Of a stretch of 64,000 nucleotides of DNA, positions 1 through 64,000 are shown in pieces (position 1 is the first letter of the stretch; each line of letters opens with the position of its first letter). Source of the stretch: Lachnospiraceae bacterium (GTDB taxonomy: Bacteria; Bacillota; Clostridia; Lachnospirales; Lachnospiraceae); the NCBI GenBank assembly GCA_900199595.1, contig FZRB01000010.1:1-64000 (forward strand). Direction: 5' to 3'. Both the position numbers and the translations under genes were made by a program. The notes below the pieces were generated by a model, which was not told the DNA's origin, made no database searches, and saw only the letters and a program-made list of their open reading frames with translations.

Positions 1-106
1 TGATTTTCTTCGAAAATCGCTTTTTCCTCATGTTTCAGCGTGTCATAAGTTCAATATGCTCTTTCTGCAAGCAGAATCGCATCTTGAACTATGACACTTA
101 TGTCAC
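1..106 (-). repeat. Dispersed palindromic repeat, long copy
   Basis: The reverse complement of this stretch matches 12084-12189 over the same 106-base length with about 87% identity by eye. It contains an imperfect palindrome: GTGTCATAAG near one end and CTTATGACAC-type sequence near the other, enclosing a small hairpin with TTCTGC and GCAGAA arms. It is intergenic, downstream of the GGDEF gene, and may continue beyond the left edge of the window. No coding potential is evident. Mobility is inferred only from the dispersed copies. Confidence 0.75.
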
Positions 107-155
107 ATTATAATACATTTCTAACTCAAAATATAGCAAGAAAAATGCAGCGATC

Positions 156-1328
156 TTACTTGACCGCCGCACGTTTAAGTTCCTCTTTTCTCTTGTACAT
201 TTTTTGATCAGCCCGCCTGAATACATCATTAAAGCTTCTGTCTTTCTCAGGATAATATATGTCCATTCCACTTGAAATAACCACATGTCCTGATTTCTGA
301 TTTTCCTCAATCTTTTGGTCAAATTCCTGCAGCAGAGAAGCTCTGTCTCTATAATCATCTCTCTCAAGGATGGTAACGAATTCGTCGCCACCAACTCTGA
401 AGACAGGACTATGACTGTATTTCTGACATATCAATCTGCAGGCACTCTTAATATATTCATCTCCTGCATCATGACCTAAGGTATCATTTATCTTTTTAAG
501 ACCATTCAGATCAAATACTACAATCCCGTATTCGGTAAGCATTCCCTCTTCCACTCTCTTTTCTATATCCTGCAGAGCCTCCAGATAGGCCATCTTATTC
601 TTTACGCCTGTGAGAGCATCCTTATAGGACTGCTCCTTTGCAATCTCTATCTCATTCTCATACTCTTTAGCCTCATCCTTATAAACAAATGAATGGATCA
701 TGCAGGTGGCCAGCAGACATCCGATAGCATAGAACGGCATAAGCGGATACAGGGACTGTAATGCTATAAATATTGTCATAACTATACCGGAAAAACCTAT
801 AGTCCGGTGATGTAATTTCGTTTCGCCTTTAGCCTTTACCGCCACAGCCAGTGCATAAACCGAAGTCATAAGGAATAAAAACATCTGAATAAAAAGTGTT
901 ATAAATCTTGCCTGACCCGGAATATATTCTTTGTCATCTCCAAATGCAAAAACTACAGGTATAAACAAGTTGATGATCAGTGCTATAAGCTCATATGTGA
1001 ATATAATCCATCCTCCATATAGAAGGATTTTACCAAAACGACCATGACTATCCAGATAGGAAACTACGAATCTGGTCCATAAAAGAACTGATAGCACCAT
1101 AGAGAAGAAATAAAACACAGTATCAATGTATGCCAAAAAGATTATTCTCTCTCCATAGAGAATTCCCCAAAAAATGTCAGAAAGATAGTATATCATCACA
1201 CCATAAAGGAACTGACGATACCTGTTTCTTGTAATATTATTCTTTGTTTTTAGAGTTTTCTTCAATGCCTCAAAGTTGATTATTATATGAACCACTAAAG
1301 AAAGCATCCCTATACTAGCGTAATACAT
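156..1328 (-). CDS. Membrane diguanylate cyclase (GGDEF)
   Basis: Predicted to make cyclic di-GMP from two GTP at the inner face of the membrane. The first 215 residues or so are strongly hydrophobic, with six to eight likely membrane segments. A short linker (AKEYENEIEIAKEQSYKDAL) leads into a complete GGDEF domain beginning at DALTGVKNK. The active-site motif GGDEF lies near residues 312-316, and FDLNGLKKINDTLGHDAGD is the upstream metal and guanine region. No RxxD inhibitory site sits in the usual place before the motif. The ligand of the membrane part cannot be told from sequence. It is one of four proteins here with an intact GGDEF motif. The ribosome binding site is weak, so a start a few codons later is possible. 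Confidence 0.88.
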   Translation of the reverse strand: MYYASIGMLSLVVHIIINFEALKKTLKTKNNITRNRYRQFLYGVMIYYLSDIFWGILYGERIIFLAYIDTVFYFFSMVLSVLLWTRFVVSYLDSHGRFGKILLYGGWIIFTYELIALIINLFIPVVFAFGDDKEYIPGQARFITLFIQMFLFLMTSVYALAVAVKAKGETKLHHRTIGFSGIVMTIFIALQSLYPLMPFYAIGCLLATCMIHSFVYKDEAKEYENEIEIAKEQSYKDALTGVKNKMAYLEALQDIEKRVEEGMLTEYGIVVFDLNGLKKINDTLGHDAGDEYIKSACRLICQKYSHSPVFRVGGDEFVTILERDDYRDRASLLQEFDQKIEENQKSGHVVISSGMDIYYPEKDRSFNDVFRRADQKMYKRKEELKRAAVK

Positions 1329-1540
1329 AAGCCTTTATCCCAAATCTATAATGGTATATAACTCTTTTTAATTTACAAACTAAAAACCAACAACGGTGTA
1401 TCCTATAATTCTAACAAATCACATGCTTATTACAATAAGTTGTGTCAGAATGTCACATCCTGACCGGAATTATTTTTTGTTGTGGTTATTCCTATGATGG
1501 ATTATGATGTTATATAACAGCTTTGAGGAGGATATAACTT

Positions 1541-2137
1541 TTGAATAATTCATTGGGAGAAACCCTAAGACATTTGAGAATACAGAAGGGACTGTCTCAG
1601 CAGCAGTGCGCTGACCTGATACATGTTGACCGTTCTTCTATAGCAAACTGGGAAACAGGAAGACGTATGCCGGACGCAGATATGCTTGCACAGATATCAA
1701 ATGCTTTAAATGTAGACGTATCCTATCTTATCGGTTTATCTTATAAGCAGGAAACAGAAATCAACGTTATAATGGTTGATGATGAAAGAATCATACTGAC
1801 CGGGGGTATTCCGGTCATCCAGAGAGTCCTTCCTGATGCTTCAGTCAATGGTTTTATAAAGCCTTCAGAGGCGCTGAACTTCGCAAGAGAAAACAAAGTA
1901 GCTATAGCGTTTCTCGATATAGAAATAGGAAAGGTAAGCGGTCTCAGTTTATGTCAGGATCTTCTTACAATCAATCCACTTACCAATGTTATATTCCTTA
2001 CTGCTTATGCAGAATACTCCTTAGATGCATGGGATACAGGGGCCTGTGGCTTTTTATTGAAGCCCATCTCTGATGTTGCAGTAAAAAAACAGTTAGCCAA
2101 GCTCCGTCATCCATTCCATGGAGGTGAGAATACATGA
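1541..2137 (+). CDS. XRE helix-turn-helix / receiver fusion response regulator
   Basis: A 198-residue protein whose DNA-binding part precedes the receiver, the reverse of the usual order. Residues 1-65 are an XRE/Cro helix-turn-helix (LRIQKGLSQQQCADLIHVDR, then ANWETGRRMPDADML). Residues 75-198 form a receiver domain: VDDERI gives the acidic pair, FLDIEIG the phospho-accepting Asp, FLTAYAEYS the Thr switch and LLKPIS the Lys. The start is TTG, placed by a GAGGAGG about nine bases upstream. The frame overlaps the following kinase gene by four bases (ATGA), so the two are almost certainly co-translated partners. Targets are unknown. Phosphorylation probably alters dimerisation of the HTH part, which is inference. 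Confidence 0.88.
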   Translation: MNNSLGETLRHLRIQKGLSQQQCADLIHVDRSSIANWETGRRMPDADMLAQISNALNVDVSYLIGLSYKQETEINVIMVDDERIILTGGIPVIQRVLPDASVNGFIKPSEALNFARENKVAIAFLDIEIGKVSGLSLCQDLLTINPLTNVIFLTAYAEYSLDAWDTGACGFLLKPISDVAVKKQLAKLRHPFHGGENT

Positions 2138-3435
2138 CCAGCTTTATTGACCTCACTAATTTCGGTGTTGCGTGCGCCGGTCTGATAGTTGCGTTTATAG
2201 GCTTATTCATCACTTTGGGATCTCCATATATGGACAAAGGAATCCGGAAGTATTTTGAAGTATTTTTTTCTCTGCTCATAGCCTATATATTATCTGACCT
2301 GTTTTCTCAGATATCACTGACCATGCTTGGAAGTGATTATGCCATCCTTTCCCGAGTATGTGTATTTAGTGAATCCTTTTTTTCAGCCATACTGATGCCA
2401 ATGCTTACATGGTTCCTATTAAAATGTGCCGGTAAAAAAACATACAATAATCCTTATTTTGTTGTGGCATGTATTCTTTTCATTTCCTACTTTATTACAC
2501 TTATAATAACTCAGTTTACCAGACATATTTATTTTATTACGGACGATAACGTATATCATCGCGGACCACTATATCCTACACTTTTAATATCTCCCGCATT
2601 ATTAATGCTTCTAAATCTGACTGTGCTCATAAGATATAGAAAAAGTCTTTCATCCAGACTTATAAAAGCGTTTTCTATATATATTATTGTTCCGCTTATT
2701 TGTATGCTTATTCAGATGTGTATGTACGGTTTACTTCTTATCGTTATAGGCTCATCTGTTTCTTCCCTCTTCCTTCTTACTTACATCCATCGCGAACAGA
2801 TGGATGTATATGTTGCTCAGAGAGAAGAAAATGCGAGAGCACAGGTAAGTATCAATGTATTACAGATGCGTCCGCATTTTATATATAATACAATGACCAG
2901 TATTTATTATCTCTGTGAACAGAATCCTAAAAAGGCTATGGAAATGATAGAAAGCTTCACAAATTATCTGCGCAAGAATTTCCAGGCCATTGCAAAGCAT
3001 GGTACTATACCTTTCAGAGAGGAATTAGAGCACGTCCGCACATACCTGAACATAGAACAGATACGATTTGAAGGAAAGCTGTTTGTTGAGTTCGATACTC
3101 CACATATGGGCTTTCGTATTCCTCCGCTGACCTTGCAGCCCATAGTTGAAAATGCTGTCAAGTACGGTGTCGATCCGGAGCTTGATCCACTTTATATTTC
3201 TGTCAGCACAAACGAAACAGAAGATGGAAATGAGATCATTGTTACGGATAACGGTCCCGGTTTTGATGAAAATGAAAATACCGCCGACAATAACAGAGAA
3301 CCTCATATTGCCATCAACAACATCCGTGAAAGACTATCCATGATGTGTAATGGTACAATCAGTTTCTCTGCCAGAGACGGCGGTGGAACAATTGTCCGAA
3401 TATATATACCGAGAAATTATTCATCAATCAGCTGA
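2134..3435 (+). CDS. LytS/YehU-like sensor histidine kinase
   Basis: Membrane sensor kinase of the His_kinase (PF06580) type, partner of the XRE-REC regulator it overlaps. About six or seven hydrophobic segments fill residues 1-215. The phospho-acceptor region follows (LQMRPHFIYNTMTSIYYL), then an ATPase domain: N box PPLTLQPIVENAVKYGV, G1 box VTDNGPGFDENEN and the NNIRERLSMM helix. A short DGGGT segment closes the domain. Length (433 residues) is normal for the class. The signal sensed cannot be inferred. LytS-type kinases usually pair with LytTR regulators; here the partner carries an XRE domain instead. Confidence 0.88.
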   Translation: MTSFIDLTNFGVACAGLIVAFIGLFITLGSPYMDKGIRKYFEVFFSLLIAYILSDLFSQISLTMLGSDYAILSRVCVFSESFFSAILMPMLTWFLLKCAGKKTYNNPYFVVACILFISYFITLIITQFTRHIYFITDDNVYHRGPLYPTLLISPALLMLLNLTVLIRYRKSLSSRLIKAFSIYIIVPLICMLIQMCMYGLLLIVIGSSVSSLFLLTYIHREQMDVYVAQREENARAQVSINVLQMRPHFIYNTMTSIYYLCEQNPKKAMEMIESFTNYLRKNFQAIAKHGTIPFREELEHVRTYLNIEQIRFEGKLFVEFDTPHMGFRIPPLTLQPIVENAVKYGVDPELDPLYISVSTNETEDGNEIIVTDNGPGFDENENTADNNREPHIAINNIRERLSMMCNGTISFSARDGGGTIVRIYIPRNYSSIS

Positions 3436-3539
3436 TCATATTCATTTATTTTATCTTCAAAAAGCTGTATTACATCCTCTGATTTATAAAGTCCGTTCGG
3501 ATCAGCCTTAAGATCTTTAAGCCGGATACTATAAATAAT
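3417..3539 (-). pseudogene. Possible C-terminal remnant of an unknown gene
   Basis: An open frame of 40 codons on the minus strand runs from just after the proC stop to a TAA that overlaps the 3' end of the kinase gene. Its translation looks protein-like (DPNGLYKSEDVIQLFEDK, then INEYDQLIDE) but has no start codon or ribosome binding site. It directly follows two stop codons (TAG, TAA) at the end of proC. It could be the tail of a displaced gene. I do not recognise the family, and chance coding remains possible. Confidence 0.3.
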
Positions 3540-3542
3540 TTA

Positions 3543-4337
3543 CTAAAGCTTTCGGGAAATATCAGCGCAGGCTTCCATAGCATCAATGATGCTTGCTCTG
3601 AAGCCTTCCTGTTCAAGAACCTTTACCGCTTCAATGGTTGTGCCTGCCGGTGAACATACCATATCCTTAAGTTCACCCGGATGTTTACCTGTTTCAAGTA
3701 CCATCTTTGCACTTCCAAGAACAGCCTGAGCAGCAAATTTATAAGCCTTGGCTCTCGGCATTCCAAGCTTAACTGCCCCATCAGCCATAGCCTCTATCAT
3801 CATAAAAACGTATGCCGGCGAGCTTCCTGATACTGAAACCACACTGTCCATCAGGTTCTCGGGAACCACCTCAGCCTCACCAAATGATGAAAGTATCTTT
3901 AATGCCTTCTCAATTTCTTCCTCACTGACTGTAGGTGCAGGACTTACTCCTGTCATACCTTCACCTACAAGAGCAGGAGTATTAGGCATAGTTCTTATTA
4001 TTTTCAATTCTCTTCCGAAGGCCTCGTTATACCAGGCAATGGACTTACCTGCTACAATTGATATGATAAGCTGGTCGTCCTTAAGATCATCCTTTATCTC
4101 AGCAGCAACTACAGGAATAACCTGAGGCTTTACTGCCAGAAGAATGATCTCTGACTTAGATACAACCTCTTTATTATCAGCTGTAACATTAATACCAAAT
4201 GTATTCGCTGCCTTTTCTCTTTCTGCCTCTACAGGAGAAGAACAGAGAATATCACTACCTGCTATTATTCCTTTTTTAATGATTCCACCGATTATGGCAC
4301 TGGCCATATTTCCGGCACCTATTATTCCAAGTTTCAT
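3543..4337 (-). CDS. proC: Pyrroline-5-carboxylate reductase
   Basis: Catalyses the NAD(P)H-dependent last step of proline synthesis, from 1-pyrroline-5-carboxylate to proline, in the cytosol. The N-terminal Rossmann fold shows the dinucleotide motif GIIGAGNMASAIIGG. ILLAVKPQVI and IRTMPNTPALVGEGMT are typical of the family. The dimer-forming C-terminal domain carries the P5CR signature (VSGSSPAYVFMMIEAMADG, then AAQAVLGSAKMV and SPAGTTIEAV). At 264 residues it is full length. No proA or proB is adjacent. It is convergent with the sensor kinase gene and downstream of the REC-GGDEF-EAL gene, from which a strong terminator separates it. Confidence 0.95.
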   Translation of the reverse strand: MKLGIIGAGNMASAIIGGIIKKGIIAGSDILCSSPVEAEREKAANTFGINVTADNKEVVSKSEIILLAVKPQVIPVVAAEIKDDLKDDQLIISIVAGKSIAWYNEAFGRELKIIRTMPNTPALVGEGMTGVSPAPTVSEEEIEKALKILSSFGEAEVVPENLMDSVVSVSGSSPAYVFMMIEAMADGAVKLGMPRAKAYKFAAQAVLGSAKMVLETGKHPGELKDMVCSPAGTTIEAVKVLEQEGFRASIIDAMEACADISRKL

Positions 4338-4398
4338 GGGCTTTCTCCTTTTTTATAAACTGCATACAGAGTACCACATTTAATAGGATTCATCCAGT

Positions 4399-4424
4399 AA
4401 AAAAGAGTGTCGCTTGCGACACTC
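4399..4424 (-). terminator. Rho-independent terminator of the REC-GGDEF-EAL gene
   Basis: Perfect 8-bp stem GAGTGTCG/CGACACTC with a four-base loop (4405-4424), followed on the minus strand by a run of six T. It lies downstream of the stop codon at 4506 and ahead of proC. Confidence 0.8.
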
Positions 4425-4505
4425 TCCGCGCGAGGCGCGTGCTGCCAAAAGGCAGCTATCTTCCTTGCGCGCCGAGACGCATCCTTAGCGGAGCGGTTTT
4501 TGTTT
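4425..4505. repeat. Cluster of GC-rich hairpins
   Basis: Between the terminator and the REC-GGDEF-EAL stop codon lie further hairpins. CGCGC-GAG-GCGCG is at 4427-4439 and GCTGCC-AAAA-GGCAGC at 4441-4456. A GCGCGCCGAGACGC segment then ends in GCGGTTTTTG. The composition differs sharply from the AT-rich surroundings. It could be a structured 3' UTR or a small repeat unit; I saw no second copy in the window. Confidence 0.45.
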
Positions 4506-6227
4506 TTACTTACCGGTTCTCTCTGCCAGGAAGCTGTCAAACTGCTCCTCCGGTACAGGCTTTGAGAAATAATATCCCTGTATGATATCGCAGCCCATTT
4601 CTTTAAGAGTCAGGTACTGCTCCTCTGTCTCAACGCCTTCAGCAATAACAGGAACCTTCAGATGGTCGGCTATATCGATTATAAGCTCTATCATTCTCAT
4701 ATCTTTCTTCTCACTAAACGCATTACGGACAAATGACATATCCAGCTTCAGTGCGTCTATCGGAAGATTGGAAAGCATTCCAAGAGACGAATATCCGGTT
4801 CCGAAATCATCCATTTCTATCTTGAAACCTTCTCCTCTGAATCCGATTACTGTTGATATAACCTGCTCACTGTCTCCGGTATAAGCAGACTCTGTTATCT
4901 CCAGGATCAGATCCTCTGTTGTCAGTTCATATTTTTCAAGAATGCCGTCAAATATTTCCCTGAGATTTGGCATCAGCATATCTATACGTGATACATTTAC
5001 AGAAACCGGAACAGAAAAGCCGAACTTATCCTTGCAGGCGTGGATATAGGATGCAGTTTCCTCCCAGACATAATAATCAAGATCCGGTATCAGACCATTC
5101 TCCTCCAGAAGTGGTATAAAAAGTCCAGGACTTATCATTCCCAGTTCCGGATGGTTCCATCTTACCAGTGCTTCCGCACTTGTAAGTACCGGTTTGTCAG
5201 GTCTTACATCGAACTTAGGCTGAAGGAATACTGAAAAATGTTTCTCTTCCAGAGAGGTTCTGAAGTCATCCAGAAGTCTCTCACTGAATATCAGTTTTTC
5301 GTGCAGTTCATGATCATATACTCCTATGGATGTGTCATACATTCCTTTTACGCTGTCTGCTGCCATTTTAGCTCTGTCGAAGCGTCTCTCAACATCTAAG
5401 GATTTATCTACCTCATAGTATACTCCCACTCTCAGATTAATCTTACAGTCCGGAGTATCTTTTCCTTCTCCGGCCAATCCCTCAGACAACCTTTCTATTA
5501 TATCCTCATAATTATCCTTGTGAGGGGCATAGATAAGAAATGTATCTGCACCCTGACGACAGCCAACGCCTCCCAGCTTTCTTGCCTGCTGTTTAATTCT
5601 CTCTCCTACACGTCTAAGAACTTCATCACCGAAATCCTTTCCATATCTTTCATTTACCATGTGGAAGCGATTAATATCTATTACCAGCGCATCCATGGAT
5701 ATATCCTGATAATGCTGATCAAAGAGATGCACATAACGTACAAAATATTCAGTATTGAAAAGCTTTGTAAGATTGTCTCTTTCAGTTGAACGTATGATGC
5801 TTCTGTCCTCTGACAATTCGATACATTTATTTACTCTCGCCTTAACAACCTCCGGATCCGGATATGGCTTAGGAATGAAGTCAGTGGCACCAATCTTCAG
5901 ACATTCAACTTCTGACTTCTTATCCGAAGTCAGAACAATAATAGGAATCATCCTGAGATCAGAGTCCTCTTTCAATCTTCCGATAAACTCTACACCGCCC
6001 ATTCTCGGCATGATAAGATCCAGCATGATAAGAGCGATAGCATCCTTATGTTCCTTTATACATTCCAGTGCGTCTACTCCGTCAGATGCAAAAATTATCT
6101 CATAATCATCTTTCAGTATATTTCCAAGAAGCTCCTGGTTGATCATCTCATCATCTACGATAAGAATACTCCTTCTGACATCTATTATCTCTTTTTCATT
6201 AAAAAAACTGCTCTTGATTTCTTCCAT
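4506..6227 (-). CDS. Receiver-GGDEF(degenerate)-EAL protein, c-di-GMP phosphodiesterase
   Basis: A 573-residue cytosolic protein predicted to degrade cyclic di-GMP under phosphorelay control. The receiver domain is at about residues 17-135, with IMLDLIMPRMGG holding the phospho-Asp and a conserved FIPKPYPDPE. The GGDEF-like domain has the sequence RQGADTF near residue 227 in place of GGDEF, so cyclase activity is unlikely. The EAL domain (about 310-573) looks intact: AEALVRWNHPELG, VSVNVSRID, LEITES, MDDFGTGYSSLGML, VIAEGVETEEQ and QGYYFSKPV. No kinase is adjacent, so the phosphodonor is unknown. The opposing DGCs nearby make it a plausible local off-switch. Confidence 0.92.
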   Translation of the reverse strand: MEEIKSSFFNEKEIIDVRRSILIVDDEMINQELLGNILKDDYEIIFASDGVDALECIKEHKDAIALIMLDLIMPRMGGVEFIGRLKEDSDLRMIPIIVLTSDKKSEVECLKIGATDFIPKPYPDPEVVKARVNKCIELSEDRSIIRSTERDNLTKLFNTEYFVRYVHLFDQHYQDISMDALVIDINRFHMVNERYGKDFGDEVLRRVGERIKQQARKLGGVGCRQGADTFLIYAPHKDNYEDIIERLSEGLAGEGKDTPDCKINLRVGVYYEVDKSLDVERRFDRAKMAADSVKGMYDTSIGVYDHELHEKLIFSERLLDDFRTSLEEKHFSVFLQPKFDVRPDKPVLTSAEALVRWNHPELGMISPGLFIPLLEENGLIPDLDYYVWEETASYIHACKDKFGFSVPVSVNVSRIDMLMPNLREIFDGILEKYELTTEDLILEITESAYTGDSEQVISTVIGFRGEGFKIEMDDFGTGYSSLGMLSNLPIDALKLDMSFVRNAFSEKKDMRMIELIIDIADHLKVPVIAEGVETEEQYLTLKEMGCDIIQGYYFSKPVPEEQFDSFLAERTGK

Positions 6228-6327
6228 CAGGCTGACCTCCAGATAATTTTATCTGTCTTTAATTTCCACATTTATATAATACATGGTATAAGGCTTATAT
6301 TCAACACTTCTTCACTTAATAATCAAG

Positions 6328-6363
6328 AAAAAATATACCACCAGGGCGAGCCTTGTGGTATAT
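6328..6363 (-). terminator. Rho-independent terminator of the GH43 gene
   Basis: Stem ATATACCAC/GTGGTATAT, extended by AGG/CCT pairing inside the loop (6333-6363). A run of T follows on the minus strand, just downstream of the GH43 stop codon at 6381. Confidence 0.75.
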
Positions 6364-6380
6364 CCATTAATAATAAATAT

Positions 6381-7379
6381 TTAATTTTCATGGTCATATG
6401 GAATGATCTTATCAATGGTTCCATCCTCATGAATTGTAAGCTTTGTAAACTTAACGCTTCTCTTATGTGAGCATCCATCTGATAACTGAGCATCATGATA
6501 GAACAGATACCACTCACCATCTATTTCTACAATTGAATGGTGTGTTGTCCATCCGATTACCGGCTCCATAAGTCTTCCCTTATATGTGAACGGACCTGCA
6601 GGATTATCACTTTCTGCATAGCAGAGGAAATGTGTTGTGCCTGTAGAATATGAAAGATAATACTTTCCATTGAACTTATGAACCCATGGTCCTTCGAAAT
6701 ATCTTCTATCTTCATCACCGGCCTTGATAGGTTCACCGTTTTCATCAAGAATCTCAATCATCTTAGGAGGCTCAACGAAACCGGTCATATCCTGTTTAAA
6801 CTCAGCAAAGAGAGGTCCAAGAGACTTCTCATTACCTTCCGGACGACGCTCATCCGGGTTAAAGCTTCCCGATTGCCACATCTCAAGCTGTCCACCCCAA
6901 AGTCCGCCATTGTAGCAATATATCCTTCCATCATCATCAAGAAGAACTGCAGGATCTATACTATAGCTTCCTTCTATGAAATTCTCCTGTGGAGTAAATG
7001 GTCCAACAGGTGAATCGGACACAGCCACTCCTATACGGAAGATCTCATTCTTATCCTTTGCAGGAAATACGAGGTAATACTTTCCGTTTACCTTAACAGC
7101 ATCAGGTGCCCAAAGCTGTCTTCCTACCCATGGAACATCCTTCTCGTGAAGGGCAAGTCCGTTATCAACACACTCACTGTCAAGGGAATCCATGGAAAGG
7201 ATATGATAATCCTCCATTCTATACTGTTCTCCATCATCATCCTCAGGACAATCCCAGTCAAGATCGTGTGAAGGATAGATATAGATTTTTCCGTCAAAAA
7301 CATGAGCAGAAGGATCTGCTGTGTAAATATGAGTTACTAAGGGTTTTCTCTCGTTCTTTCTCATTTCAAATCTCTTCAT
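6381..7379 (-). CDS. Glycoside hydrolase family 43 enzyme
   Basis: Five-bladed beta-propeller hydrolase, probably acting on arabinose- or xylose-containing plant oligosaccharides. The N-terminal blade has YTADPSAHVFDGKIYIYPSH, whose Asp is the expected general base. SIDPAVLLDDDGRIYCYNGG holds the second conserved Asp, and YFEGPWVHKFNGKYYLSYS the general-acid Glu. HSIVEIDGEWYLFYHD closes the propeller. There is no signal peptide, so it is probably intracellular and acts on imported oligosaccharides. At 332 residues it is a single-domain enzyme. No transporter is adjacent. The exact substrate and subfamily cannot be fixed by eye. MKRFEMRKNERKP is the chosen start. Confidence 0.88.
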   Translation of the reverse strand: MKRFEMRKNERKPLVTHIYTADPSAHVFDGKIYIYPSHDLDWDCPEDDDGEQYRMEDYHILSMDSLDSECVDNGLALHEKDVPWVGRQLWAPDAVKVNGKYYLVFPAKDKNEIFRIGVAVSDSPVGPFTPQENFIEGSYSIDPAVLLDDDGRIYCYNGGLWGGQLEMWQSGSFNPDERRPEGNEKSLGPLFAEFKQDMTGFVEPPKMIEILDENGEPIKAGDEDRRYFEGPWVHKFNGKYYLSYSTGTTHFLCYAESDNPAGPFTYKGRLMEPVIGWTTHHSIVEIDGEWYLFYHDAQLSDGCSHKRSVKFTKLTIHEDGTIDKIIPYDHEN

Positions 7380-7553
7380 TCTTTATTTTTCTACAAATCT
7401 ACAGGTTACTATTATTATAATTTGGAACTAAACACATATATATTATCATTAAAAGAAACAAAACACTTATTAAAAATTGCCATCTTATTAACAAATATTG
7501 GGATTTTTTGCAAAAATGTAATAAAACATCAAAAAAAGAGTAATGCTTTGTAG

Positions 7554-7582
7554 TTGACAGAGCGGGTACTAAGTCTTATAAT
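7554..7582 (+). promoter_or_regulatory. Consensus sigma-A promoter of the thiamin operon
   Basis: TTGACA at 7554-7559 and TATAAT at 7577-7582 are separated by exactly 17 bases. The predicted start of transcription, near 7589, lies just before the TPP riboswitch. Confidence 0.85.
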
Positions 7583-7594
7583 TGTCGTCGAAAA

Positions 7595-7690
7595 AAGGGG
7601 AGCTGAACCTGATTCGGCTGAGAACAGACTGTATTGTCTGGACCCGTAACCTGATTTGGATAATGCCAACGTAGGGAAAGACTTTACATT
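7595..7690 (+). promoter_or_regulatory. TPP riboswitch (THI element)
   Basis: Conserved thiamin-pyrophosphate aptamer segments are present in order. GGGG begins near 7597, CTGAGAACAGACTG is at 7618-7631 and GACCCGTAACCTGAT at 7641-7655. TTGGATAATGCCAACGTAGG, the most conserved block, is at 7656-7675. It sits between a consensus promoter and a terminator that precede thiM. In this family TPP binding represses downstream genes; the terminator indicates control by premature termination. Confidence 0.95.
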
Positions 7691-7694
7691 TACA

Positions 7695-7728
7695 GCAGGT
7701 ATGTCCGAACTGGGCACACCTGTTTTTT
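7695..7728 (+). terminator. Riboswitch-controlled intrinsic terminator
   Basis: Stem GCAGGTATGTCC/GGGCACACCTGT with one mismatch and a five-base loop, followed by six T (7723-7728). It lies between the TPP aptamer and thiM and is the likely expression platform, forming when TPP is bound. Confidence 0.88.
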
Positions 7729-7755
7729 ATACTATTAGGAAAGAAGGTAATCATC

Positions 7756-8577
7756 ATGTTTAAAGAATGTCTTGAAAATGTAAGAAATACCGTACCTCTT
7801 GTACATAACATCACAAACTACGTAACTGTTAATGATGTGGCCAATGTACTTCTGGCCTGCGGCGGAAGCCCTATCATGTCTGACGAACCGGAGGATGTGG
7901 AAGATATTACTTCCATCTGCCCAGGTCTGAATATCAATATAGGCACACTGAACCAGCGTACAATAGAAGGAATGTTCAGAGCCGGAAGAAAGGCTGAGGA
8001 GCTGGGACACACTCTTCTCCTTGACCCTGTGGGAGCCGGAGCATCAAAGCTCAGAACTGATACAGCAGTTAAACTTATGGATGAACTGCATTTTACTGTA
8101 ATCAGAGGAAACATATCCGAGATCAAAACTCTGGCACTCGGAAGCGGAACAACTAAGGGCGTAGACGCAGATGTGGCTGATGCAGTAACCGAAGATACAC
8201 TGGACAGCGCTGTAAAGTTCGTAAAGGATTTCGCTAAAAAAGCAGATGCCATTGTAGCTATAACAGGTGCTATCGATCTTGTAAGTGATGGTGATACCTG
8301 CTACGTCATCAGAAACGGTCGTTCGGAAATGGGAAAGATTACAGGAACAGGATGCCAGCTCTCAGCACTTACTACAGCTTACGTTGTAGCAAATCCTGAT
8401 AATAAACTTGAAGCTGCCGCTGCTGCTGTATGCTTAATGGGTCTTGCAGGAGAGACAGGCTGGTCACGCATGCAGGAAGGCGACGGCAATTCTACCTATC
8501 GCAATCGTATAATTGATGCCATCTTCAACATGGATGGAGATACACTTGAAAAGGGAGCTAAGTATGAAATTAGATAA
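7756..8577 (+). CDS. thiM: Hydroxyethylthiazole kinase
   Basis: Phosphorylates 4-methyl-5-(2-hydroxyethyl)thiazole with ATP in thiamin salvage. Family features are visible along the 273 residues: VPLVHNITNYVTVNDVAN at the N terminus, GGSPIMSDEPEDVED, LLDPVGAGASKLR, VIRGNISEIKTL, and the anion-hole segment GKITGTGCQLSALTTAYV with the catalytic Cys in GTGC. A GAAAGAAGG ribosome binding site precedes the ATG. First gene of the riboswitch-controlled operon. Its 3' end overlaps thiE by 14 bases. Confidence 0.95.
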   Translation: MFKECLENVRNTVPLVHNITNYVTVNDVANVLLACGGSPIMSDEPEDVEDITSICPGLNINIGTLNQRTIEGMFRAGRKAEELGHTLLLDPVGAGASKLRTDTAVKLMDELHFTVIRGNISEIKTLALGSGTTKGVDADVADAVTEDTLDSAVKFVKDFAKKADAIVAITGAIDLVSDGDTCYVIRNGRSEMGKITGTGCQLSALTTAYVVANPDNKLEAAAAAVCLMGLAGETGWSRMQEGDGNSTYRNRIIDAIFNMDGDTLEKGAKYEIR

Positions 8578-9205
8578 GAAGGATTTACTGTTATATGCCG
8601 TTACTGACCGTCACTGGTTAGATGGCAGAACACTTTATGAAGTAGTAAAGGAAAGTCTCGATGGCGGGGCAACCTTTATCCAGTTAAGAGAAAAAGATCT
8701 GGATGAAGAAAGCTTCCTGGAAGAAGCCCGTGAATTAAAGAAGCTCTGCGCTGAGTATAAAGTTCCATTTGTCATAAATGACAATGTTGATATAGCTCTT
8801 AAGATAGATGCCGATGGAGTTCATGTAGGTCAGAGTGACATGGAAGCAGGTGACGTCCGCGAGAAGCTTGGTCCCGATAAAATAATCGGTGTATCCGCAC
8901 AGACTGTTGAGCAGGCCTTACTCGCTGAGAAAAGAGGAGCTGACTATCTGGGTGTCGGCGCTGTCTTTCCGACAGGATCAAAGGATGACGCAGATGATGT
9001 ATCCCATGAAACCTTAAAGGCCATCTGTGAAGCTGTATCCATACCGGTAATCGCTATCGGTGGAATAACTGTAGATAATACGAAGAAGCTTGCCGGAACA
9101 GGCATCTGTGGAATTGCAGTTATCAGTGCAATTTATGCACAGCCTGACATCCCGGAAGCAACAAGGAAGCTAAAATTTGTTACAGAACAGACCGTATCTA
9201 ATTAA
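8564..9205 (+). CDS. thiE: Thiamine-phosphate synthase
   Basis: Joins HMP pyrophosphate and thiazole phosphate to give thiamin monophosphate. A TIM barrel with the typical blocks: LYAVTDRHWLDG, IQLREKDLDEE, PFVINDNVDIALKIDADGVH, VGQSDM, IIGVSAQTVEQA, GADYLGVGAVFPTGSKDD and IPVIAIGGIT. The frame is open upstream to 8513, but the family begins at MKLDKKDLLLYAVTD. A GGGAG lies a few bases before the ATG at 8564, inside the end of thiM, so this start gives 213 residues and translational coupling. Confidence 0.95.
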   Translation: MKLDKKDLLLYAVTDRHWLDGRTLYEVVKESLDGGATFIQLREKDLDEESFLEEARELKKLCAEYKVPFVINDNVDIALKIDADGVHVGQSDMEAGDVREKLGPDKIIGVSAQTVEQALLAEKRGADYLGVGAVFPTGSKDDADDVSHETLKAICEAVSIPVIAIGGITVDNTKKLAGTGICGIAVISAIYAQPDIPEATRKLKFVTEQTVSN

Positions 9206-9257
9206 GCTAAAAATATTTATATAGCTGAAAAGCAGAATTAAACAGATAGGAACGAAA

Positions 9258-9908
9258 ATGATAAAAGGAATCATATTTGATATAGACGGTGTACTGCTTG
9301 ATTCCATGCTTATATGGAATGATCTCGGAGCCAGGTACCTTCGCTCCATCGGAGCCGTACCTGAGGATGGGCTGAATGAGATTTTGTTTTCCATGAGTAT
9401 GGAACAAGGGGCCGACTATCTGAAAGAGCATTACAAACTGAAGGAATCAGCAGACAGTATTCTTAATGGAATACAGGATATGCTTAAGGATTTCTATTTC
9501 ACGGAAGTTAAAGCCAAACCTGAAGCCGCAGAGCTGATGAATTATCTGAAGGATAAGCATATCAGGATGACTGCTGCCACCTCCAGTCCCAGAGCCCACG
9601 TCGAAAAAGCTCTCTTACGAAATAATCTCCTTCAATACATTGAAGTGATATATACGACGGGAGAGATTGGAATCAGCAAGCATTCAGCTGCCATTTATGA
9701 TAAGGCAGCTGATTATATGAAATTGAACCCCGATGAAATCCTGGTATTTGAGGATTCATTATATGCCCTGATGACTGCAAAAAATGCAGGCTACAAAACC
9801 GTCGGAGTATATGATGAAAATGGAGAAACTGATCAGGAAGGAATGCGGGAATCCTCAGATATATATATTGAGAAATTGTCTGATGTGATCCCTCAATTAT
9901 TTGAATAA
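9258..9908 (+). CDS. HAD-superfamily phosphatase in the thiamin operon
   Basis: Haloacid dehalogenase-like hydrolase of the beta-phosphoglucomutase/PGMB type, 216 residues. Motif I is FDIDGVLLDS (nucleophile and acid/base Asp), followed by a helical cap from about residue 16 to 85. Motif II is TAATSSP, motif III the Lys of GISKH, and motif IV LVFEDSLYAL. The substrate cannot be read from sequence. Its place between thiE and thiD makes a phosphatase acting on a thiamin or pyrimidine phosphate a reasonable guess, since dedicated thiamin-monophosphate phosphatases of this fold exist. A sugar-phosphate role remains possible. Confidence 0.85.
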   Translation: MIKGIIFDIDGVLLDSMLIWNDLGARYLRSIGAVPEDGLNEILFSMSMEQGADYLKEHYKLKESADSILNGIQDMLKDFYFTEVKAKPEAAELMNYLKDKHIRMTAATSSPRAHVEKALLRNNLLQYIEVIYTTGEIGISKHSAAIYDKAADYMKLNPDEILVFEDSLYALMTAKNAGYKTVGVYDENGETDQEGMRESSDIYIEKLSDVIPQLFE

Positions 9909-9909
9909 C

Positions 9910-9952
9910 ATGATGTGGGTGTCAAAAGTACCTTTTGACACCATATGACATA
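9910..9952 (+). repeat. Palindromic repeat, short copy
   Basis: A 43-base segment centred on GTGTCAAAAG-TAC-CTTTTGACAC. It is identical in reverse complement to 12246-12288. It lies in the 136-base gap between the HAD gene and thiD, so the operon transcript carries the hairpin. There is no T run after it. The rest of the gap (to 10044) holds a weak AGCGGCG/CGTCGCT stem and the thiD ribosome binding site. Confidence 0.8.
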
Positions 9953-10044
9953 GTTAATAAAGCGGCGCATCGGGGGCACCACCTTACGTCGCTATAAAAA
10001 AAATGCGCATATAATCTTAATCAAAAAGAAAGAAGGTAAGAAAT

Positions 10045-10830
10045 ATGAACACAGCATTAACCATTGCTGGAAGCGATTCCAGTGGAGGCGCCGGTATACA
10101 AGCAGACCTTAAGACCATGACTGCAAATGGAGTCTATGGGATGAGCGCTATAACTGCGCTCACTGCTCAGAACACCACCGGCGTAACAGGAATTATGGAA
10201 GTAACACCGGAGTTTCTAGAGAAGCAGCTGGATGCCATATTCACAGACATCTACCCTGACGCCATCAAAACAGGCATGGTTTCTTCAACTGAACTTATAA
10301 CTGTTATTTCCAAAAAACTAAAGCAGTATAAAGCTGCAAACATTGTAGTGGATCCCGTAATGGTTGCCACCAGCGGGGCCAGACTTATCAGTGAAGATGC
10401 CATTGAAACACTGAAGGAGAAGCTCCTTCCTCTGGCAACTGTGATCACACCAAATATCCCTGAAGCAGAGGTTCTGTCTGACATGACTATAACCTCCGAA
10501 GATGATATGGTTGAAGCCGCTAAAATCATCTATGAAAAGTTTGGCTGTGCAGTTCTTTGCAAGGGCGGTCATCAGGTTAATGATGCCAACGACCTGCTGT
10601 TTAGTGATAACGGCGCAGTCTGGTTCAAGGGCAAGAGAATTAACAACCCCAACACCCATGGAACCGGCTGTACTCTTTCAAGCGCCATTGCCTCTAATCT
10701 TGCAAAAGGCTTAGGCCTAGAGGATGCTGTAAGAAATGCAAAGGATTATATATCCGGAGCTCTTGCTGCAATGCTCGATCTGGGCAAAGGAAGCGGTCCT
10801 CTGGCTCACAATTACATGCTGATACAGTAA
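10045..10830 (+). CDS. thiD: Hydroxymethylpyrimidine/phosphomethylpyrimidine kinase
   Basis: Performs the two successive phosphorylations of HMP to HMP pyrophosphate, the co-substrate of ThiE. Ribokinase-fold landmarks are clear: ALTIAGSDSSGGAGIQADLK at the N terminus, ITALTAQNTTGV, IVVDPVMVATSGARL, TPNIPEAEVLS, VLCKGGH, and the catalytic NPNTHGTGCTLSSAIASNLA. It is 261 residues, full length. AGAAAGAAGG is the ribosome binding site. No thiC is present in the window, consistent with pyrimidine salvage by this operon. Confidence 0.95.
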   Translation: MNTALTIAGSDSSGGAGIQADLKTMTANGVYGMSAITALTAQNTTGVTGIMEVTPEFLEKQLDAIFTDIYPDAIKTGMVSSTELITVISKKLKQYKAANIVVDPVMVATSGARLISEDAIETLKEKLLPLATVITPNIPEAEVLSDMTITSEDDMVEAAKIIYEKFGCAVLCKGGHQVNDANDLLFSDNGAVWFKGKRINNPNTHGTGCTLSSAIASNLAKGLGLEDAVRNAKDYISGALAAMLDLGKGSGPLAHNYMLIQ

Positions 10831-10872
10831 GCTATCACATTCACATCAAATGTTTTTTAGGAAGGAATAGTT

Positions 10873-12060
10873 ATGGAAGAAAAGAAAACCAGCACTCTCA
10901 GCAACGGGCTTATATGGTTCGGTGCGGGAGTATCAATCGCAGAAATCCTCACAGGAACTTATTTTGGAGAACTGGGATTTGGCAAAGGAATCCTTGCAAT
11001 TATCATAGGTCACATCATCGGGTGTGCACTATTTTATCTGGCCGGTCTCATAGGCGGCAAAACAGAAAAAAGTGCCATGGAAACTGTGGCACTTTCATTT
11101 GGAAAATATGGTTCAAAATTCTTTGCACTGTTAAATGTAATCCAGCTCGTAGGCTGGACCGGAATAATGATCTATGATGGTGCATTATCTGCAGACACTG
11201 CACTGCATGCCGGCAAATGGGTATGGTGTCTGGTAATAGGCATACTCATCATAGTATGGATATTGATCGGACTTTCCAATCTCGGCAAAGTCAGCACCTG
11301 TGCAATGACAGCACTTTTTATTCTGACAATAGTGCTCTCAGTCATTATATTTAAAGACACTTCAAAGCTTGAAGGAGCAGCTTCAGAAGGAATGAGCTTC
11401 GGCGCCGGAGTTGAGCTGGCAGTAGCAATGCCACTGTCATGGCTTCCTTTGATCAGCGACTATACCAGAACTGCCGAAAAGCCGGCTAAGGCAACCTTTG
11501 TCAGCACGATAGTATACTTTGCTACAAGCTGCTGGATGTATGTAATCGGAATGGGTGCTGCTATATTTACCGGAGAGGGAGATATTGCCTCTATAATGGT
11601 TAAAGCGGGTCTTGGAATTGTAGGTCTGCTGATAATTGTATTCTCAACAGTTACAACAACATTTCTCGATGCATATTCTGCCGGAGTATCATCTGAATCA
11701 ATCATTTCCAAAATCAATGGCAAATGGGTAGCTATCGGCGTTACCGTACTGGGAACCATCGGTGCTATCACACTTCCTATGGATGATATCACTAATTTCC
11801 TCTATCTGATCGGTTCAGTTTTCGCTCCAATGATAGCCATACAGATAGCTGACTTCTTCGTACTGAAAAATGACTCTTCAGAGAAGAAAATGGATATAGT
11901 AAGAGCTGTCATATGGGTTATCGGATTTATAGCATATAGAATGCTGATGAAAGTTGATATCCCTTGTGGAAATACATTTCCGGATATGGCAATTACCTTC
12001 GTACTGATGTTAATTGCCGGCAAAGCATTTAAGTCCGGAGTTAATTCACCTCAAGATTAG
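10873..12060 (+). CDS. cytX: CytX-type hydroxymethylpyrimidine transporter
   Basis: Integral membrane permease of the NCS1 (nucleobase:cation symporter) family, about eleven or twelve hydrophobic segments over 395 residues. The N terminus (GLIWFGAGVSIAEILTGTYF) and MPLSWLPLISDYTRTAEKP are characteristic of CytX. CytX genes are repeatedly found behind TPP riboswitches and are thought to import the HMP moiety. That matches its place as the last gene of this operon after thiD. The specific substrate is inferred from context, not shown by sequence. Confidence 0.9.
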   Translation: MEEKKTSTLSNGLIWFGAGVSIAEILTGTYFGELGFGKGILAIIIGHIIGCALFYLAGLIGGKTEKSAMETVALSFGKYGSKFFALLNVIQLVGWTGIMIYDGALSADTALHAGKWVWCLVIGILIIVWILIGLSNLGKVSTCAMTALFILTIVLSVIIFKDTSKLEGAASEGMSFGAGVELAVAMPLSWLPLISDYTRTAEKPAKATFVSTIVYFATSCWMYVIGMGAAIFTGEGDIASIMVKAGLGIVGLLIIVFSTVTTTFLDAYSAGVSSESIISKINGKWVAIGVTVLGTIGAITLPMDDITNFLYLIGSVFAPMIAIQIADFFVLKNDSSEKKMDIVRAVIWVIGFIAYRMLMKVDIPCGNTFPDMAITFVLMLIAGKAFKSGVNSPQD

Positions 12061-12083
12061 TTACTATTTAGAATTTTATAAAT

Positions 12084-12189
12084 ATGACATAAGTGTCAAA
12101 AGTCAAAATGCGTTCCTGCTTGCAGGAAAAGCATGTTGACCTTATGACACGCTGAAACATGAGGAAATAGCAATTTTCGTTGAAAATCA
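12084..12189 (+). repeat. Dispersed palindromic repeat, long copy
   Basis: Inverted counterpart of positions 1-106, same length and about 87% identical. An imperfect palindrome (TGTCAAAAGTC...GACCTTATGACA) encloses TTCCTGC/GCAGGAA, followed by GCTGAAACATGAGGAAA and ATTTTC/GAAAAT. It immediately follows cytX and is the start of a 205-base stretch rich in nested hairpins; GGATTGC/GCAATCC around AATTGCT/AGCAAT follows at about 12211-12244. Confidence 0.75.
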
Positions 12190-12245
12190 GCGGTTTCCGA
12201 ATGTTTCTAGGATTGCGAGAATTGCTTTAGCAATGGAGCAATCCG

Positions 12246-12288
12246 TATGTCATATGGTGTCAAAAGGTACTTTTGACACCCACATCAT
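12246..12288 (-). repeat. Palindromic repeat, short copy
   Basis: Exact reverse complement of 9910-9952 over 43 bases. With that copy it forms a perfect inverted pair around thiD and cytX. It ends 15 bases before the stop codon of the PEBP lipoprotein gene. Confidence 0.8.
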
Positions 12289-12303
12289 AAATATATCTTA
12301 AAG

Positions 12304-12909
12304 CTAATTTGTAAATGTCCCGGATATTCTGCCCACAGAAATTATATTTCCACTATTTCCCTCTGCATCTATATCCAGCGCCTTAAAGTTTTCCTCAAAT
12401 TTAAGATTGCGTCCCAGGCAAAAGGCTTCATTTACTCCTTCAACCGGTGCCTTAAGAGCAGCAACATAAATTTCATACGTATGAGTTGAGCCGCTTGGCG
12501 GATATGGACCAATGTAATCTGAACTTTGCGCCCAGCCTTCATCAAGCTTCGTCTCTGTCACATTATCCGATTTCCAATGTATAAAGTCCATACCCGTATC
12601 ATCCATTATGATGACATAAAGAGCTGCGCCATCAACCGCATTCCACTCAAGCTGAGGCGACTTATTAGAACCTTTGTTTGTATTTGAGATAATATCATCC
12701 CAGACACCATTATTCAGGTTGGTTGAAGTAACTTCGAAAGATGCGTAATCATCAATAAATGTATTATACTTTGAAGTGCTTTGTGACGTAGCACCGTCTG
12801 GTTCAGCACTATCTTGCGTAGTACTTTCCGGCGCGGTACTGTCTAATGATCCACATCCGGCACATGAAAGTATAATCATAAAACATAGAACCTTGATTAA
12901 TTTTTTCAA
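12304..12909 (-). CDS. PEBP (YbhB/YbcL)-like lipoprotein
   Basis: A secreted, lipid-anchored protein: MKKLIKVLCFMIILSCAGCG is a lipoprotein signal peptide with lipobox SCAGC. A Ser/Thr-rich linker to about residue 55 follows. The rest resembles the phosphatidylethanolamine-binding / Raf-kinase-inhibitor-like family: SPQLEWNAVDGAALYVIIMD, DFIHWKS and YIGPYPPSGSTHTYEIYVAA. The biochemical role of bacterial members is poorly known. A second copy, disrupted by a large deletion, lies at 22459-22667. It sits downstream of an EFR1 gene on the same strand. Confidence 0.82.
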   Translation of the reverse strand: MKKLIKVLCFMIILSCAGCGSLDSTAPESTTQDSAEPDGATSQSTSKYNTFIDDYASFEVTSTNLNNGVWDDIISNTNKGSNKSPQLEWNAVDGAALYVIIMDDTGMDFIHWKSDNVTETKLDEGWAQSSDYIGPYPPSGSTHTYEIYVAALKAPVEGVNEAFCLGRNLKFEENFKALDIDAEGNSGNIISVGRISGTFTN

Positions 12910-12932
12910 AACATTTTCCCCTTGTTACTAAC

Positions 12933-13691
12933 TCAACTTATAACATCATACGGACCGGTGTAACGCGGCTTATCCTTTGTACCCTTTCCGTAATTGATTG
13001 CTTTCTTTGGACACATATTGATACATGCCATGCAGTGTGTACATTTATCTCCCCAGACGGGCCTGTCATTAATCATTTCTATATTATTGTATGGACAAAT
13101 ATTAACGCATTTTTTACATGAGATACACTCATCTGAAACACTGAATTTTTTTGTCTTCATAAAAAACTCATAATAAAGATCTGCAACAAAAACAGTGATC
13201 TGGAATTCACCGGATTTCATTTTTGTGCTCTGCAGCCTCTTTCCTGCTTTAATGGTCTTCGCAATCTTATCTATCTCAGGAAGAGCATCATTTATAACCT
13301 CCAGATTATCTTCTTTCTCTTTTGTCGTAAAATAAACAAGATAATTCTGTGGCATCTTAACCTCTGCAGTCCCCATGTATTTAAAGCCTTTTCTTCCGGA
13401 AAGTCTTCTGTCTATTTCAGGGGACACTCCCATAGAAGCCTTGCATGTCACCACATAATAAGCTTTGATTCCTTTTGGAAATGCCGTTTCATAGATAAAA
13501 TCCGTCATAGGTCTGGCAATAGCCGATACATAGGATGGCGCTACAAAAACATATACTCCGCCCTCCTTAAAATCGGGCACTGCTTCATTCTTTAGAAATT
13601 TTTTTATATCTACTGCTTTATCGTCTAATTCCTTTGCAATTTTTTCTGCAACGAATCTGCTGTTACCTGTTCCACTGAAATATAAAACCAT
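12933..13691 (-). CDS. EFR1-family flavodoxin/ferredoxin protein
   Basis: Redox protein joining an N-terminal flavodoxin-like domain (MVLYFSGTGNSRFVAEKIAK, the FMN phosphate loop) to two C-terminal 4Fe-4S clusters (CISCKKCVNICPYNN and CTHCMACINMCPKKA). The family is common in anaerobic Firmicutes; the electron partners are not known. The frame extends seven codons further upstream, but an AGGAAGGAG sits six bases before the ATG at 13691, and homologues start at this MVLYF. A second EFR1 gene of different base composition lies at 37765-38538. Confidence 0.9.
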   Translation of the reverse strand: MVLYFSGTGNSRFVAEKIAKELDDKAVDIKKFLKNEAVPDFKEGGVYVFVAPSYVSAIARPMTDFIYETAFPKGIKAYYVVTCKASMGVSPEIDRRLSGRKGFKYMGTAEVKMPQNYLVYFTTKEKEDNLEVINDALPEIDKIAKTIKAGKRLQSTKMKSGEFQITVFVADLYYEFFMKTKKFSVSDECISCKKCVNICPYNNIEMINDRPVWGDKCTHCMACINMCPKKAINYGKGTKDKPRYTGPYDVIS

Positions 13692-13733
13692 GTCCACTCC
13701 TTCCTGGTGCATCGGTTTCTATATAAAACATCA

Positions 13734-14576
13734 TCACTTGAAGCTATCCTTGATGTACTGTGAAAAACTCATATCGCCATAGACTGTATCACCAACCATA
13801 TCATCGGTCAGTGTGAATTTGGAGAAGCGGATAACAGCATCTTTGCCATTTTTCTTTAAAAAGTTGAAAAATGCCAGCACATCAAAGAGCCATACCGGAG
13901 CTCTTTTAACAACCGGTTTTTTACCGGCAGCTTTGAAACACATATTTGCTATCTCTTCGTAGGAGTAGGTTTCTTTTCCTCCTATGTTATACATCTTATT
14001 CTCATCCATCATATGCTTTACGATAAACTCCGCGAAATCCTCGGTAGAGATGACATTTGCATGAACGTCATTTTTACCAAGAAGTGTTACCTTGCCCTTT
14101 TCCACCATTGGCTTGAACACTTTTACAATATCGTAAAAATATCCTGTAGGACGATGGATAACATAGGTGAGCCCACTCTTTTTAAGTTTTTCTTCAAACA
14201 GATATTTTGCATGAACCATCGGAACCTTAGGTGCTTTGTCAGCCTTGATGACCGATATGTAAACAAAATGTTTAACCTTTGCTTTCCTAGCTTCCTTAAG
14301 GAGATTCAGATTCCCTTTATAATCGATATCATAGTTACTTATCGTTGCAGAACCCTTTGTCAGTCCTACTGTTGTAATTACCACATCCGCCCCGTCGCAT
14401 ACTCCTTCCAGAGTCTTCGGATCCGTAACATCGATCTGTATAAATTTAAAACCATCTGTCACCCCGATATCACGCTGCATCATGTCCAGCGCAACAACTT
14501 CATGTCCTTCCTTAATGAGAGTTCTGAATACATCCGCTCCCAGATTACCATATGCCCCAGCCAGAACGACCTTCAT
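13734..14576 (-). CDS. NmrA-like NAD(P)-binding SDR-family protein
   Basis: Atypical short-chain dehydrogenase of the NAD(P)-binding/NmrA-like group, 280 residues. The N-terminal nucleotide motif is VVLAGAYGNLGADVFRTL. IDVTDPKTLEGVCDGADVVI and VKHFVYISVIKADKAP are typical of the fold, and YVIHRPTGYFYDIVKVF follows in the substrate part. The catalytic Tyr-x-x-x-Lys is not clearly in place, so it may be a redox sensor or an epimerase-like enzyme rather than a classical dehydrogenase. It precedes the EFR1 gene by about 40 bases and is probably co-transcribed with it. Confidence 0.8.
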   Translation of the reverse strand: MKVVLAGAYGNLGADVFRTLIKEGHEVVALDMMQRDIGVTDGFKFIQIDVTDPKTLEGVCDGADVVITTVGLTKGSATISNYDIDYKGNLNLLKEARKAKVKHFVYISVIKADKAPKVPMVHAKYLFEEKLKKSGLTYVIHRPTGYFYDIVKVFKPMVEKGKVTLLGKNDVHANVISTEDFAEFIVKHMMDENKMYNIGGKETYSYEEIANMCFKAAGKKPVVKRAPVWLFDVLAFFNFLKKNGKDAVIRFSKFTLTDDMVGDTVYGDMSFSQYIKDSFK

Positions 14577-14600
14577 AATACCTCACTCCTTTTTTTGTTT

Positions 14601-14626
14601 TGTCAAAAGGTACTTTTGACACCCAT
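14601..14626 (+). repeat. Palindromic repeat, short copy
   Basis: TGTCAAAAGGTACTTTTGACA palindrome followed by CCCAT, the same core as 9910-9952 and 12246-12288. It lies in the gap upstream of the NmrA-like gene and downstream of the unknown 221-residue gene. Confidence 0.7.
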
Positions 14627-14687
14627 ATAATAGTATAATGCGTTTTTATAGGAATCAGCAGTATGCTTTGCTTTTCTATTACCGCTG

Positions 14688-15353
14688 CTAATGAATCGGT
14701 GGTATCGGCATTATCACTTCCTCCATAAATAATCTTGCACCATCTTCTTTCAGCAGCAGCTTCAATGTCTTGCTCGAAGGATTACCCTCGACTATCATTC
14801 TTTCTCTGAATTTTTCAAGCTTGTCACGATATCCCAAATCAATTTCTGAACCCTTGACAGATGACAGATAGGCCTCTACAGATCTGACTGACATCTCTAT
14901 CAGTTCTGCTTCTTCACCCGATTTAATAAGTGAATATGGCATACGTTCCTTTACATACCAGTTATCCTTTTCATCATAATCAGGAAGATCTTTATATCTT
15001 TCATATACATTTTTCAGAAGTTCATCCTTCAAATTATCATTTCCACAGCCGTAATATTCTACAAACACGCATCTTTTCTTCTTCATACTCATTGCATCCA
15101 GCAGAAGATACGGAAGATTAACAAAGGTTGATGGCATAAAAGACAGTGTCAGGAGTTCCATACCCATTTTAGTCCTTGTATGCATCAGCATCAGATGTCC
15201 AAAACCATCCAGGTCATACTGCTTTACATTAAAAACCATAAGCGGAATGAGCTTAGGATATTTCATAATAGTATATTCATCCTCAGGAAGCGTAGAACAG
15301 CTAATACTATTTCGAACAGTTTTAATTATTTCTCTTCGTAAATCATTAATCAT
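14688..15353 (-). CDS. Hypothetical protein, 221 residues
   Basis: I do not recognise this family. It is soluble, with no signal peptide or membrane segment, and mixed alpha/beta in character. Notable stretches are GFGHLMLMHTRTKMGMELL, LPYLLLDAMSMKKKRCVFVE and a Cys-containing EYYGCGNDNLKDEL. A long acidic helix-rich C-terminal half ends in LFMEEVIMPIPPIH. Codon use resembles its neighbours and the frame is long and clean, so it is very probably real. It follows the PAS-GGDEF gene on the same strand after 66 bases. No function is proposed. Confidence 0.7.
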   Translation of the reverse strand: MINDLRREIIKTVRNSISCSTLPEDEYTIMKYPKLIPLMVFNVKQYDLDGFGHLMLMHTRTKMGMELLTLSFMPSTFVNLPYLLLDAMSMKKKRCVFVEYYGCGNDNLKDELLKNVYERYKDLPDYDEKDNWYVKERMPYSLIKSGEEAELIEMSVRSVEAYLSSVKGSEIDLGYRDKLEKFRERMIVEGNPSSKTLKLLLKEDGARLFMEEVIMPIPPIH

Positions 15354-15419
15354 GTCAACTCATCCCCTATCTTACTTCTCACTTTTTACAGTCCATTAAA
15401 ACCATATCTATATTTAAAT

Positions 15420-16754
15420 TTACTGAGGAAGCATTATTCCACCAAAGTATTCAGGAATGCCCTTGCTGTCATTTAGTATAAAGCCTCTTGGTTTAAGTGT
15501 TATGTATGTTCCATCTGCCTTTCTGGCACGATATGTGATAGAATAAAGCACCGGTGTCCCTTCAAAAAGAGCCTTAACAGCCTCTACATATTTGTCTACA
15601 TCTTCGGGATGTACATAATCCTTCCAAATATCTTCAACATTATACATATAATCCGTCGGTAATCCGAAATCATTAATCGCTGAAAGTGACCATCTGGAAA
15701 AATTGTATTTAAGGTCAGTCAGGAATATATATCCATCTCCAGCCACAGTATGCAGAGCTCCATACAATCTATCAACCTTTCGCATCCTGTCTTCAGGAAT
15801 CATCTGATTACTTTCTTCTCGCTTCCTGATTTCTTCCATAATGGTTCCGGATTTCAACTCAGTTTTATTTGCATACATACGTCCATCAGCCCGGTTGAAT
15901 ACCTCATGGAAACTCCTGTCTATTCCGGGATTATATTTTGCCATACCACATGCAATTACAGGACCGATTCTGAGGCGTCCATTGGTTTCAGATCCCTTTT
16001 TAAGAATCTCAAGTAATTTTTCGCGATTCGCATAATCGTCTCCTGTCAGTATAACAACAAACTCATCTCCTCCAACCCTGTAGACCGAGCTGCCCGCGAA
16101 AATATCGCATATCATACGACATGCTTTTTGTATGGCTTCATCTCCAAAGCTGTGTCCTCTTGTATCATTAATCCGCTTAAGATCATTTATATCACACATG
16201 ATGACGCCAAACTCCGGATCATAATCACCGCTGTTTATCACTTCATCTATTTCTTTAACATTTTCTGAAAAAGCATTTTTATTCTTAATTCCTGTTAATT
16301 CATCAAGCCTTGCCAGACGCTGAGCAGATTGCAGTACATTTTCCTGCTCCTGCCTTTCAATAAACTCGGACTCTATATTTCTGATGCAGCCCAGAATATG
16401 CTTCTTGTCTTCACACAAAACACTGAAATGACAAACATGCATTATCTCTCCATCAAGTACAAACCTGAAAACAATCAAACTGGAATTGTTTTCAGACAGC
16501 TTTTTCATAAGCTTTTCCTTATCTATAAGACTAAGTACATATTCAAGATCATCAGGATGTACTGTTCTTAAAGCCTGTTCATACAAAAATGAAAAGAAAT
16601 CACTTCCCTGTTCAGGAAGGTTAAGGCCTGATAACATCTCTGAATGGAAAAACTCGATAAAATTTCCGGATTCTGTATCCACATAGTACAAACTGTCAAA
16701 CTGCTTTGCCAACGTATTTGCAACCTGATCAAATGCTAAACTATCTATATTCAT
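15420..16754 (-). CDS. PAS-GGDEF-PAS diguanylate cyclase
   Basis: A soluble 444-residue signalling protein with an unusual order: an N-terminal PAS-like domain (about 15-135), a GGDEF domain (about 145-310) and a second PAS-like domain at the C terminus (about 325-444). The cyclase has LDELTGIKNKNAFSENV, IMCDINDLKRINDTRGHSFG and YRVGGDEFVVIL (motif near residues 227-231), all intact. The C-terminal domain shows PAS features such as YNVEDIWKDYVHPEDVDKYV and ITYRARKADGTYITLKPRG. No membrane segment is seen, so it should sense a cytosolic cue. Cofactor and ligand are unknown. Confidence 0.88.
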   Translation of the reverse strand: MNIDSLAFDQVANTLAKQFDSLYYVDTESGNFIEFFHSEMLSGLNLPEQGSDFFSFLYEQALRTVHPDDLEYVLSLIDKEKLMKKLSENNSSLIVFRFVLDGEIMHVCHFSVLCEDKKHILGCIRNIESEFIERQEQENVLQSAQRLARLDELTGIKNKNAFSENVKEIDEVINSGDYDPEFGVIMCDINDLKRINDTRGHSFGDEAIQKACRMICDIFAGSSVYRVGGDEFVVILTGDDYANREKLLEILKKGSETNGRLRIGPVIACGMAKYNPGIDRSFHEVFNRADGRMYANKTELKSGTIMEEIRKREESNQMIPEDRMRKVDRLYGALHTVAGDGYIFLTDLKYNFSRWSLSAINDFGLPTDYMYNVEDIWKDYVHPEDVDKYVEAVKALFEGTPVLYSITYRARKADGTYITLKPRGFILNDSKGIPEYFGGIMLPQ

Positions 16755-16840
16755 ATATAATACCCCCTCGTATTATTTTTTGCCTTACCCCAATTACATT
16801 ATAACATACTACGACATAAATTAACGCAAAAAAAACTGCA

Positions 16841-17131
16841 TCATCCTTTATAAAATGATGCAGAAATTTTACATTTTGTTACATACTTAATCCAAAGTAC
16901 AAAATCAATAAAATAATTAGAAATACTATGTTGATAATCGTGAAGTGTAAGTTCACCGGAGCTGGGGATTTTCGTCTTTTTGCAAATTACATCTCTTGTA
17001 ATTCCTTTTGTCACGTTGGAAAGTGCTTCAATAATTTTGATATACTGTTCCGGCTTGTTGAATAAAGCACGATACAAGTTATTATATTCATCCTGTAACG
17101 GAGCACCTTCCTTAATTATTGTGGTTCCCAT
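16841..17131 (-). pseudogene. Remnant of an archaeal-type AAA ATPase
   Basis: A 96-codon frame. Its first 55 residues (GTTIIKEGAPLQDEYNNLYR, then ALFNKPEQYIKIIEALSN and TKGITRDVICKKTKIPSSGE) match the region after the ATPase core of the large DUF234-associated ATPase family, proteins of more than 400 residues. The Walker motifs are absent. After GELT the sequence jumps to a segment (YFIDFVLWIKYVTK) that looks like a later part of the same family, suggesting an internal deletion as well as loss of the N terminus. It overlaps the 3' end of the aldo/keto reductase gene by 16 bases. Confidence 0.6.
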
Positions 17132-18036
17132 ACCCCTTGCTGCCTGATTCCCGTTGCGGCAGCCGCCGAAGTAAGGCTATCGATTTCAGCAGGCTCAAGG
17201 CTTACTCTTAATGCCTCAACAAGAAGCTCTGCATATTTTTTCTTCGTTATACCAACTATCGGAACAGCACCTTTTGCAATAGCCCACAGAATCGGGACCT
17301 GCGACTTATCTATATCATACTTCAAAGCTATCTGATTCATAAGTCCCAGAAGCCCTTCTATTTTCTTAAACTTTCTCTTCGGAAAAGCCAGATTCCTCAT
17401 TGAAAATGTAGGGAAGTGATGCTTGGCATTATATCTTCCCGCAAGCGCTCCCTGTTCAAGAACCATGTATGCGTAATATGTTATCCCTTTACTATTGCAG
17501 TAATCGATGATCGGCTGCTGGTCATTCCTAAGCAGGCTGAAATGATTTTGAACCGCTCCGAGTTTAAAACCTTCTTTAGACAGAACATCTTCTGCCATCT
17601 TTATATCCTGTATAGATACGTTGGATATTCCGATAGACTTGATACGTCCATCCTTCAGCAGAGGTATGGCATCCTTCAGATTTTCTTTAAGATTAATCGG
17701 TTTGTGTATCCAAAAAAGATCTGCAGAACTAAGACCGAGCCTCGTCATACTTTCCTCAAAGGACTTCTCAAGATCACCTGTTCTAAACTTCTTGTTAGGG
17801 AAATATTTTGTTGAGAGAAATATATCCTCTCTCCCATTTATGAACTTCCCCAAAAGCTTCTCGCAGGAGCCCATACCATACACGGCGGCCGTATCCCACT
17901 TGATCAGACCGAGTCTCACTGCTTCGTCAAAGGTTTCTCTCAAACTGTTTTCATCATAACTCTGTCCAAATACCATTTTGGATCCATTGTTTCCCGGTCC
18001 CCACGCCCATGTGCCTATCATTACATCCTTCATCAT
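17116..18036 (-). CDS. Aldo/keto reductase
   Basis: NADPH-dependent oxidoreductase with a TIM barrel. Catalytic residues are in place: Asp and Tyr in WDTAAVYGMGSCEKLLG, Lys in IFLSTKYFPN and His in LFWIHKP. The C-terminal cofactor region reads PIVGITKKKYAELLVEALRV. The frame extends eight codons upstream, but AAGGAGG six bases before the ATG pair at about 18036 marks the start (MMKDVMIGTWAWGPG). Substrate unknown. A nitroreductase gene lies upstream on the same strand. The last residues (GIRQQGVWEPQ) run into the ATPase remnant, so the natural C terminus may have been altered. Confidence 0.88.
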   Translation of the reverse strand: MMKDVMIGTWAWGPGNNGSKMVFGQSYDENSLRETFDEAVRLGLIKWDTAAVYGMGSCEKLLGKFINGREDIFLSTKYFPNKKFRTGDLEKSFEESMTRLGLSSADLFWIHKPINLKENLKDAIPLLKDGRIKSIGISNVSIQDIKMAEDVLSKEGFKLGAVQNHFSLLRNDQQPIIDYCNSKGITYYAYMVLEQGALAGRYNAKHHFPTFSMRNLAFPKRKFKKIEGLLGLMNQIALKYDIDKSQVPILWAIAKGAVPIVGITKKKYAELLVEALRVSLEPAEIDSLTSAAAATGIRQQGVWEPQ

Positions 18037-18142
18037 CGATGTACCTCCTTCATATCTCATGAAGACAGGATATCATCTATCGATAACTCTTGCATTGATG
18101 TATGTTAATTCATGATGTTTACTTTTTAAGATTTCATCTTAC

Positions 18143-18760
18143 TTAAAACCTTTCCCAATGTATCTGCGCATCATAATCTACATCTATCTGCTTTGTAAGA
18201 GCAGCACCCTCAGCAGGTCGTCCAACTCCTATAAAGCATGGTATTAGATATTCATCAGGAATATTTAAAGCCTCTTTCGCTACAGTCTCTTCATTCCCCA
18301 ATGGGATTCTGACATTACATCCGTAACCTTCTGACACAGCCGCAAGCCACACATTTTCTATACCGCACCAAATAGATGCATAACAGTTAAGATCCGACAA
18401 GCAGGAAGGATTTAGAATATCTACCTTCTTTTTCATCAGAGGAATTATGATTGCGGCAGCATCGATTAACATTCTGTATTGCTTTGGCACAGCAATCTGG
18501 TAACTCTCCTTCTGAATGGGATCAGAAATAAATGTCATAGCATCCACATCCTTCACGGTCAGATTCTTAGGGACTCCTTCAATTACACTTTTCATAATCT
18601 CCTTATCTGTCACCACTATGTAATTCCAATCTCTGAAATGATCATTTGCAGGCGCCGTGTATGCAGCCTTAACTATTCTCTCCAAAATATCCTTGGGAAT
18701 GCTCTCATCTGCAAAATCTCTTATACTATGTCTTGAATTAATCACTTCATAATAATCCAT
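18143..18760 (-). CDS. Nitroreductase-family protein
   Basis: FMN-dependent oxidoreductase fold, 205 residues. The N terminus has the FMN-binding signature NSRHSIRDFADESIPKDIL, followed by VKAAYTAPANDHFRDWNYIV. A central hydrophobic segment (YRMLIDAAAIIIPLM) and a C-terminal IPCFIGVGRPAEG complete it. Family members reduce nitroaromatics, flavins or quinones. The physiological substrate here is unknown. It lies upstream of the aldo/keto reductase after about 100 bases. The 193 bases upstream of its start hold no gene that I can see. Confidence 0.85.
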   Translation of the reverse strand: MDYYEVINSRHSIRDFADESIPKDILERIVKAAYTAPANDHFRDWNYIVVTDKEIMKSVIEGVPKNLTVKDVDAMTFISDPIQKESYQIAVPKQYRMLIDAAAIIIPLMKKKVDILNPSCLSDLNCYASIWCGIENVWLAAVSEGYGCNVRIPLGNEETVAKEALNIPDEYLIPCFIGVGRPAEGAALTKQIDVDYDAQIHWERF

Positions 18761-18953
18761 TTATAATATCATCTCCAAATTAAATTATATAATCCAAACG
18801 TAAATTTAGTCGCGATTCTTATTTACAGTTTTATCTTATCATCAAACTTATATACTGTGAAATGAATATATGTTATTAATAAATAATCGGAATAAATGAT
18901 ATTTCATCTCTAACCACTGAATTCCATGAATAGCAAAAACTAAGGAGAATACC

Positions 18954-19106
18954 ATAATTGATACCTTTTACCACTCCAAAGAGCGTACATCAAATTATCA
19001 GGAAAGAGAGCTCCAGAAATGCCGGAGAGATCGAACAAAAATTCTTTACTCCCGAGGCACTAACGATTATATCGATCAGGTAATTTATTATTACTCCGCA
19101 AAATGA
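18954..19106 (+). pseudogene. Short frame with a lost ATG start (ATA)
   Basis: An open frame of 50 codons with an excellent AAGGAG six bases upstream, but ATA stands where the start codon should be, followed by ATT-GAT. The translation is hydrophilic (IDTFYHSKERTSNYQERELQ, ending DYIDQVIYYYSAK) and unrecognised. The last 22 bases match, with one mismatch and in inverted orientation, the end of the PEBP remnant near 22455-22476. It is probably a decayed or chimeric gene. Translation from AUA would be very rare. Confidence 0.35.
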
Positions 19107-19120
19107 CGATATAGCAAAGC

Positions 19121-20452
19121 TTAAGACACGCTTCTTTTATTAACATATATATATCGAAGTTTCCAGAAGTTTATAAGACATCTGAGGGTCTCATCTATAA
19201 CTACCAGACAGAATATCGCGATGATTCCCATATGAAAACCAAGCACAAGAATGGAACTGAATAGAATGATAAATGCTGTTCCGAACAGCTGCGTCTTAAG
19301 CATCCAGCTTGGCTCGCCATATCCTCTGATTCCTGAACCGAAAATGATATTTCCGCTCTTTGGAAAAAGATCGATTCCGACGATCAGAAGGAAAATCGGC
19401 GCCGCAGCGATCACCGCCGTATCCTTTGTAAACAGACCGAGAATCTGTGTCGGGATAATCATGAATATGATCAGGTTGATAACAGATATTCCCCAGCTTA
19501 GCAGGATAGAACTCTTAACAACATCCCATACTCCTTTTACATTCTTACGTCCCGTCTCATAACCTGAAAGAGTGAGGGTTGCCGTTCCTATAGAACCTAT
19601 CAGAACCACCGCTATCAGTTCCACACCGAATACTATCGAGTGAATGCCCGCTGCTTCTATAGAGACTTTGTTGAGCATTGCTATCAGATAGATATTTCCG
19701 AAATTCCAGGCAAAGTCTTCACAAGCTGTAGGAACACCAAACTTCACCGTTTTTAGATACGGTTTCAGTTTTGATTTTAAAATCTGACCAAGTGTCGGTT
19801 TCAAAATCAGATTTTTGGAAATGATCACATATAGCAGAACTATAATATCACCCAGAAGTTCGGCAAGGGTGGTAGCCAGAGCCGCTCCCTTGACCCCCAT
19901 TGCAGGGAACCCAAAATTACCAAATATAAGTATATAATCCAGAGCAATATTAAGGAGTGACCTTGAAACACCATACCATATCATGATATGCGTTTTCTGA
20001 CACACCTGAAGCATACAGCTTACTGAAGCACCAATCCCCGTAAGTATGAAGATCGGTGCAAAGTAATGTGCATAGTCAATACTCATTCCGATTATGCTCT
20101 CATCCACTCCCATCATACGAAATGCAATCTGCGGGCAGAGCAGCCAGAACAGAAACAAAACAAATCCAAGTACATTATTGTATTTAAATAGTGATGCCAA
20201 TGTATTTCTGGCTTTATCATGTTCACTTGCCCCATATGCCTGACTAACTATGATTGTCGCACCTGTTGTAAGTGAAAACATGGTACTCATGGTAGTCCAA
20301 AGCGGTGTAGATGCATTTCCTACCGCACTCATGCATTCAAGGGAAAGCTTTCCAATGAATACACGGTCGATAAGCATCTGCAGCTGGGATATAAGGTTTG
20401 AAAGCATTATTGGTATTGCAATTGCAAGTATTTTTTTTATGTATGATTTCAT
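19121..20452 (-). CDS. MATE-family multidrug exporter
   Basis: Integral membrane protein of 443 residues with about twelve hydrophobic segments in two homologous halves, as expected for multidrug and toxin extrusion transporters driven by Na+ or H+. The N terminus KILAIAIPIMLSNLISQLQM and LIDRVFIGKLSLECMSAVGN are classic for the family. GATIIVSQAYGASEHDKARN follows in loop 2-3 and IVSQ-like and GSGIRGYGEPSW segments later. The drug or metabolite exported is unknown. It is monocistronic by position, with remnants on one side and terminators on the other. Confidence 0.9.
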   Translation of the reverse strand: MKSYIKKILAIAIPIMLSNLISQLQMLIDRVFIGKLSLECMSAVGNASTPLWTTMSTMFSLTTGATIIVSQAYGASEHDKARNTLASLFKYNNVLGFVLFLFWLLCPQIAFRMMGVDESIIGMSIDYAHYFAPIFILTGIGASVSCMLQVCQKTHIMIWYGVSRSLLNIALDYILIFGNFGFPAMGVKGAALATTLAELLGDIIVLLYVIISKNLILKPTLGQILKSKLKPYLKTVKFGVPTACEDFAWNFGNIYLIAMLNKVSIEAAGIHSIVFGVELIAVVLIGSIGTATLTLSGYETGRKNVKGVWDVVKSSILLSWGISVINLIIFMIIPTQILGLFTKDTAVIAAAPIFLLIVGIDLFPKSGNIIFGSGIRGYGEPSWMLKTQLFGTAFIILFSSILVLGFHMGIIAIFCLVVIDETLRCLINFWKLRYIYVNKRSVS

Positions 20453-20622
20453 ATCTACTAAATTTCTTGACCTCGTCAGTAATACTGATTAAGTTAATGG
20501 TTCTATGTCTGAATGTCAAGAACATATATTTATTTAAATGTCCTTTTTTATGTATAATAAACCGATTCTCATTTTACTATCGAATAAACACAAAAGCGCA
20601 ACAAAGCATGTTTAGCACAGCG

Positions 20623-20663
20623 TTTTTTGTAAAATAGGAAACGCAGTTTCCTACTACAAAAAA
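20623..20663 (-). terminator. Second, probably bidirectional terminator hairpin
   Basis: TAGGAAAC-GCA-GTTTCCTA stem flanked by TTTTTTGT and ACAAAAAA arms that also pair, so a T run follows in either direction. It lies just beyond the first terminator of the 70-residue gene. Confidence 0.55.
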
Positions 20664-20684
20664 TCGTCCCTCTAAGGGACGATT
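20658..20684 (-). terminator. Terminator of the 70-residue acidic protein gene
   Basis: Perfect stem AATCGTCCC/GGGACGATT with a five-base loop, followed by a T run on the minus strand. It lies 28 bases downstream of the stop codon at 20712. Confidence 0.8.
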
Positions 20685-20711
20685 CAACATTAAATACTCT
20701 GTATTGTTACA

Positions 20712-20924
20712 TTATGCTCTTTTTACAAGTCCAACTAAAACTTCTGTGATTCCCCTATGTTTCTTTTCTATAGGAACAGGGGCTACTTCCTGATTAATAT
20801 CAAGATCTTCCGGCATCTCTTCCTGCGTCTCTTCCGTTTTTTCAGCAACGGAAATATCAAGATCTGTAGACAATTCTTCATCACCGAAACCCATCATTAC
20901 ATCAATATCCATCTCATCGAACAT
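20712..20924 (-). CDS. Small acidic protein under c-di-GMP riboswitch control
   Basis: A 70-residue protein of no recognised family. Residues 1-52 are very acidic and contain a recurring D-x-D-I/V element (MDIDV, TDLDIS, EDLDIN) around a Glu-rich stretch. The last 17 residues turn basic and amphipathic (KKHRGITEVLVGLVKRA). No signal peptide, membrane span or cysteine is present. GGAGG precedes the ATG. It is the only gene between its own promoter plus riboswitch and two terminators, so cyclic di-GMP must directly set its expression. That arrangement is the best evidence that it is real. A role as an adaptor or regulator is a guess. Confidence 0.75.
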   Translation of the reverse strand: MFDEMDIDVMMGFGDEELSTDLDISVAEKTEETQEEMPEDLDINQEVAPVPIEKKHRGITEVLVGLVKRA

Positions 20925-20953
20925 ACATTTACCTCCATATAACTAATATAAAT

Positions 20954-20992
20954 AAAAAAACATCAGAACTGGCTGTGCAGCCAACTCTGATG
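20954..20992 (-). terminator. Expression-platform terminator of the c-di-GMP riboswitch
   Basis: Thirty-two-base hairpin with outer stem CATCAG/CTGATG and inner GTTGGCTG/CAGCCAGT-type pairing, followed on the minus strand by seven T. It lies between the aptamer and the 70-residue gene. Its 5' arm (GTTGGCTGC) can alternatively pair with GCAGCCAGT at the 3' end of the aptamer, giving a plausible antiterminator. Confidence 0.85.
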
Positions 20993-21004
20993 AATCAATC
21001 ATTA

Positions 21005-21076
21005 AAGTGCAACTGGCTGCCATTTTAAAGGCCCTAATAGCTTTGCGTCGCCGGTTTTCACCGGTTTTGCCAACAT
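21005..21076 (-). promoter_or_regulatory. Cyclic di-GMP-I (GEMM-I) riboswitch aptamer
   Basis: Read on the minus strand, the stretch has the GEMM-I landmarks in order. GTTGGCAAAACCGG leads into a hairpin CCGGT-GAAA-ACCGG with the GAAA tetraloop. The highly conserved GACGCAAAGCT comes next, then AGGGCCT and ATGGCAGCCAGTTGC closing the aptamer. A consensus promoter lies just upstream and an intrinsic terminator just downstream. If ligand stabilises the aptamer and frees the terminator, this is an OFF switch; that direction is inferred from the alternative pairing. Confidence 0.92.
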
Positions 21077-21090
21077 ATTAAGTTAAGAAT

Positions 21091-21119
21091 ATTATATTAG
21101 ATTTAACGAATGACGTCAA
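21091..21119 (-). promoter_or_regulatory. Sigma-A promoter of the c-di-GMP riboswitch transcript
   Basis: On the minus strand, TTGACG (21119-21114) and TATAAT (21096-21091) are 17 bases apart. Transcription would begin near 21084, immediately before the aptamer. The promoter lies downstream of the neighbouring cyclase stop codon, so the small gene has its own transcript. Confidence 0.8.
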
Positions 21120-21130
21120 GCTTTATTCGC

Positions 21131-22216
21131 TTATTTATATATGCAATATCTATTCTCTTTATCATCCTTTGCTCTATATAATGCTATATCAGCTTTCTTA
21201 AATATTTCAGAATAGCTCTTTTCAACACCTTTATAAACTGCAATACCAATACTGGTACTTATTTTTTTATCTTTATCCGGCAGTTCTACTACTTCTGAAA
21301 TGTTATTTATTATTTCATTTGCTATTTCAACAGCAGTATCTTCATCATAGGTATTCCTGACAAACAGTATGAATTCATCTCCGCCAAAACGCCCTGTCAA
21401 TTCATCACCAAATTTATTCAAAAGGAAATTCGCAAACTGAATGATGACTCTGTCACCAATATCATGGCCGTAATTATCATTTATGAACTTGAACTTGTCG
21501 ATATCCATGATCAGCAGGAGACCCTTATCAGATGATTCATCTTTCAGAAATTCGTCTATTTCTCTAGTCAGAGCTCCTTTGTTTCTAAGTCCTGTCATAG
21601 CATCTGTATCTTTCTGAATACGGATTTTTTTTGTCAGGACAAACTCCTTAATTCGTATAGAATTCGCAACTACATTTAGAAAACATCCAATGATCGTGTA
21701 TGATAAGACATTGATAAAATCCATCTCCCATACCTCAAAAGGCTTAACAGCATACATCCATATCAAAAAAACAACAGATGCCGCAACCAGCTCAATAGTC
21801 ATAAAAAACGGCTTATCAATCATAAACATCGGAGTTACAAGCAGAAATGCAATAAATGTTGTTGCATTATGTTCAGGATTATTCATGCTTATTAAGCATC
21901 CAAAGAGAAACAGACACGACATTGAAAGATATATAAGAAGCTGCGCTGCAAGCGAGTCCTTCTCTAATATATAAAATAAAATGACAGCAATAACCGAATA
22001 TACAAATAGCCCCAGATAATAATATCTATTTATCGACATCATATCATTTACCAGAGACGCAATAAACAAACCAAAGAAAACTACAACCATAATAAAATGC
22101 AGTATCCTCCAGACTTCATAGTTCGAAACATACGCATCTTTTTTTAGTTCGTTATATTCTTCTTTTTCAATTCCGCAGTAGAAATAATATCTACGAATGG
22201 TCTTTAATAATTTCAT
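21131..22216 (-). CDS. Membrane diguanylate cyclase (GGDEF)
   Basis: A 361-residue protein. Residues 1-190 hold about six hydrophobic segments (for example ILHFIMVVVFFGLFIASLV and FIAFLLVTPMFMIDKPFF). A GGDEF domain follows from DTDAMTGLRNKGALTREID. LLIMDIDKFKFINDNYGHDI and GRFGGDEFILFV (motif near residue 279) are intact, so it should make cyclic di-GMP. It lies directly upstream of the c-di-GMP riboswitch, so the sensor for its product is encoded next door, but on a separate transcript. The signal read by the membrane part is unknown. Confidence 0.9.
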   Translation of the reverse strand: MKLLKTIRRYYFYCGIEKEEYNELKKDAYVSNYEVWRILHFIMVVVFFGLFIASLVNDMMSINRYYYLGLFVYSVIAVILFYILEKDSLAAQLLIYLSMSCLFLFGCLISMNNPEHNATTFIAFLLVTPMFMIDKPFFMTIELVAASVVFLIWMYAVKPFEVWEMDFINVLSYTIIGCFLNVVANSIRIKEFVLTKKIRIQKDTDAMTGLRNKGALTREIDEFLKDESSDKGLLLIMDIDKFKFINDNYGHDIGDRVIIQFANFLLNKFGDELTGRFGGDEFILFVRNTYDEDTAVEIANEIINNISEVVELPDKDKKISTSIGIAVYKGVEKSYSEIFKKADIALYRAKDDKENRYCIYK

Positions 22217-22458
22217 ACACTCTCACCCTATCGGAATCGGACAAAGCATCTTATTATATTATAATTCAAATTTTCGATTTCTTCAATATAAGCTATACTG
22301 TACAAAAACTTTACGTACGTCAAGTAAAATATATTTTTTACTTATATATCAATTTCCATATTTACAGCAGGCTTGAAATAATATAAGTATTTACCTCTTC
22401 CAAAAATAATGCTGAGTTTTTTCAGTATGCCCTCTGGAGTCAGACGAGATTATGATCG

Positions 22459-22667
22459 TTATTTTGCGGAGTAATAGCCTATTATACGGCCGACTCCCAC
22501 AATATTGCCTGTATTTCCTTCTGCATCGGTATCAAGGTCGTCCATGAATTCCTGGAGCTTTATAGCTGGCGTTCTGATGCTTCAGTTGACGGAGCAGGTT
22601 CTTTCGTGCATGCTGCTAATCCCAAAGCGAGTGTACCGATTAGAATGATTGACAAAAATCTACGCAT
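22459..22667 (-). pseudogene. PEBP-like lipoprotein gene with large internal deletion
   Basis: The 5' end encodes an intact lipoprotein signal peptide with its own AAAGGA site (MRRFLSIILIGTLALGLAAC, Cys in lipobox) and a short linker. The frame then stops at TAA after SERQL. In another frame the sequence resumes with the last 30 or so codons of a PEBP-like protein (DLDTDAEGNTGNIVGVGRII). This closely resembles the end of the intact lipoprotein at 12304 (DIDAEGNSGNIISVGRISG). Most of the PEBP domain is missing. The 240 bases on its 3' side (22217-22458) hold no other gene that I can recognise. Confidence 0.75.
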
Positions 22668-22686
22668 ATTGTTTTTTCCTTTCATC

Positions 22687-25600
22687 TTAACCTGGCAGTT
22701 TCTGCTGTAAATTATCTTTTTTCATATTGTTTTGATTATTCTTCTCTAATTCTGCTTTCTCAGCATCTTTCTGCTTTTTAAAGGTTCCATAGGATGCTTC
22801 TGTCTCACCCTTACCTAATACATTGACAAATCCCTGGTATTTTTTCTTTTCATTATCAGTAACTGCACCTTCAATACTTTTCTGTAAGGAGTTATCCCGA
22901 ATTTTAATTATATCAGAATGTATTGGAACCTTATCCGAAGATAAAATTGCATCTTCAAAGTTCTTTCCAAAAGTATTTCCCTCCTTAAACATCAGGTCTT
23001 TATACTTCTTAAACTGATCTGAATTCTCTTTAAAGGAAATACCCTTATTATTCTCCAGAGAGATCTCCCTTATTGCGGTTTCATACTCCTTGATCTTAGG
23101 CATCGTATCATCATACGAAGCCTTATTATAATAATTCTTATTAGCCCGATCTGTGTAAACGTTTCTGACGGATTCTACAAAAAGAGTCTTCTTTGCAGAA
23201 CTGAGTATTTTATTATTATACTCAGCCTTATCCTCTTTCTGGAAATTTTGATATTGCTCCTGAGTTATCCTGTTGTCAGCCAGATCGACTTCTCTCTGCT
23301 TTTTAATCCTTTGATATGTTTCAGCCTCTTTAATTCGATATTTTTCTTCATTAAGAATAACTTCTCTGGCTTTATTATCCAGTAAACGGTACTTTTCTCT
23401 GAGCATATCCTGCTTCATATTTTCGCCGTCAATCTTAAAGGGATCATCTTTATGGTTCCAGGTTATTCTTTGTGTATCTGTGAATCCATTTCTCTGGAAA
23501 TCCTTTGTTGTCTTATATAGATTTTCTAAAGTATTCTTCGCCTCAAGCATGGCTCTGTAACGCTTAGCTCCGTTTACACCAAGCAGAGCTATATCTTCAT
23601 CTCTTTCTGGATTACCCTTCTTCTTTCTTATTTTTCTATTTTTATCACTAAGGTATGAATTTATTATTTTATATGTTTCTTTCTGCAGATCAATGTATTT
23701 CTGCATTTCTTTTTCATCTACCTTAAGAGATGAACTTTCATTAAATTTAACAGACAGCTCTTCTTTAAATTTCTCCCTCTGTTTATCTAATAATTTCAGA
23801 TTGTCCATAACGTCACTAAAACGAGTATTGGTAGTAAAAACCCCCACATCAGCTTTTTCCATGATGTCTAATGCTTCTGACAAAGTTTTGTCATTTTCTT
23901 TGTTTTCATGTCTGCCATTAGCAAATCCTTTAATACGACTAAGTGCCATTGAGGTTTCTATTCTGTCTTTAATATCTGACATATGAGGTTCATGATCTCC
24001 GAATTCAAGAATATCCGCTATTACATCATTAGAAGGAAGCTTACCCTCATTATTCTTCAGGCTTTTGATCAACTCATCAGAATACTTTTCACATTCTTTA
24101 TTCAGCCTCCGTTCAACAACTGAATAATAAGTATTTTGTCGCATAAAAAGCTCCGGATTACTGTGAATATTTTTATCATTCATATAGTAGTTCTTAATAT
24201 ATTGGGTAATGCGGCTCTTTAATTCATTTTCAGATAAATCCTTATTTGTTCTTATGGATTCTGCAGTTGTTTTCATATCATCACTGAAATCCGATTTTTT
24301 AAATATATCTCCCTTGCTTATATTGTCACCATAATATAGACTCTTACCGGTCTTGATATCTTCAATACATGCATTCGTAACCCTTTTTAAGAATCCTCTA
24401 TCGATGATATCCAGACTTACTTTACTAATGTCTTTTACTAAATCGTCGTTTGAAGCCTTTTTCTGAAAGTCTTCGATAATACTTATTGCCTCAAGCACAT
24501 CTGATGAAGACCTTATTTTCATATTCGAAAGAAGTTCCTTTACAGGCTTGAAATGTTTCTCCTCCCAGTCATTATATTTTACAAGAGTATCCATATCACC
24601 GGTAAACTGGGCATTATATTTTTTCATATTTAGTGTGCCTTCGAAAATACCCATTAAATTCAATGCTTCGAGATCCCTGCTTCCCCAGCCGTTATGAATA
24701 CCCTGCTTCATCCATCTAAGACCTTCAATATACTTTGTTACTCCACGTTTTTCATCCGGAGTACCCTTGCTGGTCATATGTCCCAACGAATTTCCATACA
24801 TTTTCGATAACTTATCCTGCTGTAAATTATCAGGGAACTTTTCCAGCTGATCATATTCTGAGATTATTTTATCGAATGAATGTTCAAGCCTTGCTAGATA
24901 TCTTGTCTCTTTAAGAGCAGTCCAGTTATCTTTCATCCCCCTTTGTTTAAAAGATAACGCATCTAAATATTCTTCAGCACCATCAAAAAACCTCATAAGT
25001 GGACGCTTAACACCAGTTGTCTGAAAATACTCTCTAACCTGCTCTGGCGTTATTCCCGATTTGTCAACAATACTCCTGAATATTTCCGGTCCTGCTCCCG
25101 AAACATTAGACATCAATGGGTCAATAAATGCATTATCGCCGTAGAATTCTATAACATCAGCTCTATCTATATCTCCGGGTGCAGCTAAAATCTTCGTATA
25201 CGAATTAAATGACTTTATTGCACTGTTGCTCTTAGCTAAAGTCTCCTGCGCCCATTTACTCAATATTTTGTTTTTTTCCTCAAGTTCTTTATTATTATCG
25301 GTTAAGATTACTAAATTATAGTGAGGATCCTTACCAAAGCATAATGGAGCAAAGAGTTCATTATCACGAGAAATTTGAACTTCTGATTTATCAACCAATT
25401 CAAATATATCGTTGTTTACTGTTTGAAAATCTTCGTAATGCTCTGAAGCCATCATGATAGGTTTTAAGAAATACTTATTTGCTACAAAGCGTTGATTATA
25501 TTTTTCATAATCATCCTTTTGAAACAGGTTTTTCTCAAACTCAGTATCTTTTACAGGCTTGATGAATCCATACTGTGCAGCTTTGTCTACTGCCTTCCTG

Positions 25601-26967
25601 TAAATCGGGCAATAACCTTTAATTGGAGAATTATCTTTTGAATATTTATCAAGAAATCCCCTGAATTTTCTGGTCATCATAAATTTATCAGCAGTTGATG
25701 GCTCTTTTTTGTCCCATGCTTCTTCCTTTATGGAAGTCATTTCATTTTGAGCTTCTTTTAATTCTTCGATATGTTTTCTGGCCTTCTCAAGTTCCTGAGG
25801 GTAGTTCTCTATCTGTAACGTAAATTTTTGAATATTTTTCTGATATCTTTCCTTATCTGCATTATACTCATCCAATTTACGTATAAACCTGTCATGCTTT
25901 TTCTCATCATTCTTCTCTTCTTCTTTTTCTACCGGAACCCCCTTATCCAAAAGCTCATTAAGTTTAGTCTGCTCCTCACTTAGTCTTTCTCTCAGTGCTT
26001 GAATTTCATCATCACTGTTCAAACTCTTATTATTATATTCAGCCTCAGCGAGTTGAATATCTTTCTGAATAACGCCCAGTATCTGATTCATTGAGCCGAG
26101 CACCTCAAGTTCACCTGCTCCCCAGCCGTTCTCTATTGCTTTTTTCTGTCCCTGAAGATTGTCTATACTACTGATTATATTTCGTCTGTTTGAACCATCT
26201 AATATATCCCCCTTACCTACAACCGTAGCAAGAGGATCTGAAAAACAGTGATCATACGGACTTTTTCCATCGGCATTAACAAACCCCGACATTTGTTCAT
26301 ATGTCTCAATCATCTTCTGGATATTTGCAGAAAGGTTACTCAGATAACTCTGTTCTTTCTCCTGACTATAATCGTCTAGAAGAGCCTTCTTCTCATATTC
26401 ACTGTTTATCAGATTTCCGATAGTTTCAAAATAAGCATCAAAAACAGGCAGCGCCTGACCAAGTCCTTCCTGACTTGCAAGATACTCTACCGTTTGCTTT
26501 TGCCCATTTTTACCTTCGGAATTTACGGAATATAGCTTTATACCCTGCGAAATAAACTGTTCCATATATAAGTTGTCATAAACCGCTTCCGAAAAATTCC
26601 CCTTTTCCGGATTGGAAACTGTCTCAATTAATCTGGCATAACCAAGAAAAGGCAGCATTTTAGGTTCACGTTTATTTAGAATACTCTTATAATACTTATT
26701 TGATTCCAAAATCGCATTATAGAGTTCAGAAGTATCGGAAGAATTTGTACCTCCCTCTAATGTCTTATCTGCTAAAGATTTGAATCTGTTTTCCTGATTC
26801 TTCACATTTGGTCCTATTTTATCAATAATATTCTTTAGATTATTGAAGGTTTTTGGACTCATTTCTTTCATACCTAACATCCGGTTCATCTCTAGTGTCA
26901 ACGTTGCCTGAGTCCATGGATTAACTTTCCCATATTTTCCACTATTAAAGTATTTAGGTTTCGGCAT
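22687..26967 (-). CDS. Giant helical protein of unknown family, 1426 residues
   Basis: No known domain recognised. It is Lys/Glu/Asn-rich, almost entirely alpha-helical by composition, with strong coiled-coil character around residues 305-420 (ALRERLSEEQTKLNELL, then KARKHIEELKEAQNEM) and in the last 350 residues. There is no signal peptide or membrane segment. Two copies of a motif occur about 480 residues apart: KKAIENGWGAGELEVLGSMN near residue 277 and KQGIHNGWGSRDLEALNLMG near 757. A third version (AIDMGWPVDELIHIQRLSV) occurs in the other giant protein at 32312-35188, so the two are relatives. The start MPKPKYFNSGKYG has a GGGGG-type site upstream. Structural or effector roles are both possible. 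Confidence 0.8.
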   Translation of the reverse strand: MPKPKYFNSGKYGKVNPWTQATLTLEMNRMLGMKEMSPKTFNNLKNIIDKIGPNVKNQENRFKSLADKTLEGGTNSSDTSELYNAILESNKYYKSILNKREPKMLPFLGYARLIETVSNPEKGNFSEAVYDNLYMEQFISQGIKLYSVNSEGKNGQKQTVEYLASQEGLGQALPVFDAYFETIGNLINSEYEKKALLDDYSQEKEQSYLSNLSANIQKMIETYEQMSGFVNADGKSPYDHCFSDPLATVVGKGDILDGSNRRNIISSIDNLQGQKKAIENGWGAGELEVLGSMNQILGVIQKDIQLAEAEYNNKSLNSDDEIQALRERLSEEQTKLNELLDKGVPVEKEEEKNDEKKHDRFIRKLDEYNADKERYQKNIQKFTLQIENYPQELEKARKHIEELKEAQNEMTSIKEEAWDKKEPSTADKFMMTRKFRGFLDKYSKDNSPIKGYCPIYRKAVDKAAQYGFIKPVKDTEFEKNLFQKDDYEKYNQRFVANKYFLKPIMMASEHYEDFQTVNNDIFELVDKSEVQISRDNELFAPLCFGKDPHYNLVILTDNNKELEEKNKILSKWAQETLAKSNSAIKSFNSYTKILAAPGDIDRADVIEFYGDNAFIDPLMSNVSGAGPEIFRSIVDKSGITPEQVREYFQTTGVKRPLMRFFDGAEEYLDALSFKQRGMKDNWTALKETRYLARLEHSFDKIISEYDQLEKFPDNLQQDKLSKMYGNSLGHMTSKGTPDEKRGVTKYIEGLRWMKQGIHNGWGSRDLEALNLMGIFEGTLNMKKYNAQFTGDMDTLVKYNDWEEKHFKPVKELLSNMKIRSSSDVLEAISIIEDFQKKASNDDLVKDISKVSLDIIDRGFLKRVTNACIEDIKTGKSLYYGDNISKGDIFKKSDFSDDMKTTAESIRTNKDLSENELKSRITQYIKNYYMNDKNIHSNPELFMRQNTYYSVVERRLNKECEKYSDELIKSLKNNEGKLPSNDVIADILEFGDHEPHMSDIKDRIETSMALSRIKGFANGRHENKENDKTLSEALDIMEKADVGVFTTNTRFSDVMDNLKLLDKQREKFKEELSVKFNESSSLKVDEKEMQKYIDLQKETYKIINSYLSDKNRKIRKKKGNPERDEDIALLGVNGAKRYRAMLEAKNTLENLYKTTKDFQRNGFTDTQRITWNHKDDPFKIDGENMKQDMLREKYRLLDNKAREVILNEEKYRIKEAETYQRIKKQREVDLADNRITQEQYQNFQKEDKAEYNNKILSSAKKTLFVESVRNVYTDRANKNYYNKASYDDTMPKIKEYETAIREISLENNKGISFKENSDQFKKYKDLMFKEGNTFGKNFEDAILSSDKVPIHSDIIKIRDNSLQKSIEGAVTDNEKKKYQGFVNVLGKGETEASYGTFKKQKDAEKAELEKNNQNNMKKDNLQQKLPG

Positions 26968-27035
26968 AATATAGCCCCCTTATGTTCAAATATTTATTCA
27001 AATCATTCTATATCATGTGGTACTAAAATTCTGTG

Positions 27036-28124
27036 TCATACTTTAGACCCACGGTATTTTGTGTTACCTGGTTTAGAATAATATTCCATTTTATCCTTAT
27101 ACATCATTTCATCCGACTCTTTAAGCATGTCATCTATATCCTTATCTCCGTTCGAACTGAAACTGTATCCGATAGCACAATGGTATTTTGTTTCAGAAAC
27201 CTTATTTTGAATACGTTCGATAAGTTTCTGGACATCTTCTTCTGATACTTTTCTGCAAACTATTACAAATTCATCTCCTCCGAGTCTGTAAACAGAATCC
27301 TTTGCCGAAGCTGCCTGCAAAAAACAAAATGCAAGAGTTGCCAATGCCTTATCTCCTGCCGCATGACCTTCCTGATCATTTATTGCTTTCAACCCATTCA
27401 TATCAATAGATACCAAGGCATTTAAGTCCTTTATATCATTACTGGTCGAAGCATAAAATGACTGGCGATTCAAAAGCCCTGTAAGTGCATCCTTTTCCGA
27501 TAGCTGGAGGATCATAAATACGTAATATACAAAAAGAGCTATGATAAGTGTCACACAAAAAATCTTTGAGTATTCCTTTCCGAGTATAAACGGAAGAATC
27601 AGGCCTGATGATAAAGCAAGACATAGAAATGCAATCGGAAAAATCTCTGAAGACCGTTTATTACTTCGTTTATACAGCAGATTTACAAACAATACAGAAT
27701 ATACGCCTACCATTATATAAGGAAGATAGCCCAACAAACCACGATGAAGCTTTCCTTCACTGTCCAGGTAGAAAACAATTCCTGTAAAAATTGATATTAT
27801 ATCTATGATAGCCAGTATTATAGCCGGAATAAACACCCTCCAGTGCACATTTTTAGCTAGGGTATAAATAATAAAAGCAATAATTAATGGTGTTGCACTG
27901 TATCGTACAGACATCAGAACGAGTCGAACATTCGGCAACTCACCTTTTTCTTCCAGAGCAAACTCCAAAAAAACTATCATAGAAAAAATGAATAATATAA
28001 GAATCAATGCATATAATCGTAGTATTGTCCTCTTTTCCAAAAACACTGTTGTCCTGAGCAGAATTGCAAAAGCTACAAGAACTAATACATTTGCCCAGTT
28101 CTGAATAATTAACTCTCTAATCAT
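27036..28124 (-). CDS. Membrane diguanylate cyclase (GGDEF)
   Basis: A 362-residue protein with about seven hydrophobic segments in residues 10-205, then a GGDEF domain starting at KDALTGLLNRQSFYAST. LVSIDMNGLKAINDQEGHAA and YRLGGDEFVIVC (motif near residue 284) are intact, so cyclase activity is expected. It follows the sugar-binding lipoprotein gene after 72 bases and a hybrid kinase before that, all on one strand. This suggests that the three act in one response, with cyclic di-GMP as an output. This is inference from order only. Confidence 0.9.
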   Translation of the reverse strand: MIRELIIQNWANVLVLVAFAILLRTTVFLEKRTILRLYALILILFIFSMIVFLEFALEEKGELPNVRLVLMSVRYSATPLIIAFIIYTLAKNVHWRVFIPAIILAIIDIISIFTGIVFYLDSEGKLHRGLLGYLPYIMVGVYSVLFVNLLYKRSNKRSSEIFPIAFLCLALSSGLILPFILGKEYSKIFCVTLIIALFVYYVFMILQLSEKDALTGLLNRQSFYASTSNDIKDLNALVSIDMNGLKAINDQEGHAAGDKALATLAFCFLQAASAKDSVYRLGGDEFVIVCRKVSEEDVQKLIERIQNKVSETKYHCAIGYSFSSNGDKDIDDMLKESDEMMYKDKMEYYSKPGNTKYRGSKV

Positions 28125-28196
28125 GCACAGAATTCCTTTCCCACTGATTAATACCAGCGTTATATCATCTGCTCCGAAAATCTTTTATGGATTACT

Positions 28197-29498
28197 TTAC
28201 TGGGCATAGGTTCCATACCCTTTAACTGCTTCATCTATGGACAGTTTTCCTGTTGAAAGCCCGTAAACCGCCATCCTTAACTGAATTACTGCATCATCAG
28301 TAATACCGAATTCTTCCGGTGACAGGATCCTGGACTCCGGAATGTCTCCAAATGCGGAATACATACTATTAAAGGACAGGTCCTTTGTCGGCGACATCAG
28401 CCCCTTGTTCCGAGCCATCTCATTTAGTTCCTGTGATGTAACAAGAAAACGCATAAATTCATTTGCGATATCTATATTCTTGCTTTCTTTATTAACGGAG
28501 AACTGCAGGTTTGGTATATCAATAAAAAATGAACCATCATCTGCAATAGGAATAGGTACAAATGTATACGAAAATGGATTTGCTGTGAAGCTCTCAGAAA
28601 TACTTTCACGTTTTTTTGTTCCGGATACAGTATCTCCTGAGCAGGTCATCATAGGAACATCTCCCTCAAAGAAACGCAGTATTACAGCTTCATAGTTATT
28701 CTCAATAGCTGCACATGCATCAGGATCCATTAAGCCATCACTTATAAACTGTTCCATCTTGTTAAGAGTCGGTCTCATATATTCGCCAGCCGATGGATCA
28801 AGATCATTCAGTTTTTTGACAGCTTCAGCATCACCAGCCACCGTAGAACAGAAGAAAGGATAACTTACTAATGTGTAAATCGATGTTTTCTCCTCAACAG
28901 AGTACCCCATCATAGGACTTGTATATCCCTTATCACTAAATTCTTTACACACAGATACCAGTTCATGATATGTAGTAGGAATACTAAGTCCCTCCTTTTC
29001 AAACAGATCTTTATTTACCAGCATTCCATAGGTACTTGAAAAAACTGGAACCATCGGAAGAGTTCCATCTTCCGTCTTCAGAAGGATATTGCTGCGGATG
29101 CAATCCAGATCAAGTCCCAACGCAGGATCTGCCAGATTTTCAGCATGTTCTATGGAATCTTTATACTGTTCACGACCATACATCCATGAATTATTTACAT
29201 AAATGTCAGGGGCATCATTTCCGTTCAGTACCGTTCCTATCATGTTGTTATAGTCGTCAATTTTTGTATAAACAAGCTCCACATCCGGATATATCTCATT
29301 AAAGCGATCAAATTCTGTTTCCAAAGCCTCAAAGTTATCGTATCCACCAGCTACATTAATACTCGCTTTAAGTGAAGTATCCAGAGCAGGTTTGAAACCC
29401 TTCTCCTTCTCCGTCTCTACTTCCTGCTTCTTAGAACCACATGCAGCGAGACTCAGAAGCATCATCACCGATAATAAAACACATATTTTCTTTTTCAT
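28197..29498 (-). CDS. Extracellular sugar-binding lipoprotein (ABC family 1 type)
   Basis: A 433-residue solute-binding protein anchored to the membrane. The signal MKKKICVLLSVMMLLSLAAC ends in lipobox LAAC. The mature part shows the family 1 pattern: NVAGGYDNFEALETEFDRFN, FNEIYPDVELVYTKIDDYN, NDAPDIYVNN, and PMVPVFSSTYGMLVNKDLFE. A C-terminal segment PNLQFSVNKESKNIDIANEF follows. Such proteins normally deliver oligosaccharides to a permease. No permease or ATPase gene is adjacent here. It lies 20 bases after a hybrid sensor kinase gene, which suggests that it presents ligand to the sensor rather than feeding transport. Confidence 0.9.
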   Translation of the reverse strand: MKKKICVLLSVMMLLSLAACGSKKQEVETEKEKGFKPALDTSLKASINVAGGYDNFEALETEFDRFNEIYPDVELVYTKIDDYNNMIGTVLNGNDAPDIYVNNSWMYGREQYKDSIEHAENLADPALGLDLDCIRSNILLKTEDGTLPMVPVFSSTYGMLVNKDLFEKEGLSIPTTYHELVSVCKEFSDKGYTSPMMGYSVEEKTSIYTLVSYPFFCSTVAGDAEAVKKLNDLDPSAGEYMRPTLNKMEQFISDGLMDPDACAAIENNYEAVILRFFEGDVPMMTCSGDTVSGTKKRESISESFTANPFSYTFVPIPIADDGSFFIDIPNLQFSVNKESKNIDIANEFMRFLVTSQELNEMARNKGLMSPTKDLSFNSMYSAFGDIPESRILSPEEFGITDDAVIQLRMAVYGLSTGKLSIDEAVKGYGTYAQ

Positions 29499-29518
29499 AA
29501 TCGTTCATCCCCCTATCA

Positions 29519-32053
29519 TTATTTTGATCTATATTTGATTCTTCGAATCTCCTTGATAACCAGTTTGATATCTATTGGCTTTGCAATATGTCCGTTCATT
29601 CCCACGTTCATGCACTCCGTAACATTTTCAGAGAATGCATCAGCCGTCATTGCAATTATAGGTATAGAGTTTGCCCAGGAATTTTCCAGCTTACGAATCT
29701 CTCTGGTCGCATCCAGTCCATTCATCTCAGGCATCTGTATATCCATGAATATTAGCTCATAGCTGCCTTCAGCGGCTGATTTCATCATATCCACACAGAC
29801 ACGTCCATTTTCTGCCCGGTCACAAGTGATACCAAACATACTGAGCATATTTGATATGATTTCCCAGTTTACGTCTATATCTTCTGCAATAAGAATATGC
29901 ATTCCTTCAATATCGGAATAATCATCTTCAGGTTCGAAGGATTGGGTTTCCTCTCCAATAAGCTCATTAATCTTATTATAGAGAGTAGAACGGAAGATAG
30001 GCTTACTTACAAATCCATTTGCCCCAGCTTCTTTAGCCTTATCCTCAATGTCTGACCAGTCATATGCAGAGATCAGAAGTATTGGGATTTCCGAGTTAAA
30101 TTCCTCACGGATTCTGCGGATTGTTTCAACACCATCCATGTCCGGCATTTTCCAGTCTATGATTACAATACTATAATCACGTTCACTGTTATGCCTGCTT
30201 TTAATCATTTCTATTGCTTCATCACCACTTTGTGCCAGCTCTGCTGATGCGCCTATAGATTCAAGTTCATCTTCTAAGGTTTCCAGCATGATTTCATCAT
30301 CGTCAACGATCAGTACATCAACATCCTCAAACCGCAGCTCTTCCCGCTGTCTTTCGGCTTCGGAAACATCAAGGACAACTGTAAATGTAGTACCCTTGCC
30401 CGGTTCACTCTGACATTCAATCGTTCCACCCATCAATTCAACCATCTGTTTGGTAATAGCCAAACCAAGCCCGGTTCCCTGAATACTGCTGACACGGCTG
30501 TCTATCTGACGCGAGAATGGCTGATACATTATCTCCATATATTCCGGACTCATACCTATTCCCGTATCCGCCACAACATACTTCAGTCGAACACACCCCG
30601 GAACTTCACTCTTTTCCTCGCTTAAATCTACATTGACACATCCTCCGGGCTCAGTATATTTGATGGCATTCGAAAGTATATTTATATAAATCTGATTCAG
30701 ACGGAGCTGATCTGCATATAGGTACTCCTTCTCCATTTGATTGATATGGATTCTAAATTCGATATTTTTTTCTTTGATCATCGGTTGTGAGATATTCACC
30801 AGATTTTCCACCGTCTCCACTAAGGAGAATGTCAGAGGATTTAGTTTCAGTTTTCCGCTTTCAACCTTAGAAATATCCAGTATATCATTTATCAGTGTAA
30901 GCAGGTGATTACTTGCAAGATTGATCTTACGAAGATTCTCTCTTGTAGACTCCACATCTCCAAGATTCTTTTCAGTAATGGTTGTCAGACCTATGATGGC
31001 ATTCATAGGCGTGCGGATATCATGAGACATCGTTGAAAGAAAATCTGTCTTAGCCTTACTTGCAGACTTCGCTTCTCTTGCCGTAATCTGAAGTCTCTTA
31101 TTTAAGGAAAGCATATGAAACAGATCGCAAAGGAACAAAATAAGTAATCCGACAGAAACAAATCCAAATAGCAGCCAGTTATTTCTTTCTACGTGAAGAT
31201 CCTTGGCAGGTATAAGACCCAGCATAGTCCATCCGGCAGATGCTGAAACAGGAGTAAATGCAAGAATACATTCCTGTCCATGGGAATTAAACATTGAGAC
31301 GGATCCTGTCGACGATGTTATACTGTCAAACACTTGAGCTGTCGATTCATTATCAGTTTGATTGTAAGATTTATAAAATTCAAAAAAGCTGGAATTCTTA
31401 AAGCTGCTCCCTTTCAGAATATAATCACCACTTGCATCGATCATGGATAGTTCGGCATTCTCCAGTTCAGTCTGTGGAAAAACCCATTTCTGTTCAAGGG
31501 CAGAGATTGGAATCACTCTCAGAAGGATTGCATCTATGGTGCCACCATTTTCAGGATCGACAAGTGCAACCCGATTACAGAAAGCAAGTGATTGTTCACC
31601 ATTCATTGGATTAGTATAAGCACGAGTAATATTGATCGCCCCACCCATATCATTAATCCAACTGGTATCCTCCAACAGATCCACCCTTTTATATGATACT
31701 GCAAAGTCATCTGTCGTATTCTGCTTTGGGCGCGTTGAAAGACCCTCGAGTGTATCAATGGTAATTATATGTCCCGAAGTGTTTTCTAACACATGAGAGT
31801 TTCGGATAAACTCTATTGCCTCCTCCATGGTCATGCCGCTCATATTGATATAGCGTGACCATACATCACATATCCTTTGCTCTCCTTCCAGATAATTCTC
31901 CGTCACACGCTCCATGGAAACCGTTGTATCTTCAAAATACTCTATCTGTCTCAGATAAGAAGCCTTGCTTTCATATCTAGAGTAAAAAACAACGAAAACC
32001 AATATAGCAGCCATGATTATAATATTAACTAATATAATCAGAATCTTTTTCAT
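29519..32053 (-). CDS. Hybrid sensor histidine kinase with two receivers
   Basis: An 844-residue membrane kinase. One membrane segment lies at residues 4-24, an extracytoplasmic sensor of about 270 residues follows (Cache-like in layout), and a second span is near 298-320. The dimerisation domain has FLSTMSHDIRTPMNAIIGL with the phospho-His near 343. The ATPase domain shows NILSNAIKYTEPGG, VVADTGIGM and GTGLGLAITKQMVELMGG. Receiver 1 carries VLIVDDDEIM and IIDWKMPDMDG; receiver 2 carries ILIAEDIDVNW and IFMDIQMPEMNG. There is no HPt domain, so a separate phosphotransfer protein is needed. It is first in a likely operon with a sugar-binding lipoprotein and a diguanylate cyclase. Confidence 0.92.
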   Translation of the reverse strand: MKKILIILVNIIIMAAILVFVVFYSRYESKASYLRQIEYFEDTTVSMERVTENYLEGEQRICDVWSRYINMSGMTMEEAIEFIRNSHVLENTSGHIITIDTLEGLSTRPKQNTTDDFAVSYKRVDLLEDTSWINDMGGAINITRAYTNPMNGEQSLAFCNRVALVDPENGGTIDAILLRVIPISALEQKWVFPQTELENAELSMIDASGDYILKGSSFKNSSFFEFYKSYNQTDNESTAQVFDSITSSTGSVSMFNSHGQECILAFTPVSASAGWTMLGLIPAKDLHVERNNWLLFGFVSVGLLILFLCDLFHMLSLNKRLQITAREAKSASKAKTDFLSTMSHDIRTPMNAIIGLTTITEKNLGDVESTRENLRKINLASNHLLTLINDILDISKVESGKLKLNPLTFSLVETVENLVNISQPMIKEKNIEFRIHINQMEKEYLYADQLRLNQIYINILSNAIKYTEPGGCVNVDLSEEKSEVPGCVRLKYVVADTGIGMSPEYMEIMYQPFSRQIDSRVSSIQGTGLGLAITKQMVELMGGTIECQSEPGKGTTFTVVLDVSEAERQREELRFEDVDVLIVDDDEIMLETLEDELESIGASAELAQSGDEAIEMIKSRHNSERDYSIVIIDWKMPDMDGVETIRRIREEFNSEIPILLISAYDWSDIEDKAKEAGANGFVSKPIFRSTLYNKINELIGEETQSFEPEDDYSDIEGMHILIAEDIDVNWEIISNMLSMFGITCDRAENGRVCVDMMKSAAEGSYELIFMDIQMPEMNGLDATREIRKLENSWANSIPIIAMTADAFSENVTECMNVGMNGHIAKPIDIKLVIKEIRRIKYRSK

Positions 32054-32230
32054 ATATCCCCTTTTCGTCCATTATTTAATTCTGGGCATAGGTGTAAATA
32101 TATGCAGTTCCCCGTCTAACTGCCTTAACCTTTACCTATATCCGTTACTGTCGTAACCACAGTATTTGATGACACTTTTTCACTTGACTATCACGTTGAT
32201 TTTAGCACATATACCATCCTGTGCATAGGT

Positions 32231-32269
32231 AAAAAAACATCAGAATCGGCTTAGCAACCAACTCTGATG
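32231..32269 (-). terminator. Terminator of the second giant gene
   Basis: Hairpin with outer stem CATCAGA/TCTGATG (32238-32269), followed on the minus strand by seven T. It is 43 bases downstream of the stop codon at 32312. The hairpin is 27/32 identical to the c-di-GMP riboswitch terminator at 20961-20992, including the adjoining T run, but no aptamer accompanies it. Confidence 0.7.
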
Positions 32270-32311
32270 TATTTTTGAATATACGAATGGAATCAATAAA
32301 AAAATTTTAGT

Positions 32312-35188
32312 CTAAATATGATTAACAGGGTTTTTTATCACGTTATTATTAACACTATGTTTAACCCTAGCTGAAGCATTCTCAGAATTGTTTACTCCAT
32401 AATTCTTCGTAAAGTTCTCAATATCTATATTATTCTTGTTTTTATCTGCCATTTTTGTATTTAGTTCCTGAAGGAACTTATTAGTTACACTCTGGCATCC
32501 CGTATAGGTAGTAAGAACTGCCAATGCATCAAGTGCAAACTTCGTTTTAAAACCATCTCTATCGACTTGATTCATCTTTTCTGGATCAATGGCATCAACA
32601 ATTGTCTCCATCAGCTTAACATTAGCTTTACGGAGCTTATAAGCATTAAGTCCTGCATAACTTCTGTCATTCAAATCGATACTTGTTATTTCATTTATAG
32701 CAGCAACTATCTTTTGATCCCCTGGTGACAAAGCATTTTCCTCTTTTCCAAGAACCGTTTTTAAATCCTGCTGATAATTATTCTGCGACTCAAATAATTT
32801 ATTGTTATTGACCTTACCTACTTCATATAGGGCTTCCTCAAGATTCTTTTTTAACTCTGTAGCTCTGAATTTAAATGTCAGTCCATTTTTCAGATTCTCC
32901 GGACCATTTACATTTTCAGTAACTATCTTAAGGCTGTCCATAGAATAAAGATTTCTAAGGACTTTACTTCTATTTGTGACATTCTGCATATTAAAAGGCT
33001 GTCCCTTTTCCTGCATCTCCATTGCAGCAAGCATAAGTGAAAGATTATCAATTCTTTTATTCTGAACTGTCTCATTTTCCTGGGCATTTTCATAAACAGC
33101 AGGATCCGACTTTTTTAAGCGACAGCTATTTATTAGTTTTTCATACTTTTCAGCATCTGTTACAGGTTCTTTCGCTTCTTGTTCAGCATCCCTTCTAGCT
33201 TCTTCTGCCTTTAATTCATTAAACTTATCTTCTCCACCTGCTCGCTTTACATCAAAATCATCACTTCTTTTGGCATTATCTGTACCTGTTTTAAAGAAAG
33301 CTTCTCTGAGTTCTTTTCTTGCTTTAACGTCTTCTGCTTCTTTTCTCGCTTTTGCCTTATCTTCAAGATTTTTTTGGTTTTGATTTATCAAGTCAGTAAC
33401 CAGCTGATACGCCTGTAAAGCTCCTTCGTAACGATCCTTTCCCATGGTAGATCGTTCCTCCGGGGTTTTCGCTTCTTTATCTTTTTCCTTTAGATAAACC
33501 TTTGCCGCTGCTTTTACTTCTTCAAGAAGATTCAGAGTTTTTGGGTCTAAATTCTTATATAATACAAATGCACTTGTGTCATTATTAAACGCGATAGTCA
33601 GCTTATTAAACGCTTTCTGGAGCTTATCAAACTCAGCAGAATTAGTATGACCAATCCTTCTTTTTGTATCAATCTTATTTTTTATAGCAAGAATTCCCTC
33701 TGAGGATAATTCCGGTTTTTCATCAACCTGAATCTGTTTAAGTACTATCTTCTGTGAGAAACTAAGTGGCTTATTCATAGTCTTTTTGATATCATTCTTA
33801 AAAACATCCCACTTAATATTTGCGACATCCCCTTTTTCATTATATTGAAATCTTGAACTTATAACCTCTGATGCTTCCTTTCCCAAAGAATAAAACTCCC
33901 GGTAAAGCGCACGTCTTCCCTTTTCTGTTGAAGGATAAGGTTTATCTTTTATCTTTTCTTCATAAAATGTTTTACATTTTTTTGCAAAATCAATATAGTC
34001 TTTACTATCTCTGTCTCTTACTGAAAATGTATCTCGTAATATCACGCTGAGTCTTTGAATATGTATCAGCTCATCAACCGGCCATCCCATGTCTATTGCA
34101 TTTATCTGGGCTTCTATCTCTGGTTTAAAAGTTTCGTTTCCCCTCTTTCCTGTAAAATCCCTTTCGTTTACGTAATACCCCATAGCTTCTAATTCCAGGG
34201 AATAACGGGAATTACAATGCTCATATTTATAGGGATTACTCTTATACATATTATTTGTTTTTTCTCTTATATCATCAACTATTTTTTGTTCATCCGGATC
34301 GGTTGGCTCACCTGCCTTTTCCTTTTCTTCTACCCTTTTTATAATAGCATTGTAATCTATATCCTTACCTGGCCCATCGGTATTTTTTAATTCATCAATA
34401 ACGACTTTTCTGCAATAAAGTTTTGAGATTCTTTCTTTTTCTTCCGGTCCCATTTCCAAAGCTTCATTAGCAGATAAGTAGTTTTGCAAAGCCTTTTTAT
34501 AATTTTCTCTATACTCAATCTGTTCTATATATGTATTCTTCTCTTTATTCTCTTCATAATCACATACAAGATTAGTAATATTTATTATTGAATCTCTTAA
34601 CTGTGAATAAGGATAATGCTTTTTCACTTCTCTCCATAATTCTCTTGTTGCATCAGGCTTTTTATTCTTTCCTATCTCATCTATAGACTGCATATCGGAA
34701 TCATAAGATCTTGCATTAGCCAGAAAGCCCAATTGATCCTGCCAAAGTGCCCTTGCGCCAAAAACCTTTATCATTCTAATGGCTGCTTTAAAGTACTTTA
34801 TTTCAGAAAGCTCTTCAGGATACTCTTCAGGAGGCGTATTCTTTATTATCAAGTCAAGATAACTTTCAAATTTTTTAGTATAATCTTGAAACTTTCTTTC
34901 TGCATCTTTAGTTAAAATTTTTTTATATTCAAATCCAGCTTCTATATTCCAATCAGGCGTATCTACTCCATTTTCATCTGCCTCAATCTTCAAATCTAGA
35001 AAATTAAGTTCAGTATTTTTGTTGATATTTTGATTTGAATATATCCTATTATCAAAATCAGCAAAAATAGGTCCTGTATAACCTGCTGCGCGTAGTTTAT
35101 CCTCTATAGGTCTGAACATTCCATACATTGAAATTATCGAAGTAAAAATCATGTAATCATCCGTTTCCGGTCTATATTTTTTAGGCAT
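32312..35188 (-). CDS. Giant helical protein of unknown family, about 958 residues
   Basis: No known domain recognised. The upstream frame allows 19 more codons, but AGGAGA before the ATG at 35188 marks MPKKYRPETDDYMIF as the start. It is helical, charged and Lys/Glu-rich, with a dense coiled-coil stretch in the last third (KARKEAEDVKARKELREAFF). There is no signal peptide or membrane segment. The segment AIDMGWPVDELIHIQRLSVI near residue 366 matches the repeated NGWGxxELExL motif of the 1426-residue protein, in a similar helical setting. Both begin MPK. The two genes flank the kinase, binding-protein and cyclase set and are probably paralogous. Function unknown. Confidence 0.8.
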   Translation of the reverse strand: MPKKYRPETDDYMIFTSIISMYGMFRPIEDKLRAAGYTGPIFADFDNRIYSNQNINKNTELNFLDLKIEADENGVDTPDWNIEAGFEYKKILTKDAERKFQDYTKKFESYLDLIIKNTPPEEYPEELSEIKYFKAAIRMIKVFGARALWQDQLGFLANARSYDSDMQSIDEIGKNKKPDATRELWREVKKHYPYSQLRDSIINITNLVCDYEENKEKNTYIEQIEYRENYKKALQNYLSANEALEMGPEEKERISKLYCRKVVIDELKNTDGPGKDIDYNAIIKRVEEKEKAGEPTDPDEQKIVDDIREKTNNMYKSNPYKYEHCNSRYSLELEAMGYYVNERDFTGKRGNETFKPEIEAQINAIDMGWPVDELIHIQRLSVILRDTFSVRDRDSKDYIDFAKKCKTFYEEKIKDKPYPSTEKGRRALYREFYSLGKEASEVISSRFQYNEKGDVANIKWDVFKNDIKKTMNKPLSFSQKIVLKQIQVDEKPELSSEGILAIKNKIDTKRRIGHTNSAEFDKLQKAFNKLTIAFNNDTSAFVLYKNLDPKTLNLLEEVKAAAKVYLKEKDKEAKTPEERSTMGKDRYEGALQAYQLVTDLINQNQKNLEDKAKARKEAEDVKARKELREAFFKTGTDNAKRSDDFDVKRAGGEDKFNELKAEEARRDAEQEAKEPVTDAEKYEKLINSCRLKKSDPAVYENAQENETVQNKRIDNLSLMLAAMEMQEKGQPFNMQNVTNRSKVLRNLYSMDSLKIVTENVNGPENLKNGLTFKFRATELKKNLEEALYEVGKVNNNKLFESQNNYQQDLKTVLGKEENALSPGDQKIVAAINEITSIDLNDRSYAGLNAYKLRKANVKLMETIVDAIDPEKMNQVDRDGFKTKFALDALAVLTTYTGCQSVTNKFLQELNTKMADKNKNNIDIENFTKNYGVNNSENASARVKHSVNNNVIKNPVNHI

Positions 35189-35292
35189 AACAAATCTCCT
35201 ATCGAAATAAATTATGACTTTAGTATAGAATCCAGAATATAACAAAAGCGCAACACTTCATTGCATAAGAAGATATGCCACATGGAAAAGAA

Positions 35293-35472
35293 TCAGTTCG
35301 TCCAGAATATTTCCTCATCTATCATAAGTATTGAAACGATAGAACATGTTTTAGTGTTTTCGAATCTGATGATCCGAATTACACCTCGATAATAGAATCC
35401 ACCCTCTAAAAAATCCACGACACAAAGCGAGAAATGCCGTTTTTTATTATTAGACACGGTGTGTCCTGCCAT
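35293..35472 (-). CDS. Possible small protein, 59 residues
   Basis: Open frame from ATG at 35472 to TGA in the roughly 360-base gap between the second giant gene and the alkyltransferase fusion. The translation (HFSLCVVDFLEGGFYYRGVI, ending SIVSILMIDEEIFWTN) has the beta-then-helix pattern of a small Firmicute protein type. The ribosome binding site is poor and a stop codon lies immediately upstream in frame. It may be real, decayed or chance. The rest of the gap holds nothing I can name. Confidence 0.35.
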   Translation of the reverse strand: MAGHTVSNNKKRHFSLCVVDFLEGGFYYRGVIRIIRFENTKTCSIVSILMIDEEIFWTN

Positions 35473-35546
35473 CTAAACCTACAACCAGATTACCTCACTC
35501 AGTATTTGGCGTACGTTCTCTGTTTATTTCCGGATTATCCTTAGTT

Positions 35547-36179
35547 TTACTTATGATCATCCCATTGATATATTCTGAGATTAACCCTATTATCACTAAC
35601 CTCAACTCCTTCAGCTTCGAGAAGTTTTGCCTGAACTTCGGCTCCGCCAAATGCAAAACCCCCGGCCAGGAATCCTTTAGCGCCTACTACTCTGTAGCAT
35701 GGTATATTGTCAGGATCTGGGTTCTTATGGAGCGCATTTCCCACCGCCCGTGACATTTTACTATTACCAGCAAGTTTCGCTATCTGCGAGTATGTGGCAA
35801 CCTTTCCATATGGAATCTTCTTTACCGCTTCATATATTCTTTTAGTCGGGCTGTCACTAATCAGATTGTAGCTCTGCTCTATCATCAGCTTCACATCCTC
35901 ATCAGGGATAGAACCATCCAGTATTACCGTATTCCAGTGATCCTTGTTCTGATGATAGCCAGGTATAACTGATTCATAAGCCGACCGCCAGAAATACGCC
36001 ATATCAGGATCAACCTTAATATTCAGATTTATAAATCCATCTCTTTCATAAGTCCAGAGAAAGGCCTTCTTATTCCCCTTAAATCTTACAAGTTGCCAGT
36101 TATCATCATGAAATGGCGCATCTTGGTAAGTATCTGGAAATGAAAGGCCAAATTCAAGAGCTTCTTTTCTTGTATCCAT
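35547..36179 (-). CDS. MmcQ/YjbR domain fused to O6-alkylguanine-DNA alkyltransferase-like domain
   Basis: A 210-residue two-domain protein. Residues 1-105 are MmcQ/YjbR-like (DTRKEALEFGLSFPDTYQDA, PDMAYFWRSAYESVIPGYHQ, HWNTVILDGSIPDEDVKLMI). Residues 112-205 match the DNA-binding and active-site domain of alkyltransferases: RIYEAVKKIPYGKVATYSQI, AVGNALHKNPDPDNIP and GFLAGGFAFGG. The acceptor Cys is kept, but the usual PCHR reads PCYR, replacing the His of the catalytic Cys-His-Glu network with Tyr. It may be a repair enzyme with altered chemistry or a damage-binding protein. MmcQ domains may add DNA binding. Confidence 0.88.
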   Translation of the reverse strand: MDTRKEALEFGLSFPDTYQDAPFHDDNWQLVRFKGNKKAFLWTYERDGFINLNIKVDPDMAYFWRSAYESVIPGYHQNKDHWNTVILDGSIPDEDVKLMIEQSYNLISDSPTKRIYEAVKKIPYGKVATYSQIAKLAGNSKMSRAVGNALHKNPDPDNIPCYRVVGAKGFLAGGFAFGGAEVQAKLLEAEGVEVSDNRVNLRIYQWDDHK

Positions 36180-36323
36180 CTATATCGTCCCCTTTACACA
36201 AGTGACATATTATTAATTGTAAATCATCTCTTGAAGCATATCAAATCCTATTCTATATCGCCTATTCATATATATTAAATCTGCTTATCTGCCATCTCTT
36301 TCCTTTCCGCCCTTTAAGGCACT

Positions 36324-36361
36324 AAAAAAGGCGCTATAATCATCTCTACTCATAACGCCTT
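36324..36361 (-). terminator. Terminator of the acetyltransferase gene
   Basis: AAGGCG/CGCCTT stem with extra A-T pairs and a loop (36328-36361), followed on the minus strand by six T. It lies 24 bases beyond the stop codon at 36385. Confidence 0.65.
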
Positions 36362-36384
36362 ATCGCTGTATATAAAACTGTAAT

Positions 36385-36864
36385 TCAATCTAGCGACTGA
36401 CATTCTATAGTTTTCATCATTTCACAGAATCCGTTACGCTCATAGAAACGCATCCCGTCAACATTCCCCGGAAAAACCTGCGTGCGTATGAAATCCACTT
36501 TATGCTCCTTTCCATAGTCCTTTGCCGCACGTATAAGAACTGCTCCGATTCCGTTATTTCTCAAATCTTCTCTAACACACAAATCCTGGATATATACAAC
36601 GCTTTGAGGTTTCAGACATGAAACCTTCTTCTGTTGAAGAATCATAACGTGTACAAACCCTATTGCTTTTCCATCAATATCCGCCACAAGAATATCTTGA
36701 TTATCACTGTTAAAAATAGATTGAAAGAACTCCTCAGTCCTTTCACCTATCACAAAATGTTCAGGTTGATATCTGACTCCGTCTTCTTCTAAAACCAAAT
36801 AAAGTTCTCGAAGCGCTCCTATATCATTGTTTGTTGCTTTTCTTATTAGACATTGCATCATCAT
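36385..36864 (-). CDS. GNAT-family N-acetyltransferase
   Basis: A 159-residue acetyl-CoA-dependent acyltransferase. LIRKATNNDIGALRELYLVL begins the fold. The acetyl-CoA loop is VYIQDLCVREDLRNNGIGAV, matching the R/Q-x-x-G-x-G/A motif, and QVFPGNVDGMRFYERNGFCE is the typical C-terminal signature. Substrate unknown. Three ATG codons lie in tandem after a GAGGGG; the second or third has the better spacing, so the true start may be up to six bases later. No co-transcribed partner is evident. Confidence 0.88.
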   Translation of the reverse strand: MMMQCLIRKATNNDIGALRELYLVLEEDGVRYQPEHFVIGERTEEFFQSIFNSDNQDILVADIDGKAIGFVHVMILQQKKVSCLKPQSVVYIQDLCVREDLRNNGIGAVLIRAAKDYGKEHKVDFIRTQVFPGNVDGMRFYERNGFCEMMKTIECQSLD

Positions 36865-36984
36865 TGTCCCCTCGTATATCTACACATTTTAACATCTTAT
36901 GCTACCTTTTTAAATCACTTAAATAAATCATCTAGTGTAACTACTCTGACAAAATCCCCATAATATTCGTTATGTGTGCTCACC

Positions 36985-37308
36985 TCATAACATCACATTC
37001 ATATCATTATATACTGTTACACTTTTTATACTATGATTCCCAAGAACTAAAGGTTTTTTTAACGGAGTACAATTAGCTAACGATTTTAAGTTATCTAACT
37101 GCATAAGATCATTCATACTATAGTAATTCAAAATACAATAAATCAAAACTTTAGTTTCATCAGTCATCTGACTGATATCCATACTTTGTATCTCTTCTTT
37201 CTTCTTGTCATAACGCAAAAACAATCTATGCAAATATCTATGAAGCCCATAATAATCATCTGAAGTCCATCCATTTTGATTAAGATAGTATGGCTTTATT
37301 ACACTCAT
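36985..37308 (-). CDS. Hypothetical protein, 107 residues
   Basis: An open frame extends upstream to 37467, but AAAGGATG before the ATG at 37308 marks MSVIKPYYLNQNGWTSDDYY as the start. The extra 53 codons run into a repeat. The protein is soluble and hydrophilic, with a Tyr-rich N terminus (GLHRYLHRLFLRYDKKKEEI) and a C-terminal half without recognised motifs. Composition is more AT-rich than the neighbouring island. I do not recognise the family, and there is no useful context beyond a nearby repeat. Confidence 0.5.
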   Translation of the reverse strand: MSVIKPYYLNQNGWTSDDYYGLHRYLHRLFLRYDKKKEEIQSMDISQMTDETKVLIYCILNYYSMNDLMQLDNLKSLANCTPLKKPLVLGNHSIKSVTVYNDMNVML

Positions 37309-37413
37309 GTTTTCACATCCTTTCTTGACATTATTCTTATTGACATAATTTACTACATCACATACACCGATTAAAATGTAATTGTTCAGACCTTTGACTT
37401 TGTTTATTGTTAA

Positions 37414-37500
37414 TTGTTTATTCATTCGAACTTTGCTTCGCTTCGTCCTCATGTATGTTGTCGCCAAGCTCAGATTAATATACAGCGCTGCTTCGCAGCT
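37414..37500 (-). repeat. Partial copy of the cloverleaf-like repeat
   Basis: Positions 37451-37475 are identical to the corresponding part of the element at 40898-41080 (TATGTTGTCGCCAAGCTCAG core). A CGCTGCTTCGCAGC hairpin follows, equivalent to GTGTTGCTTCGCAACAC there. The distal inverted-repeat arm seen at 41057-41080 is not present. The 180 bases after it (to 37680) carry short G/C-rich inverted segments but no gene I recognise. Minus-strand reading through the repeat gives RTKRSKVRM-type sequence that is not likely to be a real protein start. Confidence 0.6.
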
Positions 37501-37691
37501 ACTAATCGAAACAAAAATCAGCCCTATGCAAGCACAAGGCTCTTAGTTTTACTATGTTTTTTAGGCTGTCAGGCGCTCAGCGATTTTGTCATTTTCAGGC
37601 TCACCGTGAGTGTCACTGAACATAGTATCCTTGCCTTGCCTGCACCTGACGGATGTGTTATGGTTTTCATAGCAAGCTAATTATAACACAA

Positions 37692-37732
37692 AAGAAGGTC
37701 TTCTGACTTAGTCAGTTGACCTTCTTTTCATT
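37692..37732 (-). terminator. Terminator of the island EFR1 gene
   Basis: Stem AGAAGGTC/GACCTTCT with an inner CTGACTTAGTCAG palindrome in the loop, flanked by T-rich sequence on both strands. It is about 35 bases downstream of the EFR1 stop codon at 37765. Confidence 0.65.
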
Positions 37733-37764
37733 GTCGGCTTTTTTCACAGCTCCTTTTATATATC

Positions 37765-38538
37765 TTACTTCTGCTGATTGGCCTGGATGATTTCTGCCAA
37801 CGAAATGTTGGGGTTGCGATACCGTGCGTTCGGATTAGGCTCCTTGACGCATACCAGTTTGATGGCATTCTGCGGGCATGCATGTGCACAAGCCATGCAG
37901 TTGACACAGTGGGTATAGTCATACACAGGTCTGCTGTTCTCTACGCGGATGCATCCCCGCGGGCAGACACGGGTACAGGTGCCGCAGCCTACACAGGCAT
38001 CTGTGACTCCATACAGCGGGAAGGAATACATGCGGCCGTACTCTTCCGTCATCTTCATAAACCCTTGGTAGAAAGTCTTCTCCTCTTCCGCCGCAAACTG
38101 GATCTCGTGTTTGCAGGCGTCGATATCTGCTTTCAGCATAGCAATGTGCTCATCAACTTTCTTTTCCGGCTCAAGCAGTTTCTGCTGCTCCATGTCGAAG
38201 ACGATGATGGCATTATCCAGCATGATGATCGTGTTGATATAATCAGCCTTTTTCCCAATGCTCTCCAGGAATTCCTGCGCACGTTCCGCAACGCCGCCAT
38301 GGTGCATTCCATAGGTGATGATGATGTAGAAGTATTCCGTCTCAAATGTGGAGTTGCGTATGAAATCTTTGATGAGATCGGGCAGATTCAATTCAAACAG
38401 TGGACATACGATGCCGATCTTATCGGCTTTATAATGTCGGTCGGTCTTGTTCATTTCCTGAGGGATGCTGATGAGTTCTGTGTCTAGATGCTTGGCTACG
38501 TAAAGGCTGTTGCCTGTGGCTGTAAAATAGAAGACCAT
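37765..38538 (-). CDS. EFR1-family flavodoxin/ferredoxin protein (GC-rich island)
   Basis: A 257-residue redox protein: flavodoxin-like N terminus (MVFYFTATGNSLYVAKHLDT) and two C-terminal 4Fe-4S motifs (CVGCGTCTRVCPRG and CVNCMACAHACPQN). Compared with the EFR1 protein at 12933 it is clearly divergent, and its codons are richer in G and C. It is transcribed away from a LysR gene with a shared 163-base control region, so LysR is its likely regulator. TATAGT about 16 bases after TTGCAT on the minus strand is a possible promoter. Redox partner unknown. Confidence 0.9.
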   Translation of the reverse strand: MVFYFTATGNSLYVAKHLDTELISIPQEMNKTDRHYKADKIGIVCPLFELNLPDLIKDFIRNSTFETEYFYIIITYGMHHGGVAERAQEFLESIGKKADYINTIIMLDNAIIVFDMEQQKLLEPEKKVDEHIAMLKADIDACKHEIQFAAEEEKTFYQGFMKMTEEYGRMYSFPLYGVTDACVGCGTCTRVCPRGCIRVENSRPVYDYTHCVNCMACAHACPQNAIKLVCVKEPNPNARYRNPNISLAEIIQANQQK

Positions 38539-38580
38539 GTGATTTCCTCCGTGTTATGTTCTGAGTATACTATACCACCC

Positions 38581-38672
38581 CCGGCATAATATGCAAAATG
38601 CTTAGTTTGTATATCGAATTATTCGATTTTTGAATGATTCTTCTTGCATCTTCCGGCATAAGATGCTACACT
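38581..38672. promoter_or_regulatory. Divergent EFR1/LysR control region with operator-like repeats
   Basis: Two direct repeats, CCGGCATAATATGC (38581-38594) and CCGGCATAAGATGC (38653-38666), differ at one base. Between them lies the palindrome ATCGAATTATTCGAT (38613-38627), which fits the T-N11-A pattern of LysR sites. A LysR promoter candidate is TTGCAT (38644-38649) with TACACT (38667-38672), spacing 17; the second repeat lies inside it, as expected for autorepression. Confidence 0.55.
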
Positions 38673-38701
38673 CACTCCATACTATACCGGGAGGCGATCC
38701 G

Positions 38702-39562
38702 ATGGACCTGCGTGTTTTAGAATACTTTCTTGCGGTGGCCGAGGTCGGCGGCATCAGCCGCGCGGCGGATATCCTGCATATTTCACAGCCCACACTGTCC
38801 AGACAATTGATGGAACTGGAAAGAGAAATCGGCAGTACTTTATTGATCCGCGGAAAAAGGAGTGTGACTCTCACACCCGATGGACTTATGTTTCGTGAAA
38901 CCGCCAGGGACATCCTGGCTTTATACCAAAAAGCCCGGGAGAAACATGCGCAAAGCACGGAACTGTCTGGTGACATCTATCTGGGTTCAGGAGAGACAGA
39001 GTCCTTCTCTGCCCTTGCGGATCAGATCAAAGCATTTCAAGAACGATACCCTAAGGTATGCTTTCACATCTTCTCGGCACACGCAGAAAAGATCCGGGAT
39101 GACGTGGACAAAGGCTTGCTGGATCTGGGCCTTATGATGCGCTCCGTAAGCACGGAAAAATATGAAAATCTGGCCATTGGCCGGGAGGAGCACTGGGGCG
39201 TATTGCTTCCCCGAGAACACCCTTTGGCGGAAAGGGATGCCCTCGATCCAAAAGAACTCCGCAAAACGCCTCTCATCATTCCGGAGAACACCGTATTCCG
39301 CAAGGAGGTCCTGAGCTGGATCGGCGGACAGCCCGATGTGCGTGCGACCTATACTCTGGTACGAAACGCCATCCTGCTTGAACTGACCGGCGGCGGACAT
39401 ATCGTCTGCCTGGATATGCCGGCGACCTCCAGTCACGGGCTGGTCTTTGTGCCCTTTGCTCCGACCCGAAAAAGTGAACCTGTGCTGATCTGGAAGCAAA
39501 ACTCAGCAGTCTCTCCTGCGGTGCAGGTATTTTTGGACTATTTGGATCACCCGGAGGAATAA
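38702..39562 (+). CDS. LysR-family transcriptional regulator
   Basis: A 286-residue DNA-binding regulator. The winged helix-turn-helix is at residues 1-60 (MDLRVLEYFLAVAEVGGISR, AADILHISQPTLSRQLMELE). A linker helix and a periplasmic-binding-like effector domain follow (GSGETESFSALADQIKAFQE, GLLDLGLMMRSV, WGVLLPREHPLAERD). The frame runs 24 codons further upstream, but GGGAGGCG just before the ATG at 38702 and family alignment fix the start. It is divergent from the EFR1 gene and probably controls it and itself. Base composition is richer in GC than the rest of the window. Confidence 0.92.
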   Translation: MDLRVLEYFLAVAEVGGISRAADILHISQPTLSRQLMELEREIGSTLLIRGKRSVTLTPDGLMFRETARDILALYQKAREKHAQSTELSGDIYLGSGETESFSALADQIKAFQERYPKVCFHIFSAHAEKIRDDVDKGLLDLGLMMRSVSTEKYENLAIGREEHWGVLLPREHPLAERDALDPKELRKTPLIIPENTVFRKEVLSWIGGQPDVRATYTLVRNAILLELTGGGHIVCLDMPATSSHGLVFVPFAPTRKSEPVLIWKQNSAVSPAVQVFLDYLDHPEE

Positions 39563-39581
39563 TAAAACTTTTAAGACATAT

Positions 39582-39618
39582 ACACCCCCTCGTCCGTTAT
39601 GAACGGTCCAGGGGGTGT
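39582..39618. terminator. Shared terminator between LysR and esterase genes
   Basis: ACACCCCCT/AGGGGGTGT stem with an inner GTCCGTT/AACGG-type pairing. It lies between the convergent stop codons of the LysR gene (39562) and the esterase gene (39635). The T run is weak on the plus strand. Confidence 0.55.
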
Positions 39619-39634
39619 TGTGTTCCATGATCCT

Positions 39635-40636
39635 TTATTTGCGCTCCGCGACTCCTTCGATTTTGTTCAAGAAAGCCACGCTCCGCTCGATCCATCCGCG
39701 AAGCTCACTGAACAAAGCCTCTCCAAAGCCATGATCCATACCATGGCCGATCTCGAATTCATACGGGATGCCTGCGTTCTGCAAAGCATCTGCCAGGATG
39801 CGGGAATTTATGAAGTCACAGGCATGGTCGTTATCCCCGTGCAGGATATAGGTCGGCGGGAATGAACTGATATGGTCTTCCACATTCCAGTCGGACTCCG
39901 CAGCTTCTTCCAGGCTGAAACCATGGGTCGTCATGCTCCAGCCTCCGACATCATGCCCTGTGCGCACGCCTCTCCAGGAGACGAAGCCATAAACAGAGAT
40001 ATTTATGATCGGTGCAGGCAGGCCATAAGCAGGATAGCCGTGATTGTCCGTACACCAGGAATCGACCAGATAGCCGCCCGCAGAAAAACCTGCGATGAAG
40101 TAATGGCCTGCGTTCAGATGCAGTTCCGCTTTATGGGCTTCGATGTACCTGAGCAGCTGCGCCATATCCGCCAGCGGGGCCGGATATAATTTCTTTCCAC
40201 CGACGCGGTAATTCAATACGACCACATGATATCCCAGCTGATTATAATGATTAGCGATTGGGAATCCTTCGGATATGTTCCAGATCTGGGTGTTGCCGCC
40301 GCCGGGAACACAAACAAGGAAGGGTCTCTCATCCGCATCCGGATCCATGGATGGGAAGTACATGAAATATGCTTCTTCCTTTCTCGGGTCAGCTTTGATC
40401 TCTTCTTCCGTATACAACGGATAGGTGAAATCTCCTTCTTCAGCCGCTTCCAGGAGGCGATTGAATCCATTCAACAACGAATATCCATGAAAGATCCTCT
40501 GTCTGGAGATCTCTTCGATCGTCGATCCATAAAACGGTGCCTGTTTCAGGTCCAGACCCACAACGAACCGATCTGCGTATGGTGCGATCCTCGGATCGGT
40601 CATGATCTCTTTCAAAGTATTCTTCCTGGTAAACAT
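39635..40636 (-). CDS. Alpha/beta hydrolase, acetyl-esterase-like
   Basis: Serine hydrolase of 333 residues. The oxyanion region is VCVPGGGNTQIW, the nucleophile elbow GFSAGG, the acid in YILHGDNDHACDF and the catalytic His in GHGMDHGFGE. The layout resembles acetylxylan or carbohydrate esterases of the BD-FAE / HSL type. No signal peptide is visible. The frame is open 27 codons further, but AAGGAGG before MFTRKNTLKEIMTDPRIAPY marks the start at 40636. It is part of the GC-rich segment with the LysR and EFR1 genes and convergent with LysR. Substrate unknown. Confidence 0.88.
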   Translation of the reverse strand: MFTRKNTLKEIMTDPRIAPYADRFVVGLDLKQAPFYGSTIEEISRQRIFHGYSLLNGFNRLLEAAEEGDFTYPLYTEEEIKADPRKEEAYFMYFPSMDPDADERPFLVCVPGGGNTQIWNISEGFPIANHYNQLGYHVVVLNYRVGGKKLYPAPLADMAQLLRYIEAHKAELHLNAGHYFIAGFSAGGYLVDSWCTDNHGYPAYGLPAPIINISVYGFVSWRGVRTGHDVGGWSMTTHGFSLEEAAESDWNVEDHISSFPPTYILHGDNDHACDFINSRILADALQNAGIPYEFEIGHGMDHGFGEALFSELRGWIERSVAFLNKIEGVAERK

Positions 40637-40755
40637 ATCGTATCCTCCTTCTGTACCTTTCCTGAACTTTTGATTGCAGTTGTTCATTGTTGATACAACT
40701 ATACCACGGAGGCTCATAAATGTATAATATCGATATTAAATAGATTATTATGCAA

Positions 40756-40875
40756 TTATTGAATAGAACCGTTATGCTTGAGCGTATCGATCTCTATCAC
40801 GCGCCGATACCGTTCTTCTTCAAGCAGCATAATATACTCCATCATTCTGACCAAGTATTCCGGAGGTGCACTCAT
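40756..40875 (-). pseudogene. Short protein-like fragment, 39 codons
   Basis: Reads MSAPPEYLVRMMEYIMLLEE followed by a charged tail ending KHNGSIQ, with a proper TAA stop. It looks like a genuine protein end, but the frame begins inside a GCGCTTCGCGC hairpin that borders the cloverleaf-like repeat, and there is no ribosome binding site. It is probably the tail of a gene cut by the repeat. I do not recognise the family. Confidence 0.3.
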
Positions 40876-40897
40876 TCGCGCTTCGCGCTCATATGCT

Positions 40898-41080
40898 CAT
40901 CGAGACACCGGCAAATGCCGGCATCTCGATGTATGTTGTCGCCAAGCTCAGATATATAAACAGTGTTGCTTCGCAACACTCACGAATAACGAAAGCCATG
41001 CCCTTGCAAGCGAGCTTGCGGGCATGGCTTTCATTATTCGTGACCACTACGTGGTAACTGTTTATATATCTGAGCTTGGC
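40898..41080. repeat. Cloverleaf-like inverted-repeat element
   Basis: A perfect 24-bp inverted repeat (40941-40964 and 41057-41080; left arm GCCAAGCTCAGATATATAAA plus CAGT) encloses three hairpins. They are GTGTTGCTTCGCAACAC (40963-40979); a stem of about 22 bp with one A-C gap around CACGAATAA and GAAAGCCATGCCC (40981-41042); and ACCACTACGTGGT (41043-41055). A further hairpin, CATCGAGA-type with CCGGCA/TGCCGG, lies just outside at 40898-40931. It is non-coding, adjacent to the guaA stop codon and could act as its terminator. A partial second copy is at 37414-37500. Confidence 0.8.
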
Positions 41081-41086
41081 TCGTTA

Positions 41087-42067
41087 TCACTCATATTCCA
41101 CAGTAGCCGGTGGCTTTGGGGTGTAGTCGAACAGTACTCTGTTGATTCCCGGTACTTCTGAGATGATTCGATTTACCAGGTGATCTATCAACTCGTCTGA
41201 GAGATGCTCAACTGTTACTTCCATAACATCTGTTGTGTTGATAGCACGGATGATGCATGGCCAGTCGAAGGTTCTCTTTCCGTCTTTTACTCCGGTTGAT
41301 TTGAAGTCGGGTACTACTGTAAAGTACTGCCATACTTTTCCTTCAAGGCCGTTCTTTGCGAATTCTTCTCTGAGGATTGCATCTGATTCACGAACTGCCT
41401 CAAGACGATCACGTGTAATTGCTCCCGGACATCTTACGCCAAGTCCCGGTCCCGGGAATGGCTGACGATATACCATGTTATCCGGAAGACCAAGTTCTTT
41501 TCCTACTACTCTGACTTCGTCTTTGAAGAGTATACGTACCGGTTCTACTAATTCGAATTTCATATCTTCAGGAAGGCCGCCTGCATTGTGATGTGCCTTG
41601 ATTCCTGCTTCGCTTTCCAGGATATCTGGCCAGATGGTTCCCTGTGCAAGGAACTCGATTCCATCCAGCTTTCTTGCTTCTTCTGCAAATACTTCGATGA
41701 ATTCTCCGCCTATTATCATTCTCTTCTGCTCAGGATCTGTAACGCCTGCAAGCTTGTCAAGGAATCTGTCTGTTGCGTCTACATAGATAAGATTTGCATT
41801 CATTTCATTTCTGAATACCTGGATTACCTGCTCCGGCTCTCCTTTTCTCAGAAGTCCATGATTTACATGAACACAAACCAGCTGCTGACCTATAGCTTTT
41901 ATAAGAAGTGCAGCAACTACTGATGAATCAACGCCTCCTGAAAGTGCAAGAAGCACCTTTTTATCACCTACCTGAGCACGTATCTCTTCTATCTTACCGT
42001 CGATGTATCTTTGAGCCAGCTCAGGTGTTGTTATTCTCTGCATTAATTCAGGTCTTACTTCTGCCAT
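41087..42067 (-). CDS. guaA: GMP synthase, ATP-pyrophosphatase subunit only
   Basis: Converts XMP to GMP with ATP and ammonia. Only the synthetase part is present (326 residues against about 510-530 for the usual bacterial enzyme). The PP-loop ALSGGVDSSVVAALL, VHVNHGLLRKGE, ILESEAGIKAHHNAGGLPED, FPGPGLGVRCPGAITRDR and the dimer-domain end KPPATVEYE are intact. The glutamine amidotransferase domain is absent. GGGAGG before the ATG supports a genuine start, not a truncation. It must use free ammonia or a separate glutaminase subunit, as in the two-subunit archaeal enzyme. No such subunit is in the window. Confidence 0.92.
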   Translation of the reverse strand: MAEVRPELMQRITTPELAQRYIDGKIEEIRAQVGDKKVLLALSGGVDSSVVAALLIKAIGQQLVCVHVNHGLLRKGEPEQVIQVFRNEMNANLIYVDATDRFLDKLAGVTDPEQKRMIIGGEFIEVFAEEARKLDGIEFLAQGTIWPDILESEAGIKAHHNAGGLPEDMKFELVEPVRILFKDEVRVVGKELGLPDNMVYRQPFPGPGLGVRCPGAITRDRLEAVRESDAILREEFAKNGLEGKVWQYFTVVPDFKSTGVKDGKRTFDWPCIIRAINTTDVMEVTVEHLSDELIDHLVNRIISEVPGINRVLFDYTPKPPATVEYE

Positions 42068-42181
42068 TTTTTATTTCCTCCCTCTTTATATGGGGCTAAT
42101 CTTTCACCCCTATTTTGCTACCCTTTGATGATAACATATATACCGGTATATTTACTATTTATTTTTTTACTTTACTCATGT

Positions 42182-43438
42182 TTATGTGGTACCATGAATA
42201 GAAACCGATACTGAAGAGGCTATCGACAGGTCTGTTCTGCTATATGGAATCAGCATTGCCTGAAATGCATGATAAAGATCAGGCTTTCCGGGCCATACTG
42301 TTTCTTTTAATCTGTTTTCGCGATCTAGCTGATGATACCATGACCCACGGTCGTGATCTATAACCACCTCATCTATATATTTCATAAACATAGAATAATC
42401 ATTCTTATACTTTTCTTTATTTGTCACTCTGAAGAGTACTGCAGAGGTATTAACAGCCTCAGCAAGTGTCCAGTGCATTCTGTCATGATTAACCGGTTTC
42501 CCATCCCAGTCTGTGGTATATACTAGTCCTCCCTTACCATCTGCACACCAGGCATCCTGAACTGCTCTGTCATACAACCGGCAGGCGGCATCAATATAAC
42601 GTTCCTTATCAGATATATCGGAAGACAGACTCCACTGGGTAATAAGTCTTGCCCACTCAATTCCGTGTCCGGGCGTAGCCCCATAAGGCTTAAAAGGATC
42701 ATCCGGCTTGTCTATATTCATATCAAGAACCTGTTTCCATTCTGAGGTAAAATGCTCCGGAATTCTATATGCATTTTCTTCAGCCCAAGATAACACGTGA
42801 TCAATTATTCTTCCTGCCCTTTCACGGTATTTATCACCCGAATGAGGGCCATTAACTATATCAAATGTATCCGCTGCCGCCAGAAATGCCTCAACTGTAT
42901 GCATATTTGCATTTATTCCCCGATACTCATCCAGAACCGTAAATTCCGTATTCCAGGTATCACAGGACAGCCCTTCCTCTTCATTCCAGAAGTACTTATC
43001 GTACACTTTTATGGAATCCTCCAGAAGGTCATTTGCTCCGGGTATATCTGCCAGGAGTGCAGAGGTTGCAGCAAGGATAACAAATGCATGTGCATAGCAT
43101 TGTTTTCCGGATTCTAAACTTCCATCAGGCATGATTCCGGCATACCAGCCACCATTTACATCATCATGCAATTCTCCAATCAGTCCTTTTACAGCAGCTT
43201 CTGCGAGTTCCTTACTCTTTTCATCCCCCTTCAATTTTCCTATGCTGTATACATGAGCCATTCGGGATGTTATCCAGGTCTCTCTTTTCTTATCCTTCAA
43301 AGGATTTCCATCTGCGCCAAGATAATAGCTTCCTCCTCCCTCAGATGGAAACTTTCTTCCGAAGTCAAGTAATATTCCTGCATTTGAATCAAGAAACTCT
43401 TTATTCTCAGCTGTATCTAAAATGTATTTTTCTTCCAT
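42182..43438 (-). CDS. N-acylglucosamine 2-epimerase (AGE) family protein
   Basis: A 418-residue (alpha/alpha)6-barrel protein. LLDFGRKFPSEGGGSYYLGA near the N terminus and TWITSRMAHVYSIGKLKGDE follow the family pattern. YRGINANMHTVEAFLAAADT, TPGHGIEWARLITQWSLS and HWTLAEAVNTSAVLFRVTNK hold the conserved His and Arg/Trp residues. Members epimerise or isomerise sugars such as N-acetylglucosamine/mannosamine, cellobiose, or mannose/fructose. The substrate cannot be decided by eye. Cytosolic, with no signal peptide. It lies 18 bases downstream of a sensor kinase gene on the same strand. Confidence 0.88.
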   Translation of the reverse strand: MEEKYILDTAENKEFLDSNAGILLDFGRKFPSEGGGSYYLGADGNPLKDKKRETWITSRMAHVYSIGKLKGDEKSKELAEAAVKGLIGELHDDVNGGWYAGIMPDGSLESGKQCYAHAFVILAATSALLADIPGANDLLEDSIKVYDKYFWNEEEGLSCDTWNTEFTVLDEYRGINANMHTVEAFLAAADTFDIVNGPHSGDKYRERAGRIIDHVLSWAEENAYRIPEHFTSEWKQVLDMNIDKPDDPFKPYGATPGHGIEWARLITQWSLSSDISDKERYIDAACRLYDRAVQDAWCADGKGGLVYTTDWDGKPVNHDRMHWTLAEAVNTSAVLFRVTNKEKYKNDYSMFMKYIDEVVIDHDRGSWYHQLDRENRLKETVWPGKPDLYHAFQAMLIPYSRTDLSIASSVSVSIHGTT

Positions 43439-43456
43439 AATTCTTTCTTACCTTTG

Positions 43457-44605
43457 CTATTCATTCTGAAGCGTTATAATTACCTCAAACCCCGGATCTT
43501 TATTCAGCAGTTTTATCTTCCCACCCATTTTCTGAACCAGTTCCTGTACTATGTAGAGACCAAGACCGGATCCATTTTCGTTTGCTGAATTCTTTCCACG
43601 ATAGAATTTTCCGGTAATAAAAGGAATCTCTTCATCCGGTATTCCGGGTCCGAAATCTCTGAATAAGATTCTCGTGCCATTTTCGGTTTCAAGCTTTATT
43701 TCTATTTTAGTCTTTGCATACTTATCGGAGTTACTCTTCAGATTTTCTATGACCTGAAGAAGTCTTACAGGATCAGCACTAACCTCTGCTTTTTCCTGAG
43801 GCAGTATTATTTCAACATCATCACTATCCGTAAATAATTCTCTTACATCCTCATCCAGAAAACGAACTATATCTATACTCCTGCTTTTTACCTCCAGTCG
43901 GTTCATTTCAGATATAGAATGAATAAACAGGTCATTTGTAAGCTTTGAAACCTCATCACATTTCTGCATAAGAACATTTAGATATTTCTGTCTTTTTTCA
44001 GGAGTTGAATCCATATTTGCTTCAAAAGCCTCTGCGTATGCTCTTATAGACGCCATGGGAGTTTTTATATCATGAGAAAGGGTTGCAATTACAGTTTTGT
44101 TATTCTCAATAGCTGTCTTTTCAGCATTTCTGGATTTATTGATTTCCTTACGCATATTGTTAAAGGCCCAGGTAAAATCCCCAAAATAATTTTCCCTGTC
44201 CATCTTTATTTCAACATCCAGATTTCCCTTTGAGATTTCATTTGCAAAGCCCTTCATATCTTCAAAAGGTTTAAGAATTCTTTTATTTACATATAAAATA
44301 ACAAATAAAAAAGCCAGTATATTTATGCCTGTTAATATCCACATCATATAGAATTCATGCGGTATTTCTTTAATGTTATCATCAGACCGGTCAGCTATCT
44401 CATCACATTTTTCCAAAGCCTTATCTGTTTCTCCGGAATTTATTAGCTGCTTGATTTCATTCATTTCTACTGAAATACTACCGGAATTATTATCATTTCC
44501 CTTATATTCCTTTAAGCTGGCACTGATTTGAGAAATCACCACATGTGATATGATCAGTATAATGATAATGTATAACAGTGCAAAAAACAGTAGTTTCTTA
44601 TTCAT
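43457..44605 (-). CDS. Sensor histidine kinase of the ABC-linked two-component system
   Basis: A membrane kinase of about 382 residues: one span near residues 4-24, an extracytoplasmic region of about 70 residues, a second span near 90-110 and a HAMP-like linker (ILKPFEDMKGFANEISKGNL). HisKA has ATLSHDIKTPMASIRAYAEA. The ATPase domain shows LLQVIENLKSNSDKYAK, FRDFGPGIPDEE and GSGLGLYIVQELVQKMGG. GGAGG places the start at the second of two adjacent ATGs. It is encoded directly after its response regulator, with an FtsX-type ABC exporter upstream. A cell-envelope or peptide signal is likely but not shown. Confidence 0.9.
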   Translation of the reverse strand: MNKKLLFFALLYIIIILIISHVVISQISASLKEYKGNDNNSGSISVEMNEIKQLINSGETDKALEKCDEIADRSDDNIKEIPHEFYMMWILTGINILAFLFVILYVNKRILKPFEDMKGFANEISKGNLDVEIKMDRENYFGDFTWAFNNMRKEINKSRNAEKTAIENNKTVIATLSHDIKTPMASIRAYAEAFEANMDSTPEKRQKYLNVLMQKCDEVSKLTNDLFIHSISEMNRLEVKSRSIDIVRFLDEDVRELFTDSDDVEIILPQEKAEVSADPVRLLQVIENLKSNSDKYAKTKIEIKLETENGTRILFRDFGPGIPDEEIPFITGKFYRGKNSANENGSGLGLYIVQELVQKMGGKIKLLNKDPGFEVIITLQNE

Positions 44606-44629
44606 CATACCCTCCATTAATTGGATTCG

Positions 44630-45304
44630 TTATTCCAGGATATATCCTACTTTAAAAACTGTTTTTATATGTTCAGGCTTTGAAGGATTATCCTCCAGTT
44701 TTTCTCTCAGCCATCTGATATGAACTGTGAGCGTAGAAGCATCTACTTCACTAAAGGCTCCCCAAACCTCTGAAATAAGCTTATCCTTTTCGATTGCATT
44801 TCCCTTATATCTGCAAAGATATGCCAGAAGATCGAATTCCTTTAGTGAAAGACTCACCGGTTTTCCACTCTTCGACACACTACGGGAGGTTATATTCACT
44901 TCAACATCGCCAAAGCTTATTATTTCTTCATTTTCGGAAAAGCCGTAGGATCTTCTTATCAGCGCATTTATTCTAACCAGAAGTTCTTTCATAGAATATG
45001 GTTTCATAAGATAGTCATCGCCACCTTTTTCAAACCCTGAAATCCGGTCATCCACGCTTGTTCTGGCACTGGCAAAAATCACAGGGACATTCGAAACACG
45101 CCTAAGTTCCTGACACACATCAAAACCTTCCCCATCGGGAAGGTTGATGTCCAGAAGTATCAGATCGTACTTTCCATCGGTCAGTTTATCATAGGCATCT
45201 TCAACGCTAAACGCCTGATCCACATCATATTCATAGCTTTCCAGCATCTCCTTTGTGATGTCGGAAAGGGTTTCATCATCATCGACAATAAGAATTTTTC
45301 GCAT
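44630..45304 (-). CDS. OmpR-family response regulator
   Basis: A 224-residue regulator. Receiver: ILIVDDDETLSDITKEML, phospho-Asp in LILLDINLPDGEG, and DDYLMKPYSMKELLVRIN. The C-terminal winged helix spans about residues 130-224 (LSLKEFDLLAYLCRYKGNAI, LTVHIRWLREKLEDNPS). The frame extends 13 codons upstream, but GGGGGT before the ATG at 45304 and homology fix the start at MRKILIVDDD. It pairs with the kinase 24 bases downstream. A terminator-like hairpin separates it from the ABC permease gene upstream. Confidence 0.92.
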   Translation of the reverse strand: MRKILIVDDDETLSDITKEMLESYEYDVDQAFSVEDAYDKLTDGKYDLILLDINLPDGEGFDVCQELRRVSNVPVIFASARTSVDDRISGFEKGGDDYLMKPYSMKELLVRINALIRRSYGFSENEEIISFGDVEVNITSRSVSKSGKPVSLSLKEFDLLAYLCRYKGNAIEKDKLISEVWGAFSEVDASTLTVHIRWLREKLEDNPSKPEHIKTVFKVGYILE

Positions 45305-45314
45305 ATGCACCCCC

Positions 45315-45357
45315 AAAAAGATGACAAGTTGAACCTGGTTCAACTGTCATCTTTTTT
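45315..45357. terminator. Hairpin between the ABC permease and the response regulator
   Basis: Long stem AAAGATGACA/TGTCATCTTT continuing as AGTTGAACC/GGTTCAACT with a one-base bulge, with T runs on both strands. It should terminate or attenuate transcription from the permease gene into the regulator gene. Confidence 0.7.
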
Positions 45358-45396
45358 ATGTTAATTCTATCATATATGTGAATTTATTTCACATGA

Positions 45397-47802
45397 TTAT
45401 TCTGTTATGAGCTCCCGGGCGCTCAGCTTCTTTACCCTTCTGGATGCGATATATCCAAATAGCAGATAGCAAAGTGCAAATATGATTATTGGTCTGATAA
45501 AGAACATCGGTCCGTATTCCAGCTCTATATGCGGGATGCCGAAAAGTGAGAAAAGTGACGCAAGCAGTTTTGCGGAATACAGCCTGCTGAGAATGACTCC
45601 GGCCACTGCGCTGATAAGACTTATGATCATAAATCTTGCTGCAAATGAATTTCTGACTTTTCTTACGCTGAAGCCTGTTGCTCTGTAGATTCCAAGGTCC
45701 GTCCTCTCCTGGATAAATGCCTTCGTGCATACCATTACTATCGTTACTATAGCAAAAACGAATGAGAGTATATATATGAGAAGCTTTGATCCATTGGCAG
45801 CTGTGTAGAAGTCATCAATAAAGAATGCATTTTCCCCATTAAAATCATTAAACTTTATTTCTATATCATCTCCGTACTTATTCTTTACTTCCTTTACTAT
45901 TTCTTCTCCTTTTGAAATATCTTTCAGAATAACCCCGTACATTGACAGCTGGTCTAAGGTGTACTTTTCATCGGGATTCTCCTTAAGACGGCTTATACCA
46001 TCCAGGGATAATGCAACGGCCTTTCCTGTATCATTCATAGTCTGGAATATACCGACTACCACATATTCCTCTGAATAATTGTTACGTCCTACTGTCACTG
46101 TGTCGCCTATCCCGACTTCAAGAAGCTTGCTGACCTGCTCAGTTATTATTATCTCGTTATCATACTTTATCTCTCTGCCCTTATAAACTGAAGACAGTTC
46201 ATCCGGATAAGCCTTCACGAAGGTCATCATGCTCTCGCCGTTAACTGATGTATAAATGTGTGATTTGTATAGTCTCGCCTCGATCTCTGTATATTTTTCT
46301 ATTATATTTTCAATATCAACTACCTTGCATTTGGGCTCTGCACCCTGAAATGCAAATTCAATATCTAAAAATGGTTCGCCCATTGATATAAGCGCATTTC
46401 TGGACTGTATATAGCCACTCATCAACTCTGTTGTAATAATCGTAAAGATGAGAAGAACCGTTACTATTACTGTACTGATATATCTCTTTGGAGCGCTTGT
46501 TATCTGCCTTAGACCAAGCCAGAAGCTCATGCCGTTTTTTCTGAGTGGTACATTTAAGCGGCTGTCAAAATAGAAGTCCTCATGTCCATTTGTTATAGCT
46601 TTAACAGGGGAGGTCTTAGATATCTTTCTGGTAAATATATATACATAAATGACTGTAATCAGGAACAGCAGTACTGTAAAAATCAGACTCTCAATAATAG
46701 GCAGTTTCTTCTCGGGAAGTATGGCTGTAAGGCTGAAGAATACTTTGCTCATTATTCTCTCACATGGAATTGATATTATCACTCCAAGCAGTATACCGAT
46801 AAGTTCAACCATCAGATACTGAATAACATACACCGCCTGTATCTTCTTGTCCGAAAAGCCCTGACTCTTAAGTATACCGAGATTCCTATATTCGATTTCC
46901 ATTTCTGTACTTATATTATGTCCTGCAACAATGAGGAAGATAACAAATAGCAGAATTGCAAATGCAGTTATAACTGCAAGAATAATTTCTATAAAAAGCC
47001 CTGTATAGTGTTCTGATGTTTCTCTTGTCATAGTAGCTTTTGCCATATCATTGAATTTGGTCTTAAGCGTCAGATCTCTTAGAAAGATATTCGACGATTC
47101 ATCAGCTTTTTCCGTTGGAAACACGAAAACGATTTTTCCTGTTACCCATCCGTCAGTAACGGGATCAACTACACTTTCCTTATTGGATTTATAGAATTTA
47201 TCAAAGTCATCATCACTCAGGAATACCAGTTTATAACCTACAACTGCCGAACCCATATAAGCTTCCTGAACAAAGCCTTTTACCGTAAATGTTTCGTGAG
47301 AATTCAGAAAATCCATTTCAATCTTACTGCCAACTCTGGCATCAAGCTCATTCTTTAGGCCATAGGGAAGATATATCTCTCCTTTTTTTAGTGCGAGATC
47401 CTTATACTCCGGAGAATCAGGCATGATAAGTTCTGTACAATCCTCATTATATATAGGAATCGTATCAGGCTTTTTTATAATAAAGTAGCCATTTCCTTCC
47501 TTCTTATCGCCGATCGCAACATTTACACCTACAAGATCATCATGTACCTCTATATGATCTACAGTGTCCTGAGCTCTTACCTTATCCATAAGCTCTTCAG
47601 AATAGTTCTCTTCAGTAAAATGTGCGAAGATCACACCTTTATCCTCAACCTCGAAAGCCCTGTTTAACGCTGACTCAAAATTTCTTCTGACACCGAACAT
47701 TGTGATTACACTTATTACTATAAGCATTGTGAGAATCATGAAGCCGGTCATAATACCTTTTCTGTTTTTTATTCCTGCTTTAACAAGTGTATATATTTCC
47801 AT
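45397..47802 (-). CDS. ABC transporter permease, FtsX/MacB type
   Basis: A large permease of about 801 residues with two FtsX-like units. It has an N-terminal span (GIMTGFMILTMLIVISVITM), an extracytoplasmic domain of about 200 residues and a three-helix block (about 265-420). A further span, second extracytoplasmic domain and C-terminal three-helix block (SKLLIYILSFVFAIVTIVM onward) complete it. Such proteins act in efflux or resistance to antimicrobial peptides. An upstream extension of 20 codons overlaps the ATPase gap; AAAGGATAAACAG before the ATG at 47802 marks the start (MEIYTLVKAGIKNRKG). Partner ATPase is directly upstream. Confidence 0.9.
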   Translation of the reverse strand: MEIYTLVKAGIKNRKGIMTGFMILTMLIVISVITMFGVRRNFESALNRAFEVEDKGVIFAHFTEENYSEELMDKVRAQDTVDHIEVHDDLVGVNVAIGDKKEGNGYFIIKKPDTIPIYNEDCTELIMPDSPEYKDLALKKGEIYLPYGLKNELDARVGSKIEMDFLNSHETFTVKGFVQEAYMGSAVVGYKLVFLSDDDFDKFYKSNKESVVDPVTDGWVTGKIVFVFPTEKADESSNIFLRDLTLKTKFNDMAKATMTRETSEHYTGLFIEIILAVITAFAILLFVIFLIVAGHNISTEMEIEYRNLGILKSQGFSDKKIQAVYVIQYLMVELIGILLGVIISIPCERIMSKVFFSLTAILPEKKLPIIESLIFTVLLFLITVIYVYIFTRKISKTSPVKAITNGHEDFYFDSRLNVPLRKNGMSFWLGLRQITSAPKRYISTVIVTVLLIFTIITTELMSGYIQSRNALISMGEPFLDIEFAFQGAEPKCKVVDIENIIEKYTEIEARLYKSHIYTSVNGESMMTFVKAYPDELSSVYKGREIKYDNEIIITEQVSKLLEVGIGDTVTVGRNNYSEEYVVVGIFQTMNDTGKAVALSLDGISRLKENPDEKYTLDQLSMYGVILKDISKGEEIVKEVKNKYGDDIEIKFNDFNGENAFFIDDFYTAANGSKLLIYILSFVFAIVTIVMVCTKAFIQERTDLGIYRATGFSVRKVRNSFAARFMIISLISAVAGVILSRLYSAKLLASLFSLFGIPHIELEYGPMFFIRPIIIFALCYLLFGYIASRRVKKLSARELITE

Positions 47803-47833
47803 CTGTTTATCCTTTCCTGATGAGGCGTGATAT

Positions 47834-48619
47834 TTACCAGTCCAATGACTCCAGCCATGCATTTACCTGTGCTTCACGTGCCTTATTACTTTGCAGCAGT
47901 TCTCCGTCTGAACCTTTTTCTCCGTAGCAGCTGAGCTCCAGTTCTCCGACTATGTTACCATCATCCAGATAGAGAATCCTGTTTCCTCGAAGTGCTGCTT
48001 TTATATCATGGGTAACCATCACTATGCTTTGTCCTTCACTGTTAAGCTCTGTAAGCAGATTAAGAACCTCTGTTGTGTTTTTCCTGTTAAGGGCTCCTGT
48101 TGGTTCATCTGCAAATAGTATTTCAGGATCATTAATAACCGCTCTTGCTATGGAACATCTCTGCTGTTCGCCACCGGACACTCTGGAAGGCAGATGTGTT
48201 TTTACATCAGACAGATTCATCCTGTCCAGAAGATCTTCTGCTTTTTTCTTTGTTTCAGCTGTACTTCTTTTTTTATTCAGATAACCGGTAACAGATACAT
48301 TTTCCAGAAGAGACAGATTGCTTACCAGATGCATCTGCTGAAATACAAAACCGAAATCATCAGCACGGATACTGCTCATTTTCTTTTCTTTAAGTGTCGT
48401 AATATCATAATCTTTATATTTAACCTGACCTGCAGTTGCTTTATCCATTCCTGAAAGGGCGTATAAAAGTGTTGACTTACCTGAACCCGAGGATCCCATG
48501 ATCACAGTAAAGTCTCCCTTGTATATATCAATATTCACATTCATCAGAACCTGTGTAATTTCGCCATTATTCGAAAATGATTTCTGAACATCCTTTGCAG
48601 ATAGTATTATTTCCTTCAT
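47834..48619 (-). CDS. ABC transporter ATP-binding protein, MacB/LolD type
   Basis: A 261-residue ATPase that powers the permease encoded next. Walker A is GSSGSGKSTLLY, Q-loop FVFQQMHLVSNLSLLENV, signature SGGEQQRCSIARAV, Walker B EILFADEPTGALN, and the switch His is in VMVTHDIKA. The length and the GALN-type D-loop fit the antimicrobial-peptide and lipoprotein exporter group. About 30 bases separate it from the permease gene. It is probably first in the operon, with about 110 bases upstream holding no other gene. Confidence 0.92.
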   Translation of the reverse strand: MKEIILSAKDVQKSFSNNGEITQVLMNVNIDIYKGDFTVIMGSSGSGKSTLLYALSGMDKATAGQVKYKDYDITTLKEKKMSSIRADDFGFVFQQMHLVSNLSLLENVSVTGYLNKKRSTAETKKKAEDLLDRMNLSDVKTHLPSRVSGGEQQRCSIARAVINDPEILFADEPTGALNRKNTTEVLNLLTELNSEGQSIVMVTHDIKAALRGNRILYLDDGNIVGELELSCYGEKGSDGELLQSNKAREAQVNAWLESLDW

Positions 48620-48717
48620 GGTCTTCTCCTGTTTCTTTCTTTTCTGTATTAAGTAAAATACTTTTTTTATCTGTTTACAATACTTTTATATACCTTTTCT
48701 TATTAAGAAGTCCTTAA

Positions 48718-48758
48718 GAAAAAAATCTTTCCTTTGATCATTATCAAAGGAAAGATTT
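48718..48758 (-). terminator. Terminator of the alpha-galactosidase operon
   Basis: Perfect 16-bp stem (arms AAATCTTTCCTTTGAT and its complement, 48723-48758) with a four-base loop, followed by seven T on the minus strand. It is just downstream of the stop codon at 48770. Confidence 0.85.
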
Positions 48759-48769
48759 AATCAGCATGA

Positions 48770-50578
48770 TTAATTTGGAGTAATTATTATTGTCAGATTA
48801 TCACAGGCCTTAAGTGAGACTGCTCCAAACATTTTATTTGAAAAAACACCGGACTCTATATTGCACTTTGACTTGGTCCATATATCTGTCACCTCATAAC
48901 CGGATGCTTCAAAGAATTCATCTGCTCTGACCATTTTGTGCCCGATATATGTTTTTATCAGATTAAGACTGATTTTTATTTCATCATACCTGTCTCCCAA
49001 GCTTACATTTATAAATGAAAGAGCTATACTGCCATCAGCCAGTGGTTTCGCCAGCACGTCCAGACGATCATTATCTCTCAGATAGGTTTTATCCGGGTCA
49101 ACTGCCTTGGTAGTATATATTCGTTTTGCCTGAATCCCAAGCTTGTCCTGATTTAGTGCAATTGCATTTTCATTACTTATTATCCTGAAGATATTGTCAT
49201 CCTTTTCAACATTTCTGAGATCCATACCGAGCATAAGTGGAGAATTCATCATACACCACATCGTCATGTGTGTCTTACACATAGTTTCCGTCAGACCATC
49301 CATTCCAATCATCAGCATATCAGGGTCATTCCAGCCCCTTTCCAGACCTGAAAACTCATCCATTATAACAGCCTTATTATACTGGGCAGTAACACTTGTG
49401 GTATAAGCCCCTTCCCAGGTACCATGTCCTCTGTCACCATCTGAACCAACCTGAAATGTTATATCATTGAGTATTCTCCAGGAATCTCCAACCTTATATG
49501 CCCAATTCTGTGGCTGGGTTTTTCCCCATTCACATATAGAAAAAACAATATCTCTGTCAGTACCTGTCTTTGCGAAGCCTTCCTGTATTTTGGCATATGA
49601 AGTAAGTATATTTTCCTGACGCCTGTGATTCATCAGTCGAAGTATATTTTCACCTGCAGATAGTTCTATATTTATTTTACATACAACTGCTTTTTCTTCG
49701 GAATCAGCAGCTTCAATCAAATCATCATAATAATACTTTACGTCCTTTGGTCCTTCACCGACTGCCACCTGAAGCCACTGTCCCGTTCCTTCAGCACAGC
49801 CCGGCTCACATACAGCTTCCAGGATATACTCGCCGGACTCGGATACATTTGGAGTAAATACCAGCTCGCTGCTCATTTCACCTATTGGCGATACATCCGG
49901 ACCTGTCCCGTCACTGGTACCTATTCCAACCACATAGTTCCCCTGAATAAAAGCTCTGTGACCTGTGATGATTCCTTCCTGTGGAGCAGAATACTCACTT
50001 ACTAAAGTACCATCAGTCTTTTTCAGTTTTATTCCCCTTATGTTAGGGGCAAATGTGAACTTAGCATTTTCAGGATTCGAAAATGTAGCGTTATCCCACT
50101 CATTGTAGCAGTTATCAACTTTAATGTAGTCGATGTTCCACCTGACATAATCCTCTGTGTCCACATCCTCATAGCCACAGGTTCCTACCTCAAGCCCGGA
50201 ACACAGCTTTGACCCTACATCATTATACATTCCGAACTTAAGCCCTTTTTCATGAATATAATCAGACAGGGCTGCAAATCCACTGGGGAATTTTTCTTTA
50301 TCAGAAGTAAGACGTCCGTCTACACGCTCAGCTCCGTAGCACCCGTCATCCAGAATCACATACTGATAACCAAGTTTATCTAAACCAAGCTCCAGAAGTT
50401 TATCAGCCATAATCTTTGTAAGCACTTCGGTATTTCCGCTTCCAAAGGCATTCCAGCTATTCCATCCCATAGCAGGAAGACGTCCCTTCCTTCCGAATAG
50501 GACGTCTCCATTGTTAAATGAATCATATCTGTAACATATATCAGTTATCTTTACAGGTTTTTTATATTTCTTTTCCAT
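48770..50578 (-). CDS. GH27 alpha-galactosidase with inserted beta-rich domain
   Basis: Removes terminal alpha-galactose, as in raffinose-series sugars or galactomannan. The (beta/alpha)8 barrel begins at LPAMGWNSWNAFG. The nucleophile Asp is in YIKVDNCY (near residue 153) and the acid/base Asp in WNDPDMLMIG (near 416). A stretch of about 150 residues (roughly 170-325) interrupts the barrel after the nucleophile strand; it looks like a beta-sandwich binding module (SESGEYILEAVCEPG, GENILRLMNHRRQENI). The frame is open 43 codons upstream, but GGAGA before the ATG at 50578 marks MEKKYKKPVKITDICYRYDS. No signal peptide, so probably cytosolic. It is last in a run with a lipoprotein and two cation-coupled transporters. 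Confidence 0.92.
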   Translation of the reverse strand: MEKKYKKPVKITDICYRYDSFNNGDVLFGRKGRLPAMGWNSWNAFGSGNTEVLTKIMADKLLELGLDKLGYQYVILDDGCYGAERVDGRLTSDKEKFPSGFAALSDYIHEKGLKFGMYNDVGSKLCSGLEVGTCGYEDVDTEDYVRWNIDYIKVDNCYNEWDNATFSNPENAKFTFAPNIRGIKLKKTDGTLVSEYSAPQEGIITGHRAFIQGNYVVGIGTSDGTGPDVSPIGEMSSELVFTPNVSESGEYILEAVCEPGCAEGTGQWLQVAVGEGPKDVKYYYDDLIEAADSEEKAVVCKINIELSAGENILRLMNHRRQENILTSYAKIQEGFAKTGTDRDIVFSICEWGKTQPQNWAYKVGDSWRILNDITFQVGSDGDRGHGTWEGAYTTSVTAQYNKAVIMDEFSGLERGWNDPDMLMIGMDGLTETMCKTHMTMWCMMNSPLMLGMDLRNVEKDDNIFRIISNENAIALNQDKLGIQAKRIYTTKAVDPDKTYLRDNDRLDVLAKPLADGSIALSFINVSLGDRYDEIKISLNLIKTYIGHKMVRADEFFEASGYEVTDIWTKSKCNIESGVFSNKMFGAVSLKACDNLTIIITPN

Positions 50579-50591
50579 GCAGATTCTCCAA

Positions 50592-51269
50592 TTATTTAAC
50601 TGTCGGATCACTTGTATAAAGGTCTGATGCTCCTCTCGCACGAAGAACTCCGTCTTCTCCAAGATAGTATACAGCTCCATCAGAATTGGTATATGTACCA
50701 TCACCATTATCTGTGATATTTACTTCTGATCCATCCTCGCTATATACAGTTATAACCTCTCCCTGATCAGCTGACGCTGTATCATCACCTGTTTCTGAAC
50801 TGTAAGAACCACTGGTATAAAGATCAGGATAACCATTTGCACGAAGAACTCCGTCTTCTCCGAGATAATAAAGAACTCCATCAGCATTACTGTATGTGCC
50901 ATCTCCATTATTAGTCAAATATACTTCATTTCCGTCTTCACTATATGCAGTAATGGAATTCTCTTTTGACGGTGCCTCTGTAGCTTCTTCGGTTTCAGCT
51001 TCAGTAGCCTCTTCGGTTTTTTCCTCTGTCTTCTCTTTTTCCTTTTCTTTACTCGTTTCTTTATCCTTTTCCTTTTTCTTTTCCTTTTTTGCCTCTTCAG
51101 TTTTTTCCTCAGCCTTCTCTGTAGTATCTTCCTTCTCTTTTTCTGTTGTTTTTTCTGCAACAGTTGTAGTCTCTGTTTTGTCTGCTTTTTTCTTATCCTT
51201 GTCGGAACCACAGGCAGCCAGACCAAACATCATGCAGCCAGCCAGAATCAGAACGACCAGTTTCTTCAT
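50592..51269 (-). CDS. Lipoprotein with Lys/Glu-rich linker and two tandem repeats
   Basis: A 225-residue surface lipoprotein: MKKLVVLILAGCMMFGLAAC signal with lipobox LAAC. A low-complexity Lys/Glu/Thr linker (about 25-105) follows, then two imperfect repeats of about 50 residues. Both contain YSEDGxEVxxTxNGDGTYxN and YYLGEDGVLRA and end in DLYTS. The repeats resemble a small beta-hairpin unit; I do not recognise a family. The long charged linker suggests reach across the cell wall. It starts one base from the stop codon of the antiporter gene and ends 13 bases before the alpha-galactosidase start, so these genes are co-transcribed. Confidence 0.82.
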   Translation of the reverse strand: MKKLVVLILAGCMMFGLAACGSDKDKKKADKTETTTVAEKTTEKEKEDTTEKAEEKTEEAKKEKKKEKDKETSKEKEKEKTEEKTEEATEAETEEATEAPSKENSITAYSEDGNEVYLTNNGDGTYSNADGVLYYLGEDGVLRANGYPDLYTSGSYSSETGDDTASADQGEVITVYSEDGSEVNITDNGDGTYTNSDGAVYYLGEDGVLRARGASDLYTSDPTVK

Positions 51270-52616
51270 TTATTTTTCCTCCTTTTTCATCTCCGGGGAT
51301 TTATCCGGAATAACAATTGATGCTACCACAAATACTATAAGAATAAATGGATATATCAGAAATGGCATCAGTGATATACTTGTTATTCCTGCTATTCCTG
51401 CAGCAATAAGCAGCTGGGCACCATAAGGTATGATACCCTGCATGATACAGGAGCATGTATCCAGCAGAGATGCTGTTTTCTTTGGATCAACATTATACTC
51501 TTCACTAATATTTTTTGCTATCGGAGCTGCTATTACAATTGCCACTGTATTATTAGCTGTGGCTATATCCATAAAGGATGTAAGAAGCGCTATTCCAAAC
51601 ATGCCGCCCCTTTTCCCGTTAGCCACTTTCCTTATAAGGGCAAGTATGGCTTCAAATCCACCATTCTCCTTCATAAGTGATGCTATTGATGCCACAAGAA
51701 TCGTTACTATCATAGTTTCAAACATTCCCGACATTCCACTTCCCATAGAAGAAAGGGCAGTCTGATAGGTTAATGATCCTGTTATGATCCCTGCTCCGAT
51801 GAAAAGAACTATTCCGGTACTTAACACGATAAATACATTTATACCGATAATAGACATAGCAAGCACTATAAAATAAGGAAGAGCCTGAATAATATTAAAC
51901 TCAAAGTCACCCACTTCTGCGCCGCTTTTCATTATTGCATAAACCAAAAGAATGACCAGAGTTATAAGTGCGGAAGGAAGTGCTATCTTTATATTAGTAA
52001 AGAATTTATCCTTCATCTCGACACCCTGTGTTTTTGTTGCAGCTATTGTCGTGTCTGATATGAAGGACAGATTATCACCAAACATGGCTCCGCCCACTAC
52101 AACTCCCACACACAACGGTAGTGACAGCTTGCCTCCGCTTGCAACTGCACAGGCAATCGGAGCAATTACAGTAATTGTTCCAACACTGGTTCCCATGGCC
52201 ATAGAAATAAGACAGGCTATCAGAAAAAGACCCGGAACGGCAAACCTGCTGGGGATTACATTTAAAAGCATATTCGCCGTACTGGTTGCTCCGCCTGCTT
52301 CACTTGCTATACCACTGAAAGCTCCTGCCATCAGAAATATAAAGAGCATGATAACTATATTGTCATCACCGATTCCTTTTGCGCATACGTGTATCTTCTC
52401 ATCAAAGGTCAGCTTCTTATTTTGCAAAAAAGCCGCAATAAGTGATATGGAAAATGCGAGAACAACAGATACTACATAGAATCCCATCTGTCCTTCTTCA
52501 GGCTTTATGTATTCAAAAAATATACCATTTCCAAGATACAGAATAAGAAACAATCCTATCGGAAGTAATGCTTTCGGATTAGGACTTATCCTTTCCTCAA
52601 CCTTTTGTTCTTCCAT
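51270..52616 (-). CDS. NhaC-family Na+/H+ antiporter-like transporter
   Basis: Integral membrane protein, 448 residues, about eleven or twelve hydrophobic segments. Family features are LPIGLFLILYLGNGIFFEYI, the region MGTSVGTITVIAPIACAVAS, VGGAMFGDNLSFISDTTIAA and FMDIATANNTVAIVIAAPIA, all typical of the NhaC / ion-transporter superfamily. It is likely to exchange Na+ for H+ or for an organic solute; some members exchange malate/lactate or amino acids. It is situated between an SstT-like symporter and a lipoprotein gene on one transcript. The precise substrate is uncertain. Confidence 0.85.
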   Translation of the reverse strand: MEEQKVEERISPNPKALLPIGLFLILYLGNGIFFEYIKPEEGQMGFYVVSVVLAFSISLIAAFLQNKKLTFDEKIHVCAKGIGDDNIVIMLFIFLMAGAFSGIASEAGGATSTANMLLNVIPSRFAVPGLFLIACLISMAMGTSVGTITVIAPIACAVASGGKLSLPLCVGVVVGGAMFGDNLSFISDTTIAATKTQGVEMKDKFFTNIKIALPSALITLVILLVYAIMKSGAEVGDFEFNIIQALPYFIVLAMSIIGINVFIVLSTGIVLFIGAGIITGSLTYQTALSSMGSGMSGMFETMIVTILVASIASLMKENGGFEAILALIRKVANGKRGGMFGIALLTSFMDIATANNTVAIVIAAPIAKNISEEYNVDPKKTASLLDTCSCIMQGIIPYGAQLLIAAGIAGITSISLMPFLIYPFILIVFVVASIVIPDKSPEMKKEEK

Positions 52617-52638
52617 TTTAACTTTTTACCCTTCTATA

Positions 52639-53904
52639 TTATTTTGAAGCAGATTTTTTCTTTTTCAGAAACTCCGGAAGATCCCTGCCTGCTTTACGCC
52701 ATTCGTAGTATTCCGCAGTAGCTGCAAAGATAACATCACCGGAAGAATTAAGTGCAGTTTCCACACTATCCTGAATAACACCGATAATAAAACCAACTCC
52801 TACAACCTGCATAGCTATATCATTTGATATTCCGAAAAGTGAACATGCCATAGGAATAAGCAGAAGTGAGCCTCCTGCAACTCCTGATGCACCACATGCA
52901 GCAATCGCAGCAAGAAATGACATAACAAATGCAGTCGGGATATCAACATTTACACCTACTGTATTTGCAGCAGCCAGTGTCATAACTGTAATTGTGATTG
53001 CAGCACCATCCATATTGATGGTTGCTCCAAGAGGTATTGATACAGAATAAACATCCTCATCAAGTCCAAGCTTCTCACAGAGCTCCATATTAACCGGTAT
53101 ATTCGCAGCTGAGCTTCTCGTGAAAAATGCGGTCAGTCCACTTTCCTTGATACATTTCCATACCAGAGGATATGGATTACACCTTAGACATATAGCTACT
53201 ATGATCGGATTGATTATAAGCGATACTGTCAGCATACATCCAACCAGAAGAGCTACTATCTTTCCGTAATCAACAAATATATTCATACCGTTACTGGATA
53301 CTGAGCCAAACACAAGACCGCATATCCCAAATGGAGCAAGATTTATGATCCATTTTACTCCCTGTGATACTGCATCAGAAAAATCAGAAAGCATCACCTT
53401 TGTGGTTTCCGAAGCTATCTTCTTAAGAGCCATTCCGAAGATCACTGCCCAGAGCAGAATACCTATATAATTGGCACTTGCAGTGGCCTGGATGGGATTG
53501 ACGACTATATTCATAAGAAGATTACTGAGAACCTCTCCGAGCCCGCTGGGAGGAGTCTGTTCTCTTGCACCTTCTGCCAGAATCATGGTCTGTGGAAATG
53601 CAAAGCTGGCTATAACTGCCACAAATGCTGCTATAAGCGTAGTAATCAGATATAAAAAAATAACCATACCAAATCTCTTATCCAGCTTAGCAGTACCCTG
53701 ACAAAGTGCGCTGGTTACAAGCACTGCAACAAGTACCGGAGCAATAGCCTTAAGAGCACCTACAAAAAGGCTTCCCAAGGTTGAAATCCAGGTCGCACCC
53801 GGTATCAAAAAAGCAAGAATTACACCGATTACAATACCGATAAATATGCGTAAGATCAAACTTACACTGTTATACTTTTCTACTACCTTCTTTAATACTG
53901 CCAT
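52639..53904 (-). CDS. sstT: Serine/threonine:Na+ symporter
   Basis: Dicarboxylate/amino acid:cation symporter family, 421 residues, with about eight spans and two re-entrant loops. The sequence closely follows SstT: LRIFIGIVIGVILAFLIPG near the start, FTRSSAANIPVNMELCEKLG with the serine-rich hairpin, and VSIPLGATINMDGAAITITV with the cation-site NMDGAA. GVAGGSLLLIPMACSLFGIS and QDSVETALNSSGDVIFAATA follow. GGAGG before the ATG at 53904 marks MAVLKKVVEKYNSVSL; the frame is open seven codons further. First gene of the run that ends with the alpha-galactosidase. Confidence 0.92.
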   Translation of the reverse strand: MAVLKKVVEKYNSVSLILRIFIGIVIGVILAFLIPGATWISTLGSLFVGALKAIAPVLVAVLVTSALCQGTAKLDKRFGMVIFLYLITTLIAAFVAVIASFAFPQTMILAEGAREQTPPSGLGEVLSNLLMNIVVNPIQATASANYIGILLWAVIFGMALKKIASETTKVMLSDFSDAVSQGVKWIINLAPFGICGLVFGSVSSNGMNIFVDYGKIVALLVGCMLTVSLIINPIIVAICLRCNPYPLVWKCIKESGLTAFFTRSSAANIPVNMELCEKLGLDEDVYSVSIPLGATINMDGAAITITVMTLAAANTVGVNVDIPTAFVMSFLAAIAACGASGVAGGSLLLIPMACSLFGISNDIAMQVVGVGFIIGVIQDSVETALNSSGDVIFAATAEYYEWRKAGRDLPEFLKKKKSASK

Positions 53905-53958
53905 AACACCTCCATCTTGAATCATTCACAGAATAATATAAAAATTATAAACCATTTC

Positions 53959-56712
53959 TCATTTTATATCAATTTTTACAATCTGTCTGATTTCTTCGAT
54001 CAACTCGTTATATTCATGTATAAATGCCGCGTGATGTATGCTTATATACTGAACATCTGAAACATTTGCTGCAGCTTCCATTTCTGCCGCTATTTCAGAG
54101 AGCCTAATGGCACCGATCGTTTTAGATGAGCTTTTGATACTGTGTGCATTTATACCATATGTTTTAATATCCTGATTATTGAACGCCTGTATAAGCACTT
54201 CCGTTTTATCATCATCGATATAACTATGAAGCATCTCATACCAGAATGATCTGGAATCCATGCAATATGTCATAGCCTTTTCCATATTCATCTGAGAACA
54301 GAGTTTTTTTATCTGTTCCAGTTCTTTAGAACTAAAGCTGTCATCATCATAGAAATTCTCGTCATCTCCACCACCCGCAGGAAATTCAAGTATTTCCGGT
54401 TCTTCTGCATCATCTATATCTGTACCTGTACAAGTCATATCACTTTTTATGCTTCTGTCAGTTTCTTCATCAGAATAAATCTTGTCACTTGAGATATACT
54501 TTCTCAGAACAGCTTCAAGATTCCCCACTTCAATTGGCTTGGACAGATAATCATCAAAGCCTTCAGTCAGATACATATCTCTTACTCCGGAAATGGCATT
54601 GGCAGTAAGTGCGATAATTACAGTATCATCTGAAACCAGCTTACGATTCTTGATTTCCCTGAGCACTTCTATTCCATCCATTTCAGGCATCATATGATCC
54701 AGAAATACCAGATCATACTGTTTCTCAGAAAGAGTTTTAAGAGCTTCCTCTCCCGAAGATAACATATCAGCTTTGATTCCGAATAACCCAAGAAGTTTTC
54801 CCGCAACCTTAAGATTCATACTGTTATCATCCACTACAAGAATACTTGCATTTGGAGCGTAAAACTTTTCTTTTTCATTCATATGTTTTGTATGGAAATG
54901 TGCTCTTTCCCGGTAATCACCCATAGGACTATTATCTTCCACCTTCTGGGGAAGCACAAAGCCGAAGGTAGAACCCTTACCATAAACACTCTCAACCTCA
55001 AGATGGCTGTCCATTTTATTCAAAATTCCTGTTACTATAGACAGACCCAGACCAGTTCCTTCAATTGTTCTGTTACGATTCATTTCCAGCCTTTTAAAGG
55101 ATTCTGTCATTTCACCGATATCTTCTTCCTTGATTCCAATACCGGTATCTGTTACTTCAACGCTCATCATAATCATACCGTCAGATTCACTCTGCTTTTT
55201 TATCACAAGTTTAACACTTCCTTTTTCGGTATACTTCACAGCATTAGTAAGCAGATTTGAAATAACCTGTTTGATCCTGATATCATCACCAATTAGCATG
55301 CTGGGCAGTTCTTCATCTGCTTCGATCACAAATTCCAGCCCCTTAGCTTTAGCTCTTTCAGCAATAGTGTTTTCCAGGTCAAATATCATAAGTGCTGTAT
55401 CATAGCTTACCGGTTCTATTTCCATCTTTCCGTCTTCAATCTTAGAAAAATCCAGAATAGAATTAATCAGAGAAAGCAGCGTTCTTCCAGAGCTCTTTAT
55501 ATTTTCAGCATATTCTTTTATCTCAGCTTCTTTGCTTTCCCGGAGCACCATTTCATTCATACCGAGAATAGCATTTATAGGAGTTCTTATTTCATGAGAC
55601 ATCTGAGCCAGAAACGAACTTTTTGCTTCATTTGCAGATTCAGCGGCAGTTTTTTCCAGTTTTAAAATCTCTGCCTCCATTTCTTTTTGACGTTCTCTAA
55701 GTTTAAGCGCCTCCATCACCTTGGATTCAAGAGTATTATCTTCTGTTCTCAGCTGATAACCTTTTCTTTTGTTTCCAATATACAGATGACTCAGGGTTAT
55801 TTTATAACTGATATCATTTTTATTGACATAGAAATAAGAAGAATCACCACTGATCATAATTTTATCTACGCATTCAAGTATCTGTGCAAAATTATCATTT
55901 TCCGCTGTAAGTGGCTGATCAATATAGAGTTCTGCAAGCTCAGGAATACATTCCAAAGCAGGCTCCGTACAACCAAGATATCTCATTTTCAAGTCAAATG
56001 ACGCAAATCCGATACTTCCATTTTCTGTAAGACTGGAAAACGCCGATTCAGATACATCATATAGATTAAATCTTTTCATGATAATAAGAAAAATAATCTG
56101 CGCAAATATATATGATGCAGGAAGCAGTTCAAACGCCGGATGGAAGGCCTTCCCGCATAAGAATGCCAGGATAATCACCAAATAAACTGTCAGAAGAAGT
56201 ATTGTATTCAATTTTGAGGTGTGTTTTCTGGTAAGACTATATATAAGCAAAGAAAGATTAGCTATCAGATAACAAGCTATCATCACATAGTAAAAAGTAT
56301 GCACAGGACCATATTCTTTAACCAGATAGGAAACTCCGTCAAGCTGTTTCAATTCAACACTCTTATACATAAGTAAATTGCTTCCAGTGTTTATAGCAAC
56401 AAAGAGACAAAATGAACCTATCGCCGTCAGAATCGCTGTGATTATCTTAGGTAGTTTAAGTTTGCAGAAATTAAGAACATACAGAAAAAAGAAGAGCTCA
56501 AGAAAACAACCATCCAGATATTCAATTCCATTAGCCAGTAAAGCCTGTTCCACATTGGTTGCTGTAGCCACAGATAAATATCCAAGGTTAATGACCGGGA
56601 TGAACACAAATATAATTGGAAAATGTACAGAAATTCCCCGCCTCCAGCGTAAAACAAATATGGAAGAAAACAGGACAGATAGAATTACTGTAGCATGGAA
56701 ATAAAATATCAT
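53959..56712 (-). CDS. Hybrid sensor kinase with 7TM input, receiver and HPt
   Basis: About 917 residues. Residues 1-225 hold about seven membrane segments, resembling the histidine-kinase N-terminal 7TM region, then a PAS-like linker (about 240-330). HisKA has FLAQMSHEIRTPINAILGMN (His near 372). The ATPase shows NLLTNAVKYTEKGS, VTDTGIGIKEED and GTGLGLSIVTGILNKM. The receiver carries ILVVDDNSMNLKVAGKLLG and FLDHMMPEMDG (Asp near 670). The C-terminal HPt has INAHSIKSSSKTIGA (His near 856). A full intramolecular relay is thus possible. AAAGGTG before the ATG at 56712 sets the start. Final target unknown. Confidence 0.92.
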   Translation of the reverse strand: MIFYFHATVILSVLFSSIFVLRWRRGISVHFPIIFVFIPVINLGYLSVATATNVEQALLANGIEYLDGCFLELFFFLYVLNFCKLKLPKIITAILTAIGSFCLFVAINTGSNLLMYKSVELKQLDGVSYLVKEYGPVHTFYYVMIACYLIANLSLLIYSLTRKHTSKLNTILLLTVYLVIILAFLCGKAFHPAFELLPASYIFAQIIFLIIMKRFNLYDVSESAFSSLTENGSIGFASFDLKMRYLGCTEPALECIPELAELYIDQPLTAENDNFAQILECVDKIMISGDSSYFYVNKNDISYKITLSHLYIGNKRKGYQLRTEDNTLESKVMEALKLRERQKEMEAEILKLEKTAAESANEAKSSFLAQMSHEIRTPINAILGMNEMVLRESKEAEIKEYAENIKSSGRTLLSLINSILDFSKIEDGKMEIEPVSYDTALMIFDLENTIAERAKAKGLEFVIEADEELPSMLIGDDIRIKQVISNLLTNAVKYTEKGSVKLVIKKQSESDGMIMMSVEVTDTGIGIKEEDIGEMTESFKRLEMNRNRTIEGTGLGLSIVTGILNKMDSHLEVESVYGKGSTFGFVLPQKVEDNSPMGDYRERAHFHTKHMNEKEKFYAPNASILVVDDNSMNLKVAGKLLGLFGIKADMLSSGEEALKTLSEKQYDLVFLDHMMPEMDGIEVLREIKNRKLVSDDTVIIALTANAISGVRDMYLTEGFDDYLSKPIEVGNLEAVLRKYISSDKIYSDEETDRSIKSDMTCTGTDIDDAEEPEILEFPAGGGDDENFYDDDSFSSKELEQIKKLCSQMNMEKAMTYCMDSRSFWYEMLHSYIDDDKTEVLIQAFNNQDIKTYGINAHSIKSSSKTIGAIRLSEIAAEMEAAANVSDVQYISIHHAAFIHEYNELIEEIRQIVKIDIK

Positions 56713-56726
56713 TATATTCACCTTTC

Positions 56727-57920
56727 TTAAATGGAAGTTTGTGATATCTTTGTCAGGAACTTCGATATAAACTTCGCACACATCTTTCTCATCCAGTCGA
56801 TAGACCAACAAGTGAAGTATACTATCAGCATTATCATAAGAAATTTTAACAGATAAAGGTGGTGACTGTAAAACTCTATATCATATGTAGCGAATATCTC
56901 ATCCCAGATAAGCGGTCTGATGAGGGGATGTTCATGTATCATGTATACTCCCATATTCCCGGCACTTATATAGTTTATCACATTTCCGAGTTTTGGGAAC
57001 CTGCTGAGATCAAGCTTTTCAAACGTTCTAAAAAGTAGCACGCATTGAAGAACTACAACGGGATTATCATTATAGCCGATGATACTTTCGATACCCTGAT
57101 CAGGATAGACATTAACTATCAGAAGATTGATAAGACCCATTAATATGAATCCTGAAAGGTATACTAGAGGATTATTCCATATGGATTTATCCGGGATATT
57201 TTCATGGTTGCTGAATATGTGGTATTTCCTCAGGAATGCACCCAATATGTACATATATATAAAATCATAAAGACTCTTTCCGCCCTGGGTAAAGAGTATT
57301 TTTTTAGTTCCTATAATACCTTCGAAAGGCTCCAGCATACTAAGAGGCTGCCATATAGAAAAGAGAAAGAAACAAATGCCTATAAGCATAAGGAAGCGCT
57401 TTCTGTCCAGACCATCTATCATTCGGTTTAGATAGGGTGAAATTATTAACACCAAAATATATAGAGTCATGAAATACCAAGTCCTGGAAAGAAACGGAAT
57501 AAATGCCTTGATACAATATTCGTCAGATACTCTTTGGGGGCTAACGATACAACATATTACCGGTATTGCTACAGAGTAAAACCACATAGGCTGATAAGCT
57601 TTAAGTATTCTTTTTACATTGAATTCATCGCCTGTTGTGCTGAGGAAGTATCCCATAATAACTACAAAAACATAGACAGGACACCGATTCATGAGCCAGA
57701 CAAGCCAATAAATGAGCTCAGTCCTTCCGCCGAGCTCATTTGCTATTTCAGTATAATCACCGTAATCGGAAATGTGTAGAAATATGATCTGCAGCATCAT
57801 AAGAATACGGAGAAGTTCTATGTTTGATCTACGTTTTTTTACCGGTACATTTTCAGTCATGTTAGATTCTTCTTTTTTCATAGTGACAGACATTGTAGCA
57901 AAAAGATTCTTGCGTTGCAA
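56727..57920 (-). CDS. Membrane acyltransferase (acyltransferase 3 / OafA type)
   Basis: A 397-residue membrane protein with about ten hydrophobic segments. The N-terminal signature SNIELLRILMMLQIIFLHIS contains the conserved Arg and His of the family; ISPYLNRMIDGLDRKRFLML and MGVYMIHEHPLIRPLIW follow. Such enzymes acylate surface polysaccharides, peptidoglycan or lipids. There is no strong ribosome binding site before the first ATG, so an internal start (MTENVPVKKRRSNIELL, about 20 codons in) is equally possible. It follows a methyltransferase gene after 16 bases in the same direction. Confidence 0.85.
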   Translation of the reverse strand: MQRKNLFATMSVTMKKEESNMTENVPVKKRRSNIELLRILMMLQIIFLHISDYGDYTEIANELGGRTELIYWLVWLMNRCPVYVFVVIMGYFLSTTGDEFNVKRILKAYQPMWFYSVAIPVICCIVSPQRVSDEYCIKAFIPFLSRTWYFMTLYILVLIISPYLNRMIDGLDRKRFLMLIGICFFLFSIWQPLSMLEPFEGIIGTKKILFTQGGKSLYDFIYMYILGAFLRKYHIFSNHENIPDKSIWNNPLVYLSGFILMGLINLLIVNVYPDQGIESIIGYNDNPVVVLQCVLLFRTFEKLDLSRFPKLGNVINYISAGNMGVYMIHEHPLIRPLIWDEIFATYDIEFYSHHLYLLKFLMIMLIVYFTCWSIDWMRKMCAKFISKFLTKISQTSI

Positions 57921-57936
57921 TAACCACTAAAATGAT

Positions 57937-58707
57937 TTATAGTTTCCTGGCAACAATCATATATCTATGTATAGTTCCCTGCACAAACCCTTTTTCTTCT
58001 ATCAGCTGCTGTAATTTCAGCAACTGATCAAAACATCTATCTACTGAAAAATCAGGAAATTCCCAGATAATAACACGTGCAAACCAGACAAAAGCTCCAA
58101 CATCGTAAAACCTGATTGGTTTAAACACTTCATCTGAACGAAGTATTTCAAATCCTGCTTCTTTAAAGTTCTTTACCTGAGTATCTTTATTAAGTCCCGG
58201 AAATGGATTCTCTGCTCCAGGCAGAACCAGCTCAACCAGGTCTCTGTCATTTTGATCTCCAACCTGCTGTGTTATGAATAATCCTCCGGGCTTCAGAACC
58301 CTCCTAATCTCTTTGGGATCAAAATCACCATGACGATTAATACATACATCAATGGATTCATCCTCAAAAGGAAAGTTTGATGCATCATTACATTCTCTGA
58401 AATCAATTCCCAGAGGAAGAAGCTTTTCTTTGCAAAGCTTAACATTTGGTTCCCAGCCCTCAGTTGCCGCAGTGTTCTTATAGGGATGCTTCAGCGTAAG
58501 GAGAAACTCTCCCCCTCCTGTATCATAATCCATTATTTTCATATCATCTGTCACATACTGATGTATTAATTCTTCATAATCCCATGGAAAATCCTGATTT
58601 TCTTCCATACGTCCATTCAGATAGGAAAAGTCCCAGCCCTTGATGTGAGCAATTTCTTCCTCGTATTTCCATTTTTCTCTTAATTCATTTTCATCTGATC
58701 TCTTCAT
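57937..58707 (-). CDS. Class I SAM-dependent methyltransferase
   Basis: A 256-residue cytosolic enzyme. The SAM-binding loop reads KIMDYDTGGGEFLLTLKHPY, with DTGGGE as motif I. A later block, DVCINRHGDFDPKEIRRVLK, followed by PGGLFITQQVGDQN, is the usual motif II/III region of small-molecule methyltransferases. The acceptor is unknown. It sits directly behind a BceAB-like ABC transporter gene, so modification of an envelope component or of a peptide is conceivable, but a generic resistance methyltransferase is equally possible. Confidence 0.85.
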   Translation of the reverse strand: MKRSDENELREKWKYEEEIAHIKGWDFSYLNGRMEENQDFPWDYEELIHQYVTDDMKIMDYDTGGGEFLLTLKHPYKNTAATEGWEPNVKLCKEKLLPLGIDFRECNDASNFPFEDESIDVCINRHGDFDPKEIRRVLKPGGLFITQQVGDQNDRDLVELVLPGAENPFPGLNKDTQVKNFKEAGFEILRSDEVFKPIRFYDVGAFVWFARVIIWEFPDFSVDRCFDQLLKLQQLIEEKGFVQGTIHRYMIVARKL

Positions 58708-58727
58708 TTTTTAACCTTCTTCAAAAC

Positions 58728-60770
58728 CTATTTTTCTTTAATTATTCTTCTACTGGTAAAGTATGTTACCAGAAAATAGCCTCCATATATTATCACTATG
58801 ATGAGTGATGTTATAAATATAGCAAAGCCCATTCCATCTGATACGAATACCTCAAGTATCCTGCTTGAAGCCATCAATCCGAAAACTGAATGTATCACAG
58901 CCAGCAGCATAGGGAAGAAGAAAAACATTCCTATCTGCTTGAATAGTGCTTTATCGATCATCTTCTCATCAGTACCAATTCTTCGAAGAACTGCAAAGCG
59001 TTCTATATTATCTGCCGATTCCGAAAGCTCCTTAAGTGATAATACCGCAGCGCTGGCAATAAGGAATATAATTCCCACATAAAGACTCACAAATGTAGCC
59101 ATAGCTCCAAGTCCTATGGAACCGGCTTTCTGTACATCCTTTGATGTATAGAAGAAATAGCAGTCATCCCAAGAGATATCCTTCCCTTGAAAAAATGTCT
59201 CAACAAAGTTTTCAACATATGCCTCCATATCTTCTCTGGCTTCCGGAGTATTTGCAACATAATCTGCAACTATATAGTTTTCAAGCACCCTGGCTCCTTC
59301 TACTGCACTATCCGGAACAATTATCACACCCTCATTAGTCCTGTTTATGGTAAGCTGAACTTCTCCTATCTTACACTCTGAGTAAGCAGGTCTTAGTTCT
59401 TTTCCTCTATAATTAATAGTCCTTCCGGATGACATCGCATTATTCCTAGCTTTTACTACTGAATCCAGTGAGCATACTATTGCATACTCATCATCTGCTA
59501 GTTCTACAGTTTCATTTCCAAATTCCTTTGCAAACTTATTATATTCCGAAAGAGCCATTATAGTTTCATCTGTATCCTCAGAAACAAAGTTATACATATT
59601 AAGAGTAGACTCTATATATTCACCCATAGTGTCTCCCATGGTAAGCCCTTCAGGGTCATAACAATTATAACTCACTATATCCTTTAGCTTATCAGTTTCG
59701 AAACCATTTTCTTCAAGAGCTGTCATTACATCCTTTTCGGAAATATACACCTCGGAAACCATTTGAATATCCTTCGGAAGCAGCTTTTTTATGTTCTGAT
59801 TCATAGAACGGGTCAGACTGATAGCGCTGCCAAGAAGAACGATAGTCAGAAACAGCATCAGACATATTACAGTCATGGACATAACCATGGTATTAGCCTT
59901 ACTGCTGAACTGTCTGAGTGTAAAACTATTCAGTTTCTTAAGGTATACACCCTTCATCTTTGTAGCAACGGTAAGTAAACTTCCGGAAACTGACCAGAAG
60001 ATGAAAAATGTAGAAACTGCTCCCATAATGATAACCTTTATCAGGTCTATTGGTGCAAATATCTGATCCACACTAAAGCCTGAGGTCACAAGGTAATATG
60101 CTCTTCCAAGAACTATACAGGAGATAGTAAAAATAACGAGACAAAGTATCGGATTACGTACCTTAAGCTGCTCACTCTTCTTCTCTCCGTAAAGCAAGTC
60201 GATAAGCTTACATCTTCCAACTGAAACAGTATTAAAAATCATTACTACCACATACATAATTCCGAAGAATATGATAGTTTTTACAGCTGCCTTAGCAGAG
60301 AACACAAATGCGAAGCTGCTCATATCTGCTTCGAACAGATTTGCTACGGCAACACTCATGAACTGTGATAGTACAATCCCAAGGAGAAGACCAATTGCCA
60401 GAGATATGGTTCCTATAAGAAAAGTCTCCGTAAGCAGAATCGTAGACATACGACGCTTGCTCATTCCCAAAGTAAGATAAACTCCGAATTCCTTCTTCCT
60501 TCTCTTGATTAGGAAGTTACTGGCATATATAATAAGCGCTCCAAGTACTATTGCTACAAATACACTAACTCCGCTGAGAAAGGTATTCATTAATATTAGA
60601 ATTTCTTTAGTTGATTTTGATACATTCAGCATTGCAGTCTGTGAATCAAGTGCATTGAAAATATAGAATATAATTACTCCAATTACCAATGTAAAGAAAT
60701 AGATAGAATAATCCTTCACGCTTTTTCTGATATTTTTAATCGCTAATTTAAAGAGCATCGCCAGCGTCAC
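58728..60770 (-). CDS. BceB-like ABC transporter permease
   Basis: A 680-residue permease of the FtsX type found in bacitracin and lantibiotic resistance modules. About ten spans: one N-terminal (YSIYFFTLVIGVIIFYIFNA), three in an FtsX block (about 60-180, containing KRRKKEFGVYLTLGMSKRRM) and two in the middle. A large extracytoplasmic domain lies at about residues 325-535, and a last FtsX block contains DNIERFAVLRRIGTDEKMID. The start overlaps the end of the ATPase gene by 23 bases. In this class the permease also passes the signal to the BceS-type kinase encoded here. Confidence 0.9.
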   Translation of the reverse strand: MTLAMLFKLAIKNIRKSVKDYSIYFFTLVIGVIIFYIFNALDSQTAMLNVSKSTKEILILMNTFLSGVSVFVAIVLGALIIYASNFLIKRRKKEFGVYLTLGMSKRRMSTILLTETFLIGTISLAIGLLLGIVLSQFMSVAVANLFEADMSSFAFVFSAKAAVKTIIFFGIMYVVVMIFNTVSVGRCKLIDLLYGEKKSEQLKVRNPILCLVIFTISCIVLGRAYYLVTSGFSVDQIFAPIDLIKVIIMGAVSTFFIFWSVSGSLLTVATKMKGVYLKKLNSFTLRQFSSKANTMVMSMTVICLMLFLTIVLLGSAISLTRSMNQNIKKLLPKDIQMVSEVYISEKDVMTALEENGFETDKLKDIVSYNCYDPEGLTMGDTMGEYIESTLNMYNFVSEDTDETIMALSEYNKFAKEFGNETVELADDEYAIVCSLDSVVKARNNAMSSGRTINYRGKELRPAYSECKIGEVQLTINRTNEGVIIVPDSAVEGARVLENYIVADYVANTPEAREDMEAYVENFVETFFQGKDISWDDCYFFYTSKDVQKAGSIGLGAMATFVSLYVGIIFLIASAAVLSLKELSESADNIERFAVLRRIGTDEKMIDKALFKQIGMFFFFPMLLAVIHSVFGLMASSRILEVFVSDGMGFAIFITSLIIVIIYGGYFLVTYFTSRRIIKEK

Positions 60771-61515
60771 CTCCTAACAGAGAGATAACATCTATGATTT
60801 CGTTGAAGAATTCTTTTCTTGACTTACTTCCGCGAATAATCTCATTAAATATGCTTCCGTCCTTAATAAAAATAACTCTCTTCGCATAAGAAGCAGTAAA
60901 TGCGTCATGTGTTACCATGAGTATTGTTGCCGGGATAGACTCATTCAAATATTTAAAGCTCTCCAGGAGCATTTTACTGGACTTGGAATCAAGAGCACCT
61001 GTCGGTTCATCAGCTAATACCAGCTTGGGATTGGTAATAATAGCCCGGGCTGCTGCCACTCTCTGCTTCTGACCACCACTCATCTGATATGGATATTTGC
61101 TTAACACCTCTTCGATTCCCAGTGATTCGGAAATGCCCTTAATCTTTTCATCAATCTTAGCTGCGCCTACTCCCTGAATCGAAAGTGCCAATGCAATGTT
61201 CTCGTAGGCCGTCATCGTATCCAGAAGATTGAAATCCTGAAATATAAATCCAAGTTCCTCTCGTCTGAACTTGTTCAAAGCATTTCCCTTCAGCTTGGTA
61301 ATATCCCTTCCTGCCACATAGATATGCCCCGATGTTACCTTATCAATCGTTGAAATACAGTTAAGAAGTGTAGTCTTTCCACTTCCACTGGCTCCCATGA
61401 TTGCTACGAACTCTCCTTCATCCACTTCAAAGCTTATTCCATCTATTGCTTTGGTGAGGGACGACTTACTTCCGTAGTATTTTTCGATTGTATCGATTTT
61501 CAGTAGTCCTTCCAT
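60748..61515 (-). CDS. BceA-like ABC transporter ATP-binding protein
   Basis: A 255-residue ATPase. Walker A GASGSGKTTLLN, Q-loop FIFQDFNLLDTMTAYENIAL, signature MSGGQKQRVAAARAI, Walker B LVLADEPTGALDSKSS and switch His in TILMVTHDAFTASYA. The close fit to BceA/YxdL-type ATPases and the neighbours (BceB-like permease, BceS-like kinase, BceR-like regulator) indicate a detoxification module for cell-wall-active peptides. About 110 bases separate it from the kinase gene; that gap may hold a regulated promoter, but I see no clear consensus. Confidence 0.92.
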   Translation of the reverse strand: MEGLLKIDTIEKYYGSKSSLTKAIDGISFEVDEGEFVAIMGASGSGKTTLLNCISTIDKVTSGHIYVAGRDITKLKGNALNKFRREELGFIFQDFNLLDTMTAYENIALALSIQGVGAAKIDEKIKGISESLGIEEVLSKYPYQMSGGQKQRVAAARAIITNPKLVLADEPTGALDSKSSKMLLESFKYLNESIPATILMVTHDAFTASYAKRVIFIKDGSIFNEIIRGSKSRKEFFNEIIDVISLLGGDAGDAL

Positions 61516-61627
61516 TATTCCTCTTTACCTCTTTTCTTAATTTTTCTTCATCATACGCTTTAAGAAAGAGATAGTCGTTTTTCGTATATTACTTAATATT
61601 ACAAAGTTGTAATGTTGGTCCGGGTAT

Positions 61628-62701
61628 TTATACAACTTCATAAAACTTATCATTTGATATTATTATACTTACTCTTGTCCATTCACCCTGTTTAGAATCA
61701 ACACTGACCTTATGTCCCAGCTTCCTGCAAAGTTCCTTTACTATATACAGACCCATTCCTGTTGACTTCGTTCTTCTTTGTCCATTAAAACCGGTAAAGG
61801 ATTTCTCAAACACCCTTTTTAAATCCTCTTCCGGAATGCCGATTCCGTTATCTTCGAGAGTGATTCGAATATTATTTTCCCGTTCTATACTCCGGTCATC
61901 CAAAGATTCAACAATTATTTTTACAAATGATTCACCCTCATCCTTCTTATATTTGATACTGTTCGAAATCAGCTGTCCCATAATAAAGGTAAACCATTTC
62001 TGATCTGTATTAACAAACATCTCATTTATATCGATATCTCCTGTTTCTACCAGAAGACTCATCTCATTATCCTGAAGGTTTTCCCTATAGGTCATAGCTG
62101 TCTCATGAATAAGCTCGGCCACAGAAAACTTTGATATATGATAGTCCTTTTCCATACTTCCGGACCTCACATAATACAGCACCTGATTAACCAGCAACTC
62201 TATTCTTCTTGTTTCTGCAAGAAGCTTCCTGATATCATCGGTATTTTTTGTATTATCCAGGAGAATAAGATTATGCAGTTTCAGACTGATTGCAGATAAT
62301 GGCAGTTTGACTTCATGAAGCCACATTTCAATGTATTCAGAAAAATCCCTGTTATAGTTTTGATACAGTGCTACATTTTCTGCCATAGACTTATCTATCT
62401 CATACAGAGCATCCACTATAAGCTGTCCCTCCAGGAATTCCGGTCTATCCAATGTTTCAAGCACCAGATAGGCTTTATCCATCTGCAACACATTTTCCTG
62501 AAGTCCGTTATAGAATTTCTTCTTCCTGTTATAATCATATATAAATATGCTTATCCATGACACTAAAAAAAGACCGGTTATAAGTGCACTTGCAACCAGA
62601 TTAACCTTAAATACCAGCAGAAGCCATATGATTATTACGCATATGACCGCTGCCAGTATGATTTCTACTATTTTGTCCTTAAGATAATTACTAATTGTCA
62701 T
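61628..62701 (-). CDS. BceS-like intramembrane-sensing histidine kinase
   Basis: A 357-residue kinase with two closely spaced membrane segments near the N terminus (IVEIILAAVICVIIIWLLLV and ASALITGLFLVSWISIFIYD) and almost no extracytoplasmic loop. This is typical of kinases that sense through a partner permease. The phospho-acceptor region is EMWLHEVKLPLSAISLKLHN; the HExxLP arrangement is characteristic of BceS. The ATPase domain has GQLISNSIKYKKDEGES, LEDNGIGIPEEDL and STGMGLYIVKELCRKLGH. The start overlaps the regulator stop by four bases. Confidence 0.92.
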   Translation of the reverse strand: MTISNYLKDKIVEIILAAVICVIIIWLLLVFKVNLVASALITGLFLVSWISIFIYDYNRKKKFYNGLQENVLQMDKAYLVLETLDRPEFLEGQLIVDALYEIDKSMAENVALYQNYNRDFSEYIEMWLHEVKLPLSAISLKLHNLILLDNTKNTDDIRKLLAETRRIELLVNQVLYYVRSGSMEKDYHISKFSVAELIHETAMTYRENLQDNEMSLLVETGDIDINEMFVNTDQKWFTFIMGQLISNSIKYKKDEGESFVKIIVESLDDRSIERENNIRITLEDNGIGIPEEDLKRVFEKSFTGFNGQRRTKSTGMGLYIVKELCRKLGHKVSVDSKQGEWTRVSIIISNDKFYEVV

Positions 62702-63363
62702 AGAAGAATATAGCCCTGTCCCTTACGTGTTTCGATTGCATTTGCGACTCCGGCTTCAGCCAGTTTTCCCCTGAGTCTGCTGATATTCACAGTAAGCGCG
62801 TTGTCATTCAGATACTCGCTATTGTTCCAAAGATCTGTCATCAGCTCGTCGCGGCTGACAATCTGTCCTTTGTGGTTATAAAGAAATGAAAGTATCAGCA
62901 TCTCATTTTTAGAAATCACTGTTTCAATTCCGTCCTTACCGATTATCATACTCCGCCTGAAATCTATTTTGACACTCCGATACTCTCCAATCTCTGTACT
63001 TCCACCAAGTCTTTTAAAGATATTTCCGATACGAAGCAGAAGCAGTGTCGGATTATAGGGTTTTGTGACATAGTCATCAGCTCCATAACCCATAGATATC
63101 AGCTCGTCCCGCTGGGCATCACTACTGGTAACCATTATCACCGGAACATCAGATTTCTGTCTTACCTCACGCAGGATGTCTTTACCGTTTTTATAAGGAA
63201 GATTGATATCCAGCAATACCATATCCGGTGAAGATTCAAGTATATCCTCAACCGTATTCTCAAAGTTTGTGATGGTTTCTGCCTTATATCCGGAAGTCCC
63301 CAAAAGTATCACAATCTCATCTCTGATATTTTCCTCATCTTCAAGTACTAGTATACGTTTCAT
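62698..63363 (-). CDS. BceR-like OmpR-family response regulator
   Basis: A 221-residue regulator. Receiver: RILVLEDEENIRDEIVILL, phospho-Asp in MVLLDINLPYKNG, MVTSSDAQRDE and DDYVTKPYNPTLLLLRIG. The winged helix has ISKNEMLILSFLYNHKGQIV and ALTVNISRLRGKLAEAG. The frame is open 13 codons upstream, but GAGGATAAAACA before the ATG at 63363 and homology set the start at MKRILVLEDE. It overlaps the kinase gene and probably activates the downstream ABC genes when a peptide antibiotic is present, as in the known family. Confidence 0.92.
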   Translation of the reverse strand: MKRILVLEDEENIRDEIVILLGTSGYKAETITNFENTVEDILESSPDMVLLDINLPYKNGKDILREVRQKSDVPVIMVTSSDAQRDELISMGYGADDYVTKPYNPTLLLLRIGNIFKRLGGSTEIGEYRSVKIDFRRSMIIGKDGIETVISKNEMLILSFLYNHKGQIVSRDELMTDLWNNSEYLNDNALTVNISRLRGKLAEAGVANAIETRKGQGYILL

Positions 63364-63425
63364 TGTTTTATCCTCGGTTATATGACATACGCATTGCTCC
63401 ATTTTTTATGATACCTTTTTTTTAT

Positions 63426-63460
63426 GTGAGTGTCAAAAGTACCTTTGGACACTTATGTCA
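63426..63460. repeat. Palindromic repeat, short copy
   Basis: GAGTGTCAAAAGTACCTTTGGACACTTATGTCA-type palindrome with one mismatch in the arms (63429-63452 core). It has the same core as the copies at 9910, 12246 and 14601. It lies in the 100-base gap between the regulator gene and the MutS2-like gene. Confidence 0.65.
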
Positions 63461-63463
63461 TTA

Positions 63464-64000
63464 TTAAAAATCTTCAATCAGGGTTTCCTCTACAAACTTG
63501 CGTCCCATGTCATGCCTTAATTTTCTATTCTCTACTGAATCAAATATGATTGAGAAATCATAATCCTCAGGATACAGCTCCTCAGCTCTCACATGAAGCT
63601 TTACCCGTTTATGATTGATCCATATCTTTTTCCCTGCAACCTGTACACGTAGAACCCCTTTTTCATTTGCAGGTTCACACACTATTCCGATCTTCTTATC
63701 CGGATAAACCATCACGCTGTCCCCAAGTTTATAATCAACATCAATTTTAGCCTTTTTCTTTGGCTTCTTTATTTTCGTAATTCTTTCAGACGGTTCTTTT
63801 TTCCTTTTAGTTTTTTTATCATCAGTACTCTGGAACTTGTAGCCATCAACAGCAGCTTTTCCATAGGCCGCTTCAACTGCGGTACCTAACATTTCCTTTG
63901 ACATTCCCAGTCTGTCCGCTATGTAGAAAGCACAGCTTTCCCCGGCCTCTCCGATCACCATCTTATAAGTCGGCATCAGGGTTTCTCTGTCAAATGTCAT
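63464..64000 (-). CDS. MutS2-like DNA mismatch/recombination ATPase, C-terminal part
   Basis: Partial: the gene continues past the right edge, and the Met at the edge is internal. The visible 178 residues begin in the last part of the ATPase domain, where MTFDRETLMPTYKMVIGEAG and ESCAFYIADRLGMSKEML match the MutS2 core motif preceding the C-terminal helices. A Lys-rich linker (KRKKEPSERITKIKKPKKKA) and a small beta-rich domain (YKLGDSVMVYPDKKIGIV) follow, ending in FVEETLIEDF. The usual C-terminal Smr nuclease domain appears to be absent, so this may be a MutS2-like paralogue without Smr. Confidence 0.75.
   Translation of the reverse strand: MTFDRETLMPTYKMVIGEAGESCAFYIADRLGMSKEMLGTAVEAAYGKAAVDGYKFQSTDDKKTKRKKEPSERITKIKKPKKKAKIDVDYKLGDSVMVYPDKKIGIVCEPANEKGVLRVQVAGKKIWINHKRVKLHVRAEELYPEDYDFSIIFDSVENRKLRHDMGRKFVEETLIEDF

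Follow-up and report, generated by a model that had tools for sequence, protein, structure and literature searches.

Among the closest described counterparts of the locus analyzed here is Cd1 (Cdi1_3), the c-di-GMP-I OFF riboswitch located before flgB in C. difficile, whose antiterminator, according to passages of PMC9262584, uses the strand that stabilizes the aptamer, whose aptamer and terminator can coexist, and whose read-through depends on kinetics. For 11 of 12 c-di-GMP-I riboswitches in C. difficile, passages of PMC3649979 report a reduced expression in response to c-di-GMP, and one switch of this class is described as ON in a section of PMC6200980. Five 'small hypothetical proteins' are preceded by c-di-GMP-I riboswitches in the same organism (excerpt of PMC11477304). 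The riboswitches Cdi1_8 to Cdi1_11 precede CD1990.3, CD2309, CD1424, and CD3368.2, four highly alike regions that were taken as duplicated (passages of PMC3649979), and repression by c-di-GMP was observed for CD2309 (passages of PMC3649979 and PMC11477304).

The current study concerns a cassette on the minus strand of a 64,000-nucleotide stretch of a Lachnospiraceae genome (contig FZRB01000010.1), here called the window, whose aptamer, terminator, antiterminator fold, real gene, and conserved arrangement were established by computation. The cassette shares with Cd1 the aptamer class and, in the predicted folds, the strand logic (compared with passages of PMC9262584), but Cd1 controls a flagellar operon, whereas the cassette controls a lone small gene. 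Like Cdi1_8 to Cdi1_11, it places a c-di-GMP-I switch before a small hypothetical gene, a likeness that concerns the arrangement; the C. difficile copies are located within one genome, whereas the cassette occupies different places across species. Precedent thus exists for the arrangement, and the novelty lies in the protein family and in the occurrence of the cassette at different places in related species. Judged by titles and the starts of abstracts, none of the open papers listed in literature searches describes this family or cassette; a paper elsewhere is possible. We favor, with a probability of roughly 55%, the reading of a stand-alone c-di-GMP-repressed expression cassette with an adaptor-like product, where the adaptor part is to be taken loosely.

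Motility, the customary explanation for a c-di-GMP OFF switch, is not a fitting one in this genus. None of the 61 genus genomes yielded the flagellar protein FlhA (PF00771; control, 4 of 14), which makes flagella an unlikely target, and flagellar motility was dismissed as a candidate. The cassette defines a small-protein family whose complete copies all follow a c-di-GMP riboswitch in a genus without detected FlhA. In C. difficile, the annotation of the small proteins that follow such switches goes no further than hypothetical. The present case, the second, adds several species, a pair of conserved peptides, and a membrane protein that is a candidate relative, and thereby offers handles on the function of such proteins.

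Layout of the cassette

The following features, all on the minus strand, were mapped in the window.

21131 to 22216, minus strand: GGDEF diguanylate cyclase gene, upstream neighbor (PF00990, 121.2 bits); not part of the conserved unit
21091 to 21119, minus strand: promoter TTGACG-17-TATAAT (11 of 12 consensus matches)
21005 to 21081, minus strand: c-di-GMP-I (GEMM-I) aptamer, RF01051 (53.2 bits; gathering threshold, 35)
20977 to 21020, minus strand: predicted antiterminator hairpin of the aptamer 3' strand and the terminator 5' arm (minimum-energy fold of the transcript ending in the terminator loop)
20954 to 20992, minus strand: riboswitch intrinsic terminator including the T run (terminator scan)
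20932 to 20936, minus strand: Shine-Dalgarno site GGAGG, 7 nt upstream of the start codon (read from the sequence)
20712 to 20924, minus strand: gene for the 70-residue acidic protein, stop codon included (ORF, homologues, and selection)
20661 to 20685, minus strand: gene-end terminator (terminator scan, 11 pairs)
19121 to 20452, minus strand: MATE transporter gene, downstream neighbor (PF01554, 132.9 bits); not part of the conserved unit

These parts agree with the span of 20658 to 21119 and with the self-contained minus-strand unit of the original prediction, since promoter, aptamer, terminator, gene, and final terminator were all found and homology between the complete units is confined to the cassette. 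A pair of terminators had been proposed behind the gene; the scan recovered one (20685 to 20661), whereas the second is a weak hairpin seen by eye only. The promoter was the best among 22 promoter-like sites in the region from 19500 to 23000 (mean of shuffles, 14.7), and the same region contains five terminator-like sites versus a mean of 1.6 in shuffles. The riboswitch terminator comprises 14 pairs (20992 to 20961) directly followed by seven T. The scan found no terminator-like site in the gap that separates the riboswitch promoter from the cyclase gene (window 21120 to 21131, minus strand), so that cyclase transcripts may continue into the riboswitch. A frame of four codons (MYVR; window 20914 to 20928, minus strand) starts at an upstream ATG, overlaps the beginning of the small gene, and is kept in all five complete units.

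Distribution and relocation of the cassette

Homologues of the small protein were detected in six of 61 genus genomes, including the window's own, and the same six were recovered by a profile at E < 1e-11. Searches at the level of the family (1 of 397 genomes) and of the class (1 of 391 genomes), each with genomes drawn from a larger group, returned only the own genome; homologues were present in five records of genome_contigs, and none was found in viral contigs, plasmids, or phages. A weak profile match in G040 (E 0.08) is by eye a long acidic protein and was rejected, and another weak match was located in G002 (E 0.4). The original prediction had proposed to look upstream of the homologues: five of the six copies follow a GEMM-I aptamer, and the sixth is truncated at a contig start (L006, G042, positions 1 to 246), where it lacks the leader and the first codons, i.e., the N-terminus. 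In G042, the apparent end of a GGDEF gene runs by eye straight into the truncated small gene, which could stem from a genuine deletion or from faulty assembly.

Promoter, aptamer, terminator, and Shine-Dalgarno site are conserved across the five complete units, all of which contain TTGACG and TATAAT with a spacing of 17 or 18 and an identical GGAGG. The boundaries of the unit were determined by plus-strand DNA comparison of 3.2 to 3.4 kb around each complete copy. The upstream edge of the homology between units varies from roughly 30 nt ahead of the -35 box to roughly 20 nt within the promoter, and the downstream edge lies at most 3 nt past the stop codon. Beyond this, matches at E 1e-3 were confined to the GEMM aptamers numbered second and third in G004 and to a single 28-nt stretch common to the window and G056. 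The units are flanked by glycosyl hydrolase 1 and NrdR in G007, StiP and FeoA in G056, HAD and glycosyl hydrolase 3 in G029, and DUF4291 and further GEMM units in G004. Homology confined to the cassette together with unrelated neighbors indicates a discrete cassette, which appears from these comparisons to have been relocated between places in related species.

Aptamer and predicted switching

The GEMM-I assignment made at the outset was borne out by the Rfam covariance model, which it had named as a check (E 1.4e-7, model positions 1 to 87), and the aptamers of the four other complete units (L007, L008, L010, and L011) scored 51.2 to 55.3 bits. The cassette is almost certainly a riboswitch unit. 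On the Rfam alignment, the G before the GC pair and the C after the P3 3' strand are kept by eye, positions that we take to be the ligand contacts G20 and C92. The identity of G20 and C92 separates c-di-GMP from cGAMP aptamers. Inspection by eye revealed no clear P1 helix in the aptamer. Judging from its sequence, the switch would respond to c-di-GMP.

In the ligand-free minimum-energy fold of a transcript ending in the terminator loop, the aptamer 3' strand pairs with the terminator 5' arm in all five units, in G004 in a shifted register; the OFF architecture originally proposed from this pairing is supported by computation only. The antiterminator breaks P3, which makes aptamer and antiterminator mutually exclusive, whereas aptamer and terminator do not overlap and can form together. 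The terminator is formed in the minimum-energy fold of the complete leader in five of five units, so that read-through, i.e., the ON state, must be kinetic.

The direct antiterminator duplex was reached by 1.6% of 500 mononucleotide shuffles of the arm in the window, 1.8% in G056, 3.8% in G004, 6.8% in G029, and 27% in G007, so that the duplex of G007 adds no support. On the five-row alignment, 93.8% of the antiterminator cells are paired with one compensatory pair (slid pairs, 23.7 to 44.7%), compared with 95.7% and two compensatory pairs for the riboswitch terminator and 100% and one compensatory pair for the aptamer. The covariation scores of the antiterminator, the terminator, and the aptamer were reached by 103, 70, and 104 of 500 shuffles, respectively, and with five sequences covariation alone is therefore not significant.

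A near-consensus housekeeping promoter would initiate the leader. In the absence of c-di-GMP, the aptamer 3' strand and the terminator 5' arm would form the antiterminator, and polymerase would continue into the small gene. Binding of c-di-GMP would keep the aptamer closed, the terminator would form, and the gene would be off. The small, acidic, and mostly disordered protein would accordingly be a product of low c-di-GMP. We infer this OFF direction for the cell from architecture and precedent, and it is very probable on these grounds: a terminator compatible with the aptamer and an antiterminator that breaks it, as in Cd1, were both found in the predicted folds, with the G007 duplex not above shuffles.

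The small gene and its product

The window protein has 70 aa, a pI of 4.05, and a charge of about -14, and the five complete proteins range from 70 to 135 residues with pI values of 4.05 to 4.60. Conserved sequence is located at both ends, with MYDEMDIDVMxGIxDEELPT at the N-terminus of most homologues and EKKHRGITEVLVGLVKRA at the C-terminus in the window, G007, and G004, and the acidic linker between the two ends varies in length. The acidic D-x-D-I repeats pointed out in the original prediction did not withstand the comparison: other complete homologues keep just the first, the N-terminal MDID, and the repeats were ruled out as a functional feature. That the family would not be recognizable was correct, since neither Pfam, NCBIfam, nor PHROGs contained a match to the window protein at E 1. 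Single relatives gave a few matches (Pfam, E 0.012 at best) that resemble chance, and a profile search of PDB sequences returned one match at E 0.46.

The small gene is a real gene. In the two conserved blocks combined, dN was lower than dS in 10 of 10 pairs of the five complete copies, and the lengths are in frame in all gene copies. For pairs with the window, the C-terminal block, which carries the signal, shows 4 to 9 synonymous versus 0 or 1 nonsynonymous codon differences. The N-terminal block shows 2 to 5 synonymous versus 9 to 11 nonsynonymous differences and is thus less constrained.

The AlphaFold model is of low confidence (pLDDT 59.6, pTM 0.20), with a sole helix at residues 59 to 69, and it fits a disordered protein with two conserved ends. 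The amphipathicity of the C-terminal helix is not significant, as it was reached by 7.7% of shuffles for RGITEVLVGLVKRA and by 3.3% for an inner piece. A query with the 25 C-terminal residues retrieved six family members and two weak matches (E 0.22 and 0.83), the first of which was dropped after inspection of the DNA. The codon pattern for ITEV[LF] had 14 matches in the own genome versus 4 in the control; the 13 matches outside the small gene showed no comparable C-terminal tail by eye and were set aside.

A candidate related membrane protein family

The N-terminal peptide of the small protein may be shared with one family of single-pass membrane proteins in the same genus (L100, L124, L127, and L129), which carry D-[DE]-[LM]-[ND]-[IF]-D-x-[LIM]-[LIM] from residue 2 or 3 onward. 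The membrane proteins have a membrane segment and an ectodomain, whereas the 70-residue protein is without either and ends with a short C-terminal helix. At E 0.1, the membrane protein has homologues in 54 of the 61 genomes, and the aligned ones were often without the peptide; in three scanned membrane proteins, no Pfam family was found above cut-off. One member is encoded in the own genome (L127, C7, 1501 to 2289). A stretch SFTEVL/SFTEIL that resembles the C-terminus of the small protein occurs in the membrane relatives L125 and L126 but was not relied on. A match of profile A4 to L100 (E 1.3e-15) was discarded as circular because the N-terminus of L100 was itself a row of A4.

Alternative explanations and proposed roles of the protein

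The competing readings concern the direction of the switch, the significance of the open reading frame, and the partner of the protein. An ON switch, in which c-di-GMP favors read-through and the protein is produced at high c-di-GMP, has a precedent in the one positively regulated C. difficile class I switch (section of PMC6200980) but is improbable, because aptamer and terminator coexist and only the antiterminator breaks the aptamer, which is the layout of the OFF switch Cd1. A conserved leader DNA and a linker that is free to vary would also be expected if the leader RNA were what matters and the open reading frame a by-product; the predominance of synonymous changes in the C-terminal block, the in-frame lengths of all copies, and the conserved Shine-Dalgarno site leave hardly any room for this explanation. 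The neighboring cyclase gene gave rise to the idea of a feedback peptide that tunes the diguanylate cyclase. The gene does adjoin the cassette, as originally noted, lies on the same strand, and ends 12 nt before the -35 box, and in G042 the apparent GGDEF end likewise runs into the small gene; a complete cyclase, however, flanks the window unit only (one of five complete units), and the flanking genes examined at the four others comprise no c-di-GMP genes. A place of the cyclase in the system is thus not supported, and the feedback is highly unlikely.

Within the preferred c-di-GMP-repressed cassette, an adaptor role of the small protein, in keeping with the binding or adaptor peptide suggested originally, is a tentative proposal. 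The conserved N-terminal peptide would dock on a partner, the acidic linker would act as a spacer whose length is free, and the C-terminal helix, which is conserved and basic, would bind a second protein or the membrane face. A less probable and rather doubtful alternative assigns the protein the role of a decoy or mimic, i.e., a soluble duplicate of the tail that the single-pass membrane proteins have at their cytoplasmic N-terminus: falling c-di-GMP would release a competitor or shuttle that competes for or carries the cytoplasmic partner of the tail, and the cassette would move between species as a unit. The profile search matched L100, a 262-residue membrane protein of G007, at E 0.04, which over 61 genomes is chance level; the reverse search gave E 0.0027, and the pairwise alignment of the two proteins starts at residue 1 of both with 35% over 52 residues, whereas hhalign of the two profiles was weak (P 0.022, probability 2%). 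A coding pattern of the shared peptide had 27 matches in the 61 genomes versus 19 for the reversed pattern, and 9 of the 27 are located at a protein start, namely, five small proteins and four of the membrane family (G000, G007, G042, and G047). This pattern was designed after both families were known, so that their presence is by design and the result shows that no other protein start matches in 61 genomes. Three of the four genomes with a peptide-bearing membrane protein also carry the small gene, but the carriers G004 and G029 had no peptide-bearing membrane homologue in the searches made, and the C-terminal helix is without a sure counterpart in the membrane proteins. We take these results as suggestive of a docking peptide shared by the small protein and the membrane family.

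Other GEMM-I aptamers and structured RNAs

The GEMM survey of the genus comprised 40 regions around short aptamers, taken among the matches listed. In 21 of these regions, a motif search identified 22 aptamers, and among the ORFs read for 20 of the aptamer-containing regions or aptamers no relative of the small protein was seen by eye. By eye, the genes behind other GEMM-I aptamers examined in the genus encode prepilin-like and surface proteins, small HTH regulators, a phosphatase, and a kinase. A second GEMM-I leader, 85% like the first, immediately follows the small acidic gene in G004 (L011, 1821 to 2067), and a hydrophobic ORF of 23 codons comes next (1996 to 2067). Aptamers before small HTH (excisionase-like) genes were observed in G004 (L011, 2216 to 2589) and in the own genome (L004, C43, 1501 to 1861), and the same pairing was recognized by eye in L064, L073, L074, and L081. 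The own genome also contains a GEMM-I aptamer before a prepilin-like gene (L001, C13, 716 to 1605), an arrangement seen by eye in L058, L059, L060, and L063 as well. With respect to further RNAs, the window carries a TPP riboswitch that scored barely above the threshold (7591 to 7694, plus strand; 54.6 versus 54.3) and a Clostridiales-1 RNA (12085 to 12252, plus strand; 114.9 bits), of which a further partial match is present in L001.
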